From Deltaproteobacteria bacterium (GTDB lineage Bacteria; Desulfobacterota; Desulfobaccia; Desulfobaccales; Desulfobaccaceae): 64,000 bases of DNA. Position 1 is the stretch's first letter, and each line of letters starts with the position of its first letter. The stretch lies in assembly GCA_019309545.1 (NCBI GenBank), contig JAFDGA010000013.1, positions 1-64,000 of the forward strand. The letters are read 5' to 3'. The notes beneath the pieces were generated by a model. The model did no database searches. It saw only the letters and a program-made list of their open reading frames with translations, and was not told the origin of the DNA. Positions 1 through 64,000 of the stretch are shown in pieces. The translations under genes and the position numbers were made by a program.

Positions 1-329
1 ATAGTCCAGGAGGTGAACTTCCTCATCACCAGAAGAGGATTTATTTACCACGTCGTCCATTTATACCGGTTTTGGATGATTGAGAAGAAATGTCGCGTTA
101 TCAGGCAGAGCTTGATTATCCGCCTCCCTAACACGAATTTTAATTATCATTTGTGGCTTTGGGTTTGTCAAGTTTATTCCAAAACAATTATGGATTCCGC
201 ATATTTCAGACCCTGGGTAGCTTGGGGAAACCCCTGAAATATGATTAACCCTATAATAATATTACAAAAATGTATTTCCCTTGCCCAGCTCCTGAATTGG
301 TGTTTAGTAAGTCGATGATATTACCTTAA

Positions 330-521
330 ATAATTGCCATCGGAGATCATCTTTGGTTCATATCCCAAAGGAGGCAGAAGACCACCTGGGACCATGATTT
401 TGACCTGCTGGAGGATCGGCCAAGGGCCGTGGAGGAATCCTGGGCCGGCGATCCGGAAAAGCGGCGCAGTGCCTTGTGGCAGCAGGTCCTTTACCCTACC
501 TCCGCCGCGCCCGCCGGTTAG
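330..521 (+). pseudogene. Unidentified open-frame remnant (about 63 codons)
   Basis: After a TAA at 327-329 this frame stays open to a TAG at 519-521. It encodes a charged, Trp-rich segment (WDHDFDLLEDRPRAVEES, then an ALWQQVLYPT-like end) whose composition looks protein-like, but it has no ATG start and no ribosome-binding site. It could be the C-terminal remnant of a lost gene or chance. I do not recognise a family. Confidence 0.25.
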
Positions 522-605
522 GAGGGCGGTGATCAGGTCCTGATCTCGGACGCGGGTGAAGAAAGGCAACCAGCCCACTATGGAAGTAATGTAATAGTAT
601 TATGG

Positions 606-630
606 CGTTCCCAAGTACAACTTGGGAACG
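606..630. repeat. Perfect palindrome, 11-bp arms
   Basis: The arms CGTTCCCAAGT (606-616) and ACTTGGGAACG (620-630) are exact reverse complements around an ACA loop. It lies 25 bases beyond the nrdJ stop. It has no T-run on either side, so it looks more like a REP-type intergenic palindrome than a classic terminator. I found no second copy in the window. Confidence 0.6.
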
Positions 631-654
631 AGGGGTAAGGGCCGCCAACCTTCA

Positions 655-2859
655 TCAACTGCACCGCGAAAACCCGCACGCCCGGCAGACGATGCAGCCG
701 CCTTCGCGTTCCACCGCGCCGCCGCAGTCCGGGCAGGAGCCCATAGTAACCTCGGTTTCGGTGATCTCCACCTGGGCCTCGGCGGCCAACACCTGGGCGA
801 TGGCGTCCGGGCAGGACAGCACCTGGCGGCCGTTCTGCCAGATGGGGTTGGGGCAGCGGATGCCCGAGATCTGCTTGATGATCGACTCCACCTTGACTCC
901 GGAACGCAGGGCCAGCGAAATCAACCGGCCGGTGGATTCGATCTGCGAGGAGGCACAGCCGCCGGTCTTGCCCATCTGGGCGAAGACCTCGCAAAAACCC
1001 ACCTCATCCCGGTTGACGGTGACGTAGAGTTTGCCGCAGCCGGTATTGATCAGTTGGGTGACCCCCATGGTGCGGGTGGGCCGTGGTCGCGGCGCGATGT
1101 AGCGCTCTTCCGGGGCCTTCTGGGCGCCGAAGCTCAGCACCTGCTCTGGACGGCTGCCGTCCCGGTAGATGGTCACCCCCTTGAGCCCCAGTTCATGGGC
1201 CATGACATAGACCTGGCGCACATCTTCGGCCGCGGCGCTCTGGGGGAAATTGACCGTCTTCGACACCGCGTTGTCGGTATATTTCTGGAAGGCGGCCTGG
1301 ATGCGGATATGCCATTGCGGCGAGACGTCGTGGGCGGTGACAAACAGCCGCCGGATGTCCTTGGGTATCTCTTTGATGTCGCGGATGGTGCCCTGCTGGG
1401 CGATCTGCTTCATCAGTTCCGGGCTGTAAAAGCCCCGGCGCCGGGCCACTTCCTCAAAATAGGGGTGTACTTCCACCAGTTCAGCGCCGTCCAGCACCCG
1501 CCGCACAAAGGAAATGGCAAACAAGGGCTCAACGCCGCTGGAACAGCCGGCAATGATGCTGATGGTGCCGGTGGGGGCCACGGTGGTGGTGGTGGCATGG
1601 CGCATCTGGCCGTGACCATTGCCGTCATAAATTGAGCCCGGGAAATTCGGGAAATTGCCCCGGCGGGCGGCCAACTCGGCCGACGCGGCCCTGGATTCGG
1701 CCTGAATAAAGCCCATAACCTCTTCAGCGGTCTGCACCGCCTCTTCGGAGTTATAGGGAATGCCCAGCCTGACCAACAGATCGGCAAAGCCCATCACCCC
1801 CAGGCCGATCTTGCGGTTTTGCAGGGTGCGCTCGCCGATGACCGGCAGCGGGAAGTTATTGGCATCAATGACGTTATCCAGGAAGTGCACCGCGGTCCAC
1901 ACCAGTTCCTTCAGGCGGGCATAATCAATGCTGCCGGCCGCGGCCACATGGGCAAGATTAAGGGACCCCAGGTTGCAGGACTCATAAGGCAGCAGCGGCT
2001 GTTCGCCGCAAGGATTGGTGGCCTCGATGTCGCCGACGTGGGGGATGGTGTTGCCCCGGTTGATGGCATCCAGGAAAATCACCCCGGGCTCACCGGTGGC
2101 CCAGGCACTCTGGACGATCATGTCGAACAGGACCGCGGCGTTGACCTTTTTGACCACGACACCGGTACGGGGGTTGACCAGGGGAAATTCCGTACCGTGC
2201 GCCACGGCAGTCATAAAGGCGTCGGTCAGGGCCACCGAAATATTGAAATTATTCAACCGGTCCAGCTTGTTCTTGCAGGTGATAAATTTTTCGATGTCAG
2301 GATGATCGACCCGCAGGATGCCCATATTGGCCCCCCGCCGGGTGCCGCCCTGCTTGATGGTTTCGGTGGCCACATCAAAGATATTCATGAAAGAAATCGG
2401 CCCCGAGGCCACCCCCTTGGTGGACAGCACCGGGTCGTTTTCGGGGCGGATGCGGGAAAAGGAGAAGCCGGTGCCGCCGCCGCTCTTGTGGATCAGAGCG
2501 GTATGTTTAATGGCCTCGAAGATGCTGTCGATGGAATCCTCGACCGGCAGCACGAAACAGGCCGACAACTGCCCCAATTCCCGCCCGGCGTTCATCAGGG
2601 TGGGGGAATTGGGCATAAAGGCCAGGGAGGCCATCAAGTCGTAGAACTTACGGCTAGTGGCGGCCACATCGGCCTCCGGGTCATAGAGGCGGTCTACCTG
2701 GGCGATGGTCCCGGCCACCCGCTCGAACATATCGGTCGCGGCCTCGCAGACTTCGCCCTGGTTGTCTTTTTTGAGATAGCGTTTCTTGAGTACCACCAGA
2801 GCATTGGAGCTTAAAGGTAGGTCCCCACCGATTTCCCTATCGATTGCCGTGCTGATCAT
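655..2859 (-). CDS. nrdJ: Adenosylcobalamin-dependent (class II) ribonucleoside-diphosphate reductase
   Basis: Makes deoxyribonucleotides from ribonucleotides with a coenzyme B12-generated thiyl radical, so it works with or without oxygen. The 734-aa product starts with the short N-terminal region of the family, has the [18 protein letters not shown] active-site segment near residue 285, and ends in a Cys-rich tail (CPDCGG, then CIVCRACG, about residues 708-732) like the redox or zinc tail of long NrdJ proteins. A strong GGAGGAGG sits just before the ATG. No nrdR gene is in the window, but the promoter carries two NrdR-like boxes. Large open frames on the opposite strand are shadows. Family assignment is secure. 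Confidence 0.96.
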
Positions 2860-2913
2860 TGCCGCCTCCTCCGTTTTAGGTCAAAACTGTGCGCCTTTTC
2901 TAACCTCTTTAAA

Positions 2914-2966
2914 ATACTATATATTGTATTTTAGGAGATATTAACCTACTATATATCCATTGTCAA
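2914..2966 (-). promoter_or_regulatory. nrdJ promoter with tandem NrdR boxes
   Basis: On the minus strand, TTGACA (plus 2961-2966) and TAATAT (plus 2938-2943) are 17 bp apart, a near-ideal sigma70 promoter. One NrdR-like box, ATACTATATATTGTAT (2914-2929), matches the 16-bp NrdR consensus at about 14 positions and lies just downstream of the expected start of transcription. A weaker box (2946-2961, core CTATATATCC) lies between -35 and -10. The boxes are 32 bp apart, three helical turns, the arrangement known for NrdR repression. I infer NrdR control of nrdJ. Confidence 0.8.
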
Positions 2967-3021
2967 GAAAATTTTTGCCGGTATCCGACTTTTTCCGAAA
3001 ACCTCGATGGCGGCTGGCAAG

Positions 3022-3192
3022 ATGATTCGACCGGCAAAACCGGAGCAGTTAAAATGGCTTTTTAAGTGGAGGGGGGATGGCAAAATTTGAAAAGCCATCG
3101 CCAGGGAGATCCACTGGATTGCAGCGGCGCAGATTTTAAGAGTGGGGGCCCGGACCATCCGCGGCAGGCGGGCAGCCTATCAGGAGCACGAG
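3022..3192 (+). pseudogene. Transposase N-terminal remnant (helix-turn-helix)
   Basis: From an ATG at 3022 the frame reads MIRPAKPEQLKWLFKWRGDG, meets a TGA at 3088-3090, and continues as KAIAREIHWIAAAQILRV then GARTIRGRRAAYQEH. The second part resembles the first helix-turn-helix of IS transposases (WIxAAEILGVxxRTxRRWRxxYEEH). It then runs into the 3' end of mrcA on the other strand and is cut off. No terminal repeats are visible. It lies between mrcA and the nrdJ promoter. Assignment rests on motif memory only. Confidence 0.4.
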
Positions 3193-3207
3193 GCAGCGCT
3201 TAAGACC

Positions 3208-5601
3208 TTACTCTTCCAGATCCCGTTTGAAAAAACTTTGGATCGGAGCCTGGCTTAGTGAATCGCGGCGTTCCTCGAGCCAGTATTCCTGGTCAATCTG
3301 GGTCCCCTCGGCAACCGATATCTCGTCATCGTATTCGGGGCTCCGGCTTTCTTGGGCATATCTGCCTACTGGGAGATCAGGGAAATCCTCTACGGGCTGA
3401 TTTTTTAAGGCTTCTCGCATAAAAGCAATAAATATCGGGGCCGCGGCCTGGGAGCCGGTCTCTCGGCTTCCCAGTGGTTGTTCGTTATCCATTCCCACCC
3501 AGACCCCGGCAGTAGACAAGGGAGTAAATCCGATAAACCAGGCATCCCGGCAACGATTTGTAGTCCCGGTTTTGCCGCCAATAGGCCGCTTCAAGACCTT
3601 TACCCGTTGGCCAGTGCCGCGTTGCACCACCCCGACCAACAATTCGGTCATGATCTGGGCGGTTCGGGGACTGATGGCCGGTTGCTTAAAAGGCCGGTGT
3701 TCCTCCAATATCCGGCCGTCCCGGTCCTCCACGCGTTCAATGAAAATTGGCCTGACCAGTTGACCCTGGTTGGGGAACACTGTATAGGCCCGGGTCAGTT
3801 CCATTAAAGTAACTTCGGAAGAGCCCAGAGCGGAAGAATAATTGGGATAGATTTCCGAGGTAATCCCCAGCTGCTGGGAAATTTTCATGAGCTGCGGCAG
3901 GCCAATACTGATCAGCAACCGAACGGTAGGGATATTGCGCGACCGGGCCAAAGCAGTGGCCAGGGGGGTGGGACCAAAAAATTTGCCATCGTAGTTCTTG
4001 GGCGTCCAGAGTTTTCCTGGCTTTCCGCCTGGTAAAGCAATCGGCGCGTCAAGAAGCATAGAATGGGGACCATATCCCTTTTCAATGGCGGCGGCATAAA
4101 TAATCGGCTTAAAGGCCGAACCAGGCTGCCGCCGGGCCTGGATGGCCCGGTTAAAGGGACTGTCGCTGAAATCCTTGCCGCCCATCAGGACCCGGACCTT
4201 GCCGGTCTGATTTTCCAGGTAAACGAGGGCAGCCTGCGCCATGGGGTCCGGGTCCAGACATACCAGCCAGTTGGCACTGCCAGGTTCTCTAGTAATCAAG
4301 CGCACCTGGATGACATCCCCAATCCGTAAGCGATCCAGATACTTACTGGTCTTCTTGACCGGACACAGCTTGGCTTCAAGGGTATTACCGGTTACCACTA
4401 GGCCGTATTTATTCCCGAACCGGACCATGAGACCACGATCCCCATGACCGGTCTGAACAACCACTGCTGTCTGCAATCGGCCTTGCCGGGGAGGGTGCTT
4501 ATGAAACTTTTGGTCCTGACGGGCCCAGAACGATTCACATTCTTGGGTGGTTAAATGCTTCAAGGGACCGCGGTAGCCATGGCGTTTAAAGAGGGCATCC
4601 AGACCTTGATCGATGGCTGCTTTGGCGGCGCGGTGCAGATCAACATCGGCAGGCGTGTAGACCTGAAAACCGGCCTGATAGAGGGGATCCCGACCATACT
4701 TGTTTTCCAGGTACTGGCGGACATACTCGGCATAATAACCGGTTTCCTCACAACGGTTGTGGCGCAAGGATTTCAAGATAAGCGCTTGATTCAAGGCCTG
4801 CCGGCTCTCATCGGGTCGGATAAACCCGGCTTCCACCATGCGGTTCAACACATATATCTGGCGTTCCTTGGCGCGGAATGGATTAAGATAGGGGGAATAG
4901 CGGCTGGGGGCCTTGGGAAGTCCGGCCAGCATAGCGCATTCCGCCAAGTTCAAATCTTCCACATGTTTGCCGAAATACTCCTGGGCCGCGGCCTCTACTC
5001 CATAAGCCCCATGTCCCAGATAGATGTGATTGAGATAAAGGGTTAAGATCTGCTCTTTAGTCAAGTAATTGTCGATGCGGTAGGCCAGAATCGCTTCCCG
5101 GATCTTCCGGGAATAGCTTTTTTCCGGGGTCAGCAGGATACTTTTGACAATCTGTTGGGTTATCGTGCTGCCCCCTTGGACAATCTCACCGGCCTGCAGA
5201 TTGCGGATAAAGGCCCGCACAATACCAAAAAAATCGACCCCTGGATGCTCAAAGAAGCGGGCGTCTTCCGCGGCCACAAAGGCGGCCACCAGGTGCCAGG
5301 GAAGCCTGGAGTAAGGAACCTCGATCCGTCTTTCCGCATAAAATTCCCCGATTACCCGGCCATCTCGGGCATAAACCCGGGTGATCAGATGGGGGCGGAA
5401 ATCCCGAATGGCAGTATAATCCGGTAAATCTTTGGAAAAGTGGTAATAGACATAGCCCGCCAATCCTGCCGCGCCTAGCACTACCACCAGAAAAAAGCTT
5501 AAGAAAATCCAGCCCAGGATGCGGCCCCGACGGCGGCGGCGCTCATAGGCCCTCAGCCTGGTAGTCTTAGTATCGTATTTGCGCTTAGAAAATATACTCA
5601 T
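3208..5601 (-). CDS. mrcA: Penicillin-binding protein 1A (bifunctional peptidoglycan synthase)
   Basis: Polymerises glycan strands and cross-links peptides in the periplasm. The 797-aa protein has a basic cytoplasmic N-terminus, one membrane anchor at about residues 28-52, a GT51 transglycosylase domain (EDARFFEHPG near 112, then QGGSTITQQ), a middle OB-like region, and a transpeptidase domain with SAFK near 494, an SSALGSSEVT segment, and KTGTTN near 680. All catalytic motifs are present and length is normal for class A PBPs. It begins two bases after the comM stop, so the two are probably co-transcribed. Confidence 0.96.
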   Translation of the reverse strand: MSIFSKRKYDTKTTRLRAYERRRRRGRILGWIFLSFFLVVVLGAAGLAGYVYYHFSKDLPDYTAIRDFRPHLITRVYARDGRVIGEFYAERRIEVPYSRLPWHLVAAFVAAEDARFFEHPGVDFFGIVRAFIRNLQAGEIVQGGSTITQQIVKSILLTPEKSYSRKIREAILAYRIDNYLTKEQILTLYLNHIYLGHGAYGVEAAAQEYFGKHVEDLNLAECAMLAGLPKAPSRYSPYLNPFRAKERQIYVLNRMVEAGFIRPDESRQALNQALILKSLRHNRCEETGYYAEYVRQYLENKYGRDPLYQAGFQVYTPADVDLHRAAKAAIDQGLDALFKRHGYRGPLKHLTTQECESFWARQDQKFHKHPPRQGRLQTAVVVQTGHGDRGLMVRFGNKYGLVVTGNTLEAKLCPVKKTSKYLDRLRIGDVIQVRLITREPGSANWLVCLDPDPMAQAALVYLENQTGKVRVLMGGKDFSDSPFNRAIQARRQPGSAFKPIIYAAAIEKGYGPHSMLLDAPIALPGGKPGKLWTPKNYDGKFFGPTPLATALARSRNIPTVRLLISIGLPQLMKISQQLGITSEIYPNYSSALGSSEVTLMELTRAYTVFPNQGQLVRPIFIERVEDRDGRILEEHRPFKQPAISPRTAQIMTELLVGVVQRGTGQRVKVLKRPIGGKTGTTNRCRDAWFIGFTPLSTAGVWVGMDNEQPLGSRETGSQAAAPIFIAFMREALKNQPVEDFPDLPVGRYAQESRSPEYDDEISVAEGTQIDQEYWLEERRDSLSQAPIQSFFKRDLEE

Positions 5602-5603
5602 AA

Positions 5604-7127
5604 TTACACCAATTGGCGATCCAGGCTGCGATACTGGATCGCTTCGGCAATATGTGGAAGTTTCAAGTGCTCTTCACCCTCCAAGTCGGCAATGGTGCGA
5701 GAGATCTTCAGAATGCGATTGTAGGCCCGGGCCGACAACCCTAAACGTTCCATAGCCGTTTCCAACAGGCGTTGGGCCTCGCTACTGAGGACACAGAATT
5801 GTTTCAGATAGCGGGGCGGCATCTGGGCGTTGCAGTAATACCGGCTGCGGGCCAAACGGTGACCCTGAATCCTCCTGGCCGCCATCACCTGGTCCCGGAG
5901 ATACTTGGAACTCTCCCCATCGGCGGGGGCGGCTAATTCCTGATAGCGGACCGCGGGCACGGCCAACTGAATATCAATGCGATCCAAAAGCGGCCCCGAG
6001 ATCCGGGCCTGGTAGGCCTGAATCTGGCGCGGTGTACAGGTGCAGGCCCGCTTCGGATCGCCCAGAAAGCCACAAGGGCAAGGGTTCATGGCGGCTACCA
6101 GCATGAATCGGGCCGGATAGCTCAGGGAAGCGGTAGCCCGAGACAGTGTGACCTGACCCTCTTCCAAAGGCTGCCGCAATACTTCTAATACCTGACGCTT
6201 AAATTCCGGCAATTCATCCAGGAACAGGACGCCGTTATGGGCTAGGCTGACTTCCCCGGGTCTGGGAATCCGGCCGCCGCCAATCAGCCCGGCGTCCGAG
6301 ATGGTATGGTGCGGGGGGCGAAAAGGTCGGTTAGTCATCAATGGTTGATTCGGAGGCAACTGTCCCACAATGCTGTAAATTTTTGAGGTCTCCAGGGCCT
6401 CTTCAAAGCTTAACGGCGGCAGGATGGTGGGCAGACGCCGGGCCAGCATGGTCTTGCCGGCTCCGGGCGGCCCCACCATGATAACATTGTGGCCCCCGGC
6501 CGCGGCAATGACCAGGGCCCGCTTGGCCTGCTCCTGGCCTTTGACCTCGCGGAAGTCCACATCATCCCCCGGTTCCAGAGATTGCAGGGCGGGGGCGGGA
6601 GCTGGAGTTAACTCCTTACGGCCCTGCAAAAATTCGACCACCTCCGACAGGGTTTCGGTGGGATAGACCGCGGTATCCTGGACCACCGCGGCTTCAGCGG
6701 CATTCTCCCGGGGGACGATCAACCCGGCCCGGCCGTCCTGACGGGAGGCCAGGGCCATGGACAGCACCCCCCGGGTCGGCTTCAGTCGCCCATCCAGAGA
6801 AAGCTCCCCAATAATCAAATAATTATCCAGATTTTCAGGCGGGACTATCCCCTGCGCGGCCAGCAGGCCGACGGCTACCGGCAGATCAAAGCCGGTGCCT
6901 TCCTTGCGGACATCAGCCGGGGCCAGATTGATGGTCACCCGGTTCATGGGAAACTGATACCCAGAGTTTTTGAGTGCGGCTTTGACCCGATCTTTGCTCT
7001 CTTTGACTGCCGCTTCCGGCAACCCCACGGTAGTAAAGGCCGGCAGGCCCGGCGCAATATCCACCTCCACCTCGACAATGTAGGCATCCACGCCCCGTAA
7101 GGCACCGCTTTTGACCCGGGCTAACAT
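5604..7127 (-). CDS. comM: YifB/ComM-family AAA+ ATPase (Mg-chelatase-like)
   Basis: Full-length 507-aa member of the YifB/ComM family. It has the N-terminal Lon-protease-like fold (MLARVKSGALRG, then VGLPEAAVKESKDRVKAAL), a central AAA+ domain with Walker A GPPGAGKT at about 219-226 and NGVLFLDELPEF as Walker B, and the C-terminal Mg-chelatase-like domain with the CTCTPRQIQAYQ segment. In naturally competent bacteria ComM is a hexameric helicase that promotes branch migration of incoming DNA. Whether this organism is competent cannot be told from the window. Confidence 0.93.
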   Translation of the reverse strand: MLARVKSGALRGVDAYIVEVEVDIAPGLPAFTTVGLPEAAVKESKDRVKAALKNSGYQFPMNRVTINLAPADVRKEGTGFDLPVAVGLLAAQGIVPPENLDNYLIIGELSLDGRLKPTRGVLSMALASRQDGRAGLIVPRENAAEAAVVQDTAVYPTETLSEVVEFLQGRKELTPAPAPALQSLEPGDDVDFREVKGQEQAKRALVIAAAGGHNVIMVGPPGAGKTMLARRLPTILPPLSFEEALETSKIYSIVGQLPPNQPLMTNRPFRPPHHTISDAGLIGGGRIPRPGEVSLAHNGVLFLDELPEFKRQVLEVLRQPLEEGQVTLSRATASLSYPARFMLVAAMNPCPCGFLGDPKRACTCTPRQIQAYQARISGPLLDRIDIQLAVPAVRYQELAAPADGESSKYLRDQVMAARRIQGHRLARSRYYCNAQMPPRYLKQFCVLSSEAQRLLETAMERLGLSARAYNRILKISRTIADLEGEEHLKLPHIAEAIQYRSLDRQLV

Positions 7128-7200
7128 GGCTAAGTTATTTGGCCCCGCAAGTCGCGTGGTATTTTAAATTAATAAAAGATTAACTCCATATGGGAGTTTA

Positions 7201-7734
7201 TTATTGGCCCAAACCAGCCAATTTTTTCAATTCCATTTTTTCCGCGGTGTCTTTGAGAACCTGGGTATCGTCAATGCCCTGGCCTTCCAGGGTGACAATA
7301 AAGCGGTTGTCCACCATAATGGTCAGTTGACCCTCTTTATCTTTGTATTTGTAGTTCTCCACCGCTTGAAACCCCTGGACTTCGATAGTTTTGGTAGATT
7401 CCTCAGTGGATTCGATTTCTATTTTATGCATAAAACCCATTCCCATCGCGGCCATGGGCCCAAAACTGCTATCAATCACCGTAACTATTAAGGATTTATC
7501 CCCCGATTTATATTCTGCCTTGGCCTGGCTCATCATCATAGGGGCACTTTTCACCGTCCTCCCTTCCGGCTCTCCCACCATTTCCCAGCCAGGTAGATCG
7601 ATTTTCACAAAGGGCAATAATTGTTTAAAATTTACCGGTTCTTTGGGGGCTGGGGCTTGACTCCGACCCGAAACTACCCCGAAAACCAGAATGGCGCTTA
7701 GGACCATCAGACTTCTAACCATCATGCGTTGCAT
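7201..7734 (-). CDS. Secreted protein of unknown function
   Basis: The 177-aa product starts with a clear signal peptide (MVRSLMVLSAILVFGVVSG followed by a polar region). There is no lipobox Cys, so it is probably a soluble periplasmic protein cleaved near residue 26. The rest is a predicted beta-rich domain with a DLPGWEMVGEPEGRTVKS segment and a C-terminal helix (VLKDTAEKMELKKLAGL). It resembles small hypothetical exported proteins of the phylum, but I cannot name a family. It lies between the CoA-binding protein gene and comM with gaps of about 75-130 bp. Confidence 0.6.
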   Translation of the reverse strand: MQRMMVRSLMVLSAILVFGVVSGRSQAPAPKEPVNFKQLLPFVKIDLPGWEMVGEPEGRTVKSAPMMMSQAKAEYKSGDKSLIVTVIDSSFGPMAAMGMGFMHKIEIESTEESTKTIEVQGFQAVENYKYKDKEGQLTIMVDNRFIVTLEGQGIDDTQVLKDTAEKMELKKLAGLGQ

Positions 7735-7866
7735 TTACTACCTCCGGTTTCGCTATATTTGAACTTCTTACTGCAGCTTAACACACCTTTGATACGCCGC
7801 TACCGATTGAACCACCCAAGCAGAATACCGCCTGGCAGAGCCTCCCAGCCATTAATTTAATGAAGA

Positions 7867-8307
7867 TTAGGTCGGAAAGTATCGGCTATGCTCAATCTTG
7901 ATACATTTATTCATCACCACCTGCAACCCCGCCTCCTGGGCCTTCCGTGCCGAGGTGTTCTCGGCAAGGCCCAGTTGCATCCACACTACCTTGGCACCGA
8001 TGGCGATAGCCTCATCAACGATGGCCGGGATGGCGTCGATTTTCCGAAAAATGTCGACGATATCCACCGGAAACGGGATGTCCCGGAGACTGGCATAACA
8101 CTTCTGGCCCAATATCTGGTCGCACTTGGGATTGACCGGTACTATCCCATAACCCCGTTCCAGTAGGTACTTGGCTACCCGGTGACTATCCTTGTCAGGG
8201 TCGGTTGAAAGCCCGACCACGGCGATGGTTTGATTATCTTTCAGAATCGCCTTGACTTCTTCATCCATCGGATTGAATTCCGGGAGTTGACATTCAATTT
8301 CCGCCAT
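7867..8307 (-). CDS. CoA-binding protein (YccU type)
   Basis: A 146-aa Rossmann-fold protein of the CoA_binding_2 family. The N-terminal part carries IAVVGLSTDPDKDSHRVAKY, the nucleotide-binding turn, followed by VPVNPKCDQILGQKCY, DIVDIFRK and the late VVWMQLGLAE motif, all in the family order. I chose the ATG at 8307 because it has a GGGAGAG site; the frame is open 40 codons further upstream but that extension has no family similarity. The physiological role of this family is not established. Confidence 0.88.
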   Translation of the reverse strand: MAEIECQLPEFNPMDEEVKAILKDNQTIAVVGLSTDPDKDSHRVAKYLLERGYGIVPVNPKCDQILGQKCYASLRDIPFPVDIVDIFRKIDAIPAIVDEAIAIGAKVVWMQLGLAENTSARKAQEAGLQVVMNKCIKIEHSRYFPT

Positions 8308-8407
8308 TTTTCTCTCCCATGATAGACCGGTTGATTTTTCCGGCCTGGCAGTTCTCTCCGTCAGATTATTAGTTGATAAGTATAAATTATATATCTTATT
8401 GCCAGGA

Positions 8408-11400
8408 TTAGCAATTTGATTCCACAATTATGCCATCCCTAATAGTATAATAAGACACTTGGGTCTCACCCTGGAAGTAGTCCTGATGCGCTTTTTGAAT
8501 AAGCTCTTTAAATTGTGGGTGGCAGGAAAAAAACAATACCTGGTGCTCCTTTGAGAATTCCAGCATAACTCGAGCCGCCCCCTGCTGACGGTGGGGGTCG
8601 AACTTCACCAGCACGTCGTCCAGAATAACCGGCAAGGGTTCGCTGTGGCGGCCAAACTCCCGGGCCAGCCCCAGGCGGAGGGCCAGATAAACCTGGTCGG
8701 CCAGCCCACTGCTCCAGTTGAGCGGTTCCTTGCGACCCAGATTTTCATCTTCCAGTCTGAGGCTGCCTTGATCAGCCGAGGACACCAGCCGATAGCGCTT
8801 CCCAGTCATGGTACCCAGAAACCGACCGGCTTCCTGAATCACCTGCGGTTGCCGCTCCCGCTCGTAAATGCACCGCGCCTGCTCCAGTAGATAGTTACAG
8901 ATCACCAGCGTCCCCCACCGGCGGGTGGCGTCGGCCAACTGTTCTTGGCGGCAGCGTTGCTCCCAGAGCAATTTACCCAGTTCCTCATTCCGGGCCATGT
9001 CTAAGAGAGATTTATCAAGTCCCCCAACCTCCTGCTGGGCCTTGGCCAATGATTCTTCCAATTCTTCTATCTGGTTCTCCAGTTGCTCTTTTTCCGCTTC
9101 TAGCTGTAAAGAATCGGTGCGGGCCAGTTCTTTTTCCAGACTGCACTGAGCTTGGGGGCTACCGGCGATGGTACGTAAGGCAATCTCGCTGTCCTCGATC
9201 TCCCGGCTGGCCGCGCGCCATTTATCATAATCAGTGGCCAAGCGCCGAAACTCATCTTCATCGGCGGCGTGGGCCTGCTTTAGCAAGGTCTTTAGTTGAT
9301 CTTCTTTTTCTTGTAACTGATTGGCCAACCGGGTTCCCTCCATTCGGACCGCGGCCAGCTGATGATCAAGTGCCTGCCGTTGTTGTTCGTTTTTCAGGGC
9401 CGCTTCCAAAGCCCGGCGCAGAGCCTCCAGGTCCTCCACCCCGATTTCGGCGGCCAGCGGCGTCCGGCCACAAGCCGCGATTACGGTGCCAATCCGCTGG
9501 CGGGCGTCAGAGATATAATTTTTTATCTGGGTCAGGCGTTGGCGATACTCCTGCACCGCGCGCTCGGCAACCCGGGCGCTTTCTACTGCCTGCAACACCG
9601 CGTCAAAGCCTTCGGGACGCACCGTGACCGCAAGCCGGCGCTGGGCCAGCCAGTTTTGCCACTCCGATTGCCGCCGCTGCATCTCCTGGGAGGCCTTTTG
9701 GGTCTGTTGCTCGGCTTCCCGTAGTTTTTCCACCTTCTCCTGCCAATGCCGCTGGGCTTCTTGGTAGTGCCGATGCCGGTCCTGCCACTCCCGCCAATCG
9801 GCGGCAGCCTCTTCCAGCTGGCTGGCCCGAAGTTCCAGTTGAGTTGAATCAGGGGGCTGCTCGAATCCAGCCGCTTTGGCCCACTCCTGTAGATCAGCAT
9901 CAAGGCTTTCCAGTTGGGCGTCGAGTTCCTGGCTTTCCGCTTCCAGGGACCTCAGGGTTTGCTCCACCTGCTCCAGATCGGCTTGCAGCATGGCGACCCG
10001 GTGGCGCTCCGCCTTTAGCTGGCGATAGCGGAGGACAAAAAGCAGCGCACTCAAGCCTATCCCGGCCAGAGAGGCAATGATCGCCGGGAGATAATCATGT
10101 TGAAAAATTAGCCAGCCAGCCAGCCCCAGCCCGGCCAAGCAGACCAGTATCAGCAGCCACCAGGGCAAAATGACCCCGCCGGCCTCTATCTGCCTTTGCA
10201 ACGCTTCCCGGCGACCGTAATGATCTTGCCGGGAGGCGAGCCGGTCCTTAAACTGATTGGTAGCCAACTCTCGCTGCTGTAAAAGGGGCCGCAGCAGCCG
10301 CACCGCCTGTTGTTGTTGCTGCCATTGCGCCTCGTCCAGGCGCGGCAGGGGAAGCTCGTTAAGCCATGCCTGGGCCTCCTCCGTCAGTCTCCGGGCCTCG
10401 GCCTCAGCTTCGGCGCGGCCCTGATAGTGGGCCTGTTGCTGTTCATAGCGTCGCTCTACGGCGGCCAAGGAGCGGCCCAACTCTTGCGCCTGCTGGCGGA
10501 CCTGGACGGAGGTGTCCAACCGGGCTATCCGGGCCGAGTCCCAGTCGGGTCCCAAATCCTGTAAACGCCGGTGCAATTCCGCCTCAGCCTGTTCGGTCGC
10601 ACTCTTAACTAAAGGATAGTCTTTGAGAGCCGCGGCCAGCTTTTCCCGTTCGCCCAGCAAGGCTTCGATGTCTGGTTGGTGGCTCAGGACCCCCAGGTCC
10701 AGGGAAAGTCGCAGCTTTTCTTCCTGCAGCAGCGCGGCTTGATCTTCGCTGGCTTTTTGATTTTGTTTAACATGGTCGATTTCCGTCTTTAGATCATCAA
10801 AGCGCTTCAATCCATCCGGAGGGAAATTTTCGGCAAATTTCAGGCTTGCGGCCTTTTCGCGGGCCAGACCCAGACGCACCCAGGAGGGTCGGGCCTGTTC
10901 CAGTTGCTCCAGGCGCTTTAAGTCTTGGTGGAGATTCTGCAGCTGCTGCCGGTTTTCCCGGATCTGCTGCTGCAATTGGGCCTTTCTCTCCTGGGCACGG
11001 GCATATGCCGTGGATAATTCCTGGAGACCAGCAATTTGAGTCCTGGTCTGATTAATCTGGTGGACTAACTGATTGATCAGCGGTTTGCGACCGGTTTTCC
11101 TCAGCAGGGCTTTGAGCTCCTTGTCAAGGGTCTGGACCGCAGAAGGCAATGACTCCGCCCCCAGCCCGGCGCCGGCGGCAAACAGACGACGGCGCACCCC
11201 GTCTTCGGAAAGAACTTCCAGACGCTGCAATTCGGTCAATCCGATGGCAAAGACGTGCTCAAAGGTTTGCCGGTCTAAACCACCCAGGAAACGCTCAGCC
11301 AGGTCCGCCTTTTCAATGGTTCCGCCATCCATGCTGATGGTCGCCTGGCGGCCAATTCGCTCAATCACCAGCCGTCGGCAGTCCTGCGTAACTAGTTGTA

Positions 11401-11617
11401 ATCGGCCACCATGATTGCCCCCTCGCTGTGGTTTATAATCGTTGCGTTTGGCTCGAGGCGGCGGGAAGTCGAACAGCATGGTGCGGATGAACTCCATCAG
11501 GGTGGTTTTGCCGCACTCATTATCTCCCAAAAACAGGACCAGACCAGGGGGGAAAGGGCGAATGCCTTGATTGTGGTAAATGCCAAAACCATCAATATAA
11601 AAGCCGCTAATCTGCAT
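8408..11617 (-). CDS. YhaN-type SMC-like AAA ATPase with central membrane hairpin
   Basis: The 1069-aa protein has an N-terminal ABC-type half with Walker A GDNECGKTT (residues 32-40), long coiled coils rich in Gln, Glu, Arg and Leu, and a C-terminal half with LNWSSGLADQVYLALRLG (signature region) and VILDDVLVKFD (Walker B). At the middle, where SbcC or Rad50 carry a CxxC zinc hook, it has two hydrophobic segments at about 480-501 and 506-528 instead. That fits the YhaN branch, not SbcC. It starts three bases after the nuclease partner gene. It probably acts with that nuclease in DNA end processing near the membrane; the substrate is unknown. Confidence 0.88.
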   Translation of the reverse strand: MQISGFYIDGFGIYHNQGIRPFPPGLVLFLGDNECGKTTLMEFIRTMLFDFPPPRAKRNDYKPQRGGNHGGRLQLVTQDCRRLVIERIGRQATISMDGGTIEKADLAERFLGGLDRQTFEHVFAIGLTELQRLEVLSEDGVRRRLFAAGAGLGAESLPSAVQTLDKELKALLRKTGRKPLINQLVHQINQTRTQIAGLQELSTAYARAQERKAQLQQQIRENRQQLQNLHQDLKRLEQLEQARPSWVRLGLAREKAASLKFAENFPPDGLKRFDDLKTEIDHVKQNQKASEDQAALLQEEKLRLSLDLGVLSHQPDIEALLGEREKLAAALKDYPLVKSATEQAEAELHRRLQDLGPDWDSARIARLDTSVQVRQQAQELGRSLAAVERRYEQQQAHYQGRAEAEAEARRLTEEAQAWLNELPLPRLDEAQWQQQQQAVRLLRPLLQQRELATNQFKDRLASRQDHYGRREALQRQIEAGGVILPWWLLILVCLAGLGLAGWLIFQHDYLPAIIASLAGIGLSALLFVLRYRQLKAERHRVAMLQADLEQVEQTLRSLEAESQELDAQLESLDADLQEWAKAAGFEQPPDSTQLELRASQLEEAAADWREWQDRHRHYQEAQRHWQEKVEKLREAEQQTQKASQEMQRRQSEWQNWLAQRRLAVTVRPEGFDAVLQAVESARVAERAVQEYRQRLTQIKNYISDARQRIGTVIAACGRTPLAAEIGVEDLEALRRALEAALKNEQQRQALDHQLAAVRMEGTRLANQLQEKEDQLKTLLKQAHAADEDEFRRLATDYDKWRAASREIEDSEIALRTIAGSPQAQCSLEKELARTDSLQLEAEKEQLENQIEELEESLAKAQQEVGGLDKSLLDMARNEELGKLLWEQRCRQEQLADATRRWGTLVICNYLLEQARCIYERERQPQVIQEAGRFLGTMTGKRYRLVSSADQGSLRLEDENLGRKEPLNWSSGLADQVYLALRLGLAREFGRHSEPLPVILDDVLVKFDPHRQQGAARVMLEFSKEHQVLFFSCHPQFKELIQKAHQDYFQGETQVSYYTIRDGIIVESNC

Positions 11618-11620
11618 CAG

Positions 11621-12895
11621 CTACTCTTCATCTTTCAGCAACAGGTCCAATCCCAGGGTTTCAGCATCGCTTAGCATGGCCAGCAGTTCTGCCTTCGTGA
11701 GTTTCTTGAGATACCGGGCAATAGGGTAGTGCTCCGTTTTTTGAGTAAGCAAATCATGGATGAGGGCCGCCGGCTGTGGCTCTTGGCGGATGGCTTCCGC
11801 GGCCCGCAAAAAATCCCCAACAAAATCCTGCACCTGACGCCTAAGGTCGATATCCAGTGGCGGCCGCGTCCGGGTCTGCACCGATTCTACCCAGACGAAA
11901 TCGGGACGCTCGGTCTCTCCTTCCCGTAGGGGCAGGGCCAGATCCCGCTCCGGGTTTATCTGTCGGAGCTGGCCATGCAGACCGCTTCTGCCAACCAATT
12001 GCAGGCGCAGGATAGCGCCGCGGCCCTCAGCTTGGGTACGGATATTTTCTAATATGACGGCCAGGCGGTCCTGCAGATCATCGAAGGTATAGAGGTCGGC
12101 AATATCGACTTCCTGGCTGAACCACCGCACTATATCGGTGGCGACAAATTCCGGATGCGGGCGCTGATAAGCATCCACCCGCACCAGGTAGCAGCCGCGG
12201 CGGCCCAATTCCCGGACACTGCGCCCCTGGGTGTTGCCGGGATAGATGATACAGGGGCCGGAGTCTCTTAATATTTTCTGATTATGAATATGTCCCAAGG
12301 CCCAGTAATCCATCCGGGCGTTAATCAGATCTTCCAGACTGCAAGGGGCATAATTATCGTGGCTGGGATCGCCTCCGACATTGCAATGCAAGACGCCGAT
12401 ATGGAAGAGGTCGTCATCCTGGCGCTGAAACTGCGGAACCAAATTTTGCCGCACTTCCCGGATCGGGTAGCTGATGCCACAGACACAGGCCAGCGGCTCG
12501 TTCTTCCGTCTGACGGTGATCTGCTCTACCCCCTCACCGCCGAACCGATGAACCCCGGACGGCATCTTCAGCCCGGCTTCCCAGCCGGCCAGCGGGTCGT
12601 GATTGCCGTGGGCCACAAAGCACTCTACACCCGCCTCGGTAGCGCGGCGCAGGGCGTCCCGAAAGCGTAACTGGGCCCAGAGGCTGCGGTCGGCACTGTC
12701 ATAAACATCACCGGCGATGATAATGAAGTCGACGCCTTCGCCAATCGCCAAGTCGATTACTTTATCAAAGGCTTTAAAAGTGGCATCCCGGAGGGTGGCC
12801 GCCAGAGCCGGTTCCAGGGCATGAATGCCCTCAAAGGGGCTGTCCAGGTGTAAATCGGCGCAGTGAACAAAACTAAACCGGCGGGAGTCGGTCAT
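11621..12895 (-). CDS. SbcD/YhaO-type metallophosphoesterase (DNA repair nuclease)
   Basis: A 424-aa calcineurin-like phosphoesterase. All metal-binding blocks are present in order: DLHLDSPF (residues 13-20), IAGDVYD, HGNHDPL, LHCNVGGD and LGHIHN. The C-terminal third is a capping and ATPase-docking region. It is the likely nuclease subunit for the YhaN-type ATPase encoded immediately downstream, like SbcD for SbcC or YhaO for YhaN. The three-base gap implies translational coupling. Confidence 0.9.
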   Translation of the reverse strand: MTDSRRFSFVHCADLHLDSPFEGIHALEPALAATLRDATFKAFDKVIDLAIGEGVDFIIIAGDVYDSADRSLWAQLRFRDALRRATEAGVECFVAHGNHDPLAGWEAGLKMPSGVHRFGGEGVEQITVRRKNEPLACVCGISYPIREVRQNLVPQFQRQDDDLFHIGVLHCNVGGDPSHDNYAPCSLEDLINARMDYWALGHIHNQKILRDSGPCIIYPGNTQGRSVRELGRRGCYLVRVDAYQRPHPEFVATDIVRWFSQEVDIADLYTFDDLQDRLAVILENIRTQAEGRGAILRLQLVGRSGLHGQLRQINPERDLALPLREGETERPDFVWVESVQTRTRPPLDIDLRRQVQDFVGDFLRAAEAIRQEPQPAALIHDLLTQKTEHYPIARYLKKLTKAELLAMLSDAETLGLDLLLKDEE

Positions 12896-13113
12896 GATTA
12901 TCGGTAGTTATGACCCGAGCACAAAACAGCTTGATTTTTTCAAAAAATCGCCAGATGTGTAAGGAAATAAACGAATCCGGCTTCCAGTCCGTACCCACCA
13001 CTGCCGGCAGACCGGGACGCTGGAACAGGGCTTTTAGTCCCAGTCGCCTGCTCAAAATTATCCAGTTATTGACCAGAATAAAGGTTAGACCTTCGGTTAT
13101 GATGCTGATATCT

Positions 13114-13554
13114 TTAACTCAATATTCTAAAAGCCTGCCGGCGCAGGCGGCGAAATTCCGCCTCCACTTCCAGGAGATTTTTATCATGAATTGCCCGTCG
13201 GATGGTGTTGATCATGTCGTCGAAGTTGAAAGGTTTGAGAACGAAAACCGTATCTGTCAGGTGATAGGTGTCAATCATCAGTTGTCGATGCCGGACCATA
13301 CAGATGGTTCGCAGATGAGGGGACTGCTGGACAGTGTTTTCAAACAATTTCCTGCTTTCGGGCAGATGGAGGTCGGTGATGAGCAGGTCAAAGACATGGT
13401 TTTCCAAGGCTTTCAAAGCCTCTTCAACGCTTTCGACCAGTTCGAAATCACATCCCAGCAGTTTAATGATATTGGCTAAAAACTCTCGGGTCGTGCCATC
13501 CTGATCGACCACCAGGATGCGTTCTCGTTTACTTTTAACCTGACCGCCAAACAT
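13114..13554 (-). CDS. Stand-alone response-regulator receiver protein, atypical
   Basis: A 146-aa single receiver domain with a short helical tail. The phospho-acceptor is D61 (LLITDLHLPE) and the conserved Lys is in FVLKPF. The usual acidic pair reads VDQD, so one acidic residue is Gln (position 18), and the Thr/Ser at the end of beta-4 appears to be Val (CMVRHR). These changes suggest weakened or altered phosphorylation. There is no DNA-binding domain and no adjacent kinase; neighbours are the YhaO-type nuclease and the methyltransferase genes. Confidence 0.82.
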   Translation of the reverse strand: MFGGQVKSKRERILVVDQDGTTREFLANIIKLLGCDFELVESVEEALKALENHVFDLLITDLHLPESRKLFENTVQQSPHLRTICMVRHRQLMIDTYHLTDTVFVLKPFNFDDMINTIRRAIHDKNLLEVEAEFRRLRRQAFRILS

Positions 13555-13668
13555 CTTGATATTTCTCCTGGACCGATTTGAGTAGGGGAAGTAATCCTAA
13601 ACACTTTTATTATATTAATCTAGTTTGCCCTTGAAAGGCAACTATTTAGTTATCCCGGGCTGCCTGGT

Positions 13669-14418
13669 TTATAGTTGGAAAAAGGTCTGGACTTCGGTAG
13701 TATACTGTCCGCCCTCGTCGTAAATGATCAAAGGCGGCAAGACCTGCAATTCCTCGCCCCCATGTTTGCGGGCTTCGACCCACGCCAAGCAGGCGGGTTC
13801 CTGGGCCCGGGAGTGTACCAGACGCCAGGTTTTGGGTTCCAGGCCGTGAGTTCTGAGAGTTTCGCATAATGATACCAGACGCCAGGCCGGGTAGATCAAA
13901 TAAAGTCGTCCGCCATGCGGCAGCAGGTAATAGGCGGTCTGGGCCACGGTGCGCAGGGACCCGAACAGTTCATGTCGGGCAATGGCCTTTTCGGTGGCCG
14001 GATTCAAGCGGCCGGCCTCCAGCGGGCGGTAAGGCGGGTTACTTACCACCACATCAAAGGCCCCAGGCGGGAAATGCTGGGGCAAGTCTTTCATATCGGC
14101 CGGGATTATCTGCACCCGATCGGCCAGTCCATTGAGACGCACGTTGTTCTTTGCCAACCGGGCCAAGGTGGCTTGGAATTCCACCCCGGTCAGGGAACAG
14201 TCAGGGTATCGATTGGCCAGCAATAACAGGATAATGCCGCAGCCGGTTCCCAGATCGATGACTCGTTCCCCGGCCCGGATGGCAGACAAAGCCCCTAACA
14301 GCACCGCGTCCAAGGAAAAGCGATAGCCCTGCTTTGGCTGTAATAGCCACAGTCGTCCCTGAGCAAAGGGTTCCAGGGTTTCATCCAGTCCTGGAGTCCA
14401 ATCCGGTGGCGCCCTCAG
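13669..14418 (-). CDS. TrmN6-like tRNA (adenine-N6) methyltransferase, apparent CTG start
   Basis: Class I SAM methyltransferase: VIDLGTGCGIILLLLANRYP is the SAM-binding motif and VVSNPPYRPL is the NPPY motif of N6-adenine methylases. The family N-terminus (LxxGRLxxxQPKxGYRFSLDAVLL) is encoded upstream of the first ordinary start (TTG at 14313), in frame, so the true start lies further up. The best candidate is CTG at 14416-14418. It follows GGAGGAAG at good spacing and overlaps the stop of the DUF1015 gene as CTGA, like a normal ATGA coupling. This gives 249 aa. E. coli TrmN6 modifies A37 of tRNA1Val; the substrate here is inferred. Confidence 0.82.
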   Translation of the reverse strand: MRAPPDWTPGLDETLEPFAQGRLWLLQPKQGYRFSLDAVLLGALSAIRAGERVIDLGTGCGIILLLLANRYPDCSLTGVEFQATLARLAKNNVRLNGLADRVQIIPADMKDLPQHFPPGAFDVVVSNPPYRPLEAGRLNPATEKAIARHELFGSLRTVAQTAYYLLPHGGRLYLIYPAWRLVSLCETLRTHGLEPKTWRLVHSRAQEPACLAWVEARKHGGEELQVLPPLIIYDEGGQYTTEVQTFFQL

Positions 14419-15767
14419 AGTCCAACTTCCTCCTGAGGATTTATAGGATGCATCACCAGCCCGGCCAGGATTTTGGGATAGAAATAGGTGGATTTGCGGG
14501 GCATGATCAACCCGGCGGCGGCTACTTCCTGGACCTGCTCGATGCGCGTTGGATTTAACAGAAAAGCCAGGCCAGCCCGGCCGCAGGCTACCGCCCCCAA
14601 GGCTTCGGCGGCGGTACTGGCATACTTGAAAGTCTCTTCGTCATCCTGCTCCTGACGGCTAAGGCCCATGATTTTCTCAAAAATCAGGTAATTTAAGGCC
14701 ATAACATCCAGTTTGGCCAGGGCTGGAGGAACCTGGGCCGCCAGGGGACCGTTCATGATTCCTGGCTTCAGTCGGAGGAGCCACAACCTTGATCCCGGTG
14801 CTGCCAGCCCTAAAACTGCGCCGGTCTGTTCAGCCTCAGCCAGAGCCGCGGTAAATTTGGGCCCATCGCTGGATGGCTCTCCGATTGCGGCAGTGAAGGG
14901 CTGCAAATCAAAATATTCCGGCAGCCGGGTCAACAACTCCGACTCCTCGAATCTGGTCAGCCGCAGGGTGTCCACCAGGCGATGGGCCGGCAGAATGACC
15001 AGATTATCGTCCAACAGGTTGCTCAGATACATGAGGACGTAGTTGAAAGAAGCCCGGGGCGAGGCCTGGGGGAATTGCGGTCGCAGCCAGGCCTGATAGG
15101 CCAGGGCAGTTTCATAACGATGGTGGCCGTCGGCGATATATAGGGTTAAATCGGCCATTAATTTAGCCGTGTCCCGCAACAGCTGTGGCTCTGTTACTCG
15201 ATAAAAACGCTGGCGAAAACCGTCCAGATCCTCAAAGTCGAAGAGCGGAGTGGCGGGCAGTCCAGCCCTCAGCGTGGTCAGAACCCGGTCGGTGGCATCA
15301 GAATAGAGAGCAAAGATCGGGGAAAAATGCGCCCGGCAATGCTGCATGAGCTGGAAACGATCATTTTTGGTAGCCGAAAAGGTCTTTTCATGGGGTCGCA
15401 CCATGCCGCTTTCAAACGGCTCCAGACGCACCAAGCCCACCACTCCGCCCCGGGTCAGGCGGCGGCCTTGATATTCAAAGGTAGTCTCCCAGTAATAAAA
15501 GGCCGGCTGAGGATCGCGACTCAAAATGCCGTTCTGTTGCCAGGAAGTGAAATCGCGCGCCGCCCGTATATAGCGATTTTCCTCGGTGCTGTCCCCGGGC
15601 TGCTGGCGGGGCAAAATAAGCCGTACCATATTATAGGGGTGCTGCTCATAAAATAACGACTGTTGGGTAGGAGAGATAACGTCGTAAGGGGGAGTGACAA
15701 CTTGCTTAAGATCAGGAACCTTAGTTAAGTTATAATGGAGCCCACGCAGCGGGGCCATTTCTACCAT
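14415..15767 (-). CDS. DUF1015 family protein
   Basis: The 450-aa protein matches the DUF1015 family throughout: an N-terminal APLRGLHYN then VVTPPYDVISPTQQ segment, a PHEKTFSATKNDRF region and a DGHHRYETALAYQ motif near residue 210. The family is widespread in anaerobes and often sits near serine or phosphoglycerate metabolism genes; its biochemical function is unknown. The gene appears to start at 15767. Its TGA overlaps the CTG start of the downstream methyltransferase. Confidence 0.88.
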   Translation of the reverse strand: MVEMAPLRGLHYNLTKVPDLKQVVTPPYDVISPTQQSLFYEQHPYNMVRLILPRQQPGDSTEENRYIRAARDFTSWQQNGILSRDPQPAFYYWETTFEYQGRRLTRGGVVGLVRLEPFESGMVRPHEKTFSATKNDRFQLMQHCRAHFSPIFALYSDATDRVLTTLRAGLPATPLFDFEDLDGFRQRFYRVTEPQLLRDTAKLMADLTLYIADGHHRYETALAYQAWLRPQFPQASPRASFNYVLMYLSNLLDDNLVILPAHRLVDTLRLTRFEESELLTRLPEYFDLQPFTAAIGEPSSDGPKFTAALAEAEQTGAVLGLAAPGSRLWLLRLKPGIMNGPLAAQVPPALAKLDVMALNYLIFEKIMGLSRQEQDDEETFKYASTAAEALGAVACGRAGLAFLLNPTRIEQVQEVAAAGLIMPRKSTYFYPKILAGLVMHPINPQEEVGL

Positions 15768-16033
15768 GCGTTTGTATCCTTTGCAAAAATTTCCTAAGTT
15801 TATGGAAATTTATCATGAATTAAAAAAGCGTCAACCTATTATTGGGCTAAACTTTTCATGTGTTAAGGGAACAAGGGCAGCGCCGCTTCTTTCTAAAAAA
15901 TCTTATAAACCTTACCTCAGAGACAACTTAAAATTTGTCTGGCTGACCCAAATCACCGATCCGCTTGCACTAATATAAGGGTAATGGTAAGATATCTTTA
16001 AAAATACTTTTTAGACCGGGCAGGCAAGATAAG

Positions 16034-17887
16034 ATGACGCCATTTTTCCGCTTAACCCAGATCCGCATGCGGACTCTGATCTTGGGCATTATCATTACCG
16101 CCCTGGTGATATCTTCGGCTTTTTTCTTTCTCGGACAGCGGATCCGGCAACGGGTAGAAACCCTGGTTACCGAGCAATTCAATCAACAGCAACTGACGCT
16201 GGCCCGGAAAATCGCTGATAGCATCGAATTCTATTTTGACTATCTGGAAGCCGAAATGCTCAGTTATTCTCACTTTTCTACGACGGAAAGGCACTCCTTG
16301 GATCTGCTTCGGGAGTATCTCAAGCAGCATTTCAGTCATCTGCAGACTTTTGGCATCCTCGAGGTGCGAAAATACGACGCCAACGGCCAGTTGGAGTACT
16401 GTTTCGGCCAATCACTGCCTTGCCAGTCGGTGGAGACCCGCAAGTTGAATCCTAGGTACCACAATTGGCTCCAGAATCCCAAGCATCACGGCATGCTTTA
16501 CCTGACCACCACCTTTCTCTGGCCTGAGCCGCCCTGGAAAGGTCGCAAAGTGATGGCCATGTTAAGCCCCCTATATTTATATCAGGGCCGGACCGCTTCT
16601 CCGGAAGCTCACGAGAGCCAAAAGGAGCGCTTTGCCGGCTGCCTCGAGCTGATCTTTGATCCTTATTATATCTGCCGGGAGGCTACCAAGGATGTGCGGT
16701 CCGGCCAGACCGGCTACACCTGGATTATTGATGCCGATGAGACTGTGCTAGCTCATTATGAAACGGAATTTTTGGGAAAAGATGCCATCCGGGTGAGACA
16801 GTCGCGGGCTCCACAATTATCCTTTGAGAGGCTGAAGAAAATCCAGAAAAAAATCCTCCAGGGAAAAGAAGGTATGGATTGGTACGAATCCGGCTGGCAC
16901 CGCGAGCGGCTGGGGCGCATTAAGAAGCTGGTTGCCTTTGTCCCGGTTCGATTTGATCGGGGACTGATCAAAGGGGTGCTAACCGTCGAAAATCGGCAGC
17001 ACAATCTCTGGGGAGTGGCGGTGGTCGCCCCGGTTGAGGAGGTCTATGGTCTGATCAGAAGCTTTCAGACCCAGGAGACTCTCCTGGGTGGGTTTTTCTT
17101 CCTGTTGATCCTGGCAATCAGCGGGGTGTTCATCGGGACAATCATAACCTGGAACAAAACCCTGACTAAGGAAGTAGAGCTAAAAACTGAAGCCTTAAAA
17201 CAGAGTCATGAACGCCTGCTGCGTTCCGAGCGCTTCGCCGCGGTAGGGGAGGCCGCCGCTTATGTCAGCCATGAGATCAAAAATCCCCTCATGGTGATCG
17301 GAGGCTTTGCCCGCCAACTGGAGCGTAATCCCCAGCTCAAGGAGCGGGATCGGGAAAAAGTAAAAATAATCGGTGACGAAGTGGCCCGGCTGGAGACCTT
17401 TTTAGGCGACCTGAGAGATTTTACCCGCCCGGCGCCGCCTGCCAAACAAATGACCGATTTAAACGCCATTGTCCACGAAATTGAAGAAATGATGCGCGAG
17501 GCCGCCGATGAATGCGGGGTGCAACTAGTGACCTCTCTGAACCCGGATCTGCCTCCGGCCTTATTGGACCCTAATCAGATTAAACAGGTATTGATTAACC
17601 TGATTAAAAATGCCATCGAAGCCACCGAAGGAAAAGGCCATGTGGTGATTTCCACCAGGTTCCAGGAGGATCACCTCCACCTGTCGGTAAAGGATGACGG
17701 CAAAGGCATCCGGCCAGAAATTTTAAGGGATATCTTTAACCCGTTTTTTACCACCAAAGAGGCGGGGACGGGCTTGGGGTTGTCAGTAATCAACAAAATT
17801 GTCGAAGACCACCAGGGCACCATCACGGTGGAGAGCACCCTCGGCAAGGGAAGTACCTTCACGGTCATTTTGCCGTGTAACCCATGA
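16034..17887 (+). CDS. Membrane sensor histidine kinase with large periplasmic domain
   Basis: A 617-aa kinase. Residues 11-33 form a first membrane helix, about 34-350 form a periplasmic sensor domain of probable Cache type (GYTWIIDADETVLAHYE is a Cache-like strand pair), and a second helix lies near 353-375. The cytoplasmic part has HisKA with the phospho-acceptor His in AAYVSHEIKNPLMVIGG near 412, and a HATPase with LINLIKNAIEAT, DDGKGI and TGLGLSV. It is ten bases upstream of the NtrY-like gene, so the two kinases and the NtrX-type regulator form one transcription unit. Ligand unknown. Confidence 0.9.
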   Translation: MTPFFRLTQIRMRTLILGIIITALVISSAFFFLGQRIRQRVETLVTEQFNQQQLTLARKIADSIEFYFDYLEAEMLSYSHFSTTERHSLDLLREYLKQHFSHLQTFGILEVRKYDANGQLEYCFGQSLPCQSVETRKLNPRYHNWLQNPKHHGMLYLTTTFLWPEPPWKGRKVMAMLSPLYLYQGRTASPEAHESQKERFAGCLELIFDPYYICREATKDVRSGQTGYTWIIDADETVLAHYETEFLGKDAIRVRQSRAPQLSFERLKKIQKKILQGKEGMDWYESGWHRERLGRIKKLVAFVPVRFDRGLIKGVLTVENRQHNLWGVAVVAPVEEVYGLIRSFQTQETLLGGFFFLLILAISGVFIGTIITWNKTLTKEVELKTEALKQSHERLLRSERFAAVGEAAAYVSHEIKNPLMVIGGFARQLERNPQLKERDREKVKIIGDEVARLETFLGDLRDFTRPAPPAKQMTDLNAIVHEIEEMMREAADECGVQLVTSLNPDLPPALLDPNQIKQVLINLIKNAIEATEGKGHVVISTRFQEDHLHLSVKDDGKGIRPEILRDIFNPFFTTKEAGTGLGLSVINKIVEDHQGTITVESTLGKGSTFTVILPCNP

Positions 17888-17897
17888 GAGGCTAAGT

Positions 17898-20135
17898 ATG
17901 CCCAGCCCTGCCCGTGCCACAGCCTTTTCCCCCTCCCAGGCCAAGGAATACCAGCGTCGGCGTCGCGAACGGATAATTATCTTTATAATCTTCCTGTTGA
18001 TTGTGACCATTACCTATCTGGAGGTCCGACTGGTAAGCCGCGGGGGGGAGCCGGTAACAGGCAGCATGCTGGCTTTTGGCCTGGTCAACCTCAATACTAT
18101 CCTGTTATTGGTGCTCATCTTTTTAATCTTCCGCAATCTTTCCAAGCTGTTTTTGGAACGCCGCCAGAAGATCTTCGGCTCCCGGTTGCGGGTCCGTCTG
18201 GTACTGACCTTTGTCACTTTGTCGCTGTTGCCTACCTTGCTGATGTCTTTTGTGGCTTTCCAGTTTATTTCGAACCGGGTGGAATATCAACTGGATACCC
18301 GAGTTGAGCAATCCCTCAAAAATGCTTTAGCCCTGAGCCAGGAATATTATCAGGGCATGGAACACAAGGTGCATGCCTGCAGCCGCGTTCTGGCTCGAGA
18401 GATTAACGACCAGGGGTTGCTAGCCCCGGAAAAGGTCGCAGCCCTGGCCGCTTTTTTGGACCAGACCCAACAAGAGTATCACCTCACCGGGATCGAGATC
18501 TTTGATCAACAAGGGAACAAATTAAGCCAATCACAATTGCCTCAAAACGTTGGGTTGCCCGACACCGAGGCCAATCTTTTACAATCTGCTCAGGTCAGGG
18601 AGGCCGGAAGAGTCTATCGGCAGGTAACTGATCAGGGTGAACTCCTCCAAGGTCTGACTCCTTTAGGGTTTATCCCAGGAACAGAAATCCCTGAGGCTTA
18701 TTTGGTAGTTAGTCAATTGATCCCCCGGCCGATCTCCACCCAGATCGCCGGGATCGCCCGGGGAGTGTCGGACCTCAGAGATTTACAACTGCTGTTGCGT
18801 CCGGTTCGGGTCGGTCATTATATTGCCTTGCTGATTGTCACCCTGCTGGTAATCATGTCGGCCATCTGGCTGGCCTTTTATATGGCCAAAGAAATCACCA
18901 CCCCCATCCAGCAACTGGCGGAAGGTACACTCAAGGTGGCAGACGGGGATTATAATATCCATATTGATCTTGAAGGGCGGGATGAAATCGGCTTTTTGGT
19001 CCAGTCCTTTAACAAAATGACCCAAGATTTGCAGCATAGCCGGGCCCAGTTGGCGGCGGCCAATCAACAGTTGTCCCGGAGTAATGAGGAATTGGAGACC
19101 CGCCGGCGGTACATGGAAGTTGTCCTCCAAAACGTCGCGGCCGGGGTCATCTCGTTAGATGCCGACAGCCGCATTACCACGATCAACGATTCGGCCCAGG
19201 TGATGCTGGGACTCAGGGCCGAGGAAATTTTAGGCCAGGATGCTCGGCAGCTCTTGCCGGCTGACCAGTTTGACAAGGTGGCAGAGGTGATTGCCGAGGC
19301 GCAGTACTCCGGCCGCTCCAGTATGGAAAAACCTTTGCAAATCAATCTGCCCGACCACACCCTGTCTCTGCTGATTAAACCCACAGTGCTGAAAGATGAA
19401 CAGGGGCGCTACCTGGGGGTAGTAGTGGTGTTCGAAGATCTAACCGAGCTGGAGCGAGCCCAACGGCTGGCCGCCTGGCGGGAGGTGGCCCGGCGCATCG
19501 CCCATGAAGTCAAAAATCCGCTTACTCCGATCCAATTGTCGGCCCAACGGCTGTGGCGCCGCTATGCCGACCAGTTCGGCGATGATGGCCAGGTCTTCCG
19601 GGAATGCACCCAGATGATCATCAAGCAGGTGGAAGAACTGAAGAATCTGGTGAATGAATTTTATCAATTTGCCCGCTTTCCCCAGCTTAGTCTGGCTCCT
19701 TGCGATATCAACGCCCTGATTAACGAGACCCTGATTCTTTACCAGGAAATCCAACCCCAGGTCACCTTGGAATTTCATCCGGATAACTCTTTAGGGGCCA
19801 TCCCTCTGGATCGGGAGCAGATCAAACGGGTATTATTCAATCTATTGGATAACGCCATAGCTTCCCGGCCGGAAACGGTGGCCATTAACATCAGCAGTCG
19901 GCTGGATCAGCACCTCAACCGGGCGGAGTTGGTGATTGCCGATAACGGCGCCGGCATTCCGGACCGGGATAAACCCCGGGTCTTTGAACCCTATTTTTCC
20001 ACCAAACGCAGCGGCACCGGCCTGGGTCTGGCTATAGTGCAATCTATTATCACTGAACATCAGGGAAGTATCCGGGTGGAGGATAACTACCCCCAGGGGA
20101 GCCGTTTTGTCATTGAACTCCCTCTTAGCCGGTAG
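17898..20135 (+). CDS. NtrY-like sensor histidine kinase
   Basis: The 745-aa protein has an N-terminal block of three membrane helices (about 26-43, 56-80 and 99-120), a periplasmic part, a fourth helix near 311-333, then HAMP, PAS (GVISLDADSRITTIND), HisKA with AHEVKNPLTPIQLSAQRLWR near 535, and HATPase (LLDNAI, DNGAGIPDRD, FSTKRSGTGLGLAIV). This order is diagnostic of NtrY. I use ATG 17898; the open frame extends upstream into the preceding kinase gene but in another reading frame. Partner is the NtrX-type regulator seven bases downstream. Confidence 0.92.
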   Translation: MPSPARATAFSPSQAKEYQRRRRERIIIFIIFLLIVTITYLEVRLVSRGGEPVTGSMLAFGLVNLNTILLLVLIFLIFRNLSKLFLERRQKIFGSRLRVRLVLTFVTLSLLPTLLMSFVAFQFISNRVEYQLDTRVEQSLKNALALSQEYYQGMEHKVHACSRVLAREINDQGLLAPEKVAALAAFLDQTQQEYHLTGIEIFDQQGNKLSQSQLPQNVGLPDTEANLLQSAQVREAGRVYRQVTDQGELLQGLTPLGFIPGTEIPEAYLVVSQLIPRPISTQIAGIARGVSDLRDLQLLLRPVRVGHYIALLIVTLLVIMSAIWLAFYMAKEITTPIQQLAEGTLKVADGDYNIHIDLEGRDEIGFLVQSFNKMTQDLQHSRAQLAAANQQLSRSNEELETRRRYMEVVLQNVAAGVISLDADSRITTINDSAQVMLGLRAEEILGQDARQLLPADQFDKVAEVIAEAQYSGRSSMEKPLQINLPDHTLSLLIKPTVLKDEQGRYLGVVVVFEDLTELERAQRLAAWREVARRIAHEVKNPLTPIQLSAQRLWRRYADQFGDDGQVFRECTQMIIKQVEELKNLVNEFYQFARFPQLSLAPCDINALINETLILYQEIQPQVTLEFHPDNSLGAIPLDREQIKRVLFNLLDNAIASRPETVAINISSRLDQHLNRAELVIADNGAGIPDRDKPRVFEPYFSTKRSGTGLGLAIVQSIITEHQGSIRVEDNYPQGSRFVIELPLSR

Positions 20136-20141
20136 AAGTTG

Positions 20142-21530
20142 ATGGCCAAAACTATCCTGGTAGTGGACGACGAACCCAACATCCTGAGCACGGTTTCCGG
20201 GATCATGGAGGATGAGGGGTTCGACGTGCTGACCGCCCCGGAGGGGGAATCGGCCCTCAATCTGGTCGCCGAAGAATCACCCGACTTGGTGCTCCTGGAT
20301 ATTGCCTTGCCCGGTCAGGACGGCCTGGAGATTTTAAAGCAGCTCAAAGAACACTACCCCCTATTGCCGGTGGTCATGCTCTCTGCCTACGGCAGCGTGG
20401 AAAACGCCGTTCAGGCCACCCGCTTGGGAGCCTATGACTTTATCGAAAAACCCCCTCATGCTGACAAAATCATCCTGACGGTGCGCAATGCCCTGAAGAT
20501 GGCCCGGCTCACTGAAGAAAATCTTCAACTACGGCAGAAGGCGGTGCCTTCTCAAGAAATCATCGGCAAAAGTCCGGCCATCCAGACCCTGCGGGAACAG
20601 GTCCGGATTGTCGCTCCCACCAATGCCTGGGTGCTGATCACCGGCGAGAACGGCACCGGCAAGGAACTGGTGGCCCGGTCCATTCATCGCCACAGCAAGC
20701 GGAGTCATACGGCCTTTGTCGAAGTCAATTGCGCCGCCATCCCCGAAGAATTGATCGAAAGCGAACTCTTTGGCCACGAAAAGGGGGCTTTTACCGGCGC
20801 GGACAGCAAACGCCGGGGGAAGTTCGACCAGGCCCATGAGGGCACCCTGTTCCTGGATGAAATCGGCGACATGAGCCTCAAAACCCAGGCCAAGGTGTTG
20901 CGCATTCTCCAGGAACAACGTTTTGAGCGGGTGGGGGGCAGTCGGCCCATTCAGGTGGATGTGCGGGTGATCGCTGCCACTAACAAAAATCTCGAAGCCG
21001 AGATCGAACGCGGGACTTTCCGGCCAGACCTCTACTACCGCATCAATGTCATCCCCATCCAGGTGCCGCCGCTGCGGGAGCGGCGCCAGGATATTCCGCT
21101 GCTTATCGAATATTTTTTGAAAGAACTGGCCGCCGAACCGGATGGTCAGCAAAAGATCCTTACTCCTGAGGCGGTGGAGATTCTGCAGAATCAGCCTTGG
21201 CCGGGCAATGTCCGGGAACTCAAAAATTTTGTCCAACGCCTGGCCATCCTTAGCCCCGGGCGGGTCATCGATGTCGAACACCTACCGGTTGAACTTCGGC
21301 AGGAAGGTCAAAAATCCCCAGAAAGCTGGCCGCTGTTTCAGATCAACTCCCTGAAAGAGGCCCGGGCCCGGTTTGAGAAGGAATTTATCCGCCGCAAACT
21401 GGCCGAACATCAAGGCAACGTCAGCCTCACGGCCGAGGCCATCGGCCTGGAACGTTCCCACCTCTACAAAAAGCTGAAGGCCTACGGCCTGGACCCCGGC
21501 CTGGAACGGGACGCCAGCGAAGCGAATTAA
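20142..21530 (+). CDS. NtrX/NtrC-family sigma54-dependent response regulator
   Basis: A 462-aa regulator with a receiver domain (phospho-acceptor D53 in LLDIALPG), a AAA+ sigma54-activation domain with Walker [24 protein letters not shown] (the sigma54 contact loop), Walker [11 protein letters not shown], and a Fis-type helix-turn-helix at the C-terminus ([20 protein letters not shown]). It starts at ATG 20142; a TTG directly before it is also possible. The neighbouring NtrY-like kinase is the expected phosphodonor. Targets cannot be inferred from the window. Confidence 0.93.
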
Positions 21531-21612
21531 TTGATTGAGACAAGATAAATAAATGTTCGATAACAACAGTATAGAAGGATGCGAGCATTGCCCCCTTTTT
21601 CCTATGCGAACC

Positions 21613-22686
21613 TCAGGGCTGTGAGGGGCCCAAAAGTCTCATGATATCGTTGTAGAATACCACAAACATCAATACCAGGATGATCATCAGGCCGATGGAT
21701 TGGGCCATTTCCCGATGCTTGAGTTTGATCGGCTTGCCCCGGATGGCCTCCAGCAGGAAAAAGAATAGATGACCGCCATCCAGCATGGGGATAGGCAGGA
21801 TATTCAACAGGGCCAGGTTGACGCTCAGTACTGCCATGAAATGAATCAGATTGGACACCCCCATTTCGGCCTGCTGCCCGGCCACCTGAGCGATCATGAT
21901 CGGACCGCCCAGGGATTTGAGGGGAATCTTCTGGGTGATGAGTTTGACCACGCTGACGGTGGTGACCTCCAGAATCCCCGCGGTATAGGTGACCCCCCTC
22001 CAAAAAGCAAACAAGGGGTTCACCTGTTCGAACTGGGGGTTATTTGACACCGCCACCCCGATCAAGACCTCGGAAACCTTTTCGCCAAAGATGTTGGAGG
22101 TTTCCAGGCGCCGTGGAGTTAAGGTGAGACGAAACTTTTCCTCTCCCCGCTGAATGGTCAGATCCAGGGGTTTCTCACCCGATTGCCGGATCATACGGGC
22201 CATTTCCTCCCAGCGTTCCACCGGTTGCTGGTCGATACGCAGTATCCGGTCGCCCGGCTGCAGACCGGCTTCGGCGGCCGGCGAGTCAGGCTGCACCCCG
22301 CCGATTTCAGTGGTGAAATAAGGAATTCCCGTGAAGCTGAAGGTCAGGGTGAGCGCCACTATGGAAAAAAACAGATTAAACAAGGGGCCGGCAGCGACAA
22401 TGGCGGTACGTTGTCTCAGGGGACGATTACTGAAGGATTTGGGGATCAGATACTCCGGAATCTCCTCGCGGGGATTTTCCCCCACCATCCTGACATAACC
22501 GCCCAACGGGATCACCGAAAGTCGATAGTCGGTTTCGCCGATCTGTTTGTGCAATAATTTGGGGGGGAATCCCAAAGAAAAGACCTCCACTCCCACTCCG
22601 TACCATTTGGCCACCAGGAAATGGCCTAATTCATGGACGAAGATCAGGATGCCGATAACCACAATGGTTGCCAGGACTGTTGTCAT
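21613..22686 (-). CDS. rseP: RseP-family site-2 intramembrane protease
   Basis: Cleaves membrane-bound substrates such as anti-sigma factors or signal-peptide remnants within the bilayer. The 357-aa protein has HELGHF (catalytic zinc motif) within the first helix, a PDZ domain in the middle (GVQPDSPAAEAGLQPGDRIL), and NILPIPMLDGGHLFF near residue 310 as the second metal-binding motif. I place the start at ATG 22686; the frame extends 14 codons more without family similarity. It is last in the envelope/isoprenoid operon, just after dxr, an arrangement common in proteobacteria. Confidence 0.95.
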   Translation of the reverse strand: MTTVLATIVVIGILIFVHELGHFLVAKWYGVGVEVFSLGFPPKLLHKQIGETDYRLSVIPLGGYVRMVGENPREEIPEYLIPKSFSNRPLRQRTAIVAAGPLFNLFFSIVALTLTFSFTGIPYFTTEIGGVQPDSPAAEAGLQPGDRILRIDQQPVERWEEMARMIRQSGEKPLDLTIQRGEEKFRLTLTPRRLETSNIFGEKVSEVLIGVAVSNNPQFEQVNPLFAFWRGVTYTAGILEVTTVSVVKLITQKIPLKSLGGPIMIAQVAGQQAEMGVSNLIHFMAVLSVNLALLNILPIPMLDGGHLFFFLLEAIRGKPIKLKHREMAQSIGLMIILVLMFVVFYNDIMRLLGPSQP

Positions 22687-22750
22687 TACTGATTTACTCC
22701 CTCCTTCGGGCCGGGCGATGCGGAACACGCCCTTGACGAAACACTTCCCT

Positions 22751-23908
22751 TTATGATTGACCTATCAGGGTTTGGGCGAATTTTCGGGCCCAATCATCCG
22801 CTTCCAAGACTTGCGCCAGGGAAGTGAGTGGCTCAACCTGATGTGCCTCCATGGTCTGAGCGATAATCCGGAAAATGCCCAAAAATGGCAATTTTTCGGC
22901 CAGAAACGCGGCCACCGCTACTTCATTAGCGGCGTTGAGCACGGCTGGCGCGGTACCCCCGGCCCGGGCCGCCTCATAGGCCAACCCCAGGCTGGGAAAC
23001 CGTTCCAGGTCCGGGGGTTCAAAAGTGAGTTGCCCGATTTGAAATAAATCTAAAGGCGGCAAATCCAGCGGTAGCCGCCGCGGATAGGACAGTGCATAAG
23101 CAATCGGGACCCGCATATCGGGGATGCCTAACTGGGCAATCACCGAGCCGTCGATGTACTCCACCAGGGAATGGATGATGCTTTGCGGGTGGATATGGAC
23201 CTCAATGCACTCGGGCGGCAACTGGAACAAAACACTGGCCTCGATCACCTCCAACCCCTTATTCATCATGGTGGCGGAATCAATGGTGATCTTGGGTCCC
23301 ATGCTCCAGTTGGGATGGTCGAGGGCCTCCGCCGAAGTAACGGTCGCCAACTGCTCCAGGGAGTGACGTAAGAACGGCCCGCCCGAGGCGGTCAGCCAGA
23401 GACGCCGGATGTCTTGGGCCCGATGTCCTTGAAGCGACTGAAAAATAGCGCTATGTTCGCTGTCAATGGGGATGATCGTTGCACCCTGCTGCCGGGCCGT
23501 GGCCATTACCAAAGGGCCGGCCATCACTAATGTCTCTTTGTTGGCCAGGGCCACTGAGATGCCGTGCTCCAGGGCTGCCAGGGTGGGTTGCAGACCCACG
23601 GCTCCCACCATGGCCGAGACCAGAAGCTGGTTGTGCGGGTCCGTGGCCAGGGCCACGGCCCCCTCGGTGCCGACCATGATTTCTGGGCCAGGGGTGTAGG
23701 GCAAGAGTTCTGCCAGGGTCTGGGCGGTATCGGCATCCTGGACCGAGACCCGGGACGGCCGGAAGCGGCGGATCTGTTCGGCCAATAGCCGGGCATTTTT
23801 CCCCGCGCCCAAACCTACCACCGTAAATTCCGCCGGGTACTGGGCCGCCACTGCCAGGACATTCTGGCCGATCGACCCGGTAGACCCCAGAATTGCCAGA
23901 TTTTTCAA
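22751..23908 (-). CDS. dxr: 1-deoxy-D-xylulose 5-phosphate reductoisomerase
   Basis: Second step of the MEP pathway, converting DXP to MEP with NADPH. The 385-aa protein has the GSTGSIGQN dinucleotide-binding motif (residues 8-16), VALANKETLVMAG, IPIDSEHSAIFQ (metal and substrate site) and TASGGPF, all in the family order. It links to the IspH-UbiA fusion at 49147 as another step of the same pathway. It lies between cdsA and rseP. Confidence 0.97.
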   Translation of the reverse strand: MKNLAILGSTGSIGQNVLAVAAQYPAEFTVVGLGAGKNARLLAEQIRRFRPSRVSVQDADTAQTLAELLPYTPGPEIMVGTEGAVALATDPHNQLLVSAMVGAVGLQPTLAALEHGISVALANKETLVMAGPLVMATARQQGATIIPIDSEHSAIFQSLQGHRAQDIRRLWLTASGGPFLRHSLEQLATVTSAEALDHPNWSMGPKITIDSATMMNKGLEVIEASVLFQLPPECIEVHIHPQSIIHSLVEYIDGSVIAQLGIPDMRVPIAYALSYPRRLPLDLPPLDLFQIGQLTFEPPDLERFPSLGLAYEAARAGGTAPAVLNAANEVAVAAFLAEKLPFLGIFRIIAQTMEAHQVEPLTSLAQVLEADDWARKFAQTLIGQS

Positions 23909-24054
23909 ACTATTCTTACCTCATTTAAAATTCTAACTCAAACAATTAAAGTTTGCAAAAAATGATCATGCCCTTGATTCGGGTAAGGGGTAGGAAGTTA
24001 TAAAAATCCCCAACCCTTCAGAAGCAGATAAAGAGCTTTGGTTGATCAATGTGA

Positions 24055-24876
24055 TTAAAAATAACATATGGTTTGTTTCATCAGGAAAAACAGCTTGATA
24101 TAATAAACTCCGGCCGCGGCGAACAACAAACTATCCAGGCGGTCCAGCAGTCCGCCATGGCCCGGCAGCAAATGCCCGCTGTCCTTGATCTGGGCCCGCC
24201 GTTTGAGCATGGAGACAAACAGGTCTCCCAACTGTCCGATCAGGGCCAGGACCAGCGTCACCCCGACCAGGGTCGGGACATTGATCCCGCCGAGGAGCCA
24301 GCGGCCCACCGCCACTCCCACCGCTAGGCTGGCGATAAGCCCTCCCAGGGAGCCATTCACGGTTTTGCCGGGGCTGACCGCCGGGTAGAGTTTGCGTTGA
24401 CCGAACCAGCGCCCGGCATAGAAGGCGCCGGTATCGTTAGCAAAAGTCACCGCTAACAGCCACAGCACCCAATACTGGCCATCGGGCAGAACCCGCAGCC
24501 AGATAAAATGCCCGAGCAGGAAGGGGACATACACCAGACCCAGGCAACTCAATCCCACCTCCGGCAACAACCCTGGAGAATGCTCAAAATTGAGCAGATA
24601 AAACAGAAAATAGACGAAAAGGCTGAGTACCAGCAGAAATATCGGCCAACTCTGGTGGAAGGCGCAAAAACTCCAGGTCAGCAGCAAGCCCAGGCCGATT
24701 CCCAGCACTTTTGGGGGCCATTCGATGTCAGGCAGGGCCAGTGCCAAATATTCCCAGTGAGCCAGGCCGCTTACCATCAGAATGAGGAGAGCAAAGCTGA
24801 GCCGGGAGCCCTTGAGGAGAATGAGCAACAGGAGGGGGATACCGATCAGGGCGGTGAGCCAACGTTGGAGCTGCAA
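24055..24876 (-). CDS. cdsA: Phosphatidate cytidylyltransferase
   Basis: Makes CDP-diacylglycerol for phospholipid synthesis in the inner membrane. The 273-aa product is almost entirely hydrophobic with about eight membrane helices, and ends with the CdsA signature (MLKRRAQIKDSGHLLPGHGGLLDRLDSLLF, quoted here in pieces: KDSGHLLPGHGG then LLDRLDSL). In many relatives uppS precedes cdsA; here lgt does, so uppS must be elsewhere. Confidence 0.95.
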   Translation of the reverse strand: MQLQRWLTALIGIPLLLLILLKGSRLSFALLILMVSGLAHWEYLALALPDIEWPPKVLGIGLGLLLTWSFCAFHQSWPIFLLVLSLFVYFLFYLLNFEHSPGLLPEVGLSCLGLVYVPFLLGHFIWLRVLPDGQYWVLWLLAVTFANDTGAFYAGRWFGQRKLYPAVSPGKTVNGSLGGLIASLAVGVAVGRWLLGGINVPTLVGVTLVLALIGQLGDLFVSMLKRRAQIKDSGHLLPGHGGLLDRLDSLLFAAAGVYYIKLFFLMKQTICYF

Positions 24877-24904
24877 CGTAACCTCCTAAGGTTCAGCCCC
24901 GGAG

Positions 24905-25702
24905 TTAAGGTTTCGGGGTATGCAGGGAATCGCGTTTTTCAGAGTGGACCTGCCAAGAGCGCCACAACAGCCAGCCTCCGACCCCAACGGCCAGAACCAG
25001 GGCAATAACCTGAGTCAGGGGCATTTTCGCCATCAGCACCGGGCCGCGATAATCGCCCCGGAAAAATTCTACCCCGAACCGGATCAACCCGGCTAAGGCC
25101 AGATAGGCGCCGGTCAACTGGCCATCAAAACTTTTGCGTTGGCGCAGCCACAAGATGATGCCAAAATTACCCAGGGCCAGCAGCGATTCGTAAAGTTGGG
25201 TGGGATGAATAGGGATTCCCTGGGGAGCCAGGGTGGCCGGATGGGTAAAGGTGACGCACCAGGGCAGATCGCCGGGCCGGCCATAACAGCAACCGGCCAT
25301 AAAGCAGCCGATGCGGCCGATAGACTGCCCTAACGGTGCGCCGACCGCCAGGATATCAAAGGTTCCCAGGATAGGCATCTGATGCTGGCGCATATAAACG
25401 ATAGATACGATCACCGCCAGGAAGACCCCGCCCTGGAAGGCAAGGCCGCCTTTCCAGAGCTTGAAGATTTCCAGGGGATGGGCCAGAAAATAAGACGGAG
25501 CCATTAAGATATGCAATAATCGGGAGCCGATCAGGGCGGCCAGGACGATCCAGAAACACAGATCATAAATTTGCTCCACCCGGACGCCTAGCCGTTTGGC
25601 CTCCCGACCGGCCATACCAATGCCACATAAAAAGGCCAGGGCCAGAAAAAAACCATAGGTGAAGATCGACACCGGACCCAATTTAAACAGGATGGGATAC
25701 AT
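24905..25702 (-). CDS. lgt: Prolipoprotein diacylglyceryl transferase
   Basis: Attaches diacylglycerol to the lipobox Cys of prolipoproteins in the inner membrane. The 265-aa protein has seven hydrophobic helices and the Lgt signature GRIGCFMAGCCYGRP, with HPTQLYESL further on. Two ATGs are near the start (25708 and 25702); the second has the better distance from GGAGG. The frame stays open further upstream inside lspA. It overlaps the end of lspA by 20 bases. Its substrates probably include the lipoproteins at 40859 and 52699. Confidence 0.95.
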   Translation of the reverse strand: MYPILFKLGPVSIFTYGFFLALAFLCGIGMAGREAKRLGVRVEQIYDLCFWIVLAALIGSRLLHILMAPSYFLAHPLEIFKLWKGGLAFQGGVFLAVIVSIVYMRQHQMPILGTFDILAVGAPLGQSIGRIGCFMAGCCYGRPGDLPWCVTFTHPATLAPQGIPIHPTQLYESLLALGNFGIILWLRQRKSFDGQLTGAYLALAGLIRFGVEFFRGDYRGPVLMAKMPLTQVIALVLAVGVGGWLLWRSWQVHSEKRDSLHTPKP

Positions 25703-26204
25703 TGTCATGTCCCTCCGCACGCCAGATAACCAGGCACAAAAGACCAGCCCCCAGGCAGATGAGGCTGTCCGCCACGTTAAAGGCCGGCCAGTGGTAGCGG
25801 CCCACATAAAAGTCTAGAAAATCAATTACCTCCCCCAAACGCACCCGGTCGATCAGGTTTCCCAAGGCTCCGGCAATGATCAGACTGTAGCCGGTCGCGG
25901 CCCAGTAGTCGTTTCCTGGCAGCCGAAAGAACAGATAGGCCAATACCGCCAAAACGATCAGGGTGGCAAAACTAAAAAAAATGCTGGCATAGGCCTCGGG
26001 CCAGTTGGCCAGCAGTCCGAAGGCGGCACCCCGATTGTGGACATGAACCAGGTTAAAAAACCCTGGAATAACCGGGACTATGGCAAAGCGGGACAAAGCC
26101 AGACAGATGACTGCCTTGCTGAGCTGATCCAGCCCCACCCCCGCACCAACTATTAGCATCAAGAGCCGATATTTCGGGGACAGGAACCGCCTGGAAATGG
26201 TCAT
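25683..26204 (-). CDS. lspA: Lipoprotein signal peptidase (signal peptidase II)
   Basis: Removes the signal peptide from lipidated prolipoproteins. The 173-aa protein has four membrane helices, and both catalytic Asp motifs are present: GALGNLIDRV and FNVADSLICLG. The ATG at 26204 shares a base with the ileS stop (TGATG), so lspA is translationally coupled to ileS, an old and widespread pairing. The lgt gene follows with an overlap, so both lipoprotein-maturation enzymes are made together. Confidence 0.96.
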   Translation of the reverse strand: MTISRRFLSPKYRLLMLIVGAGVGLDQLSKAVICLALSRFAIVPVIPGFFNLVHVHNRGAAFGLLANWPEAYASIFFSFATLIVLAVLAYLFFRLPGNDYWAATGYSLIIAGALGNLIDRVRLGEVIDFLDFYVGRYHWPAFNVADSLICLGAGLLCLVIWRAEGHDNVSHPV

Positions 26205-28990
26205 CAATAGTTCTCCAGCACCTGGCGACAACGGGCGCAGAGAGTGGGATGGCGGGGGTCCTCACCGGTGGTCCGGGAATAATACCAACAGCGTTCGCAC
26301 TTCTGTCCCGGAGCCTTTTCTACCTTGATGCTTAGCTCGGGAATTTCTTGGCTCACAAGGCCAGGAAGAGCTTTAGACTGAACCTCTAATTCCGAAACCA
26401 TGGTCAGGGTCAATAATTCCGGAGTGTGGGCCTGAAGCTGATCATAGAGGGCGCCGGTAGCCCCCAAAATCAATCGGGCTTCCAGGGAATTGCCGATCAG
26501 CTTGACCCGCCGGGCCTCTTCCAGGGCGCGATAGATCTCTGTCCGCACCTTTAGCAAAGTTTCCCACTTGCTCAACAAAAGCTCATCCGGATGTCCAAGG
26601 GGTAGCTCCGGGAAGGCTGCCAGATGCACGCTGGCCGGCCGGTCTTGGCCTGGCAAATACCCCCAGATCTCCTCGGCCGTAAAGGACAGAATCGGCGCCA
26701 TCAGCAGGGTAAGGCTGGTCAACAGGTCATATAGAGTACTCTGGGCGCTGCGTCGGGCCGGGGAATCGGCCCGTGACACATAGAGTCGATCTTTAAGAAC
26801 ATCCAGATACAGGGCAGAGAGTTCTACAGCGCAGAATTGACGTAGGCGGTGGTAAGCCCGGTGGAATTCAAAGCGATCGTAGGCTTCCCGCACCCGAGCG
26901 ATAAGCTGTGCCAGCCACGACAGGGCCAGCCGGTCCAATTCTTCTCGTTCTGAGACAGGGATCAGATCCTGGCTCGGATCAAAATCATAGAGGTTCCCCA
27001 ACAAAAACCGGGCAGTATTGCGGATGCGACGATAGGCCTCGGTGAGTTGTTTAAGAATCTGGTCAGAAAGGCGCACGTCATCCCGATAATCCTCGGCCGC
27101 CACCCACAGCCGCAAAATTTCCGCCCCAAAACGTTTGATGATATCTTGAGGGGCAATGACGTTACCCAGGGATTTGGCCATCTTCTTGCCTTCGCCGTCC
27201 ACCGCAAAGCCATGGGTTAAGACCCCCCGATAAGGGGCCTGACCGCGGGTTGCCACCGCGGTCAACAACGCGCTGTGGAACCAACCGCGATGCTGATCGG
27301 AGCCTTCCAGATAGAGGTCAGCCGGAAAACCCAGATGAGGATTGGTCTCCAGCACCGGGGCAAAACTGACCCCGGAATCGAACCAGACATCCAGGATGTC
27401 ATTCTCTTTTCGAAATTCCCTACCGCCACAATTAGGGCAACGGGTACCGGCGGGCAGCAATTGTTCGGCTTGGCGATTGCACCAGGCCTCGGCCCCTTCC
27501 TGTTGCACCAGTTCAATAATGTTATCGATAACTTGCTGGTTAAGCAGGATCCGGCCGCAAGCCTGGCAATGAAAGGCGATGATCGGCACCCCCCAGGCCC
27601 GCTGCCGGGAAATGCACCAGTCCGGACGATTTTCGATCATGCCATGGATGCGCTCCCGACCCCAGCGCGGCATCCAGGCCACCTGATCGATAGCCTTAAG
27701 GGCCTTGGTCCGCAGATCATTATGTTCCATGGAGATAAACCATTGCTCGGTAGCCCGAAAGATCACCGGCTGTTTACAACGCCAGCAATGGGGGTAGCTG
27801 TGGCTGATCTTTTCAGACCCCAACAAAGCCCCGCGTTTTTGCAGCAGATCGATGATGCCGGCGTTGGCCGCCCACACCTGCTGACCGGCAAATTCCTCCA
27901 CTTCCGGAAGAAACCGTCCATCATCATCCACCGGGGAGTAGGTCTCCAGGCCATAGCGCCGGCCGCTCTCAAAGTCCTCCTGGCCATGGCCGGGGGCAAT
28001 ATGGACCAACCCGGTGCCGGCTTCCAGGGTGACATAATCGGCCAGAATTACCTGCGACCGGCGATCAATCCAGGGGTGTTGACAGACCAGCCCTTCCAAT
28101 CGAGAGGCAGGAATCAAGGCCTTTTCCACACCTCGTAATCCCAGGGTGTGGAGTACTGGTTCGGCCAGGTCGACAGCCAAAATCAGGATTTCCTCCCCGA
28201 CCTGGACAGCCGCATAGTCAAACCGGGGATTGAGGGCAACGGCCAGATTGGCGGGCAGGGTCCAGGGGGTGGTGGTCCAGATGACCAGCGAGATCGGAAA
28301 GCCGGCCAACTCGGGATAATCGCCGGCCAGATCCGATAATAAGGGAAACTTCACGAAAATCGAAGGAGTCTCGTGGTCATGATATTCGACTTCGGCTTCG
28401 GCCAGGGCAGTGTGGCAGGTGCTGCACCAGTAGATGGGTTTCTTGCTGCGATAAACCGCGCCGGACAGAGCAATGCGCCCATATTCCCGGATGATCCCCG
28501 CGACATAGTCATTAGACATGGTCAGGTAGGGATGCTGCCAGTCGCCCAACACTCCCAGGCGGATAAACTCCTGCCGCTGAATATCGATGAACCTGAGGGC
28601 ATACTCCCGGCATCGCTGGCGGATCTCGGAGCGTGACAGCTTTAGTCCTTGCCGCTTGAGTTGTTTGTCCACTTCATGTTCGATGGGGAGCCCATGGCAA
28701 TCCCAGCCCGGCACATAGGGGCAGTCCAAACCGCTCATCTGCCGGGATTTAATAATGATATCCTTCAATATTTTGTTCAGCGCGTGGCCGACATGGATAT
28801 GCCCATTGGCATAGGGAGGGCCGTCGTGCAGAATAAAGCGCGGACGTCCCTGATTCTGAGCTCGCAGTTGCGAGTAAATGTCCATTTCTGTCCAACGGCT
28901 CAAGATCTCTGGCTCCAGACGGGCCAGGTTGGCCTTCATGGGAAATTTAGTCTTGGGTAGATTCAAGGTGGCTTTATAATCGATTGCCAT
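26204..28990 (-). CDS. ileS: Isoleucyl-tRNA synthetase
   Basis: Full-length 928-aa class I synthetase. HIGH-type motif PPYANGHIHVGHALNK (residues 57-72), the editing CP1 domain with GTGLVHIAPGHGQEDF, the KMSKS loop as KKMAKSLGNV, and a C-terminal zinc domain (CERCWYYSR and CARCRQ) are all visible. KMSKS is read here as KMAKS, a tolerated change. It leads the operon with lspA. Confidence 0.98.
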   Translation of the reverse strand: MAIDYKATLNLPKTKFPMKANLARLEPEILSRWTEMDIYSQLRAQNQGRPRFILHDGPPYANGHIHVGHALNKILKDIIIKSRQMSGLDCPYVPGWDCHGLPIEHEVDKQLKRQGLKLSRSEIRQRCREYALRFIDIQRQEFIRLGVLGDWQHPYLTMSNDYVAGIIREYGRIALSGAVYRSKKPIYWCSTCHTALAEAEVEYHDHETPSIFVKFPLLSDLAGDYPELAGFPISLVIWTTTPWTLPANLAVALNPRFDYAAVQVGEEILILAVDLAEPVLHTLGLRGVEKALIPASRLEGLVCQHPWIDRRSQVILADYVTLEAGTGLVHIAPGHGQEDFESGRRYGLETYSPVDDDGRFLPEVEEFAGQQVWAANAGIIDLLQKRGALLGSEKISHSYPHCWRCKQPVIFRATEQWFISMEHNDLRTKALKAIDQVAWMPRWGRERIHGMIENRPDWCISRQRAWGVPIIAFHCQACGRILLNQQVIDNIIELVQQEGAEAWCNRQAEQLLPAGTRCPNCGGREFRKENDILDVWFDSGVSFAPVLETNPHLGFPADLYLEGSDQHRGWFHSALLTAVATRGQAPYRGVLTHGFAVDGEGKKMAKSLGNVIAPQDIIKRFGAEILRLWVAAEDYRDDVRLSDQILKQLTEAYRRIRNTARFLLGNLYDFDPSQDLIPVSEREELDRLALSWLAQLIARVREAYDRFEFHRAYHRLRQFCAVELSALYLDVLKDRLYVSRADSPARRSAQSTLYDLLTSLTLLMAPILSFTAEEIWGYLPGQDRPASVHLAAFPELPLGHPDELLLSKWETLLKVRTEIYRALEEARRVKLIGNSLEARLILGATGALYDQLQAHTPELLTLTMVSELEVQSKALPGLVSQEIPELSIKVEKAPGQKCERCWYYSRTTGEDPRHPTLCARCRQVLENY

Positions 28991-29364
28991 TAACCGCCTC
29001 CGGCCCTGATTTAAATTTATAAGATTATCTCATCATCAGGAAATGTCAAGTTTTTGCCAGATTCAGGATATTGATACCAAGTTGCGATCAAAGAGCTAGA
29101 ATGCCCCCTCACCATCGCTCTCTCCCCCGCCAGCGGTGGAGAGGGGATAAAGGATAAAATTACTCATTTGAAAGCTAATCGGTATGAGGGCCAGGGTGGC
29201 CGGTAATTTTTAAATTAGGGACCAAGTCTTTTAGCAAGAACCAAACAATGGACTGTGGCTCTTATACCCTTTCTGGTTTCAGAGGCAACCGGTAACGATA
29301 TTAATTTATGAATATCCCGAACAATTTGTTACAGACAACCGAAACCCGGAACCAGAAACCGGTA
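28991..29364. other. Intergenic stretch upstream of ileS with repeat copy A
   Basis: Contains the probable ileS promoter region near 29000-29040 and the dispersed repeat copy at 29074-29185. Nothing resembling a T-box or a gene is seen in the remainder. Confidence 0.5.
29074..29185. repeat. Dispersed intergenic repeat, copy A
   Basis: 112-bp element running from ATACCAAGTTGCGATCAAAG to GAAAGCTAATCGGTAT. The ends are imperfectly inverted (ATACC...GGTAT) and the centre is a hairpin of the CTCTCCCCCGC/GCGGTGGAGAG type, with one mismatched pair in this copy. Three related copies are at 37103, 41615 and 53841. All lie in non-coding DNA. Confidence 0.85.
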
Positions 29365-30780
29365 TCAGTCCCGAGCAGCGTTAATCTGCAGGATTGTGGT
29401 GGTGTGCGGGGTTACCTTGACCGGGTCGGCCAGACGCTGGCCGACGACCCAGATAATCTGTCCCTGGCTCAAAAGCAATGGAAAAAATGGGCGTTGGCGG
29501 CGGGGGATTTTGGCGTCAACCAGAAAATCCTGGAGTTTTTTGGTGCCTGCCATCCCCAGCGGTTGAAATCGGTCACCGGGCCGCACCGGGCGTAAAACCA
29601 GCGGAAATTCTACCTTTTTTCTGTCCATCAAGACCATCTGGGGGGTGGCGGCCTGAACAGCCACCGGCTTTGCCGGGTAGGTACTCCACTTCAAGGTCCA
29701 GCCCAGCCCGGAAAAGGTCCCCTGATCCTGGCAGGGCAGGACAAATTCGCCAGTAGGCGGCGGTTGAGAAGAACCGCAGTGAAGCACCAGATGGCCTCCT
29801 TCCCGAGCCAGGCGCCAGCCCCCGGGAAGAGAAATCTCTCTCCCCCCGGTCTTGTTCTGGCAAAGGGCCAGGGCGGCATGCAGGTGACGCCAGGTAAGGT
29901 CCGTCAGCTTGCGGCTCGCCCCACCCAGGGCCAGCCGCAGCACTCTCTTCTGTATATAAGGATGAAGGATCAGGAAGCGCTCCAGGTCCAGTTGCAGTTT
30001 GTCGCCGGGAATTTCCTGACGCAACAGCGCCAGTTGCCGGGCGCTTTCCTGAGCCAGATAGTCCTCCTGCTCCTGGAGAAGAGCCTGGGTCCGCCAGACC
30101 GCCTCTTTAAGACGCGGGTTGTAATGTCGTAGTAGCTCCGGCAGCAGATCCAACCGCAATTGATTGCGGCGGTATTTGCGACTCAAGTTACTGGAATCCT
30201 GGCAATAAGGCAGGCCTTCGTGGTCCAGCCAGGCCAGTATTTCGGCCTTGGCAATTCCCAACAAGGGGCGCACCACTCCGGTAGGACTGTAAGGCCACAT
30301 GCCTTTCAGACCTTCCGGCCCAGCCCCTCGCAACAGGCGCAGAAAAAACAGTTCCACCTGGTCATCGGCGGTGTGTCCCAGAGCCAGTTTAGGATAATCT
30401 AGCTCCTGGCGCAGCCGCGCAAAGAAGGCCAGGCGGAGTTGCCGAGCTGCCACCTGCAGAGAAAGTTTATGGCGCTGGGCATAATGGCGCACTTCTCCCC
30501 GCTCCTGGTAGCAAGGCAGCCCCAGGATAGCAGCCTGCTCCGCTACCCAGGCCGCTTCTTGCTGCGATTCCCCATCTCTTAACCCATGCTCAAAATGAGC
30601 TACTCCCAGAGATAAACGCCAGGTCTGTTTTAATCGATTCAGGAGATACAAAAGGGCCATGGAATCCGGCCCGCCGGATACCCCCAGCAGGACCCGGTCA
30701 CCGGGCTGAAACATTTGGTGTTCCTGGATAAAAGCCAGTACCTGAGAAGGCAATGCTGATCCTGGTTGCTTAGGACCCAT
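29365..30780 (-). CDS. tilS: tRNA(Ile)-lysidine synthase
   Basis: Converts C34 of the tRNA-Ile with CAU anticodon to lysidine so it reads AUA. The 471-aa protein has the N-type PP-loop ATPase motif SGGPDSMALLYLL near residue 34, GHTADDQVELFFLRLLRG, and C-terminal TilS domains (RPVRPGDRFQPLGMAGTKKLQ). Upstream is a single-receiver gene in the same direction at 128 bp. Essential in nearly all bacteria. Confidence 0.95.
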   Translation of the reverse strand: MGPKQPGSALPSQVLAFIQEHQMFQPGDRVLLGVSGGPDSMALLYLLNRLKQTWRLSLGVAHFEHGLRDGESQQEAAWVAEQAAILGLPCYQERGEVRHYAQRHKLSLQVAARQLRLAFFARLRQELDYPKLALGHTADDQVELFFLRLLRGAGPEGLKGMWPYSPTGVVRPLLGIAKAEILAWLDHEGLPYCQDSSNLSRKYRRNQLRLDLLPELLRHYNPRLKEAVWRTQALLQEQEDYLAQESARQLALLRQEIPGDKLQLDLERFLILHPYIQKRVLRLALGGASRKLTDLTWRHLHAALALCQNKTGGREISLPGGWRLAREGGHLVLHCGSSQPPPTGEFVLPCQDQGTFSGLGWTLKWSTYPAKPVAVQAATPQMVLMDRKKVEFPLVLRPVRPGDRFQPLGMAGTKKLQDFLVDAKIPRRQRPFFPLLLSQGQIIWVVGQRLADPVKVTPHTTTILQINAARD

Positions 30781-30907
30781 AGGCAGATTGCTCTAAGATA
30801 ATGATAATCGGACTAAAATTTACGGTTCGAAATACCCCGATAACAACAAGATTAACATACTGATATCATAATTATTTTAACAAAAAAAACCAAAATTCCA
30901 AACAGTA

Positions 30908-31279
30908 TCAATCCGGCTTGAGGGGGCACAGTTCCGAAATCACCCGCAAGAGGGTGTGCTTCGAAAACGGTTTGGGAAGGAAACGGTTGATCACCTGGGG
31001 TACGGCTTTGGCGGCTTTCATGGTGCGGGTTTCCGAGGAGATCAAAACAACCTGGCAACTGGGCAGAATCTCTTTGAGGGAATGGGCCAGTTCCAGGCCG
31101 TTGCGGGTGGGCAGATGGTAGTCGATCACGGCTCCGGTGTATTGCTCGGTGCGCAGGTTTTCTTCCAGCCGGTCTCCAGAGGCTAGAGGCGTGACCTCAT
31201 ACCCGGCCCGAAGCAAGATCGCAGTCAACGCTTCTCGGGTCCGCTGATCATCATCTACCACTAAAATCTTGACGCTCAC
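30908..31279 (-). CDS. Single-domain response regulator (receiver)
   Basis: A 123-aa receiver with all functional residues: acidic DDD at 9-11, phospho-acceptor D53 (VIDYHLPTRNGLE), S in LISSETR, and K in LPKPFSK. There is no output domain. It is 136 bp downstream of the sensor kinase gene on the same strand and is the likely partner of that kinase. Confidence 0.9.
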   Translation of the reverse strand: MSVKILVVDDDQRTREALTAILLRAGYEVTPLASGDRLEENLRTEQYTGAVIDYHLPTRNGLELAHSLKEILPSCQVVLISSETRTMKAAKAVPQVINRFLPKPFSKHTLLRVISELCPLKPD

Positions 31280-31415
31280 GGATGTCCCTCGGAATTAATA
31301 ATAACAGGAAAAGTCTTGATGATCAACATGTTATAGAATAAAGTAATTCCCTCCATGATCCGCCCGCCAATACCGGAGGTCCAAGCCGATTAGATTTCTA
31401 TCCGACTAAATCTTT

Positions 31416-33299
31416 CTAAGGCGGAGAAAGTTCATCATTTGCATCCGACTCCGGCATCGCTGGTCCACTGGTAGGCAAGCACACATGGATGCAAGTCCCC
31501 TGACCGGGTTGAGACTCCGCCCAAACCTTTCCCTGATGGGCCTCCACAATAGTTTTACAGATGTATAGACCAAGGCCGGAGCCGGCCGCCCGGTGCCGGG
31601 AGGAATGATTAGTCCGGTCCGGGTACTTTTGAAACAGGCTCTCCAAAGTTTCAGGGACCATCCCACTGCCGGTGTCCGCGACAATAATTTCAACCGCAGG
31701 TCTGCCGCCATCCAGAGTCTGGGTTTGGGCCACGACCGAGATCTGACCCCCGGGCGGAGTAGCCTCCAGGGCGTTGTCGATCAGATTAAACAAGACCCGT
31801 TCCAGGTAACGTTCGTCGGCCCAGATCTGGGGTAGTCCGGAAGCCAGCTCGGCCTGGAGATTGACCCCCTGGTGCTGCGCTATTTCAGCATAATGTTGAA
31901 TTATCCGATTGATAACCATTCCAGGCACCAAGCTCTCGGGCTGCAGCTCCAAATGGCCGGACTCAAAACGAGAAACATCTAAGACATTGTGGACGTGCAA
32001 GAGCAAATTTTCGCTGCTCTTCATGATGCCTTGCAATTTGCGCTTCACTTCCGGAGGGAGAGTCTCATCCTGCAAGGCCTCGATGGTCAGGCGCACTCCG
32101 GTCAGCGGGGCCTTGATGTCATGGACAATCATGGAGAGAAAATCGGCGTTGGCGGCAATACGGTCGCGCTCCTCCTGGAGAAGCTGGGTTTTTTCCCTGA
32201 GGGCGCGAGTCATGGTATTAAAAGACCTGGCCAGTTCTCCCAACTCATCGCGGCTGGTAACCGGAATATCGCCGGGCAATTCCTCGCGGGCGGCCTGGCG
32301 GGTACCTTCGGCCAGGTGAGCGATCTGTCGCCGCATGCCCTGGGATAGCAGGAAACTCAGAAAAATTCCCAGAAGGGCACTGCCGCCGCCGACCCCAAAG
32401 ATCACTAAGTTAAGGGCCAGCCTAGCATTAGCCACCTCTTTATGGCTGATCCCCACCACAATCAGGTTTTCCCAAGGTTTCTCTTCCTGTTCCAGAGGTA
32501 AATAGGTAATGGTATAAGTCTGGTCACCCAAAACAATGCTTTGTACCCGCGCCGATTCTTGGCCGGAGGTGGCGGCTCGGTTTTTACCCAATTTGAGTTC
32601 CTGGAGAGCAGACTCGGGGATATCCTTAAACGAATTGACAATCACCCGGTCGGCATAAAAAATCGCCACCTCTGCTCCGGGGCCGCGGGAGATGGATTCA
32701 ACAAAGCCCCGGTCGATCAATAAACCGGTAAGGACTACGCCCACCACCTCTTTTCCATAAAAAATGGGGGCAGTGGCGCTCAGAGCAATGCTATCTTGCC
32801 ACTGGGTGATACGGCTGGCCCGCTTACCTTTTAAGGCGGCCCGCACCAGGGGGTTCCCGGAAATATCTACCCCGATGGCCCCGGGGGCATGAACCCGAAC
32901 CACGATCACTCCCCGGCGGTCGGTGATGGTCAGGATATGCAGACCGGCCTCTTTCATCTGGGGAGTGGCCAGAAACCTGAGAGATTCAAAATCATTGAGG
33001 AACAACAGTTCTGCATAACTGGGAGTATTGGACAACAAATCCGCCGCCTGGACCACCTTTTGGTTCTTCTCCAGGTAATCCGCCAATACCAGTCGGGCCA
33101 CCAGGCCTACCCGCTGCTGGTGCCACTCCAGGATCTGTCGAGTGGCTAAAAACCGCATCACCAACAACAGTCCCACCAGGGCGAGCAGCAGGGATAATAA
33201 ATTGACGCCGATGAGTTTAAAGCCAACCTTATTTTTTACCGCCATTTTAGATACTGCTACCTCTGGGGCGCTGGAGTAACGCTCCTTAGTCTTGCCCAT
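31416..33299 (-). CDS. Membrane sensor histidine kinase (sensor-HAMP-HisKA-HATPase)
   Basis: The 627-aa protein has a first membrane helix at about 27-50, a periplasmic sensor domain of probable Cache type (VIVVRVHAPGAIGVDISGNP is a typical strand and turn), a second helix near 283-308, then HAMP (SRDELGELARSFNTMTRAL), HisKA with MIVHDIKAPLTGVRL (His near 392) and HATPase (LIDNALEATPPGG, DTGSGM, GSGLGLYI). The ATG at 33299 faces a divergent promoter region shared with the hydrolase gene. Confidence 0.9.
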   Translation of the reverse strand: MGKTKERYSSAPEVAVSKMAVKNKVGFKLIGVNLLSLLLALVGLLLVMRFLATRQILEWHQQRVGLVARLVLADYLEKNQKVVQAADLLSNTPSYAELLFLNDFESLRFLATPQMKEAGLHILTITDRRGVIVVRVHAPGAIGVDISGNPLVRAALKGKRASRITQWQDSIALSATAPIFYGKEVVGVVLTGLLIDRGFVESISRGPGAEVAIFYADRVIVNSFKDIPESALQELKLGKNRAATSGQESARVQSIVLGDQTYTITYLPLEQEEKPWENLIVVGISHKEVANARLALNLVIFGVGGGSALLGIFLSFLLSQGMRRQIAHLAEGTRQAAREELPGDIPVTSRDELGELARSFNTMTRALREKTQLLQEERDRIAANADFLSMIVHDIKAPLTGVRLTIEALQDETLPPEVKRKLQGIMKSSENLLLHVHNVLDVSRFESGHLELQPESLVPGMVINRIIQHYAEIAQHQGVNLQAELASGLPQIWADERYLERVLFNLIDNALEATPPGGQISVVAQTQTLDGGRPAVEIIVADTGSGMVPETLESLFQKYPDRTNHSSRHRAAGSGLGLYICKTIVEAHQGKVWAESQPGQGTCIHVCLPTSGPAMPESDANDELSPP

Positions 33300-33368
33300 A
33301 GCCTGATTAACCCAAGCTATGCTATAATTATTGGAGTTTAATCAAAGATAGCATAATTAGAGAGAAAT
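33300..33368. promoter_or_regulatory. Divergent promoter region with inverted repeat
   Basis: Between the divergent kinase and hydrolase genes lies TATGCTAT (33318-33325) and ATAGCATA (33348-33355), an exact inverted repeat 30 bp apart. TATAAT at 33323-33328 could be the -10 of the rightward promoter, though no good -35 is visible. It may be an operator; the binder is unknown. Confidence 0.35.
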
Positions 33369-33986
33369 ATGGAAGAAAAAGTCATAATTCCGGGGCCAGA
33401 GGTCAGCCTGGAAGGGCGTTTCACGCCGGGACCTGACGGCGGCGTAGTCATCGCTCACCCACATCCGTTATTTGGGGGGAGCATGGACAATAATGTGGTC
33501 TGGACCGCCAGACAGGCTTTCCAGGCCCGGCGCTGGGCAACCCTGCGGTTTAATTTTCGCGGCGTTGGCCGCAGTTCCGGCACCTATAGCGGCGGCCCGG
33601 GGGAGGTGGATGATCTGGCCGCCGCCCTGGGATGGCTAATTGCCCAGAACCTGAAGCCCTGTTACCTGGTAGGATACTCTTTTGGGGCTTATGTGACAGC
33701 TCTAGCGCTGGCCCAAGGGCTGGAGGCGAACGGGGCCTTGCTGGTCTCGCCCCCCATTGCCTTCCTGGACTTGGCCATCTTGCCCCAGGTGCCGGGTCTG
33801 GCGCTGATTGTGGTGGGCGATCGGGATGAGCTCTGTCCAGTGAGCGACTTACAGGCACTGCTGGCTGGCCACCGCAACGCGCCGGAGGTGGTCGTGATCT
33901 CTGGCACTGATCACTTCTTTGGCGGCTGCGAGGATCAATTGTTACAGATTTTGCGGGATTACCCCTTGCCAGGGGCAAGCCATTAG
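33369..33986 (+). CDS. Alpha/beta hydrolase (dienelactone hydrolase-like)
   Basis: A 205-aa cytoplasmic hydrolase. AHPHPLFGGSMDNNVVW is the oxyanion region of the KANL3/Tex30-like family, YLVGYSFGAYVT holds the nucleophile Ser in GxSxG, VVGDRDELCPVSDL carries the acid, and GTDHFFGG the catalytic His. All three members of the triad are present. Substrate unknown. First gene of a plus-strand group with the thioredoxin-like and E1 genes, although the next gap is about 185 bp. Confidence 0.87.
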   Translation: MEEKVIIPGPEVSLEGRFTPGPDGGVVIAHPHPLFGGSMDNNVVWTARQAFQARRWATLRFNFRGVGRSSGTYSGGPGEVDDLAAALGWLIAQNLKPCYLVGYSFGAYVTALALAQGLEANGALLVSPPIAFLDLAILPQVPGLALIVVGDRDELCPVSDLQALLAGHRNAPEVVVISGTDHFFGGCEDQLLQILRDYPLPGASH

Positions 33987-34170
33987 CCCTATCCAACGAA
34001 CCAGGCTGCTGGCCGGTTCACTCCCAGCGTCGAAAAGCCCCAGACCTTGTAAAATAAATTGTGATTTTGGGCAAGCTTTAGCAAAACCCCTATCTTTGCC
34101 ATCTGGCTTGACAAAAGCCATACCAGACCTTACTATAACTGACATTTATGACCAAGGGGGATATCCACCC

Positions 34171-34443
34171 ATGGCTACGAAAAGGTCGCATCTGCTGCAC
34201 TTTTATGGCCGGGAATGTGTCCATTGCCGGCAGATGGAACCTTTGCTGGCTCGTCTGCAGGATGAGCTGGGGGTCAATATCGAAGACCTGGAGATCTGGC
34301 ATAATCAGGCCAATGCCACCCTCTACCGGCAGTATGATCAGGGACGCTGTGGCGGCGTCCCTTTTTTCTATAATACCCGCACCAATGAGTGGCTCTGTGG
34401 CAATGTATCCTATGAGGCGTTGAAAAAATGGGCCCAGGGTTAG
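34171..34443 (+). CDS. Thioredoxin-like protein
   Basis: A 90-aa thioredoxin fold. The redox motif CVHC is at 16-19 (FYGRECVHCRQMEPLL) and the cis-Pro loop is GVPFFYN. A further Cys pair around residues 57-78 (RCGG and LCG) is unusual and may also be redox active. I use ATG 34171, preceded by AAGGGGG; a longer frame upstream has no similarity. It is 21 bp before the E1-alpha gene, so it may serve that operon. Confidence 0.82.
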   Translation: MATKRSHLLHFYGRECVHCRQMEPLLARLQDELGVNIEDLEIWHNQANATLYRQYDQGRCGGVPFFYNTRTNEWLCGNVSYEALKKWAQG

Positions 34444-34464
34444 GATTACCCGATAGGAGTTAAA

Positions 34465-35562
34465 ATGCTCTTTGAGGACTATGATCCCCTAGCTGGTCGG
34501 CGGTTATCCATCCTCTCCCCGGAAGGCGAGATTGATGAGGAGTTGCGCCCCCCGGAACTGGATGATGTGGCTTTGCTTGAACTTTACGATCGCCTGGTGG
34601 CTTTGCGCCAGGCTGATCAACAGGCCCTTATCTTACAGCGGGCCGGTCGCATGGGCACCTACCCCCCCACCTTGGGGCAGGAAGCAGCAAATATCGGCAG
34701 CGCTGCGGTCCTGGAACCCCAGGATTGGCTGGTGCCCTCTTTCCGGGAAACCGGGGCCATGCTGCTCAAGGGCGTGCCGCTGAAGCTGATCTATCTCTAT
34801 TGGATGGGCTGTGAATGGGGCAGTCACTTCCCCCTGGAGGTGCGGGTGCTGCCGGTCTGTGCGCCGGTCAGTTCTCAGACTCTGCATGGCATCGGGCTCA
34901 GCTGGGCCGCCAAGCTTAAAGCCGAGAATTCCGTGACCCTGATCTATCTGGGGGATGGCGGCACTTCCAAAGGCGATTTCCACGAAGCCATGAATTTTGC
35001 CGGGACCTTTAAAACCCCGGCGATTTTTTTCATTCAGAATAATCAGTATGCCATTTCTGTGCCTCGGACCCGGCAAACCGCGGCCCCGACTCTGGCCCAG
35101 AAGGCCATCGCCTATGGCTTTCCCGGCATGCAGATCGATGGCAATGACCTGCTGGCGGTCTATCTGGCCACTGGTGCCGCCGTCACTCGGGCCCGTTCCG
35201 GCCAGGGTCCCAGTCTGATCGAAGCGGTAACCTATCGCCTGGGGCCGCACACCACCGCCGATGATCCCACCCGGTACCGCTCGGCGGAGGAACTCGAAGA
35301 GCAAAAGCGATTTGATCCCCTGCGGAGAGTCAGGATTTATCTGGAAAACCGGGGGTTGGTGACCGCCGAGACCGAGGCGGCGCGACAGGCTCAACATCAG
35401 CAATGGGCCCAAGAGCAGGCCCGGGAAGCCGAGGCGGCAATCTCATATAATCCGGATGAGATTTTTGATTACCATTTTGCCCATCTGCCTCCTTACCTGG
35501 TCGAGCAGAAAGCCTACTGCCAGCGGATCGTGGCTGCCAAGAGAGAGTCAGGCCATGCCTAA
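34465..35562 (+). CDS. 2-oxoacid dehydrogenase E1 component, alpha subunit
   Basis: Thiamine diphosphate-dependent decarboxylase subunit of the pyruvate/branched-chain type. 365 aa, with the TPP motif GDGGTSKGDFHEAMNFAG followed by NN in IQNNQYAIS, and the phosphorylation-loop-like TYRLGPHTTADDPTRYR. It overlaps the beta-subunit gene by 8 bp. No E2 or E3 gene is in the window, so substrate (pyruvate or another 2-oxoacid) cannot be fixed. Confidence 0.92.
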   Translation: MLFEDYDPLAGRRLSILSPEGEIDEELRPPELDDVALLELYDRLVALRQADQQALILQRAGRMGTYPPTLGQEAANIGSAAVLEPQDWLVPSFRETGAMLLKGVPLKLIYLYWMGCEWGSHFPLEVRVLPVCAPVSSQTLHGIGLSWAAKLKAENSVTLIYLGDGGTSKGDFHEAMNFAGTFKTPAIFFIQNNQYAISVPRTRQTAAPTLAQKAIAYGFPGMQIDGNDLLAVYLATGAAVTRARSGQGPSLIEAVTYRLGPHTTADDPTRYRSAEELEEQKRFDPLRRVRIYLENRGLVTAETEAARQAQHQQWAQEQAREAEAAISYNPDEIFDYHFAHLPPYLVEQKAYCQRIVAAKRESGHA

Positions 35563-36532
35563 GCTTAATATGGTGGAGGCGCTGAACCTAGCCTTAGCGG
35601 AGGAAATGGCCCGGGATAACCAGATTATTTTGCTGGGAGAGGACGTCGGGCAACTGGGCGGCGTTTTTCGGGTTACCGACGGCCTGCAGGCCCGTTTTGG
35701 GCCCGACCGGGTAATCGATACGCCCCTGGCAGAATCGGGGATTGTCGGCACCTCTTTGGGGTTGGCGGTGGGAGGCTTTAAGCCGGTGGCCGAGCTTCAA
35801 TTCATGGGCTTCCTGTACCCCGCCCTGGACCAGATCATTTCCCATATCTCCCGCTACCGCAACCGCACCCGAGGACGTTACTCCTTACCTCTGGTGATCC
35901 GCATGCCCTATGGCGGCGGCATCCACGCTCCGGAACACCACTCGGAAAGTACCGAGGCAATTTTAGCCCATATCCCGGGGATCAAGGTGGTAATCCCGGC
36001 CAGTCCTTATGATGCCAAGGGCCTGTTGATTTCGGCCTTGCGGGATCCCGATCCGGTGATCTTTCTGGAACCGAAGCGCATCTATCGGGCCATCCGGGAA
36101 GAAGTGCCGGAGGGAGAATTCACCGTGCCCCTGGGGCAGGCCAAAATTGTCCGGGCCGGGGACCAGGTTACCGCCATCGCCTGGGGCGCGATGGTTCGGG
36201 AGACCCTGCGGGCCGCGGAAGAGGTAGGGGAAGAAGGGATCAGCGTGGAAGTTATTGACCTCATGACCATTTCCCCCTTGGACGATGCCACCCTGGTGGA
36301 ATCCATCCAAAAAACCGGCCGCGGGGTGGTGGTCCATGAAGCCTGCCGTACCGGCGGCCTGGGGGCCGAGATCATAGCTCGCCTCATGGAGAAGGCCTTC
36401 CTGTCAATGGCGGCCCCGATTGAGCGGGTTACTGGCTTTGACACGGTATTTCCGCTCTTAAAATTGGAAGAACATTACCTCCCGGATGCCTTTCGGATCA
36501 GCCGGGCCATTCGCAAGGTGTTTAATTTTTAA
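35555..36532 (+). CDS. 2-oxoacid dehydrogenase E1 component, beta subunit
   Basis: The 325-aa partner of the alpha subunit. Family markers are MVEALNLALAEEMARD, GEDVGQLGGVFRVTDGL, TPLAESGIVGTSLGLA and VVHEACRTGGLGAEI. I use ATG 35555, which overlaps the end of the alpha gene; the frame is open further upstream only inside that gene. With alpha it forms the heterotetrameric E1. The complex needs a lipoyl E2, not seen here. Confidence 0.93.
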   Translation: MPKLNMVEALNLALAEEMARDNQIILLGEDVGQLGGVFRVTDGLQARFGPDRVIDTPLAESGIVGTSLGLAVGGFKPVAELQFMGFLYPALDQIISHISRYRNRTRGRYSLPLVIRMPYGGGIHAPEHHSESTEAILAHIPGIKVVIPASPYDAKGLLISALRDPDPVIFLEPKRIYRAIREEVPEGEFTVPLGQAKIVRAGDQVTAIAWGAMVRETLRAAEEVGEEGISVEVIDLMTISPLDDATLVESIQKTGRGVVVHEACRTGGLGAEIIARLMEKAFLSMAAPIERVTGFDTVFPLLKLEEHYLPDAFRISRAIRKVFNF

Positions 36533-36581
36533 GAGTTGATGGTTTTATTTTCGAAACTCGAACCCCTCAGCAGGAGGAGCT

Positions 36582-37103
36582 ATGAGTTTGTCAGGTAAGA
36601 AAATCGCCATCTTGGTGGAAAATCTCTATCAGGAATTAGAGGTCTGGTATCCTTTGCTGCGCTTTAAGGAGGAAGGGGCCGCGGTAGTGGTGGTCGGTTC
36701 CGGCAGCGCCAAAGAACATACCAGCAAATTCGGCTATCCGGTGACCGTTGATAAGATCGCCGATGAGGTCAAGGCCGCTGATTTTGACGCCATCATCATT
36801 CCGGGCGGCTATGCCCCGGATATTATGCGCCGTTATCCGGCCATGGTCGGGCTGGTCAAGGACATGGCTAAGCAGGGTAAAGTAGTGGCGGCTATCTGCC
36901 ATGGGGGGTGGATGTTGGCCAGCGCCGAAGTCGTCCAGGGGAAAACCGTAACCGCCTTTTTTGCCATCAAAGACGATCTGGTGCATGCCGGGGCCAATTT
37001 CATTGACGCCGAAGTGGCCGTGGACGGCAAACTCATCACCTCCCGCAAACCCGAGGATCTGCCTGCCTTTTGCCGGGCGATTGTCACCGCTCTAAGGGGC
37101 TAA
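36582..37103 (+). CDS. DJ-1/PfpI family protein
   Basis: A 173-aa DJ-1/PfpI-fold protein. The nucleophile elbow AAICHGGWML has C106 with H107, and E18 near YQELEVWY completes the usual catalytic set. IIIPGGYAPD is the family loop. Members act as proteases, deglycases or chaperones; activity here is not determinable. It follows the E1 beta gene by 49 bp with a good AGGAGGAG site and is probably co-transcribed. Confidence 0.9.
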   Translation: MSLSGKKIAILVENLYQELEVWYPLLRFKEEGAAVVVVGSGSAKEHTSKFGYPVTVDKIADEVKAADFDAIIIPGGYAPDIMRRYPAMVGLVKDMAKQGKVVAAICHGGWMLASAEVVQGKTVTAFFAIKDDLVHAGANFIDAEVAVDGKLITSRKPEDLPAFCRAIVTALRG

Positions 37104-37213
37104 TACCAAGTTGCGATCAAAGAGCTAAAATGCCCCTCACCCTCGCCCTTCCCCCCGCCAGCGGGGGAGAGGGGATAAAGGATAAAATTACTCATTTGAA
37201 AGCCAATCGGTAT
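37103..37213. repeat. Dispersed intergenic repeat, copy B
   Basis: 111-bp copy starting at the stop codon of the DJ-1 gene: ATACCAAGTTGCGATCAAAG to AAAGCCAATCGGTAT. Central hairpin CCCCCGC/GCGGGGG. It is very close in sequence to copy A. Confidence 0.85.
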
Positions 37214-37279
37214 AAGGCTCCAGTAAGTTTATAAAAAATCTGGTATTTTTATTAATCGTAGTATTTAACAGGTTGATTT

Positions 37280-37334
37280 GAGGGGCGGGCCGGGGGACCG
37301 CCGCCCCCCGCCCTGACCTCCAGCTCCCCCCTTT
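37280..37334. repeat. GC-rich repeat family 2, copy 1
   Basis: A block with hairpin CGGGGG/CCCCCG (around 37291-37310) followed by CCAGCTCCCCCCTTTT. Its reverse complement closely matches 58251-58307. It lies between convergent genes together with repeat copy B. Function unknown; the T-run is weak for a terminator. Confidence 0.55.
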
Positions 37335-37375
37335 TAAGGGTTTGGGAGAGGAGAATCCAGGGGATTTCCCTTATC

Positions 37376-39457
37376 TTATGGTCGGGGCAATTTATCCAGG
37401 TGGGCCTCGAGTTCGGTAGCCGTATGCACCGGTTCCAGGCAGCTGAACCCGTGGCAGACAAAGGCCGTGGGTTTATCGTCAATGGTTTCATATTCTCGCA
37501 CCGCGGCTACCAGGCCGGCCAGGGCTTCACAATTGTGCGGACTTTTGACCACCAGGCGGCGATAGGGAAGATAGCGGCGGTAGAGCGCGGCCAGCATCTC
37601 GGTCAGAGCGGTATCTGCCGGGTCGCCTACCAAGGTCAGAGCCAGAGTCGGGGCCAAATAGGCCTCCTGGGCTGACAGAAGGTATGCCAGGGCCCGGGGA
37701 TTGTTAGTGATCAGCCCCTGAAACCGGGAAAGGGTTTCTCGGGCCCGTTCCTGATAGAGACAATTTTCGGTAAGCCAAAACAGGCGAATGAGATTGTGCA
37801 CCGCTACCGAGTTTCCAGAAGGCAAGGCCTGGTCAAAAAAGTTTTTGGGACGGGCAATCAATTGTTCATGCTCGTGGGCGGTATACAGGTATAATTTCTG
37901 CCGGGCATCATAAAAACGTTCTTCCATCAGACCGGTTAATAAGATTGCCGGTAATAACCAGCCCGGCTCGAAGTCGGTTTCAAATAGATCCAGCAGTCCG
38001 GCCACCAGGCAGGCATAGTCATCCAAAAAGCCCAAAGGGCTGGCCTGCCCTTGGGCCCAGATACGCTTCAAGTGGCCTTCCTGTAAGAGATTATCCAGGA
38101 TGAAACGGGCACTTTTACTTGCCGCCCGGTAATAACGGTCCTCTCCCAGGACCTGGCTGCCGTAGGCCAGGGCCGCAATCATCAACCCATTCCAGGCAGT
38201 GATGATCTGCTCATCCCGGTGGGGTCGGACCCGGTTCTCCCGGACGGCCAACAGTTTTTTCCGACATTGCCCCAAAACATCCATGAGTTCTTCTTCTGAC
38301 ATTGAGAAGCGCCGGGCGAGGTCGCTGCTGGATAAGGGCTGGTGCAAGACGCTGGCGCCATGCTCAAAGTTTCCGGCCGTGGTTACCCCGTAGGCTGCGG
38401 TCACCAACTCGGCATAGTCAGGGCCGACCGCCTCCTTTATCTGCTCCGGAGTCCAGACAAAAAACTTGCCCTCTACGCCTTCGCTGTCGGCATCTTGGGC
38501 GGCATAAAATCCACCCTCGGGAGCAGTCATTTCGGCCAGCACATAATCCAGGGTCTCCCGGGCAATCTGGGCGAACCAGGGGTCGCTGGTGATCTGGAAG
38601 GCCTCGAGATAACGCCGGGCCAGCAGGGCATTGTCATACAACATTTTTTCAAAATGGGGGATCAGCCATACCCCGTCAACGGTGTAACGATGAAATCCTC
38701 CCCGGAGCTGATCATAAATGCCGCCGCGGGCCATCCGGGTCAGGGTGAGGGTCAGTTTATCCCGAACCTCGTGGTCGGCGGTGCGATAATAATAGCGCGC
38801 CATAAAGTCCAAATCCAGAGAGGGAGGGAATTTGGGGGCCGAACCGAACCCGCCGTTTTGCATGTCAAAATCCTGGATCATTTTCTGATAGGCGAGATCC
38901 AAGACTTCAATCTTCGGTTCCTGGGTGGCTTCGGGAATCTCTCCCAGGATATTGATCTTCTGACTCAAACTCTGAGCCGCAATATTAATATCTGGCTTTT
39001 TGCGGTGATAGGCTTCGCTCAGGGCCTTGAGCAGCCAGGGAAACCCGGGCAAGCCGGCTCGGTCCTCGGGAGGGAAATAGGTGCCGCCGTAAAAAGGTTT
39101 GAGATCTGGGGTTAAAAACACCGTTAGGGGCCAACCGCCGCGCCCGGTTAGGAGATGGACGGCGTTCATGTAAACTTCATCCAGGTCTGGGCGTTCTTCC
39201 CGATCTACCTTAATGTTCACGAAGTGCTCGTTCATGATCTGGGCAATTTGGGGGTTTTCGAAACACTCGTGGGCCATGACATGGCACCAGTGGCAGGTGG
39301 AGTAGCCGATACTGAGTAGAATGGGGCGGTCCTCCTGCCGGGCCCGTTCCAGCGCTTCGGGTCCCCAGGGATACCAATCTACCGGGTTATAGGCATGCTG
39401 CTTGAGATATGGACTACTTTCATGGATTAGCCGATTGGGTGCCCTGTCTTGATCCAT
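37376..39457 (-). CDS. DUF255 thioredoxin-domain protein (YyaL/SPATA20 family)
   Basis: A 693-aa two-domain protein. The N-terminal thioredoxin-like domain has STCHWCHVM with CxxC at residues 55 and 58, after the family motif [18 protein letters not shown]. The large C-terminal part is a six-hairpin glycosidase-like domain ([35 protein letters not shown]). Family function is unknown. Length is normal and no disruption is seen. Confidence 0.92.
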
Positions 39458-39829
39458 GTGGTTTTCCCCGCGGCAAGTTTAGCTTGAAAAATCCTGGTGA
39501 AGCTCACATGTACAAATAGATTAACCCATTGAGAGCAAAAAGGCACGCAAAAATGCCCCAGAGTTAATCACCTAGCCACTTTCTACCTTGCTGCCGTTTA
39601 AACCCAGCGTCCAGGGCGTTATAATCACCGTCTTTATAACCAAACCAGCATGAATATTTTTTATATCATAAAAATAGTAATGGCGGAGAAAAAGTCAACC
39701 GCTGGGTAAGGGGAAGATAGTCAAACCAACGCCTTGCTGAGTTGCCGCCCCATAACTCCTCTCCCGATGAGATCAGTTGGGGAGCAGATTGTAATCCATT
39801 GGGATTCTTTATATTTTTATTTCTGGGTC
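39458..39829. other. Intergenic stretch upstream of DUF255 gene
   Basis: AT-rich sequence of 372 bases between the DUF255 gene start and the end of the ParB-like pseudogene. It probably contains the DUF255 promoter. I see no RNA gene, repeat copy or credible open frame. Confidence 0.45.
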
Positions 39830-40813
39830 TTAAAGGCGGGTCAAAGCCTGGAATTCGGCGCGATCGGTGAGCGCCAGTATTTGACGCAGACGGGAAGCCA
39901 GCTGCTGGGGATGGTCAAACTGCAATTCCAACCTGAAGGTGTTGCCCTCAAACGCCGGGGGGGCAGGAGCCGCAGGTCGGATTGCTGGTATAGCCCCAAG
40001 GACTTGAGGTAAGCATCAAAATTTTGCTGGGTAATGCTGAATCGGGGGAAACACCACTGCCGCAACTGCTGCCGCACGCAACTGATCTTTTGAGGAGGTC
40101 GGAGACTGGGATCAGCCATGATGCCCCTGATCAGGGGCCGGGAGAGGATGGTCTGGGGACTGATCCCCTCCCGGCGGCTAAGGGTGGTGAGGTTCTCAAC
40201 GATTTCCACCTGTTTGCTGTAACTTAAGGGTGAGAGGGACAGAAAAGGTAACAGGGCCAGGCGGTCTGAGGCGGGCCACTGACTCAGGCTGGCGGCCACC
40301 TCCAGCCCCAACCGGTCCTGGGCGGCCAATTCTCGGAAGGGCTCCCCCAGGGCGGCCAGTTGCCGATAACGTTCCAGGTACTTGGGGGAAGGGGGCACAT
40401 TTAACAGTGGAAAGAATTCCCGGATTTCGGAGTTCTGATCCCAGTAAAGGAGCAATCGGCGGATCATTTCGGCCCGCTCCACCATATTGAATCCCCGCCC
40501 CCAGGCGTGGTCGTGCAGCGCTGCCAGCAAAACCGCAGCGGTAGAAGCGGTCTCCGGCCAGACCCAGGCCGAGAACTGCTTACAGCCCAGGCAATCTAGA
40601 GCCAGCAGGCGCTTGTAACCACAGACCACCTGCCAGCGGCCATCGGCCCGCCGACGCAGTAGTGGAGGGGAGAGTAACCCCCACCTGGCGGATGGAGTCC
40701 ACCAGGGGGTTTAGCTCAAACCCGTAGCTGACTACAAAGGTGTGATCAGCGAGATCGACACCGGCCAGCTTCACTACCCGAGGCACGGGCGCCAGGGTGG
40801 GAAAGTCAGCCAT
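39830..40813 (-). pseudogene. ParB-like N-terminal domain protein, two frameshifts
   Basis: Three frames joined give a continuous ParB-like protein of about 327 aa: FELNPLVDSIRQVG, then LLSPPLLRRRADGRWQVVCG and YKRLLALDCLG (ParB box), a long helical middle, and a C-terminal end FRLELQFDHPQQLASRLRQI. The frame breaks first at a five-C run (40678-40682, one base too many) and again at a seven-G run (39957-39963, one base short). Removing and adding one base restores one reading frame. Either recent decay or homopolymer sequencing errors. There is no ParA nearby, so a role in chromosome segregation is not implied. Confidence 0.7.
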
Positions 40814-40858
40814 GCTAAGGACTCGAAGCCCTGGTATTTCTCAACTTGTTAACCATTA

Positions 40859-41158
40859 TCACTGGCCCTGATACTGGTTAGTATAGTAGGGCTGGTGAGC
40901 TTGCCCGCTCTGCCGTAGCATTGAATCTTCCGCGGCCCGGCGGCTGATCTCGGTGACCGCTCCACCCAGGGCCGCCCCGCCTAAACCGCCGATCATAGCC
41001 CCGCGCCAGCGATTGTTGCTGTCAATCAGGGCCCCGGTGCCTGCACCCAGTGCTCCCCCGACTGCCGCCCCCTGATAAGTATAGGGGTTTTGTCCGGCAC
41101 AGCCGGCCAGGAATACACCTAATAATACAACTAAGGCCACTCTTTTTATCCAGCTCAT
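40859..41158 (-). CDS. Glycine-zipper outer-membrane lipoprotein
   Basis: A 99-aa small lipoprotein. The signal peptide ends in the lipobox LAGC. It is followed by the glycine-zipper repeat GAAVGGALGAGTGALI then RGAMIGGLGGAALGGAV, like the YmgG/OsmB/SlyB-type proteins. I use ATG 41158 with GGAGG; the longer open frame upstream lacks a signal peptide in the right place. Probably structural in the outer membrane or periplasm; exact role unknown. Confidence 0.85.
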   Translation of the reverse strand: MSWIKRVALVVLLGVFLAGCAGQNPYTYQGAAVGGALGAGTGALIDSNNRWRGAMIGGLGGAALGGAVTEISRRAAEDSMLRQSGQAHQPYYTNQYQGQ

Positions 41159-41837
41159 GGTTAGCTTACCTCCATTAATAAAGCTCCCTAGACCACCATT
41201 GAATTTTCGGTTACCTTTTACTTCTATTAACTTCTTCCCGGAAGAAATCCGGCGGCTGCTTGATGAATTTTTTATTTTTTGGCTAACATGATCAAGATAA
41301 TCAAGCAACCGGAATGCCAAACCGATCATAGCTATCTTTTCCTAATATCTCAAATAGTTATATTTCACCCCATCCACAGGTCCGGGAAAATCTTCTCAGA
41401 TTGATAAAGAGACTTCAATGCCAGAGGTTGCAGGATATATTTTGAGAAACCAAAGGCAGACAAGTTTTGGGGAATGGGGTAAAGGTCCAAATACCCCTTA
41501 ACCATGGTGGCAAGCCTGGTCCGGCGTAGGGTCAAAAAATCTAGCCGGCTAAGGGTGGAATGCTGTATATTATAGTTATATTAATAAGTTAACTTTTGAA
41601 CACAACTGCGTCTAATACCAAGTTGCGATCAAAGAGCTAAAATGCCCCCTCACCCTCGCCCTCTCCCCCGCTGGCAGGGGAGAGGGGATAAGGTTTGAAA
41701 GCTAATCGGTATAAACAGGTTGAACAGGAGGACACTGATATACAGGGTTGGGCTTGGCCGCCTGCAGCCCAAGGCTGTTCCCGGCGGCCATAAGAGTCTG
41801 GGTGGAAATCCCAGGCCTGACGGCCAGGGGTTAATCT
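41159..41837. other. Long intergenic stretch with repeat copy C
   Basis: 679 bases between the lipoprotein gene and the carboxyltransferase gene. It holds the lipoprotein promoter region, repeat copy C (41615-41712), and a 27-codon frame starting at ATG 41418 without a ribosome-binding site, which I do not count as a gene. Confidence 0.45.
41615..41712. repeat. Dispersed intergenic repeat, copy C
   Basis: 98-bp copy with the same ends as copies A and B but with about 15 bases missing (no ATAAAATTACTCAT segment). The hairpin reads CCCCCGC then GGCAGGGG, with a base change in the arm. Confidence 0.8.
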
Positions 41838-43802
41838 TTAAGTGGCGATCACCAATAAAATGGCGTCCTTGCCAACCGAAGCGCCGGGTTCATAATTGAT
41901 GGCCTTGACCGTGCCGCTGGCTGGGGAAGGCAGATTATTCTGCATTTTCATGGCTTCCAGGATACAGATAGGGTCGCCTACCTTGACCTGGTCGCCGACG
42001 TTGACACTATAACTGATCACCATGCCGGGCATCGGGGAGCGCAGGGGCACCTCCCCTGGAGCCACTTCCGCTGCCGGGGCTGGTTTAGCCGGAGCCGCGG
42101 CCGGGGCTGGTTTCAGGGGCGCGGCCGTCGGCTGGGGCGCAGCCGCGGCGGGGCGTGCAGCGGCCATGGGGGTAGCCGCAGTAATCACCGGCGCTCCCGA
42201 AGTACACTCCACCTCCACCTCAAAATATTCGCCATCGACAAAAACATTGAAGGTCCGCAGACTCTCGCCTTTTTCCGGGGCCGGGCGGTCCAGGCGTTCG
42301 AGGTAGTCTTTAACTTTCTGGAAGAGGTTTTTCTGCTTGATTTTATTGATAACTTCATCTTCCAGTTTAATATGTTCCATGGTAATGGGCTTGACGTCCT
42401 CGGGGATTTCTTCCAGACCATACTTCCACTTCAAGAATCGTAATCCGGTGGTCGGGTAGAGGGCATAAATCAGGACGTCACCGATATTTTTGGCCAGACC
42501 CTTGGTGGCCTCCCGCGCCTTTTCCAACTCTGGTTCCAGGACATCGGCAGCCCGGCAGGTAATCGGCTCCTCGCCCCGCTCGTAGCCCTTAAGGATCAGC
42601 CTTTGGACTTCCGGGTCCATGGGGGCCGGGGTCTTGCCATAAAGACCATAAGCCATATCCTTGACCTGGCCGGAAATCATTTTGTAGCGCCCGAAGAGCA
42701 CGTTCTGCACGGCCTGGATGCCAACGATCTGGCTGGTGGGGGTGACCAGGGGCGGATACCCCAATTCCTTCCGGGTCTGGGGCAAATCATGCATCACCTC
42801 CAGAATCCGGTCAAGGGCATCGGCCTGCTTGAGCTGCGAGACTAAATTGGAATACATGCCCCCCGGAATCTGGTGCAAGAGCACCCCGGTGTCAATCACC
42901 GCCATCTTGCTGGTGTCCAGGAAATCCCGATATTTGGGGGCAACCTTCTCCAAATCCTGGACCAACTCGATCAGAGTGGCCAAATCCAGCGGCGATTCCC
43001 GGTCAGTTTTTTCAACTGATACCAGAATCGGCTCGATAGCTGGCTGGGAGGTCCGCAGGCCAAAGGGCGAAAGACAGGTATCGATGATATCCACTCCAGC
43101 TTCAATCGCCTTGAGATAAGCCATGGAGGCCTGGCCGCTGGTATAGTGGGTATGCAGTTCGATGGGAATGTTGATAGTTTCCTTCAGGGTCTTGATCAGA
43201 TCGTAGGCATCATAAGGGGAAATCATCCCGGCCATATCCTTGACACAGAAGGAATCTGCCCCCATGTCGACGGCGCGTTTGGCAAAATCAACATAATATT
43301 CCTTGGTGTAGACTTCCCCGCCCATGCGGCGCTGGGTCAGCGAGTAGCAGACCGCGGCCTGAATATGGACATCCATACCGGCTTTTTTACAATCCTGGAT
43401 GGCCTTGAAGGAGGTCTCAAAATTGCGCATGTCGTTCAAGGCGTCGAAGACCCGGAAGATGTTGATGCCGCACTCGGCGGCGTATTTCACAAAGGGCTCC
43501 ACGACATCGTCAGGGTAATGCCGGTAGCCCACCAGATTCTGGCCCCGCAACAGCATCATGAAGGGGGTCTTCTTGATATATTTTTTTAGAGTGCGGATAC
43601 GTTCCCAGGGATCTTCTGCCAGGAACCGGTGGGTGACATCAAAGGTGGCGCCTCCCCAGACCTCCATGGACCAGAAGCCCATGTTATCCATGCGTTCCGC
43701 CATGTCCAGCATGTCTTCGGTCCGCATGCGGGTGGCTAGGGAGGATTGATGACCATCCCGAAAGGTGGTATCGGTAAATTTTATGGGATTTTTACCTGCC
43801 AT
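41838..43802 (-). CDS. Biotin-dependent carboxyltransferase (transcarboxylase 5S / PycB type) with fused biotinyl domain
   Basis: A 654-aa protein. The N-terminal HMGL-like TIM barrel (FTDTTFRDGHQSSLATRMR) and the PycB/OadA conserved carboxylase domain (MLRGQNLVGYRHYPDDVV, HTHYTSGQASMAYLKA) transfer carboxyl groups between biotin and pyruvate or oxaloacetate. After an Ala/Pro-rich linker (about 555-585) the C-terminus is a biotinyl domain with EAMKMQNN. It thus combines the 5S and 1.3S subunits of transcarboxylase. The small protein and the CoA-carboxyltransferase follow upstream in the same operon. Confidence 0.93.
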   Translation of the reverse strand: MAGKNPIKFTDTTFRDGHQSSLATRMRTEDMLDMAERMDNMGFWSMEVWGGATFDVTHRFLAEDPWERIRTLKKYIKKTPFMMLLRGQNLVGYRHYPDDVVEPFVKYAAECGINIFRVFDALNDMRNFETSFKAIQDCKKAGMDVHIQAAVCYSLTQRRMGGEVYTKEYYVDFAKRAVDMGADSFCVKDMAGMISPYDAYDLIKTLKETINIPIELHTHYTSGQASMAYLKAIEAGVDIIDTCLSPFGLRTSQPAIEPILVSVEKTDRESPLDLATLIELVQDLEKVAPKYRDFLDTSKMAVIDTGVLLHQIPGGMYSNLVSQLKQADALDRILEVMHDLPQTRKELGYPPLVTPTSQIVGIQAVQNVLFGRYKMISGQVKDMAYGLYGKTPAPMDPEVQRLILKGYERGEEPITCRAADVLEPELEKAREATKGLAKNIGDVLIYALYPTTGLRFLKWKYGLEEIPEDVKPITMEHIKLEDEVINKIKQKNLFQKVKDYLERLDRPAPEKGESLRTFNVFVDGEYFEVEVECTSGAPVITAATPMAAARPAAAAPQPTAAPLKPAPAAAPAKPAPAAEVAPGEVPLRSPMPGMVISYSVNVGDQVKVGDPICILEAMKMQNNLPSPASGTVKAINYEPGASVGKDAILLVIAT

Positions 43803-43855
43803 GTCTAGTCTCCTAAAATTATGTCAAAAATTTTGGGCCCTGCTGGGCTCATGGC

Positions 43856-44065
43856 CTATTTCAGACTGCGACGCTGGATCAGCACCCGCAATTGCATGGC
43901 CATCTGACGGCCGGCCAGGCCCCAGAGATTGTGGATGACGGCGGGGACCCTTACCTCGGGCTCCGGGGGAGCCGCGGCCTGGGCCATTAAGACAACTTCA
44001 TCATCCTGAATATAGGCCTGAACGGCAGCGGTAATCGCGGCCAGTACCTTGTCTTGGCGAGCCAT
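43856..44065 (-). CDS. Small carboxylase-associated protein
   Basis: A 69-aa product starting VLAAITAAVQAYIQDDEVV, a pattern seen in small delta/epsilon-type proteins between biotin-dependent decarboxylase genes. The rest is an Ala/Pro linker and an amphipathic basic helix. There is no membrane segment, unlike OadG, so it is not an obvious sodium-pump subunit. It sits 14 bases after the stop of the upstream gene and 53 bases before the next, so it is co-transcribed with both. Function inferred from position. Confidence 0.6.
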   Translation of the reverse strand: MARQDKVLAAITAAVQAYIQDDEVVLMAQAAAPPEPEVRVPAVIHNLWGLAGRQMAMQLRVLIQRRSLK

Positions 44066-44079
44066 GTTAACCTCTTTTG

Positions 44080-45633
44080 CTACATGGGAATATTGCCGTG
44101 TTTTTTTGGCGGCAAATTCTCTTTTTTAGTACACAGGATTTCCAGAGTCTCGATCAGCCGGGGCCGGGTTTCCCGAGGCAGGATAACCTGATCAATATAG
44201 CCGCGCGAGGCAGCGATATAGGGATTGTAGAGCAATTCCCGGTACAGCTCAATCTTTTCCTGGCGTTTGGCTTCAGGATCTTCAGCCCCCTGAATTTCGC
44301 GGCGGAAAATAATATTGGCCGCACCCTCGGCGCCCATGACGGCGATTTCGGCGGTGGGCCAGGCAATGGCCATGTCCGCGCCCAGGTCGCGGGAGCACAT
44401 GGCCAGATAGGAGCCGCCATAGTCCTTCCGGGTTATCAGAGTAATCTTGGGGACGGTAGCTTCCGAATAACACCAGAGCAGCTTGGCCCCGTGGCGGATG
44501 ATGCCGCTCCATTCCTGGTCGCTGCCGGGCAGATAGCCGGGCACATCGGCGATGGTCAGCAGCGGGATATTGAAGGCATCACAGAAGCGGATGAAACGGG
44601 TCGCCTTGTCGGAGGCGTTGACATCCAGGCAACCGGCCAGCACCAGCGGTTGATTGGCGATGATGCCGATGGGCCGGCCATTAAGGCGGGCAAAACCCAC
44701 TACCATATTCTGCGCATACAGCTCGTGAGGCTCAAAAAAATCGCCATCATCCACTATGGAGCGGATAACGTCTTTCATGTCATAGCTGGCCCGAGGGTTG
44801 TCCGGGATAATCGAATCCAGGGCCGGGTCCTGGCGGCTTACCGGGTCACTGCAGGGTTGGACCGGAGGATCCTCCATATTGTTGTTGGGCAAGAAGCTGA
44901 GTAGTCGCTTGATCTGATTGATGGCGTCCTCATCAGAATCGGCGGCAAAATGGGCCACCCCACTTTTAACGTTATGGGACATCGCCCCGCCCAGCTCCTC
45001 GAAGCTGATCTCTTCCCCGGTCACACTTTTGATGACATCCGGCCCGGTGATGAACATGTAGCTGGTATTTTTGACCATGAAGACAAAATCGGTCATGGCC
45101 GGCGAATAGACCGCCCCTCCGGCGCAGGGGCCCATAATTCCGGAAATCTGCGGGATGACTCCGGAGGCGACAGCATTGCGATAGAAAATCTGCCCGTAGG
45201 CGGCCAGGGAGTCCACCCCTTCCTGGATGCGCGCCCCGCCGGAGTCGTTGAACCCGACAAAGGGAACCCCGGCTTTGAGGGCCAGGTCCATGACCTTGCA
45301 AATCTTGCGGGAATGCATCTCGCCCAGGGTCCCGGCCCGAGAAGTAAAATCCTGAGCAAAGACAAAGACCGGACGGCCGTTGACCTGACCGAAACCGGTG
45401 ATCACCCCATCGGCCGGGATTTTCATTTTATCCATTCCAAAATGGATACAGCGGTGTTCCACCATCATATCCAGCTCTCGAAAAGTACCGGGATCAAAGA
45501 ATAGATCGAGGCGTTCCCGGGCGGTCAGCTTACCGGTCTGGTGCTGCTTCTCTACCGCCTTGGGCCCCCCCATGGCCTTGATCTCGGCCTCTTTAGCCTG
45601 GAGTTCGGCGATCCGCTCAGCCACGGCTTTCAT
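44080..45633 (-). CDS. Acyl-CoA carboxyltransferase (methylmalonyl-CoA/propionyl-CoA type, 12S-like)
   Basis: A 517-aa carboxyltransferase of the AccD/PccB family: GKLTARERLDLFFDPGTF, FVGFNDSGGARIQEG, MGPCAGGAVYSPAMTDF, and VPGYLPGSDQEWSGIIRHG with KDYGGSYLAM are all present. It transfers carboxyl between biotin and propionyl/acyl-CoA. The start at ATG 45633 has AAGGAG. Together with the 5S-1.3S protein it could form methylmalonyl-CoA:pyruvate transcarboxylase, or a methylmalonyl-CoA decarboxylase. No biotin carboxylase gene is in the window. Confidence 0.92.
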   Translation of the reverse strand: MKAVAERIAELQAKEAEIKAMGGPKAVEKQHQTGKLTARERLDLFFDPGTFRELDMMVEHRCIHFGMDKMKIPADGVITGFGQVNGRPVFVFAQDFTSRAGTLGEMHSRKICKVMDLALKAGVPFVGFNDSGGARIQEGVDSLAAYGQIFYRNAVASGVIPQISGIMGPCAGGAVYSPAMTDFVFMVKNTSYMFITGPDVIKSVTGEEISFEELGGAMSHNVKSGVAHFAADSDEDAINQIKRLLSFLPNNNMEDPPVQPCSDPVSRQDPALDSIIPDNPRASYDMKDVIRSIVDDGDFFEPHELYAQNMVVGFARLNGRPIGIIANQPLVLAGCLDVNASDKATRFIRFCDAFNIPLLTIADVPGYLPGSDQEWSGIIRHGAKLLWCYSEATVPKITLITRKDYGGSYLAMCSRDLGADMAIAWPTAEIAVMGAEGAANIIFRREIQGAEDPEAKRQEKIELYRELLYNPYIAASRGYIDQVILPRETRPRLIETLEILCTKKENLPPKKHGNIPM

Positions 45634-46011
45634 AATTAAAACTCCTTTCCGGTTAGGCGGTCTAAGGCAGAGAGGAAACACCCCATCGGCCCCGCGCCTT
45701 TCTCTTAATCTAGATCAACTCTAAACCAATGCTGGATAGAGTTGTTTAGTGCTATGATCGGGTTATTAACAATCCAGGCTGCGCACCTGTTCTTAGCCAA
45801 TCGCAAAGAATTTTAATTAATTCAGATTTTATACTAGATTGTCAAATTAATTTAAACTCAGAAAATCATCTCTGGAAAGAAATATTTTAGCTGCCGCCAG
45901 GTCTAGATTGAAAATCTGTCCTAAGGAGTGGTACAATGCCCGGCAAATGGTTATTGGATTAAATAGCCGGGCCCGGTTTCCGAGCAAGCCAATCAAAGGT
46001 TGGGGGACCAG
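45634..46011. other. Divergent intergenic region between carboxyltransferase and thioesterase
   Basis: 378 bases, AT-rich at 45720-45900. It holds the probable promoter of the carboxyltransferase operon and an inverted repeat (45716-45744). No RNA gene or other open frame is credible. Confidence 0.45.
45716..45744. promoter_or_regulatory. Inverted repeat, candidate operator
   Basis: CAACTCTA (45716-45723) and TAGAGTTG (45737-45744) are exact reverse complements 21 bp apart (two helical turns). The site lies about 90 bp upstream of the carboxyltransferase start. This fits a dimer-binding operator; the regulator is unknown. Confidence 0.4.
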
Positions 46012-46455
46012 ATGGAAAACCAGGATTTTGTCCATCGCACCGAGGTGCGAGTCCGTTTCGGGGATACCGATCCTTACGGCATCGTTTACTTTGTCAGTTA
46101 TTTTCGCTACTGCCACCGCGCCATCGAAGAATACCTGAGGGCCCTGGGACTTAAACCGGAAGAGACCTTCCGCAATGTCCCGGAGGGCTTTGGCCTGCCC
46201 ATTGTCGAGGCCCAATGTCGATTCCTGCGTCCGGCCCGTTACGGCGATCTGCTCATTGTCGCCACTCGTATCCAGGAACTGCGACCCCGGGCAATTATCT
46301 TCGGTTTTGAGTTCTTCCCGGCCTCCGGAGAGGAACTGCTGGCCCGGGGAACGGCTAATCTGGTTGCCATCAACCGGCAGTGGCAGGCGATTGAGCTGCC
46401 AGACCGGATCAGGCAAAGCCTTACTCAGGCTTCTCCGGCATCAGGCCATCCTTAA
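46012..46455 (+). CDS. Acyl-CoA thioesterase (YbgC/4-hydroxybenzoyl-CoA thioesterase family)
   Basis: The 147-aa hot-dog-fold thioesterase has RVRFGDTDPYGIVYFVSYFRY, quoted in two parts as RVRFGDTDPYG and IVYFVSYF, with the catalytic Asp at D20, the second Asp of DTD. VEAQCRFLRPARYGDLL is the second family block. The ATG at 46012 has a purine-rich site; the TTG at 46000 is a weaker option. It hydrolyses acyl-CoA to free acid; chain length unknown. Confidence 0.9.
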   Translation: MENQDFVHRTEVRVRFGDTDPYGIVYFVSYFRYCHRAIEEYLRALGLKPEETFRNVPEGFGLPIVEAQCRFLRPARYGDLLIVATRIQELRPRAIIFGFEFFPASGEELLARGTANLVAINRQWQAIELPDRIRQSLTQASPASGHP

Positions 46456-46562
46456 TTCGCTTGTCCCTCGATGGTGGGGCAATCCAGGCCTTGATCGTAA
46501 AAAGGTTGACCCTAAAGTCTTTTCCTGTTAAATTAACCTGAAACATTAAGGAGCCGGAGTCT

Positions 46563-47306
46563 GTGATGGCTAAGATCGCAGATTATTTCACTCAAAGCGA
46601 CCGCAAGAAGTTATTTTTTGACTACCTTAAGTTGTTAGGGATTTTGGAGATCGTGATCTTTATCGTGGTGGCCTTATGGGCCACTGATGATAAGTATCAC
46701 CGGGTTTATACCCCTTTCCCCTGGCGGGAGTATCTCTTTGTCGCCTTTGCCTTCCCGGTGATTATCACCTTTCTGATGGGGGTCATTATCACCGGATTCA
46801 ATTATTTTATGGGCGCGGAACCAGAACCTACCACGGCAGTGTCAGCCGAAGTCGAAGGTGATGACCGTCTGTCCAACCTGATTGGGCAGATGCGCCGCTT
46901 ACCTTACCTGGGTCTGTTGTTCCTGCTTTTGGTGACCATCCTGGCCCTCTACAATATGAATCACATCATGGTGTGGATTGCCTCGCTGGGAGAAAAAACC
47001 TTTATATTTCTGACCTATGTACTGGCCGGCCTCGGAGGTTTGGCGGCGCTCTACATGATCTTCTTTATGATCTTCAAGTACAAACTCAATAAAAAGCATA
47101 TGGAATATCAGTATTATTCCGAAATCTCGGATAAATTTGGATTGATTATCCTGGATGATCGCACCGTCATCCACAAGGATGGCAAACTGCTGATTCTGGG
47201 TCGGAAATGGCGGCGAGCCCGTCAGGTCGGCAAACTGCCCTCCGACCTGAACCTGGTCCAGCCCCAAGGCGGGGCGGACGAGCGTCTCCCGGTTCCCAAG
47301 CCCTGA
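46563..47306 (+). CDS. Four-helix membrane protein of unknown function
   Basis: A 247-aa protein (GTG at 46563 or ATG at 46566). Predicted membrane helices lie at about 20-40, 56-78, 113-135 and 143-168, with a cytoplasmic C-terminal tail of about 75 residues (YYSEISDKFGLIILDDRTVI). An Ala/Thr/Glu-rich loop follows the second helix. I recognise no family. It is separated from the next gene by a weak terminator. Confidence 0.65.
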   Translation: MMAKIADYFTQSDRKKLFFDYLKLLGILEIVIFIVVALWATDDKYHRVYTPFPWREYLFVAFAFPVIITFLMGVIITGFNYFMGAEPEPTTAVSAEVEGDDRLSNLIGQMRRLPYLGLLFLLLVTILALYNMNHIMVWIASLGEKTFIFLTYVLAGLGGLAALYMIFFMIFKYKLNKKHMEYQYYSEISDKFGLIILDDRTVIHKDGKLLILGRKWRRARQVGKLPSDLNLVQPQGGADERLPVPKP

Positions 47307-47330
47307 ACTACCCGGTCCCTTGTCTGTCAC

Positions 47331-47350
47331 ACCCGCTACGGGGTTTTTTT
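47331..47350 (+). terminator. Rho-independent terminator, short
   Basis: Stem CCCG/CGGG (47332-47342, loop CTA) followed by a run of seven T (47344-47350). It sits 25 bases after the membrane-protein stop and just before the phosphorylase ATG. Confidence 0.6.
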
Positions 47351-47358
47351 ATGCAATT

Positions 47359-48144
47359 ATGTGCCCTCCGGCCTCATCTCCCATTAGCTTTGGTCTGGTT
47401 GCCGCCCTGAAGTGTGAAGTCCGGCCTTTTTTGCGGCGGGCGGCAAGTGTCCGGCGGCTAACTGGACTTCCGGCCGCCTGGCGCTTTCAATTGGGAGAAT
47501 GGTCTGGAATCGCGGCGGTATCAGGTATGGGGGCTGACAAGGCCCGCGCCACCGCTCGTCGCCTGATCGAGATTTATTCCCCCCGTCTGTTAATTTCCCT
47601 GGGATACGGGGGGGCGGTGAAACCTGACTTGGCCCCGGGGACCGTAGTACTGGGGCAGGAATATCGGCATTATGATCCTGGCGGACCGACCCTGACCCCG
47701 TTGTGCCCGCTCTGGGCCGGTCCGTCCATCCAGGAGTTGGTAACCCATCTGCAGGCGGCTGGCCTCCCGGCCGCGGCCGCAGTCCTGGTTACCACTCCCC
47801 GGGTCATTGTCAAACACCGGGAAGGGGCGCCGCTGCTGTTTCTGTCTAACCCCGTCCTCGACCTGGAGACGGCCGCGGTGGCGGCCCTGGCCCAGGCCTC
47901 CGAAATTCCGTTTTTGGGGCTGCGAACCATTACCGATACCGGGGGAGAGGAGATTCCCGATTTTATCATGGCCTGGACTTTGACAGTGGGCGTACCATAT
48001 TGGCGGCTGGTCTGGCGCTTGGTCTTGAGCAAACCGACGCATTGGCCTTACCTGACCAGGATGTGGCATCGCTCCCGGTGGGCCAGCCATCATCTGGCCC
48101 TGGCCCTGACTACGCTCCTGCCTGATCTGGGTCCGGCGGTTTAA
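47359..48144 (+). CDS. Nucleoside phosphorylase-superfamily protein (HpnG-like)
   Basis: A protein of about 261 aa of the PNP/UDP phosphorylase fold: GLVAALKCEVRPFLRRA at the start, VSGMGADKARATARRL, LISLGYGGAVKPDLAPGTVVL, and LDLETAAVAALAQAS (the VDMExxAVA-type motif). Proteins of this kind include MTA/SAH nucleosidases and the hopanoid-associated phosphorylase HpnG, which releases adenine from adenosylhopane. The start is unclear: the open frame begins at 47320, but ATG 47359 fits the fold. It is followed convergently by the CruF-like gene. Confidence 0.78.
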   Translation: MCPPASSPISFGLVAALKCEVRPFLRRAASVRRLTGLPAAWRFQLGEWSGIAAVSGMGADKARATARRLIEIYSPRLLISLGYGGAVKPDLAPGTVVLGQEYRHYDPGGPTLTPLCPLWAGPSIQELVTHLQAAGLPAAAAVLVTTPRVIVKHREGAPLLFLSNPVLDLETAAVAALAQASEIPFLGLRTITDTGGEEIPDFIMAWTLTVGVPYWRLVWRLVLSKPTHWPYLTRMWHRSRWASHHLALALTTLLPDLGPAV

Positions 48145-48178
48145 CCAACGCGGTCGGATCATTGCCAGTTTTAGGATA

Positions 48179-48970
48179 TTAATGGCGGTTAAGCAGATTT
48201 ACGGCCAATAAGGTAACAAACGGTAGGTAAATAAAGCAGCCCACCAGGCCCAATAAAGTTTCCCCGATATAAAAGGTGATAACCAGATTAAAGGCTAAGA
48301 TGGCAAAGTACAGGCCCGGTCCCAGCCATTCCCGACCAGGGAAGTCGATTTTGCCCCAATTCATCAGGGGCATCCCATCCGGCAGGCGGGTTACCCGCTG
48401 CAAAACTCCGATCAGGACAAATCCCATGACCAGCCAACCGAGGAAATTGCTCAGAGTAATGCCGAAATAGAGGCCAGGCTCAGGATAACCGTAGATTTGC
48501 CCCAAAAACCACCGATACCCCCGCAGTGCCAACGGATCAATAACTATATCCAGGGTCATGAATAACACGCTGGCCAGAACCAAAGTCCGGCCGGAGCCGC
48601 TCCGCGCCTTATCTCCCCCCAGGTAAAAGCCGCCAGGGCGGGAACGCCCCGGGTTCAGAGCCAGGAGTGCCAGAGTGTAGCTGGCATAAGACAGAAACAC
48701 ATAGGACAGGGAGTCCATGAACGGTACTCCCAGCACCCAGAGTTCCTGCCCCCGGGTGGCTTCAATATAGATATAACGGCCATAAGGCAAGCCGGTGTGG
48801 ATGGAAGAAAGTTCTGAACTCCAGGCCAGCAGATAGCCCACTAGCAGATAGATCAAGGCCCGTCCCAATCCCAGATGCCAGGTGGCTAACAGGAGGTAGA
48901 CGGCCAGGAAAATAAACACATATGGCCGTAAAGCCAGGGTCCCCCACAGCAGTCCCCAAAAACCCGCCAT
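48179..48970 (-). CDS. CruF-like carotenoid biosynthesis membrane protein (DUF422)
   Basis: A 263-aa integral membrane protein with about seven helices. It resembles the PF04240 family (CruF, C50 carotenoid hydratase): the SELSSIHTGLPYGRYIYI segment, VPFMDSLSYVFLSYASYTLA and MTLDIVIDPLALRGYRWF are typical. ATG 48970 has an ideal AGGAGG site. It lies between the phosphorylase and the IspH-UbiA fusion. Which carotenoid or isoprenoid it acts on is not known. Confidence 0.8.
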   Translation of the reverse strand: MAGFWGLLWGTLALRPYVFIFLAVYLLLATWHLGLGRALIYLLVGYLLAWSSELSSIHTGLPYGRYIYIEATRGQELWVLGVPFMDSLSYVFLSYASYTLALLALNPGRSRPGGFYLGGDKARSGSGRTLVLASVLFMTLDIVIDPLALRGYRWFLGQIYGYPEPGLYFGITLSNFLGWLVMGFVLIGVLQRVTRLPDGMPLMNWGKIDFPGREWLGPGLYFAILAFNLVITFYIGETLLGLVGCFIYLPFVTLLAVNLLNRH

Positions 48971-49146
48971 CACCGATGACCTCCTGAGATCAATCCCATA
49001 GCAGAATCAGTCCCCAACGTCAATGGAGGGCTGGGCTGCCAGATTACCCTTTGGCAAAAAAATCACTATCATGCCCCTGTTGACAGGGTGCATAAAAATT
49101 GTCAAGCTTAAGAAGCAATACACCTCTAGGTAAATGGAGGCAAGGC

Positions 49147-50886
49147 TTGAGAGTTATTCTGGCCCAGACCGCGGGCTTCTGCATGGGGGTGAAGCGGGCC
49201 ATGGAGATGGTCCTCAATGCCATCGATCGCAAACCATGCAAGATTTACACCTATGGGCCGCTGATCCATAATCCCCAGGTATTGGAACTGCTGGAGGAGC
49301 GGGGCATTTCTATCCTGAAACCACACCAGACCGTATCTCAGGGGCTGGTAGTGATTCGGGCTCACGGTATCCCCCCCCAGGAGCGGGAAGAACTGCAAAA
49401 GGCCGGCTGTCAGATTATTGATGCCACCTGTCCAAGGGTGGCCAGGGTGCAGGCCATTATCCGGCGATGGGCCAAAAAGGGCTATGCCACCATTATTGTC
49501 GGAGATCAGGATCATCCCGAGGTCTTGGGCCTCAAAGGCCACACCCAGGGCCGCGGTTATATAGTCTCTACCGCCGCAGATGTGGCCCAACTACCGGAGC
49601 TGGACCAAGTCATCGTGGTCGCCCAGACCACTCAGAGTCATGCCCTTTTTGATCAACGGGTAGAGGAAATCAAGGCCCGTTTCCCTCAGGCCCAGATCTA
49701 TAATACCATCTGTGACGCGACCGCCAACCGTCAGGCCGAAGCGCAAAAGCTGGCTCAAGAAGTGGAGGCCATCGTGGTGGTGGGTGGCCGGGCCAGTGGC
49801 AATACCCAACGATTGGTAGAAGTTTCCCAGGCTACCGGGGTCCCTACTTATCACATCGAAACCGAGAGTGAATTGGACCTGAAGGAGATGAGCCGCTACC
49901 AGACCGTGGGAGTGACGGCGGGGGCCTCCACCCCCCACTGGCTGATCAGCAATGTGGTCACCACCCTGAAACATGCCTGGGCCTTCCGACAAGGATCGGT
50001 GGGCCAACTGCTGTTCCGGGGCTGGCGGTTTCTGCTCAAATCCAACCTCTATGTCGCCCTGGGGGCTGGATCACTTAGTTATACCTCTTCCTTGCTTCAG
50101 GATGTGGAGCCCCTGTTTAAATATTTTTTTGTGGCCTTCTTCTATATTTACGCCATGCATATCCTGAATCACTTCACCGACGAAGCCAGCAAACTCAATG
50201 ACCCGGTACAGACCATGTTCTATGGCCGCCACCGCCAGTTTCTGTTGACCACCGGCGCGGCCTCGGCGGTCATTGCCCTGATTATCGGTCTGCTTTTAGG
50301 AGTGGTGGCCTTTTTGTTCATTTCCCTCATGACCATCCTGGGGATAATCTACAATCTGAAAATCTTCCCGGTGGGCCGCGCTGCAGTGTTCCGCATGGCC
50401 CGGCTCAAGGAAATCCCCGGCTCCAAGACCATCTTCACCGCCGTCGCCTGGGGGGTCCTGGCCGCCCTGATTCCGGTGGTCAGCTCGGGGCGGGGCTTTA
50501 CTCTGGCCACCGTTTTTGCCTTTCTGTTGGTGGCCGGGCTGATCTTTATCCGCTCCGGCCTGTTTGAAATCCTGGCCCTGGAAGGCGATCGGGTGGTGGG
50601 CAAGGAGACCCTGGCCATTGCCCTGGGCAAGGAGAAGACATTGGGGTTGCTCTATATCCTGGCCCTGGGCCTGCTGTTAACGCTATATTTCGCCACCGCC
50701 GCCAAGCTTCTCCCCTCCCTGGGTTATGCCCTGCTCATCTGTGTGTTTTACGCTCTGGCCTATCTCACCCTGTACCGCCAGGGCTATGGGGAGAATACGT
50801 TGCTTCTGGAAAGCCTGGTGGAGGGCAATATGGTCCTGGCCGGGTTGATTGCCTTTTTGTGGGATCCGTATTACGGGCCGTTTTAA
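49147..50886 (+). CDS. ispH: IspH-UbiA fusion (HMBPP reductase with prenyltransferase domain)
   Basis: Residues 1-290 are a complete IspH: the FeS-ligand cysteines lie in TAGFCMGVKRAM, DATCPRVARVQ and NTICDATANRQ, with IRAHGIPP and VTAGASTPHW. From about 300 to 579 a UbiA-type prenyltransferase follows in the same frame, with about eight membrane helices, ILNHFTDEASKLNDP as the first Asp-rich motif and LEGDRVVGKETLAIALG as the second. There is no stop between the domains. TTG at 49147 has GGAGG at good spacing; a further upstream frame lacks support. It makes IPP/DMAPP and may prenylate a membrane acceptor. Confidence 0.9.
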   Translation: MRVILAQTAGFCMGVKRAMEMVLNAIDRKPCKIYTYGPLIHNPQVLELLEERGISILKPHQTVSQGLVVIRAHGIPPQEREELQKAGCQIIDATCPRVARVQAIIRRWAKKGYATIIVGDQDHPEVLGLKGHTQGRGYIVSTAADVAQLPELDQVIVVAQTTQSHALFDQRVEEIKARFPQAQIYNTICDATANRQAEAQKLAQEVEAIVVVGGRASGNTQRLVEVSQATGVPTYHIETESELDLKEMSRYQTVGVTAGASTPHWLISNVVTTLKHAWAFRQGSVGQLLFRGWRFLLKSNLYVALGAGSLSYTSSLLQDVEPLFKYFFVAFFYIYAMHILNHFTDEASKLNDPVQTMFYGRHRQFLLTTGAASAVIALIIGLLLGVVAFLFISLMTILGIIYNLKIFPVGRAAVFRMARLKEIPGSKTIFTAVAWGVLAALIPVVSSGRGFTLATVFAFLLVAGLIFIRSGLFEILALEGDRVVGKETLAIALGKEKTLGLLYILALGLLLTLYFATAAKLLPSLGYALLICVFYALAYLTLYRQGYGENTLLLESLVEGNMVLAGLIAFLWDPYYGPF

Positions 50887-51245
50887 GTTTCCGGTTTCGG
50901 GTTTTTGGTTGGCAATGAAGGGGGCGGATGCCCATTACCCATTACCTTTCTGAAAAAGCCCATCCGGCGTTCATGTTTATTCGCTCAGGAGCCGATTAGG
51001 TAACATTGATAACCGGTTAGGCCCCAGGCTAAAAATCCAAAACTTTTTATAAATTTTTGTTGACAAAAATTGGGCTTTGCCCTATAGTGGATTACAGTCT
51101 GTAAATTGCTAAGACAAATTAGGGACATAGGGGGAAAGGAGGTGTATAAAAAGGCTAGTATTTAAAAGAAGTTGCCGACATTTTGTCTTTAAGGAGATCC
51201 TTACAAGGGGAAAAGGGTAAACATCTCATTTAACTTAAGGGGGGA
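50887..51245. other. Intergenic stretch and 5' leader of porin gene
   Basis: 359 bases containing the porin promoter (51060-51088) and about 150 bases of untranslated leader. A possible short GTG frame after GGAGG near 51140 ends after a few codons and is not counted. Confidence 0.5.
51060..51088 (+). promoter_or_regulatory. Sigma70-type promoter of porin gene
   Basis: TTGACA (51060-51065) and TATAGT (51083-51088) are separated by 17 bp. It reads toward the porin gene, leaving a leader of about 150 bases. Confidence 0.75.
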
Positions 51246-52610
51246 ATGATGAAGAAAAAACTGATTATCACCTTAGCCTTGCTGTCCCTGGTGCTGGTGC
51301 CCCTGGCGGCCCAGGCCGTGGAATTATTTAAGCTCGGCGGTTACGTCAAGATGGAGATGGTCTGGGACTCCACCGACGTCGATAAGAACCTGTTAAGATT
51401 TCCAAATATTAACCGCAATAACACCCTTGTCAATCACCATGGTCGGCTGAAATTCACCGCTCAAAATACCCGGATGAATTTCCTGATGAAGGGGCCGGAA
51501 GTATTCGGCGCCAAGACTACCGGTTTCATCGAGTGGGACTTTGAGGCCAACGGTGATAACCGCCACAACGAAATGCTGCGCATCCGGCATGCCATGTTCC
51601 GCCTCAACTGGCCGGAGACCGAATTGATGCTGGGGAAATACTGGTCCATGCTCACCGAGGAAATCCCCGAAACCTTGAACTTCGGAGCCTGCACCTCCGC
51701 CGGCGCTCCCTTCTTGCGGACCCCGCAGATCCGCTTAACTCAGAAATTCCTGGGTGACTGGACTGCAGCCGTAGCCATCGCTGAACCAGTGGATGGCCGC
51801 TGGAATGGTGATGAGCCCGCAAGGAATGGTAATACCGGTGAATCTTCCGAAACCCCGCAGGTTAATGCCAAAATCAAATACTCCAAGGACCTCTGGGGTA
51901 AAGCCGCGTACTGGGGTAAGCCACGGCCTTTCTCAGCCCGCGTGGCCTTCAGCTGGCAGCGCAACCGGTATAATGGAAACTGGGCCTTTGCTGGACGAAC
52001 CTGGGGTCAGAACAATTATGCTGCTGTGGCTGGCCGCCAGCGGGATCAGCAATACCTGGATAAATGGTTGGTGGAAGGCAGTCTGTTCATCCCCATTATT
52101 CCGACCTATACCAAAAACCTGGCTGGCACCCTCTCCCTGCTGACCCAGTGGTGGTGGGGCGCTGGAATGGATATGTGGCTGGAAGATAGTAACCGTACTT
52201 CCACCTATATGGTCTTCCAGGGATTCAACCCAGCCACCGGCACTTTTGATTATGACCGTGAGGCGCAGCGCCGCTGGGGTGGCTTCGCCCAGTTGACTTA
52301 CTATTTCACCAACCAGTGGTTTGTCAATGCGGTGTACGGCATCAACCGGGCCTATGGCATCTCGAACGAAACGGATCCCAATGCTCCGGGCGGTTACAAG
52401 TTCGCTACGGTGGTGGGGAATGCTGACCCGGTCAAGACAAACCAGCATTACTATCTGGCCCTGTACTATCGACCGGTTCAGGCCCTCAAGTTCGGGCTGG
52501 AATACACCTATGTGCGCACCGACTATTATCAAATTACCACGGTGCAAAGTGAGAGAAGTGACTGGGGTGACAACCACCGGTTGATGTTCGGCGGGTTCTT
52601 CTTCTTCTAA
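51246..52610 (+). CDS. Outer-membrane porin (DcaP-like)
   Basis: A 454-aa beta-barrel protein. It begins with a signal peptide (MKKKLIITLALLSLVLVP then AAQA), continues with FKLGGYVKMEMVWDSTDVD, alternating beta-strands and many aromatic residues, and ends in FGGFFFF, the terminal Phe typical of BAM substrates. It resembles DcaP/OmpL-type trimeric porins. A strong promoter precedes it and a terminator follows, so it is probably a highly expressed single gene. Confidence 0.87.
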   Translation: MMKKKLIITLALLSLVLVPLAAQAVELFKLGGYVKMEMVWDSTDVDKNLLRFPNINRNNTLVNHHGRLKFTAQNTRMNFLMKGPEVFGAKTTGFIEWDFEANGDNRHNEMLRIRHAMFRLNWPETELMLGKYWSMLTEEIPETLNFGACTSAGAPFLRTPQIRLTQKFLGDWTAAVAIAEPVDGRWNGDEPARNGNTGESSETPQVNAKIKYSKDLWGKAAYWGKPRPFSARVAFSWQRNRYNGNWAFAGRTWGQNNYAAVAGRQRDQQYLDKWLVEGSLFIPIIPTYTKNLAGTLSLLTQWWWGAGMDMWLEDSNRTSTYMVFQGFNPATGTFDYDREAQRRWGGFAQLTYYFTNQWFVNAVYGINRAYGISNETDPNAPGGYKFATVVGNADPVKTNQHYYLALYYRPVQALKFGLEYTYVRTDYYQITTVQSERSDWGDNHRLMFGGFFFF

Positions 52611-52634
52611 AACATAAAGCAGTTGACTTACTTA

Positions 52635-52667
52635 AGCCCACAGGATAATATGCCTGTGGGCTTTTTT
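52635..52667 (+). terminator. Rho-independent terminator of porin gene
   Basis: AGCCCACAGG (52635-52644) pairs exactly with CCTGTGGGCT (52653-52662) around an 8-base loop, followed by a T-run. Confidence 0.92.
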
Positions 52668-52698
52668 ATGCCCGGATCACGTTAATGGGAGTTTATAT

Positions 52699-53826
52699 AT
52701 GAATCAAGGCTATATCAGACTTTTGAGCCTGTTGATCATATTGGGGCTGACCTTATGTTTGGCTGGTTGTGCCAAGGTGAAAAAATGGGCCGGTTTTCCC
52801 GAAGAAGACGTCCCCCCGGAATCGATCGAGGAAGAGGTGGTAATCGACGGCAAGACCTATGTCAAGAGTCGCAACCCCTATTATCTGACCTACCCGGATC
52901 AGCCTGAATATATCTATGCCGAAAAAGGCACCGAATTCTATGGCATGCAGGATTACCTGGTCAAGGCCCTGGCCAAAGAGGTGGCCAAGGAAAAGAAAAA
53001 GGCGGGGGCGGCGGTGCCGCCCGATAAGCTCCAGGAGCTGGTCCGCCAGGAAGTCGAACGGGTATTACGTGAACAGGGTCTGGGGGGCATGGTCTATGCC
53101 TCCCGGGTGGCTGGCGTCACCAGCGCCTATCCGGGCCGGGCGGTGGCGGTGATCCCGGCTCTCTCTGAGACTCCCAGCGGCTACGCCGGGCTGAATCGCA
53201 CCCTGGCAGTGAGTCTGGCGACCTCCCTAAAAAAACAGCAAGAACTGCTGGTGGTGGAGGACAGCCAGGTCAAAGAGGCCATAGGCAAAGTCACTCCGGT
53301 GGGCAAGTTAGCCACTCGCCGAAACATCCGGGCCCTGGGGGATGCCCTGGGGGTCCAGGGGATTGTCATCACCCGGATTGTTCCGCCCGAAAAAGGCACC
53401 TCCGGGTTTATGGTGCTGGAACTGTATGACACCTTTTTGGGCAACAAGGTCAAATCCATCGTCGAACCGGCCGGCGACGCGGGTTTGAATATGGATACCG
53501 TTACCCGCTTTGCCCAGCGGGATGCCTATCTGATGGCGGGGGAACTGCGGACCCAGGATTGGTTCGGACGGGTGGAATTTATCCAGGATGACAAGGTCTA
53601 CCTGAATCTGGGCCTGAATACCGGGCTCAAGGTGGGTGATCGCCTCAAGGTAGTCGAGCCTGGCAAGGAGATCACCAACCCGGTTACCCATGCCAGCCTG
53701 GGTTTCACTGCCGATACCCCTCTGGGGGAATTGAGGGTGGCGGAGATTATTGGCAATAATGCCGCCGCGGCCACTATTGTCAGCGGCGGCCCGTTTAAGC
53801 CTAATGATAAGGTCAAAGCGGAGTAA
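52699..53826 (+). CDS. Lipoprotein with FlgT/CsgG-like domains
   Basis: A 375-aa lipoprotein with lipobox LAGC. A Lys/Glu-rich helical region (100-130) is followed by a domain with RAVAVIPALSETPSGYAGLN and VVEDSQVKEAI, similar to CsgG/TolB-N-like folds, and a C-terminal beta-domain KVYLNLGLNTGLKVGDRLKVVEP resembling the FlgT C-terminal. It follows the porin terminator, so it has its own transcript. Perhaps an outer-membrane assembly factor; exact role unknown. Confidence 0.7.
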   Translation: MNQGYIRLLSLLIILGLTLCLAGCAKVKKWAGFPEEDVPPESIEEEVVIDGKTYVKSRNPYYLTYPDQPEYIYAEKGTEFYGMQDYLVKALAKEVAKEKKKAGAAVPPDKLQELVRQEVERVLREQGLGGMVYASRVAGVTSAYPGRAVAVIPALSETPSGYAGLNRTLAVSLATSLKKQQELLVVEDSQVKEAIGKVTPVGKLATRRNIRALGDALGVQGIVITRIVPPEKGTSGFMVLELYDTFLGNKVKSIVEPAGDAGLNMDTVTRFAQRDAYLMAGELRTQDWFGRVEFIQDDKVYLNLGLNTGLKVGDRLKVVEPGKEITNPVTHASLGFTADTPLGELRVAEIIGNNAAAATIVSGGPFKPNDKVKAE

Positions 53827-54140
53827 AAGAAGGTTTTCTGTCACCCTCGCCCTCTCCCCCGCCGGCGGGGGAGAGGGGATAAAGGATAAAATTACTCATT
53901 TGAAAGCTAATCGTTATAAAACATTATATGGCTGGAGCCTTTAACTGGAAGGAATAGACTTTGGGAACCCAATGTAGTCCCAAGCGCTGATGTTAAAGGG
54001 TTGCGTCTGCGTCATGCATTTCAGGACGCATTGAGCTGATTTGGATGGAATAGGTGGACTAAAATTGATATGACGGGTAATAAGGGAATGGGATTCCCGC
54101 CCCCTGCCGCCACCCAGGCTATCAAGGCTGATTTTAGGAG
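53827..54140. other. Intergenic stretch after the FlgT-like gene
   Basis: Holds repeat copy D (53841-53917); the other 220 bases show no gene, terminator or RNA that I can identify. Confidence 0.45.
53841..53917. repeat. Dispersed intergenic repeat, copy D (truncated)
   Basis: 77-bp copy beginning in the CACCCTCGCCCTCTC hairpin part and ending in GAAAGCTAATCGTTAT. The left ATACC end is missing. It lies right after the FlgT-like gene. Confidence 0.8.
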
Positions 54141-54559
54141 CTATCGCACTATGAGCACGCTGCAAGGGGCATGACGGCTCACTTTCTCGGGGGAAGTGCC
54201 CAGGAACTTGGCCCAGACGCCGGAAAGCCCGCTGTGTCCCCCCCAGGATAAGGTCTTACTGACCTTCGGTAGCTACCTGCACGATCGTTTGGGCAGGATG
54301 GCCAAGACGAAGGATGCTCTCCAGTTCCAGCCCCGCCTCCTGAGCCTGAACCTGGGCGTTACTAAGAATCTCGCCATATTGGCGGACGGCGAATTTCTTT
54401 TCCTTAACCTTTGATGGTGCCACTGAAGCGGAGGAGTCACTCCCATACCGCCGGGGCGCAAAGTTTCGCCTGGTGTCACCGGGCCAGATCAATCCCCAAT
54501 GCCAAGGCCCGTTTTGCCCCTTCGGAGCCGTCATAAGCCAACAGGATTTTCTTTAACGT
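54141..54559 (-). pseudogene. Universal stress protein (UspA), decayed
   Basis: Joined frames give a recognisable UspA: KKILLAYDGSEGAKRALALG and IDLAR, then a TGA; HQAKLCAPAVWE, a TGA, LLRFSGTIKG; FAVRQYGEILSNAQVQAQEA and GLELESILRLGHPAQTIVQV; and GLSGVWAKFLGTSPEKVSRH then APCSVLIVR. At least three in-frame stops and more than one frameshift interrupt it, and the start codon position after GGAGG reads ACG instead of ATG. It is clearly dead and lies just downstream of the MFS gene. Confidence 0.85.
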
Positions 54560-54616
54560 ATAGACCTCCGTGACATTGGTTGACATTTGCCTGGAGAAGC
54601 CGCGGCAGAATCATGG

Positions 54617-55807
54617 TTAACGAGGAGACAGACAAACTTCCCGGGCCATGAGTAGAAACAGGGGGATGGACAGTAGTTGGGTGATTATGGAAAAGGCGAT
54701 AAGCATGGTCAGGGAGACTTCATAGAGAACCCCCATCAAGGCGCTGCCCAAAAACCAGAAAAGACCGAAGCCGGTATGGAAGATGCCGAAGGCGGTGGCT
54801 CGGCGGGAGGCCGGGGCCAAATCAGCCAGGGCCGCTTTCAGGATGGACTCCAGTGCTCCCATGCCGATGCCCCAGAGAACCATTCCCCCCAAGGCCACCC
54901 AAAAACCTCCGAGAAACACCAGGGGAGCAAAAAGGGCGGACACCACCGGGGAGGCCACTAATACCAACATTCCCAGGCGGTCAAAAAGCCTTCCCAGGAG
55001 GAGGGCCGCCACCGCATCCACACCCATGGCTATGGCGTAAAACAGGGGAATCCATGCGGCCGGGATGGTGCTGGTGTGGTGGAAATGGTAGGCGATGAGC
55101 GGGAAATCAGCATAGCCGGCGCCGATCAAGGCCACCGCGGTAACATAAAGCCAGAAAGGCCGTCCCCAACCCGTGGTTTCCAGTTGCGGGGCGCTTATCT
55201 CCAGTTGGCGGGGCTGGGGATAACGCCGGGCCGCGAGGGCCAACACCAACAGGGCCAGAACCGCTGGCCCCAGGAGGGCGGCAAAGGCAGGACGGTAATC
55301 ACTGGACAGGTAAAACACCCCGGCTACCAGAAGGGGGCCAGCGACCGCGCCAATCTGGTCCATGGCTTCGTGAAAGCCGAACCCGAAGCCTCGACCTACA
55401 TGGGTGGCGGCGTGGGACAGCATAGCATCTCGGGGCGGGGTGCGGATAGCCTTGCCCAGGCGTTCCAAAAGCAAAAGTACGGCCGCCGCTTCCCAACGCC
55501 AGGCCAGGGCCAGGAGCGGCACGGCCAACAGGTTCACCCCATAGCCAAGAATAGTCAGGGACCAATATTTGCCGGTGCGGTCGGCCAGATAGCCCGAGGC
55601 CAGGCGCAGGGCGTAGCCGATGAATTCCCCCAGCCCGGCCACCACTCCAACCACGATGGCACCGGCCTGGAGGGTGCCCAGAAAGGGACCGCTGATGCTG
55701 CGCGCCCCTTCGTAGGTCAGGTCGCTGAAGAGACTGATGACCCCGATGAAGATAATAAACTGAAAGGCCCTCCTCTCATTCTCGCCTATAAACAGTCCAT
55801 TCAGCAA
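54617..55807 (-). CDS. MFS transporter
   Basis: A 396-aa major facilitator with 12 predicted membrane helices. RLASGYLADRTGKYWSL is the loop 2-3 signature, and KAIRTPPRDAMLSHAATHVG follows helix 4, as in a branch of efflux-type MFS proteins. Substrate unknown. The start is uncertain: TTG at 55807 is the best in-frame start, with no clear ribosome-binding site. The decayed uspA lies downstream. Confidence 0.85.
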   Translation of the reverse strand: MLNGLFIGENERRAFQFIIFIGVISLFSDLTYEGARSISGPFLGTLQAGAIVVGVVAGLGEFIGYALRLASGYLADRTGKYWSLTILGYGVNLLAVPLLALAWRWEAAAVLLLLERLGKAIRTPPRDAMLSHAATHVGRGFGFGFHEAMDQIGAVAGPLLVAGVFYLSSDYRPAFAALLGPAVLALLVLALAARRYPQPRQLEISAPQLETTGWGRPFWLYVTAVALIGAGYADFPLIAYHFHHTSTIPAAWIPLFYAIAMGVDAVAALLLGRLFDRLGMLVLVASPVVSALFAPLVFLGGFWVALGGMVLWGIGMGALESILKAALADLAPASRRATAFGIFHTGFGLFWFLGSALMGVLYEVSLTMLIAFSIITQLLSIPLFLLMAREVCLSPR

Positions 55808-56048
55808 GCCTTTCAGGAAGTATCCGACGCCTGGTGGGGGTGCGGATGCTGAAGGAAGTGCGCCTCTTCGGAGAACCGCTATAGACAGTTATGCAATATG
55901 CTTATCACCAGGGGCTCGCATAGCGATAAAAAATTGCTGATTGGCAAAGATCTTCCATTGACTCTGGCCACTATAATGATAAAAATTTGATTATTAATTA
56001 ATTTTTTGGAATCATCAAACTGAAAAACGTTGCATAGGAGGTTATTCT

Positions 56049-57224
56049 GTGAAACCCAGAAAAATTTATGATAGGGTTTACTGGATGGGAGCCATTGATT
56101 GGGACCGACGTTTATTTGACGCCCTCATTTCTTTGCCGGATGGTACCAGTTATAATGCTTTTTTAATCCAAGGAACCGAAAAGACGGCGTTGCTAGATAC
56201 TGTTGATCCCAGCATGGCGGAAGTGTTGCGGGAGCAATTGGCCGGGATTGACAAAATTGATTATGTGATCGCCCATCATGCCGAACAGGACCACTCTGGT
56301 TCTATCCCCCTGGTTCTAGAAATATTTCCGAACGCCAAAGTCGTTACCAATCCTAAGTGTAAAGGGATGCTTGTAGATCTGTTGCAGATCGCCGAAGACC
56401 GGTTTATCACTATTCAGGACGGCGAAACCCTGAACCTGGGAGATAAGACCCTCAGGTTTATCTATACTCCCTGGGTGCACTGGCCGGAAACTCTGGTTAC
56501 CTACCTGGAAGAGGATAACATTCTGTTTTCTTGTGACTTTTTTGGCTCGCATCTGGCTACCAGTGACTTATATGCAGATGAGGGACGCATTTACCGCTCC
56601 GCCAAGCGATATTTTGCAGAAATCATGATGCCCTTCCGGACGGTGATCAACAATAACCTGGAAAAACTGAAAAATTATGATATTGCCTTGATAGCTCCCA
56701 GTCATGGGCCGCTTTATCAACGACCGGAGTTTATCGTCGACGCCTACCGGGACTGGGTTGCCTCTGATCCCCATAACCTGGTGGTGCTGCCCCATGTCAG
56801 TATGCACGGTAGTACTGCCAGGATGGTGGAGCACCTAATCGGTGCTCTGATTGAACTAGGGGTCCGAGTAGAGCCTTTTAATTTGGTAGTCGCCGATCTG
56901 GGGGAATTGGCCATGGCCCTGGTGGATGCCGCCACCGTGGTCATCGGCACCCCAACCGTGTTAGTGGGTCCCCACCCGCTGGCGGTTTATGCCACGGTGC
57001 TGGCCAATGCCTTGCGTCCCAAAGTAAAGTTCGCGTCCATTATTGGTTCCTTCGGCTGGGGCAGTAAGGCGGTGGAGACTCTCACCGGTCTGATGCCCAA
57101 TCTCAAGGTCGATATCCTGGAGCCAGTGATCTGTAAAGGATTGCCTAAAGAGGTAGATTATCAGGCGCTGGATAAGCTTGCCGCGACTATCGCTGCCAAA
57201 CACCGGGAGCACAATTTCGTCTAG
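56049..57224 (+). CDS. Flavodiiron protein (oxygen or NO reductase, ROO/FprA type)
   Basis: The 391-aa protein has a metallo-beta-lactamase-like diiron domain with H77, E79, D81 and H82 (AHHAEQDHSGS), a later VHWPETLVTY and SCDFFGSH and APSHGPLYQRP for the other ligands, then a flavodoxin domain (SMHGSTARMVEHLIGALIE). Cytoplasmic reduction of O2 to water or NO to N2O in anaerobes. GTG 56049 has AGGAGG. No rubredoxin gene is adjacent. It stands before the Sec-peroxiredoxin gene, together suggesting an oxygen-defence group. Confidence 0.94.
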   Translation: MKPRKIYDRVYWMGAIDWDRRLFDALISLPDGTSYNAFLIQGTEKTALLDTVDPSMAEVLREQLAGIDKIDYVIAHHAEQDHSGSIPLVLEIFPNAKVVTNPKCKGMLVDLLQIAEDRFITIQDGETLNLGDKTLRFIYTPWVHWPETLVTYLEEDNILFSCDFFGSHLATSDLYADEGRIYRSAKRYFAEIMMPFRTVINNNLEKLKNYDIALIAPSHGPLYQRPEFIVDAYRDWVASDPHNLVVLPHVSMHGSTARMVEHLIGALIELGVRVEPFNLVVADLGELAMALVDAATVVIGTPTVLVGPHPLAVYATVLANALRPKVKFASIIGSFGWGSKAVETLTGLMPNLKVDILEPVICKGLPKEVDYQALDKLAATIAAKHREHNFV

Positions 57225-57393
57225 CCCTGACTAACGCCTATTTAGTTTAAGGTTTAGTGGTAAAAAATACTATTTGATATTTACAACTAAATAAAATCTG
57301 ATAGATTAAATTTTGGTAGTTAAGAACGTGGGCGCTGAAATCCGGGCTGTTTAAGTCCCGCTAAAGCAAAAATCCGACGCAAAGGAGGAGATG

Positions 57394-58107
57394 ATGGCGG
57401 AAGCACAAGATCAATGTGTGACTCCAGCCCGCGGCCCGATCGGGGTTCCGGAAGCTCAGGAATGCCCAATTACCCAGACTAAACCCAAGGAGGAGGTGAC
57501 CAGGATGATAGCCCGAGTAGGTAAACCGGCACCGGACTTCGAAGCCCCGGCGTATGTGGATGGCGGCTTTAAAAACATCAAGCTTTCAGATTATCGAGGT
57601 AAATGGGTAGTGGTGTGCTTCTATCCGGGTGATTTTACCTTTGTCTGACCGACCGAACTGACGGCAGTTGCCGTCAAATTCCCGGACTTTAAGGCTCTGG
57701 GGGTAGAATTTTTGGCCATTAGTGTGGATAGTCGATTTTCTCACAAGATCTGGCAGGAAGAGGAACTCTCGAAAATGGTCCCCGGGGGGGTGCCTTTTCC
57801 GATGCTTTCCGATCCCGGCGGACGCATCGGCCAGCTCTATGGGGTCTACGACGAAGAAGCTGGAGTCAATATCCGCGGCCGCTTTATCATTGATCCTGAC
57901 GGGGTGATTCAGGCTTCGGAGGTTTTAACTGCCCCGGTAGGTCGTAATCCCGAGGAGTTATTAAGACAGATTAAGGCTTATCAGCATAATCGGGAGACCG
58001 GTGAAGTCATGCCCTCTGGCTGGCAGCCAGGCAAGAAAACCCTGAAACCTTCTCCGGCCCTGGTCGGCAAGGTCTGTGAGGTCTGGAAGCCGGAAGAGTC
58101 CTTCTGA
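57394..58107 (+). CDS. prxU: Selenocysteine peroxiredoxin (PrxU, AhpC/Prx1 type), UGA recoded at 57646-57648
   Basis: The frame reads [43 protein letters not shown] and continues to 58107. The peroxidatic residue of the DFTFVCPTE motif is thus encoded by UGA, so this is a selenoprotein of 237 aa with Sec at position 85. Downstream of the UGA a hairpin (57659-57676) fits a bSECIS. The resolving-Cys motif VCP reads VMP ([10 protein letters not shown]). A Cys occurs later in VGKVCEVW. Two starts are possible: ATG 57394, giving an N-terminal extension with two Cys, or ATG 57505, which has a perfect AGGAGG site and gives 200 aa. Confidence 0.9.
57659..57676 (+). promoter_or_regulatory. bSECIS-like hairpin
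   Basis: TGACGGC (57659-57665) pairs with GCCGTCA (57670-57676) around the loop AGTT. The loop G at 57667 is 18 bases after the end of the UGA, in the 16-37 base range known for bacterial SECIS elements, where SelB binds to a loop G. Confidence 0.8.
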
Positions 58108-58250
58108 CCGCATAGATCAATCAGATCCAGATGAAAGTCGGGTTGCCGCCTTGAACCGGGGGTGCCAGAAATTAACCATCCCCTCTGGCGGCGACCCGTT
58201 CGACGTTTATGGTCTAATAACCTGGAAATCCTTGATTCCAATACCTTAAT

Positions 58251-58307
58251 GGGGGTTGGGAGGGGAGCTTGAGGGCGGGGGGCCAACGGTCCCCCGGCCC
58301 TCCCCCC
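58251..58307. repeat. GC-rich repeat family 2, copy 2
   Basis: This block with GGGGAGCTTGAGGGCGGGGG and CGGTCCCCCGGCCCTCCCC matches the reverse complement of 37280-37334. It lies between the peroxiredoxin gene and the YeeE remnant. Confidence 0.55.
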
Positions 58308-58353
58308 GATTAATCTTTTAAATGCTTCGAGTAAGGGAAAAGATTCATTGGTA

Positions 58354-58660
58354 ATGCCGAACAAGACCGATAATCCCTGGAGTCCCTATCTGGCCGGGGC
58401 TTTGGCGGGGTTGGTGCCGGCGGTTCCGGATATGTGGCAGCGGCGATTCGGTCCCCACCGCCTTCACCGGGGCCTAGTGGCCTTTATCGGCGGCTTCATT
58501 GCCATTTTGGGGGGCGCGGCTCACTAGGGGTTGCCCCAGCGGCCATGGCATCAGCGGGGTCATGCAATTGCCTGTAAGCGGCCTGATTTCCTTAGTGAGA
58601 TTTTTCGCTGGCGGCCTGATCATGGCCCGCCTGGTCTACGCCAATAAGGAACCACGATGA
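58354..58660 (+). pseudogene. YeeE/YedE-type sulfur transporter half, deleted and frameshifted
   Basis: Starts NPWSPYLAGALAGLV like the family, jumps to AVPDMWQRRFGP (about 65-70 residues missing), then breaks in a six-G run (58509-58514, one G too many). Removing one G restores ARLTRGCPSGHGISGVMQLP and VSGLISLVRFFAGGL, the conserved Cys motif region of YeeE/YedE (TsuA, thiosulfate uptake). The corrected frame's TGA overlaps the ATG of the next gene (ATGA), so the two were one operon. Confidence 0.78.
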
Positions 58661-59095
58661 TTATCCTGCTTTATGGGTTGATTAATTGTAAAATTTATGT
58701 TGTCCACCGTGATGATCGCCATGGCCGGCCTGTATCTGCTGATGGACCTGGGAGTGGCAGCGCTTGCTCCCAAACCCACCATATTGGGAGCCAACCTGAT
58801 AGGCGGGCTGATCTTTGGCCTGGGCTGGGGATTGCTGGGTTATTGTCCGGGGACCGCCGTCGGCGCCCTGGGCGAGGGGCGCTGGGATGCCTTCTGGGGC
58901 ATCCTGGGGATGCTAGCCGGTGCCACAGTGTTCGCGGAAATCTATCCGGCTCTGAAATCGACGGTGTTAACCTGGGGTGACTACGGTAGAATAACTCTGC
59001 CCCAGGTCCTGGGCGTCAATCATTGGTTTATAATATTGGTATTCATTCTGGGAGGAATAGGGCTTTGCCGGTGGTTTGAAAACCAGGGGCTGTAG
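58657..59095 (+). pseudogene. YeeE/YedE-type second half (DUF6691-like), N-terminally deleted
   Basis: Begins MIILLYGLIN and then changes frame; the frame from ATG 58697 continues MLSTVMIAMAGLYLLMDLG, ANLIGGLIFGLGWGLLGYC and PGTAVGALGEGR, the conserved family part. About 30-35 residues between LLYGLI and VKFMLSTVM are missing. A short 132-aa product from 58697 may still be made, but the transporter is likely non-functional. It is the partner of the previous remnant. Confidence 0.72.
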
Positions 59096-59134
59096 TTCCT
59101 CGCCGCAAGTTTTGCCCAGAGAGGGAAAAATTAG

Positions 59135-59923
59135 ATGCTCTGGAAAATCGCCACCTTCAACGTCAACGGAATTCGGGCCCGGCTAGCCATTGTGGCTGAC
59201 TGGCTTAAGCATCAGGAGCCGGACGTGCTGTGTTTACAGGAGACCAAATGCCAGGACCAGGATTTTCCGCACCAGGCCTTCCAGGCGGCTGGCTACCATA
59301 GTTATGCCCGGGGCGAAAAATCATTTAACGGGGTGGCCCTGATCTCCAAGGCGCCGCTGGTAGAAGTCTGGCTGGAGTTCGGCGACGGCCAGCCTGACAC
59401 GGAAGCCCGGCTCATTGCCGGACAAGTGCAGGGGGTGTGGATCGTCAACACCTATATCCCTCAGGGCCGCCACCCCGATGACCCTGCCTTCACCGACAAA
59501 CTGGGTTTTTTTGATCGCTTGCACGCCTGGTTCCAAAGCCGGTTTCAACCCGAGCAACCCTTGATCTGGACCGGCGACATGAATGTCGCTCCTGCCAGCT
59601 TAGATGTCTATGACCCGGAGCACCTGGACGGCGCAGTCGGCTTTCATCCGTTGGAGCGTCAGGCCCTGGCCGAGGTGGCGGCCTGGGGTTTTATCGATCT
59701 TTACCGGCATTTTCACCCTGCGGAAAAACAATTTACCTTTTGGGACTACCGCCTCCCCCAGAGCTTCCCGCGGAATTTAGGCTGGCGGCTGGACCATATC
59801 ATGGTTACCGCGCCTTTAGTCCTTGTGGCTAAAGAGTGTGTGGTGGACATGGCGCCGCGCGGTCTGGCCAAACCCAGCGACCATACTCCGGTATGGGCTA
59901 CATTCGATCTGGAGCAGCTGTAG
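59135..59923 (+). CDS. xth: Exonuclease III (AP endonuclease)
   Basis: Cleaves abasic sites and degrades 3' ends in base-excision repair. The 262-aa protein has FNVNGIRARL, LQETKCQDQDFP with E36 as metal ligand, TGDMNVAPASLDVY, and the terminal SDHTPVWATFD. All catalytic residues of the family are present. Confidence 0.95.
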   Translation: MLWKIATFNVNGIRARLAIVADWLKHQEPDVLCLQETKCQDQDFPHQAFQAAGYHSYARGEKSFNGVALISKAPLVEVWLEFGDGQPDTEARLIAGQVQGVWIVNTYIPQGRHPDDPAFTDKLGFFDRLHAWFQSRFQPEQPLIWTGDMNVAPASLDVYDPEHLDGAVGFHPLERQALAEVAAWGFIDLYRHFHPAEKQFTFWDYRLPQSFPRNLGWRLDHIMVTAPLVLVAKECVVDMAPRGLAKPSDHTPVWATFDLEQL

Positions 59924-59980
59924 CGATCCGGCTGATTCGAGCTAGTCTAAAAATTTAAAAAAAATTTTAGCAAATTGGCC

Positions 59981-60727
59981 CTATCTGCCTTGACGCCGTT
60001 GCCGGAGAATTTCAAACAGGAAGATAGCTCCAGCGGTAGCAGCATTGAGCGACCCCAGTTGCGGGGCCGCCATCGGGATGGCAAGGAGAAAATCGCATTC
60101 CCGGCGCACCCGCGGTCGGAGGCCCGAGCCTTCGCCGCCGATGACCAGGGCCAACGGCCCGGTCAGGTCCGCCTCATAGAGGCTTTGGGGGGACTGGGCT
60201 TCAGCTCCTATCACCCACAATCCCTTTTCTTTGCAGCGCTTGAGCACCTCGGTGAGGTTGGTGACCCGGCTCACCGGCAAATATTCCAAAGCCCCGGCCG
60301 CGGCCTTGGCGACCACCGGGGTAACTCCAACCGCACGATCTTTAGGGATGACCAGGGCCAAGGCCCCAGCGGCATGGGCGCTGCGTATAAGGTTGCCTAA
60401 GTTCATGGGATCCTGAAGGCAATCGGCGATTACCACCAGGGCCAGGTCAGGTGGAGTTCCAACCCGGTCCAGAAGTTCAGCCTCAGAAAGATAGCGGTAA
60501 TCAGCCCGCCGGGCCATAATACCCTGGTGACGGCTGCTCTGACAGAGGCGGTCGAGCACGGTCCGCTCCTGGATGCGGAACCTGACCCCGTGTTGCCGGG
60601 CCAAATTACGGATTTCGCCAAGCCAGCGGCCACCCGCACCCTTGGCAACGATTACTTCTTCCATGATGTTGCCGCGCTGACGCAGGGCCTCTAATACAGG
60701 ATGAACCCCATAAATAATTTCACTCAT
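59981..60727 (-). CDS. rlmB: RlmB-family rRNA 2'-O-ribose methyltransferase
   Basis: A 248-aa SpoU-class methyltransferase: YGVHPVLEALRQ starts the substrate-binding domain, and the knotted SAM domain has LQDPMNLGNLIRSAHAAGA, VIGGEGSGLRPRVRREC, IPMAAPQLGSLNAATAGAI. It fits RlmB (Gm2251 of 23S rRNA). I use ATG 60727. It is convergent with xth. Confidence 0.92.
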   Translation of the reverse strand: MSEIIYGVHPVLEALRQRGNIMEEVIVAKGAGGRWLGEIRNLARQHGVRFRIQERTVLDRLCQSSRHQGIMARRADYRYLSEAELLDRVGTPPDLALVVIADCLQDPMNLGNLIRSAHAAGALALVIPKDRAVGVTPVVAKAAAGALEYLPVSRVTNLTEVLKRCKEKGLWVIGAEAQSPQSLYEADLTGPLALVIGGEGSGLRPRVRRECDFLLAIPMAAPQLGSLNAATAGAIFLFEILRQRRQGR

Positions 60728-60885
60728 TACAATTTTCCCAAGCACTGGCCCCTGGCTGTGGGAGAGGCGCTATTTTCTGGTTCCCCAGATGATTTAGACA
60801 ACCAGTATAACTGATAGTATAACTGAATCCTGCACCAATCCTTCTTGCTAACTTTGGCAGAAATGATTATAACAGGAATTAACCT

Positions 60886-61773
60886 ATGGATGCGACTCTG
60901 GAACAGTTTTATCATTATCTCAGTGTGGAACGGGGTTTGGCCCCGCTTACCTTAGAGGCTTACAGTCAGGACCTGGAAGGCTTACGAAGCTTTCTGATGG
61001 ACCGGGGCCGCTCTACCTGGGATACGGTTTCGGTGTCGGACCTGCAGAACTTCCTGGCCCATCTGGAGAGTCAGGGGGTCGGGCCCCGCAGTCGGGCCCG
61101 CAAGCTCAGTGCCATCCGGCAATTGTTCCGTTTTTTGCTGCGCGAAGGTCAGCTCCAAGTCAATCCGCTTGATTGGTTAGACTCCCCCCGCCTACCCCGG
61201 AATCTACCACGGGTGCTCAATCTGGAAGAGGTGGACCGCCTGTTGGCCGCACCTGATCCCCTGACACCTCTGGGGCAACGGGATGATACCATGCTGGAAC
61301 TGCTGTATGCCACTGGCATCCGGGTGTCCGAGCTGGTGGGGTTAACCCTGAGGCAACTGGAGCTGCGCCGCGGGGTATTGCTGGTGCGCGGCAAGGGCCG
61401 CAAGGAACGGCTGGTACCCATGGTGGAGCAGGCCGTTAACAAATTGCAACTCTATCTGGCCCAAACCCGGCCAACCTTACTGAGGCAACAGGAAAGCCCC
61501 ATGCTATTTCTCAACCGTGTGGGCCGGGGCCTGAGCCGGCAGGGTTTTTGGAAGATTCTCAAAGGTTATGCCCGCCAGGCCGGCTTACCTCCGGATCTGA
61601 GCCCTCATACCTTGCGGCATTCCTTTGCCACTCATCTGTTATGGCACGGGGCAGATCTGCGGGCCTTACAAATGATGTTAGGACATGCGGACATATCAAG
61701 CACGCAAATTTATACCCATTTACATGCAGCCCGCCTGCAAGAGATTCATCGGCAGGCGCATCCGCGGCCCTAA
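60886..61773 (+). CDS. xerD: Tyrosine recombinase XerD/XerC type
   Basis: A 295-aa Xer recombinase. The N-terminal SAM-like core-binding domain is followed by the catalytic domain with R near 145 (ATGIRVSELVGL), K in VRGKGRKERLVP, HTLRHSFATHLL with H and R, MLGHADISSTQ and the nucleophile Tyr in IYTHLH near 275. Complete set for chromosome dimer resolution at dif. No dif site was identified in the window. Confidence 0.93.
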   Translation: MDATLEQFYHYLSVERGLAPLTLEAYSQDLEGLRSFLMDRGRSTWDTVSVSDLQNFLAHLESQGVGPRSRARKLSAIRQLFRFLLREGQLQVNPLDWLDSPRLPRNLPRVLNLEEVDRLLAAPDPLTPLGQRDDTMLELLYATGIRVSELVGLTLRQLELRRGVLLVRGKGRKERLVPMVEQAVNKLQLYLAQTRPTLLRQQESPMLFLNRVGRGLSRQGFWKILKGYARQAGLPPDLSPHTLRHSFATHLLWHGADLRALQMMLGHADISSTQIYTHLHAARLQEIHRQAHPRP

Positions 61774-61785
61774 CTCGGAGTACTG

Positions 61786-64000
61786 ATGACCAAAAGAAGC
61801 CTGGAAGTCATTACCACCCACCTCAACGCCGATTTTGATGCTCTGGCTTCCATGGTGGCGGCCAAGAAGCTTTACCCCAATGCCCTCCTGGTCTTTCCGG
61901 GGGCGCAAGAGCGCAACCTGCGGGAATTTTTTGTCCGTTCCAGTCTTTATTTTTTAGATTTTGCCAAGGTTAAAGATATCAATCTGGAGGAGATCAAACG
62001 CCTGATTCTGGTGGATGTCCGGCAGGCCAGCCGGATCGGCAAATTTGCCGAGGCCTTGCCCAACAAAGACATCGAACTCCATATCTACGACCATCACCCC
62101 TCTTCCCCGGATGACCTGTCTGGGGATCTGGAAGTTATCCGCCCGGCCGGGGCCGCGGTTAGCATCCTGACCAAGATTATCAGAGAACGCCAGTTACCCA
62201 TCACTCCGGATGAGGCCACCATAATGGCCCTGGGGATATATGAAGATACCGGCTCGTTTACCTTCGCCTCGACCACGGTGGAGGATTTTGAGGCCGCCTC
62301 CTATCTCCTGTCGCAGGGGGCCAATCTGAATACGGTGTCCGAGATGCTCACCCGGGAGCTCACCGCAGAGCAGGTCGCCCTGTTAAACGACATGATCCGC
62401 AATGCCTCCACCTTGAACATCAACGGGGTGGATATTGTGCTGGCCCGGGCCACGGCATCCCAATATATCGGCGATTTCGCGGTGCTGGCTCATAAATATA
62501 TGGACATGGAAAATATCAATGTCCTGTTTGCCCTGGCCCAGATGGAGGACCGGGTATATATCGTGGGGCGCAGCCGCCTGCAAGAGGTGAACGTCGGCGA
62601 AATTCTGAGTGAAATGGGCGGCGGCGGCCATAGTTATGCGGCCTCGGCGACGATTAAGGATACCCCTCTGGCTCAGGTGGAAGAGACCCTGCGACAGATC
62701 CTCCAGACCCAGATCAGTCCCCGGCGCACAGCCCGGGAGCTGATGTCTTTCCCGGTTAAAGCCATAAGCCCAGAGGCTACCATGGCCGATGCCCACCAGA
62801 GTCTGACCCGCTTAAATATGAATGCCCTGTTGGTGATGGACCAAGAGAAGCTGGTGGGGCTGATCTCTCGTCAGATTGTGGAAAAGGCTATTTATCATGG
62901 GCTTCAGGATTTGCCAGTGAAAGAATACATGACCACCGAATTTGCCACGGTGGGGCCGGAGGCCTCGCTGGCGGAAATTCAGCAGCGACTGGTCATTAGC
63001 AAACAGCGGTTGCTGCCGGTGGTGGCCCAGAACCGGGTTCTCGGGGTGATCACCCGGACAGACCTGCTTAACCTGCTAATGGCTTCAGGAGCCGGGGCCG
63101 AGTTCAAATTAGACAAGGATCTGGTTCAACCGCTGCGCAAAAAAAAGATCAGCGGACTGCTGCGGGAACGACTGCCCCAGCGGATTCTGAAGATCTTGCA
63201 CCAGGTCGGCCGGGTGGCCGATGAATTGGGCTACAATGCCTATGTGGTGGGGGGGTTTGTCCGGGATCTGCTGTTGCGCCATGAAAATCTGGATATCGAT
63301 ATTGTCATTGAAGGGGACGGGATTGCCTTCGCCCGCAAGTTTGCCGAACGCCATGAGGTCCGGGTGCGAGTCTTCCATAAACTCAAGACCGCGGTGATCA
63401 TCTTCCCGGATGGCTTTAAGATCGATGTGGCCACCGCCCGGACCGAGTATTACGAGGCTCCCGGAGCCTTGCCGATCGTGGAAGGCAGTTCTATCAAAAT
63501 GGATTTATATCGCCGTGATTTTACCATCAATACCCTGGCGGTAAAACTCAACGAGCGCCATTTTGGCATCCTGATCGACTTTTTTGGGGCCCAGCGGGAC
63601 TTGAAAGAGCAGCGCATCAGCGTCCTCCACAATCTCAGCTTTGTGGAAGATCCCACTCGGGTATTTAGGGCGATTCGCTTTGAGCAACGCTTTAATTTTC
63701 AGATCAGCAAACTCACCGCCAGCCTGATCGAGAACGCGGTCAAGATCAATTTTTTTGAACGGCTCTCAGGCTCCCGACTGTTTGGGGAGCTGAAACTAAT
63801 ATTGCAAGAAGAGAATCCCATTCCGGCCATTGCCCGGATGGCCAGTTTTAACCTGCTCCAATTCATCCATCCCAGCCTGCGCTGCGACCAGGCCACCAAA
63901 TGGATGCTGGACCAGGTGCGGGCGGTGCTTTCCTGGTATGATTTGTTATTCTTGGATGATCCCTACGAGCGTTGGCTGGTTTATTTCCTCGGTCTGATCG
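61786..64000 (+). CDS. tRNA nucleotidyltransferase/poly(A) polymerase with DHH and CBS domains (partial)
   Basis: The gene runs off the right edge (738 codons seen). The N-terminus is a DHH phosphoesterase-like domain (THLNADFDALASM and IYDHHPSSPDD), a DHHA1-like region follows (GGGGHSYAASATI), then two CBS repeats at about 315-430, and from about 480 the class II nucleotidyltransferase head: YVVGGFVRDLLL and LDIDIVIEGDG. This architecture is known from A-adding tRNA nucleotidyltransferases that split CCA synthesis with a second enzyme. ATG 61786 has a GGAG site. Confidence 0.92.
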   Translation, partial: MTKRSLEVITTHLNADFDALASMVAAKKLYPNALLVFPGAQERNLREFFVRSSLYFLDFAKVKDINLEEIKRLILVDVRQASRIGKFAEALPNKDIELHIYDHHPSSPDDLSGDLEVIRPAGAAVSILTKIIRERQLPITPDEATIMALGIYEDTGSFTFASTTVEDFEAASYLLSQGANLNTVSEMLTRELTAEQVALLNDMIRNASTLNINGVDIVLARATASQYIGDFAVLAHKYMDMENINVLFALAQMEDRVYIVGRSRLQEVNVGEILSEMGGGGHSYAASATIKDTPLAQVEETLRQILQTQISPRRTARELMSFPVKAISPEATMADAHQSLTRLNMNALLVMDQEKLVGLISRQIVEKAIYHGLQDLPVKEYMTTEFATVGPEASLAEIQQRLVISKQRLLPVVAQNRVLGVITRTDLLNLLMASGAGAEFKLDKDLVQPLRKKKISGLLRERLPQRILKILHQVGRVADELGYNAYVVGGFVRDLLLRHENLDIDIVIEGDGIAFARKFAERHEVRVRVFHKLKTAVIIFPDGFKIDVATARTEYYEAPGALPIVEGSSIKMDLYRRDFTINTLAVKLNERHFGILIDFFGAQRDLKEQRISVLHNLSFVEDPTRVFRAIRFEQRFNFQISKLTASLIENAVKINFFERLSGSRLFGELKLILQEENPIPAIARMASFNLLQFIHPSLRCDQATKWMLDQVRAVLSWYDLLFLDDPYERWLVYFLGLI

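Follow-up and report, generated by a model that had tools for sequence, protein, structure and literature searches.

Fusions of IspH, the HMBPP reductase at the end of the MEP pathway, with a C-terminal UbiA-type domain were described by Rao et al. (Chem Sci 2015, PMC4746011), who reported 47 of these "Rosetta stone" proteins in sulfate reducers. The passages of that paper devoted to the class predict a membrane domain of nine helices, assigned to PT_UbiA_5 (CDD), a family of unknown function, and propose that it localises IspH at the membrane, with a high local concentration of IPP and DMAPP. The protein of Desulfobacca acetoxidans was among those for which expression was attempted there, the product being mostly truncated and insoluble. 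In the literature searched, IspH-UbiA is mentioned only there and in one paper citing that report, and no later functional study was found. Another enlarged form, the IspH-RPS1 fusion of Clostridia and other bacteria, likewise carries IspH at its N terminus and likewise occurs in anaerobes, but its partner consists of ribosomal S1 repeats and not of UbiA. In the UbiA superfamily, the metal ligands of AfUbiA are N68, D72, D198, and D202, and Y139 is near-universal; the equivalent ligands are essential in EcMenA, where mutation of the D198 equivalent abolished or nearly abolished the activity (PMC4106721).

The ispH-ubiA gene of the window (the whole stretch of 64,000 nucleotides that was analysed) belongs to a genome of 2.43 Mb, 99% complete and in 96 contigs, whose closest named relatives are Desulfobacca MAGs, which places it in the Desulfobaccales (Desulfobacterota). 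Since the class was described by Rao et al., the fusion as such is already known. The passages of that paper on the class share with the present case the domain order, with IspH followed by a C-terminal UbiA domain in one frame, the sulfate-reducing taxa (a lifestyle read here from the names of the relatives), Desulfobacca acetoxidans, PT_UbiA_5, and the idea of tethering and local supply. What is added here is the altered metal site with its lineage pattern, the selection acting on the UbiA half, a wider distribution, and a case from gene content against a quinone role. We take the best explanation of the locus to be an active IspH tethered to a functional UbiA enzyme that is non-canonical and does not serve quinones, and hold this reading of the published class to be probable by a modest degree.

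The frame runs without interruption from a TTG codon at 49147 to a stop codon at 50884-50886 and encodes 579 residues (Table 1). TTG 49147 is the position at which the start codons of homologues align; a longer alternative, from TTG 49099 in the same frame, finds no support in those start codons.

Table 1. Features of the ispH-ubiA locus, with positions in the window and residue numbers of the fusion protein.
Feature	Position	Strand	Basis
ispH-ubiA fusion gene, 579 aa + stop	49147..50886	+	ORF, Pfam domains, conservation in relatives
Shine-Dalgarno-like GGAG, 7 bases 5' of the TTG start	49136..49139	+	sequence
IspH (HMBPP reductase) domain, aa 1-278	49147..49980	+	LYTB, TIGR00216, fold, A. aeolicus IspH match
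Cys12, Fe-S ligand	49180..49182	+	invariant in 56/56 fusions
Cys95, Fe-S ligand	49429..49431	+	invariant in 56/56 fusions
Cys189, Fe-S ligand	49711..49713	+	invariant in 56/56 fusions
UbiA-fold membrane domain, aa 294-579	50026..50883	+	PF01040, AlphaFold model, 4od4/4tq3 superposition
Degenerate first Asp motif, N341-H-F-T-D345	50167..50181	+	AfUbiA N68/D72 equivalents retained
Tyr402, AfUbiA Tyr139 equivalent	50350..50352	+	Tyr in 55/56
Altered second Asp motif, E474-I-L-A477-L-E479-G-D481	50566..50589	+	A477 = D198 position, D481 = D202
Neighbour, head-to-head with the fusion: PF04240 (CruF-like) membrane protein	48179..48973	-	family match, synteny
Neighbour: HpnG/MqnB-like nucleoside phosphorylase family protein	47320..48144	+	family match, synteny

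An earlier note on this DNA had read a single frame joining IspH to a UbiA-type domain and had proposed a domain search for the extent of its conservation. That frame is colinear in the order, in the phylum, and in the named loci, and the search places the fusion in 27 of the 29 genomes of Desulfobaccales, full-length or cut by a contig end, and in about 150 of the 395 sampled genomes of the phylum; the UbiA half is matched in 151 of the latter, and the frame that holds it is, with few exceptions, as long as a fusion. Among the best 80 named loci of a contig scan, full fusions, or fusions with an undetermined base, make up 74, and the other six break off where their contig ends; one (L168) is labelled Zixibacteria, and the remainder are Desulfobacterota-type MAGs. 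Apart from those cut at contig ends, no unfused relative of the UbiA half was found among these 80 loci, and none is obvious among the phylum matches listed. Such conservation across order, phylum, and named loci rules out a joining of ispH and ubiA by chance or by a frameshift. An artefact of assembly or annotation that merged two genes has a negligible probability: independent assemblies, single-contig genomes included, carry the identical colinear fusion, and nothing was found in favour of this explanation beyond the fact that the TTG used is not the first start in the frame.

IspH is present in 372 of the 395 phylum genomes, and those with the fusion almost always have one IspH; the exceptions include G159, with a second, stand-alone one, and G289, with two matches. 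The stand-alone IspH that G159 carries in addition to the fusion (L216, contig C153) is of a different type. In a tree of the IspH domain, a branch with support 93/83 separates 51 fusions from 19 stand-alone IspHs; the one row labelled as stand-alone among the fusions (L232) comes from a fetched region that ended before the UbiA half, its frame being 560 residues long. The tree is consistent with a single origin of the fusion and does not amount to strong proof of it.

The IspH half is matched over its full length by Pfam LYTB (residues 3-275, E 5.5e-95, 318.1 bits) and by TIGR00216, which scores 294.5 bits, above its cut-off of 187.85; A. aeolicus IspH aligns with it nearly end to end (E 5.2e-68). 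PRK00087, which bears on the comparison with IspH-RPS1, scores here over residues 1-276 only. In the AlphaFold model, residues 1-279 superpose on E. coli IspH with Z 33.9 and an rmsd of 1.6 over 279 residues. The fold, the three Cys ligands of the cluster (Table 1), and the active-site Glu and His are shared with the stand-alone enzymes of E. coli and A. aeolicus, which, unlike the fusion, have no C-terminal membrane domain. Residues E125, H41, H123, S217, N219, and S261 are also unchanged in all 56 aligned fusions. This half is the sole IspH of the 99% complete genome, and Dxr, an earlier enzyme of the MEP pathway, is encoded in the window as well (22751-23908, minus strand). Because of the conserved residues, the domain and fold matches, and the single copy, we infer that the IspH half is active as an HMBPP reductase; it would then be the only one of the cell, making IPP and DMAPP with the use of its 4Fe-4S cluster.

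The UbiA half is matched by Pfam UbiA (PF01040) over residues 310-545, with E 2.3e-9 and 37.3 bits against a cut-off of 34.2. The AlphaFold model, which was built from the 56-sequence alignment and has a mean pLDDT of 85.9, consists in this part of nine long transmembrane-type helices preceded by a short amphipathic one. Its pTM of 0.66 makes the mutual placement of the two domains unreliable, and an argument from their orientation was dropped on account of this value and of the missing error matrix. The closest fold is that of ApUbiA (4od4; Z 20.0, rmsd 3.0 over 257 residues; Foldseek, VIA-align), followed by AfUbiA (4tq3; Z 19.3-19.4) and then by the archaeal DGGGP synthase and UBIAD1. At the sequence level, the profile of the UbiA half matched no solved UbiA among the PDB sequences, so that this half represents a divergent branch; it has about 12% identity to AfUbiA and ApUbiA, from which the IspH domain is absent. 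The top NCBIfam match, PRK13591, reaches 36.3 bits, below its cut-off of 238, and no MqnP or MenA model matched over its cut-off: with the quinone prenyltransferases MqnP and MenA the fused domain has the UbiA superfamily in common but fits none of their models. Both domain assignments of the earlier note, a complete HMBPP reductase with all FeS cysteines and a polytopic UbiA-type domain, are thus sound.

The same is not true of its claim that both Asp-rich motifs are present. In the alignment, N68, D72, D198, D202, and Y139 of AfUbiA correspond to N341, D345, A477, D481, and Y402, respectively; four of these five residues are kept in the fusion, and Ala stands at the D198 equivalent. The mapping of A477 relies on the DxxxDxxxG register of UbiA and MenA sequences, which we take to run through D481-x-x-x-G485 here, and not on a superposed structure. 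The first motif, compared with NDxxDxxxD, is reduced to NHFTD, with the Asp after the Asn and the third Asp missing, and the second, compared with DxxxD, reads A477-L-E-G-D481, its first, essential Asp being replaced by Ala. Conservation of these motifs, on which the earlier note had let its reading depend, is therefore partial: D481, N341, and D345 are kept, and the Asp at position 477 is lost. The passages of Rao et al. on the class (PMC4746011) state two DxxxD repeats, from which the present protein differs in both motifs.

Position 477 is Ala in every aligned member of Desulfobaccales (11/11, and 14/14 in a second set) and Asp in most other lineages; at position 479, Desulfobaccales have Glu where almost all other fusions have Gln. 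D345, in turn, is replaced by Gly in 25 of the 56 fusions, in much of the family outside Desulfobaccales. The metal site thus appears to have changed differently in different lineages, with A477 and E479 in Desulfobaccales in place of the usual Asp and Gln.

These substitutions bear on whether the UbiA half is an enzyme at all. It might lack catalytic activity and serve as a membrane anchor or scaffold, keeping IspH close to electron donors in the membrane or to the prenyl synthases, an alternative that we regard as unlikely, yet as the most serious one. It would account for the Gly and Ala replacements and for the lack of a match to any solved UbiA, and all four canonical ligands are kept in only 4 of the 56 fusions (A3 set) and in 14 of the 51 of a more diverse set. 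The rest of the site does not look abandoned: N341 is kept in 50/56 fusions, Y402 in 55/56, and H338, R469, and D481 in 56/56 each, the GKET block is conserved, and most fusions are short of exactly one canonical ligand, unlike the drift expected of a dead site. Within the genus, dN/dS is 0.06-0.08 (about 0.07) for the UbiA half and 0.04-0.06 for the IspH half, figures that are rough since some dS values are high; values this low place the UbiA half under strong purifying selection. According to the preferred explanation, the tethered functional enzyme, the UbiA-fold half would hold IspH at the inner face of the cytoplasmic membrane and would itself be a prenyl-diphosphate-binding enzyme, neither a quinone prenyltransferase nor a dead remnant.

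Over a third of the phylum genomes sampled carry, joined to an essential enzyme, a UbiA domain whose metal site is altered. We can speculate that it represents a new type of UbiA-fold enzyme, with a rearranged carboxylate metal site, that makes an undescribed isoprenoid of Desulfobacterota, in the strongest form of the idea in the hopanoid synthesis of Desulfobaccales, although we consider this doubtful. Identification of its product would name a missing isoprenoid of these anaerobic sulfate reducers and would tell whether a rearranged metal site is compatible with UbiA chemistry.

The usual donors of UbiA enzymes are polyprenyl diphosphates made by other enzymes, not IPP or DMAPP, and the fusion by itself is therefore no demonstration of direct channelling. 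The earlier note had linked the end of the MEP pathway with the use of a prenyl diphosphate and had suggested channelling at the membrane. The link between the pathway and UbiA is correct and evolutionarily stable, and a local supply of IPP and DMAPP, proposed already in 2015, is a plausible advantage of the fusion. Ordinary prenyl transfer, on the other hand, cannot be assumed, since the lost ligand is the equivalent of AfUbiA D198, whose counterpart is essential in EcMenA (PMC4106721). An ordinary UbiA prenyltransferase fed by channelling from IspH, to which the conserved Rosetta-stone pair and the UbiA fold would lend themselves, is for these reasons rather improbable, and the gene content of the genome argues against it as well.

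Three further UbiA genes are found in this genome: an MqnP-like polyprenyltransferase adjacent to UbiX, a MenA scoring over its cut-off, and a weak MenA-like one. With separate MqnP-like and MenA genes, quinone prenylation has no need of the fusion. Neighbours of the fusion vary by family, and no acceptor-pathway gene consistently adjoins it among the diverse loci compared, where neighbours were named from the sequence, with family models applied to only some of them. In L080 and L082, an operon-like run comprises an IspA-type prenyl synthase, dxs, tlyA, and then ispH-ubiA. In 10 of 40 diverse loci, L087 and L089 among them, the fusion is followed on its own strand by a conserved gene for a GT2 glycosyltransferase. 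MqnB-like genes occur near the fusion in L103 and L089 (G099 and G384), accompanied in L103 by an MqnD-like one, head-to-head with the fusion.

In Desulfobaccales, the synteny around the fusion takes in, besides the CruF-like and HpnG/MqnB-like genes (Table 1), a porin-like gene and a further downstream gene with no evident link. Since these are equally syntenic, the adjacency of the first two is weak evidence of function. A futalosine or menaquinone link through the HpnG/MqnB-like neighbour was rejected, TIGR03664 scoring 20 bits in this genome against a cut-off of 124.7, as was a C50-carotenoid (lycopene elongase) link of the CruF-like neighbour in the order, where there is no phytoene synthase. 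The same PF04240 subfamily occurs with HpnA-, HpnH-, and HpnG-type genes in relatives (L209:5740-6618, L210:5409-6350, L211:4889-5836), family f91 included, and on some contigs next to a squalene-hopene cyclase (SHC) gene, which suggests a hopanoid rather than a carotenoid role for the subfamily. In G074 (L208:1233-10485), the fusion adjoins a cluster of carotenoid type, which comprises a PF00494 synthase, a pair of desaturase-like genes, an acyltransferase, a GT2, and a CruF-like gene.

The hopanoid link of these neighbours raises a further explanation, in which the UbiA half has a part in the hopanoid or squalene metabolism of Desulfobaccales; it could, for instance, be an enzyme that forms squalene and has gone unrecognised. 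Its starting point is that, of the 29 genomes of the order, 28 have SHC and 28 have HpnH over its cut-off, yet none has a PF00494 squalene/phytoene synthase; a literature search found nothing on squalene synthesis in these bacteria. Outside the order, 28 of the 38 strongly SHC-positive genomes of the phylum sample are likewise without a PF00494 match, and 21 of these 28 are without the fusion, which is thus no general answer to the missing squalene synthase; many fusion genomes, moreover, are without SHC. This co-occurrence, together with the synteny that reaches genes of no evident relation, speaks against the fusion as the missing squalene synthase and makes a hopanoid function of the UbiA half very improbable. 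In Desulfobaccales, SHC, HpnA, and HpnH are clustered, as on contig C8 of G000 (L241:6717-10815).
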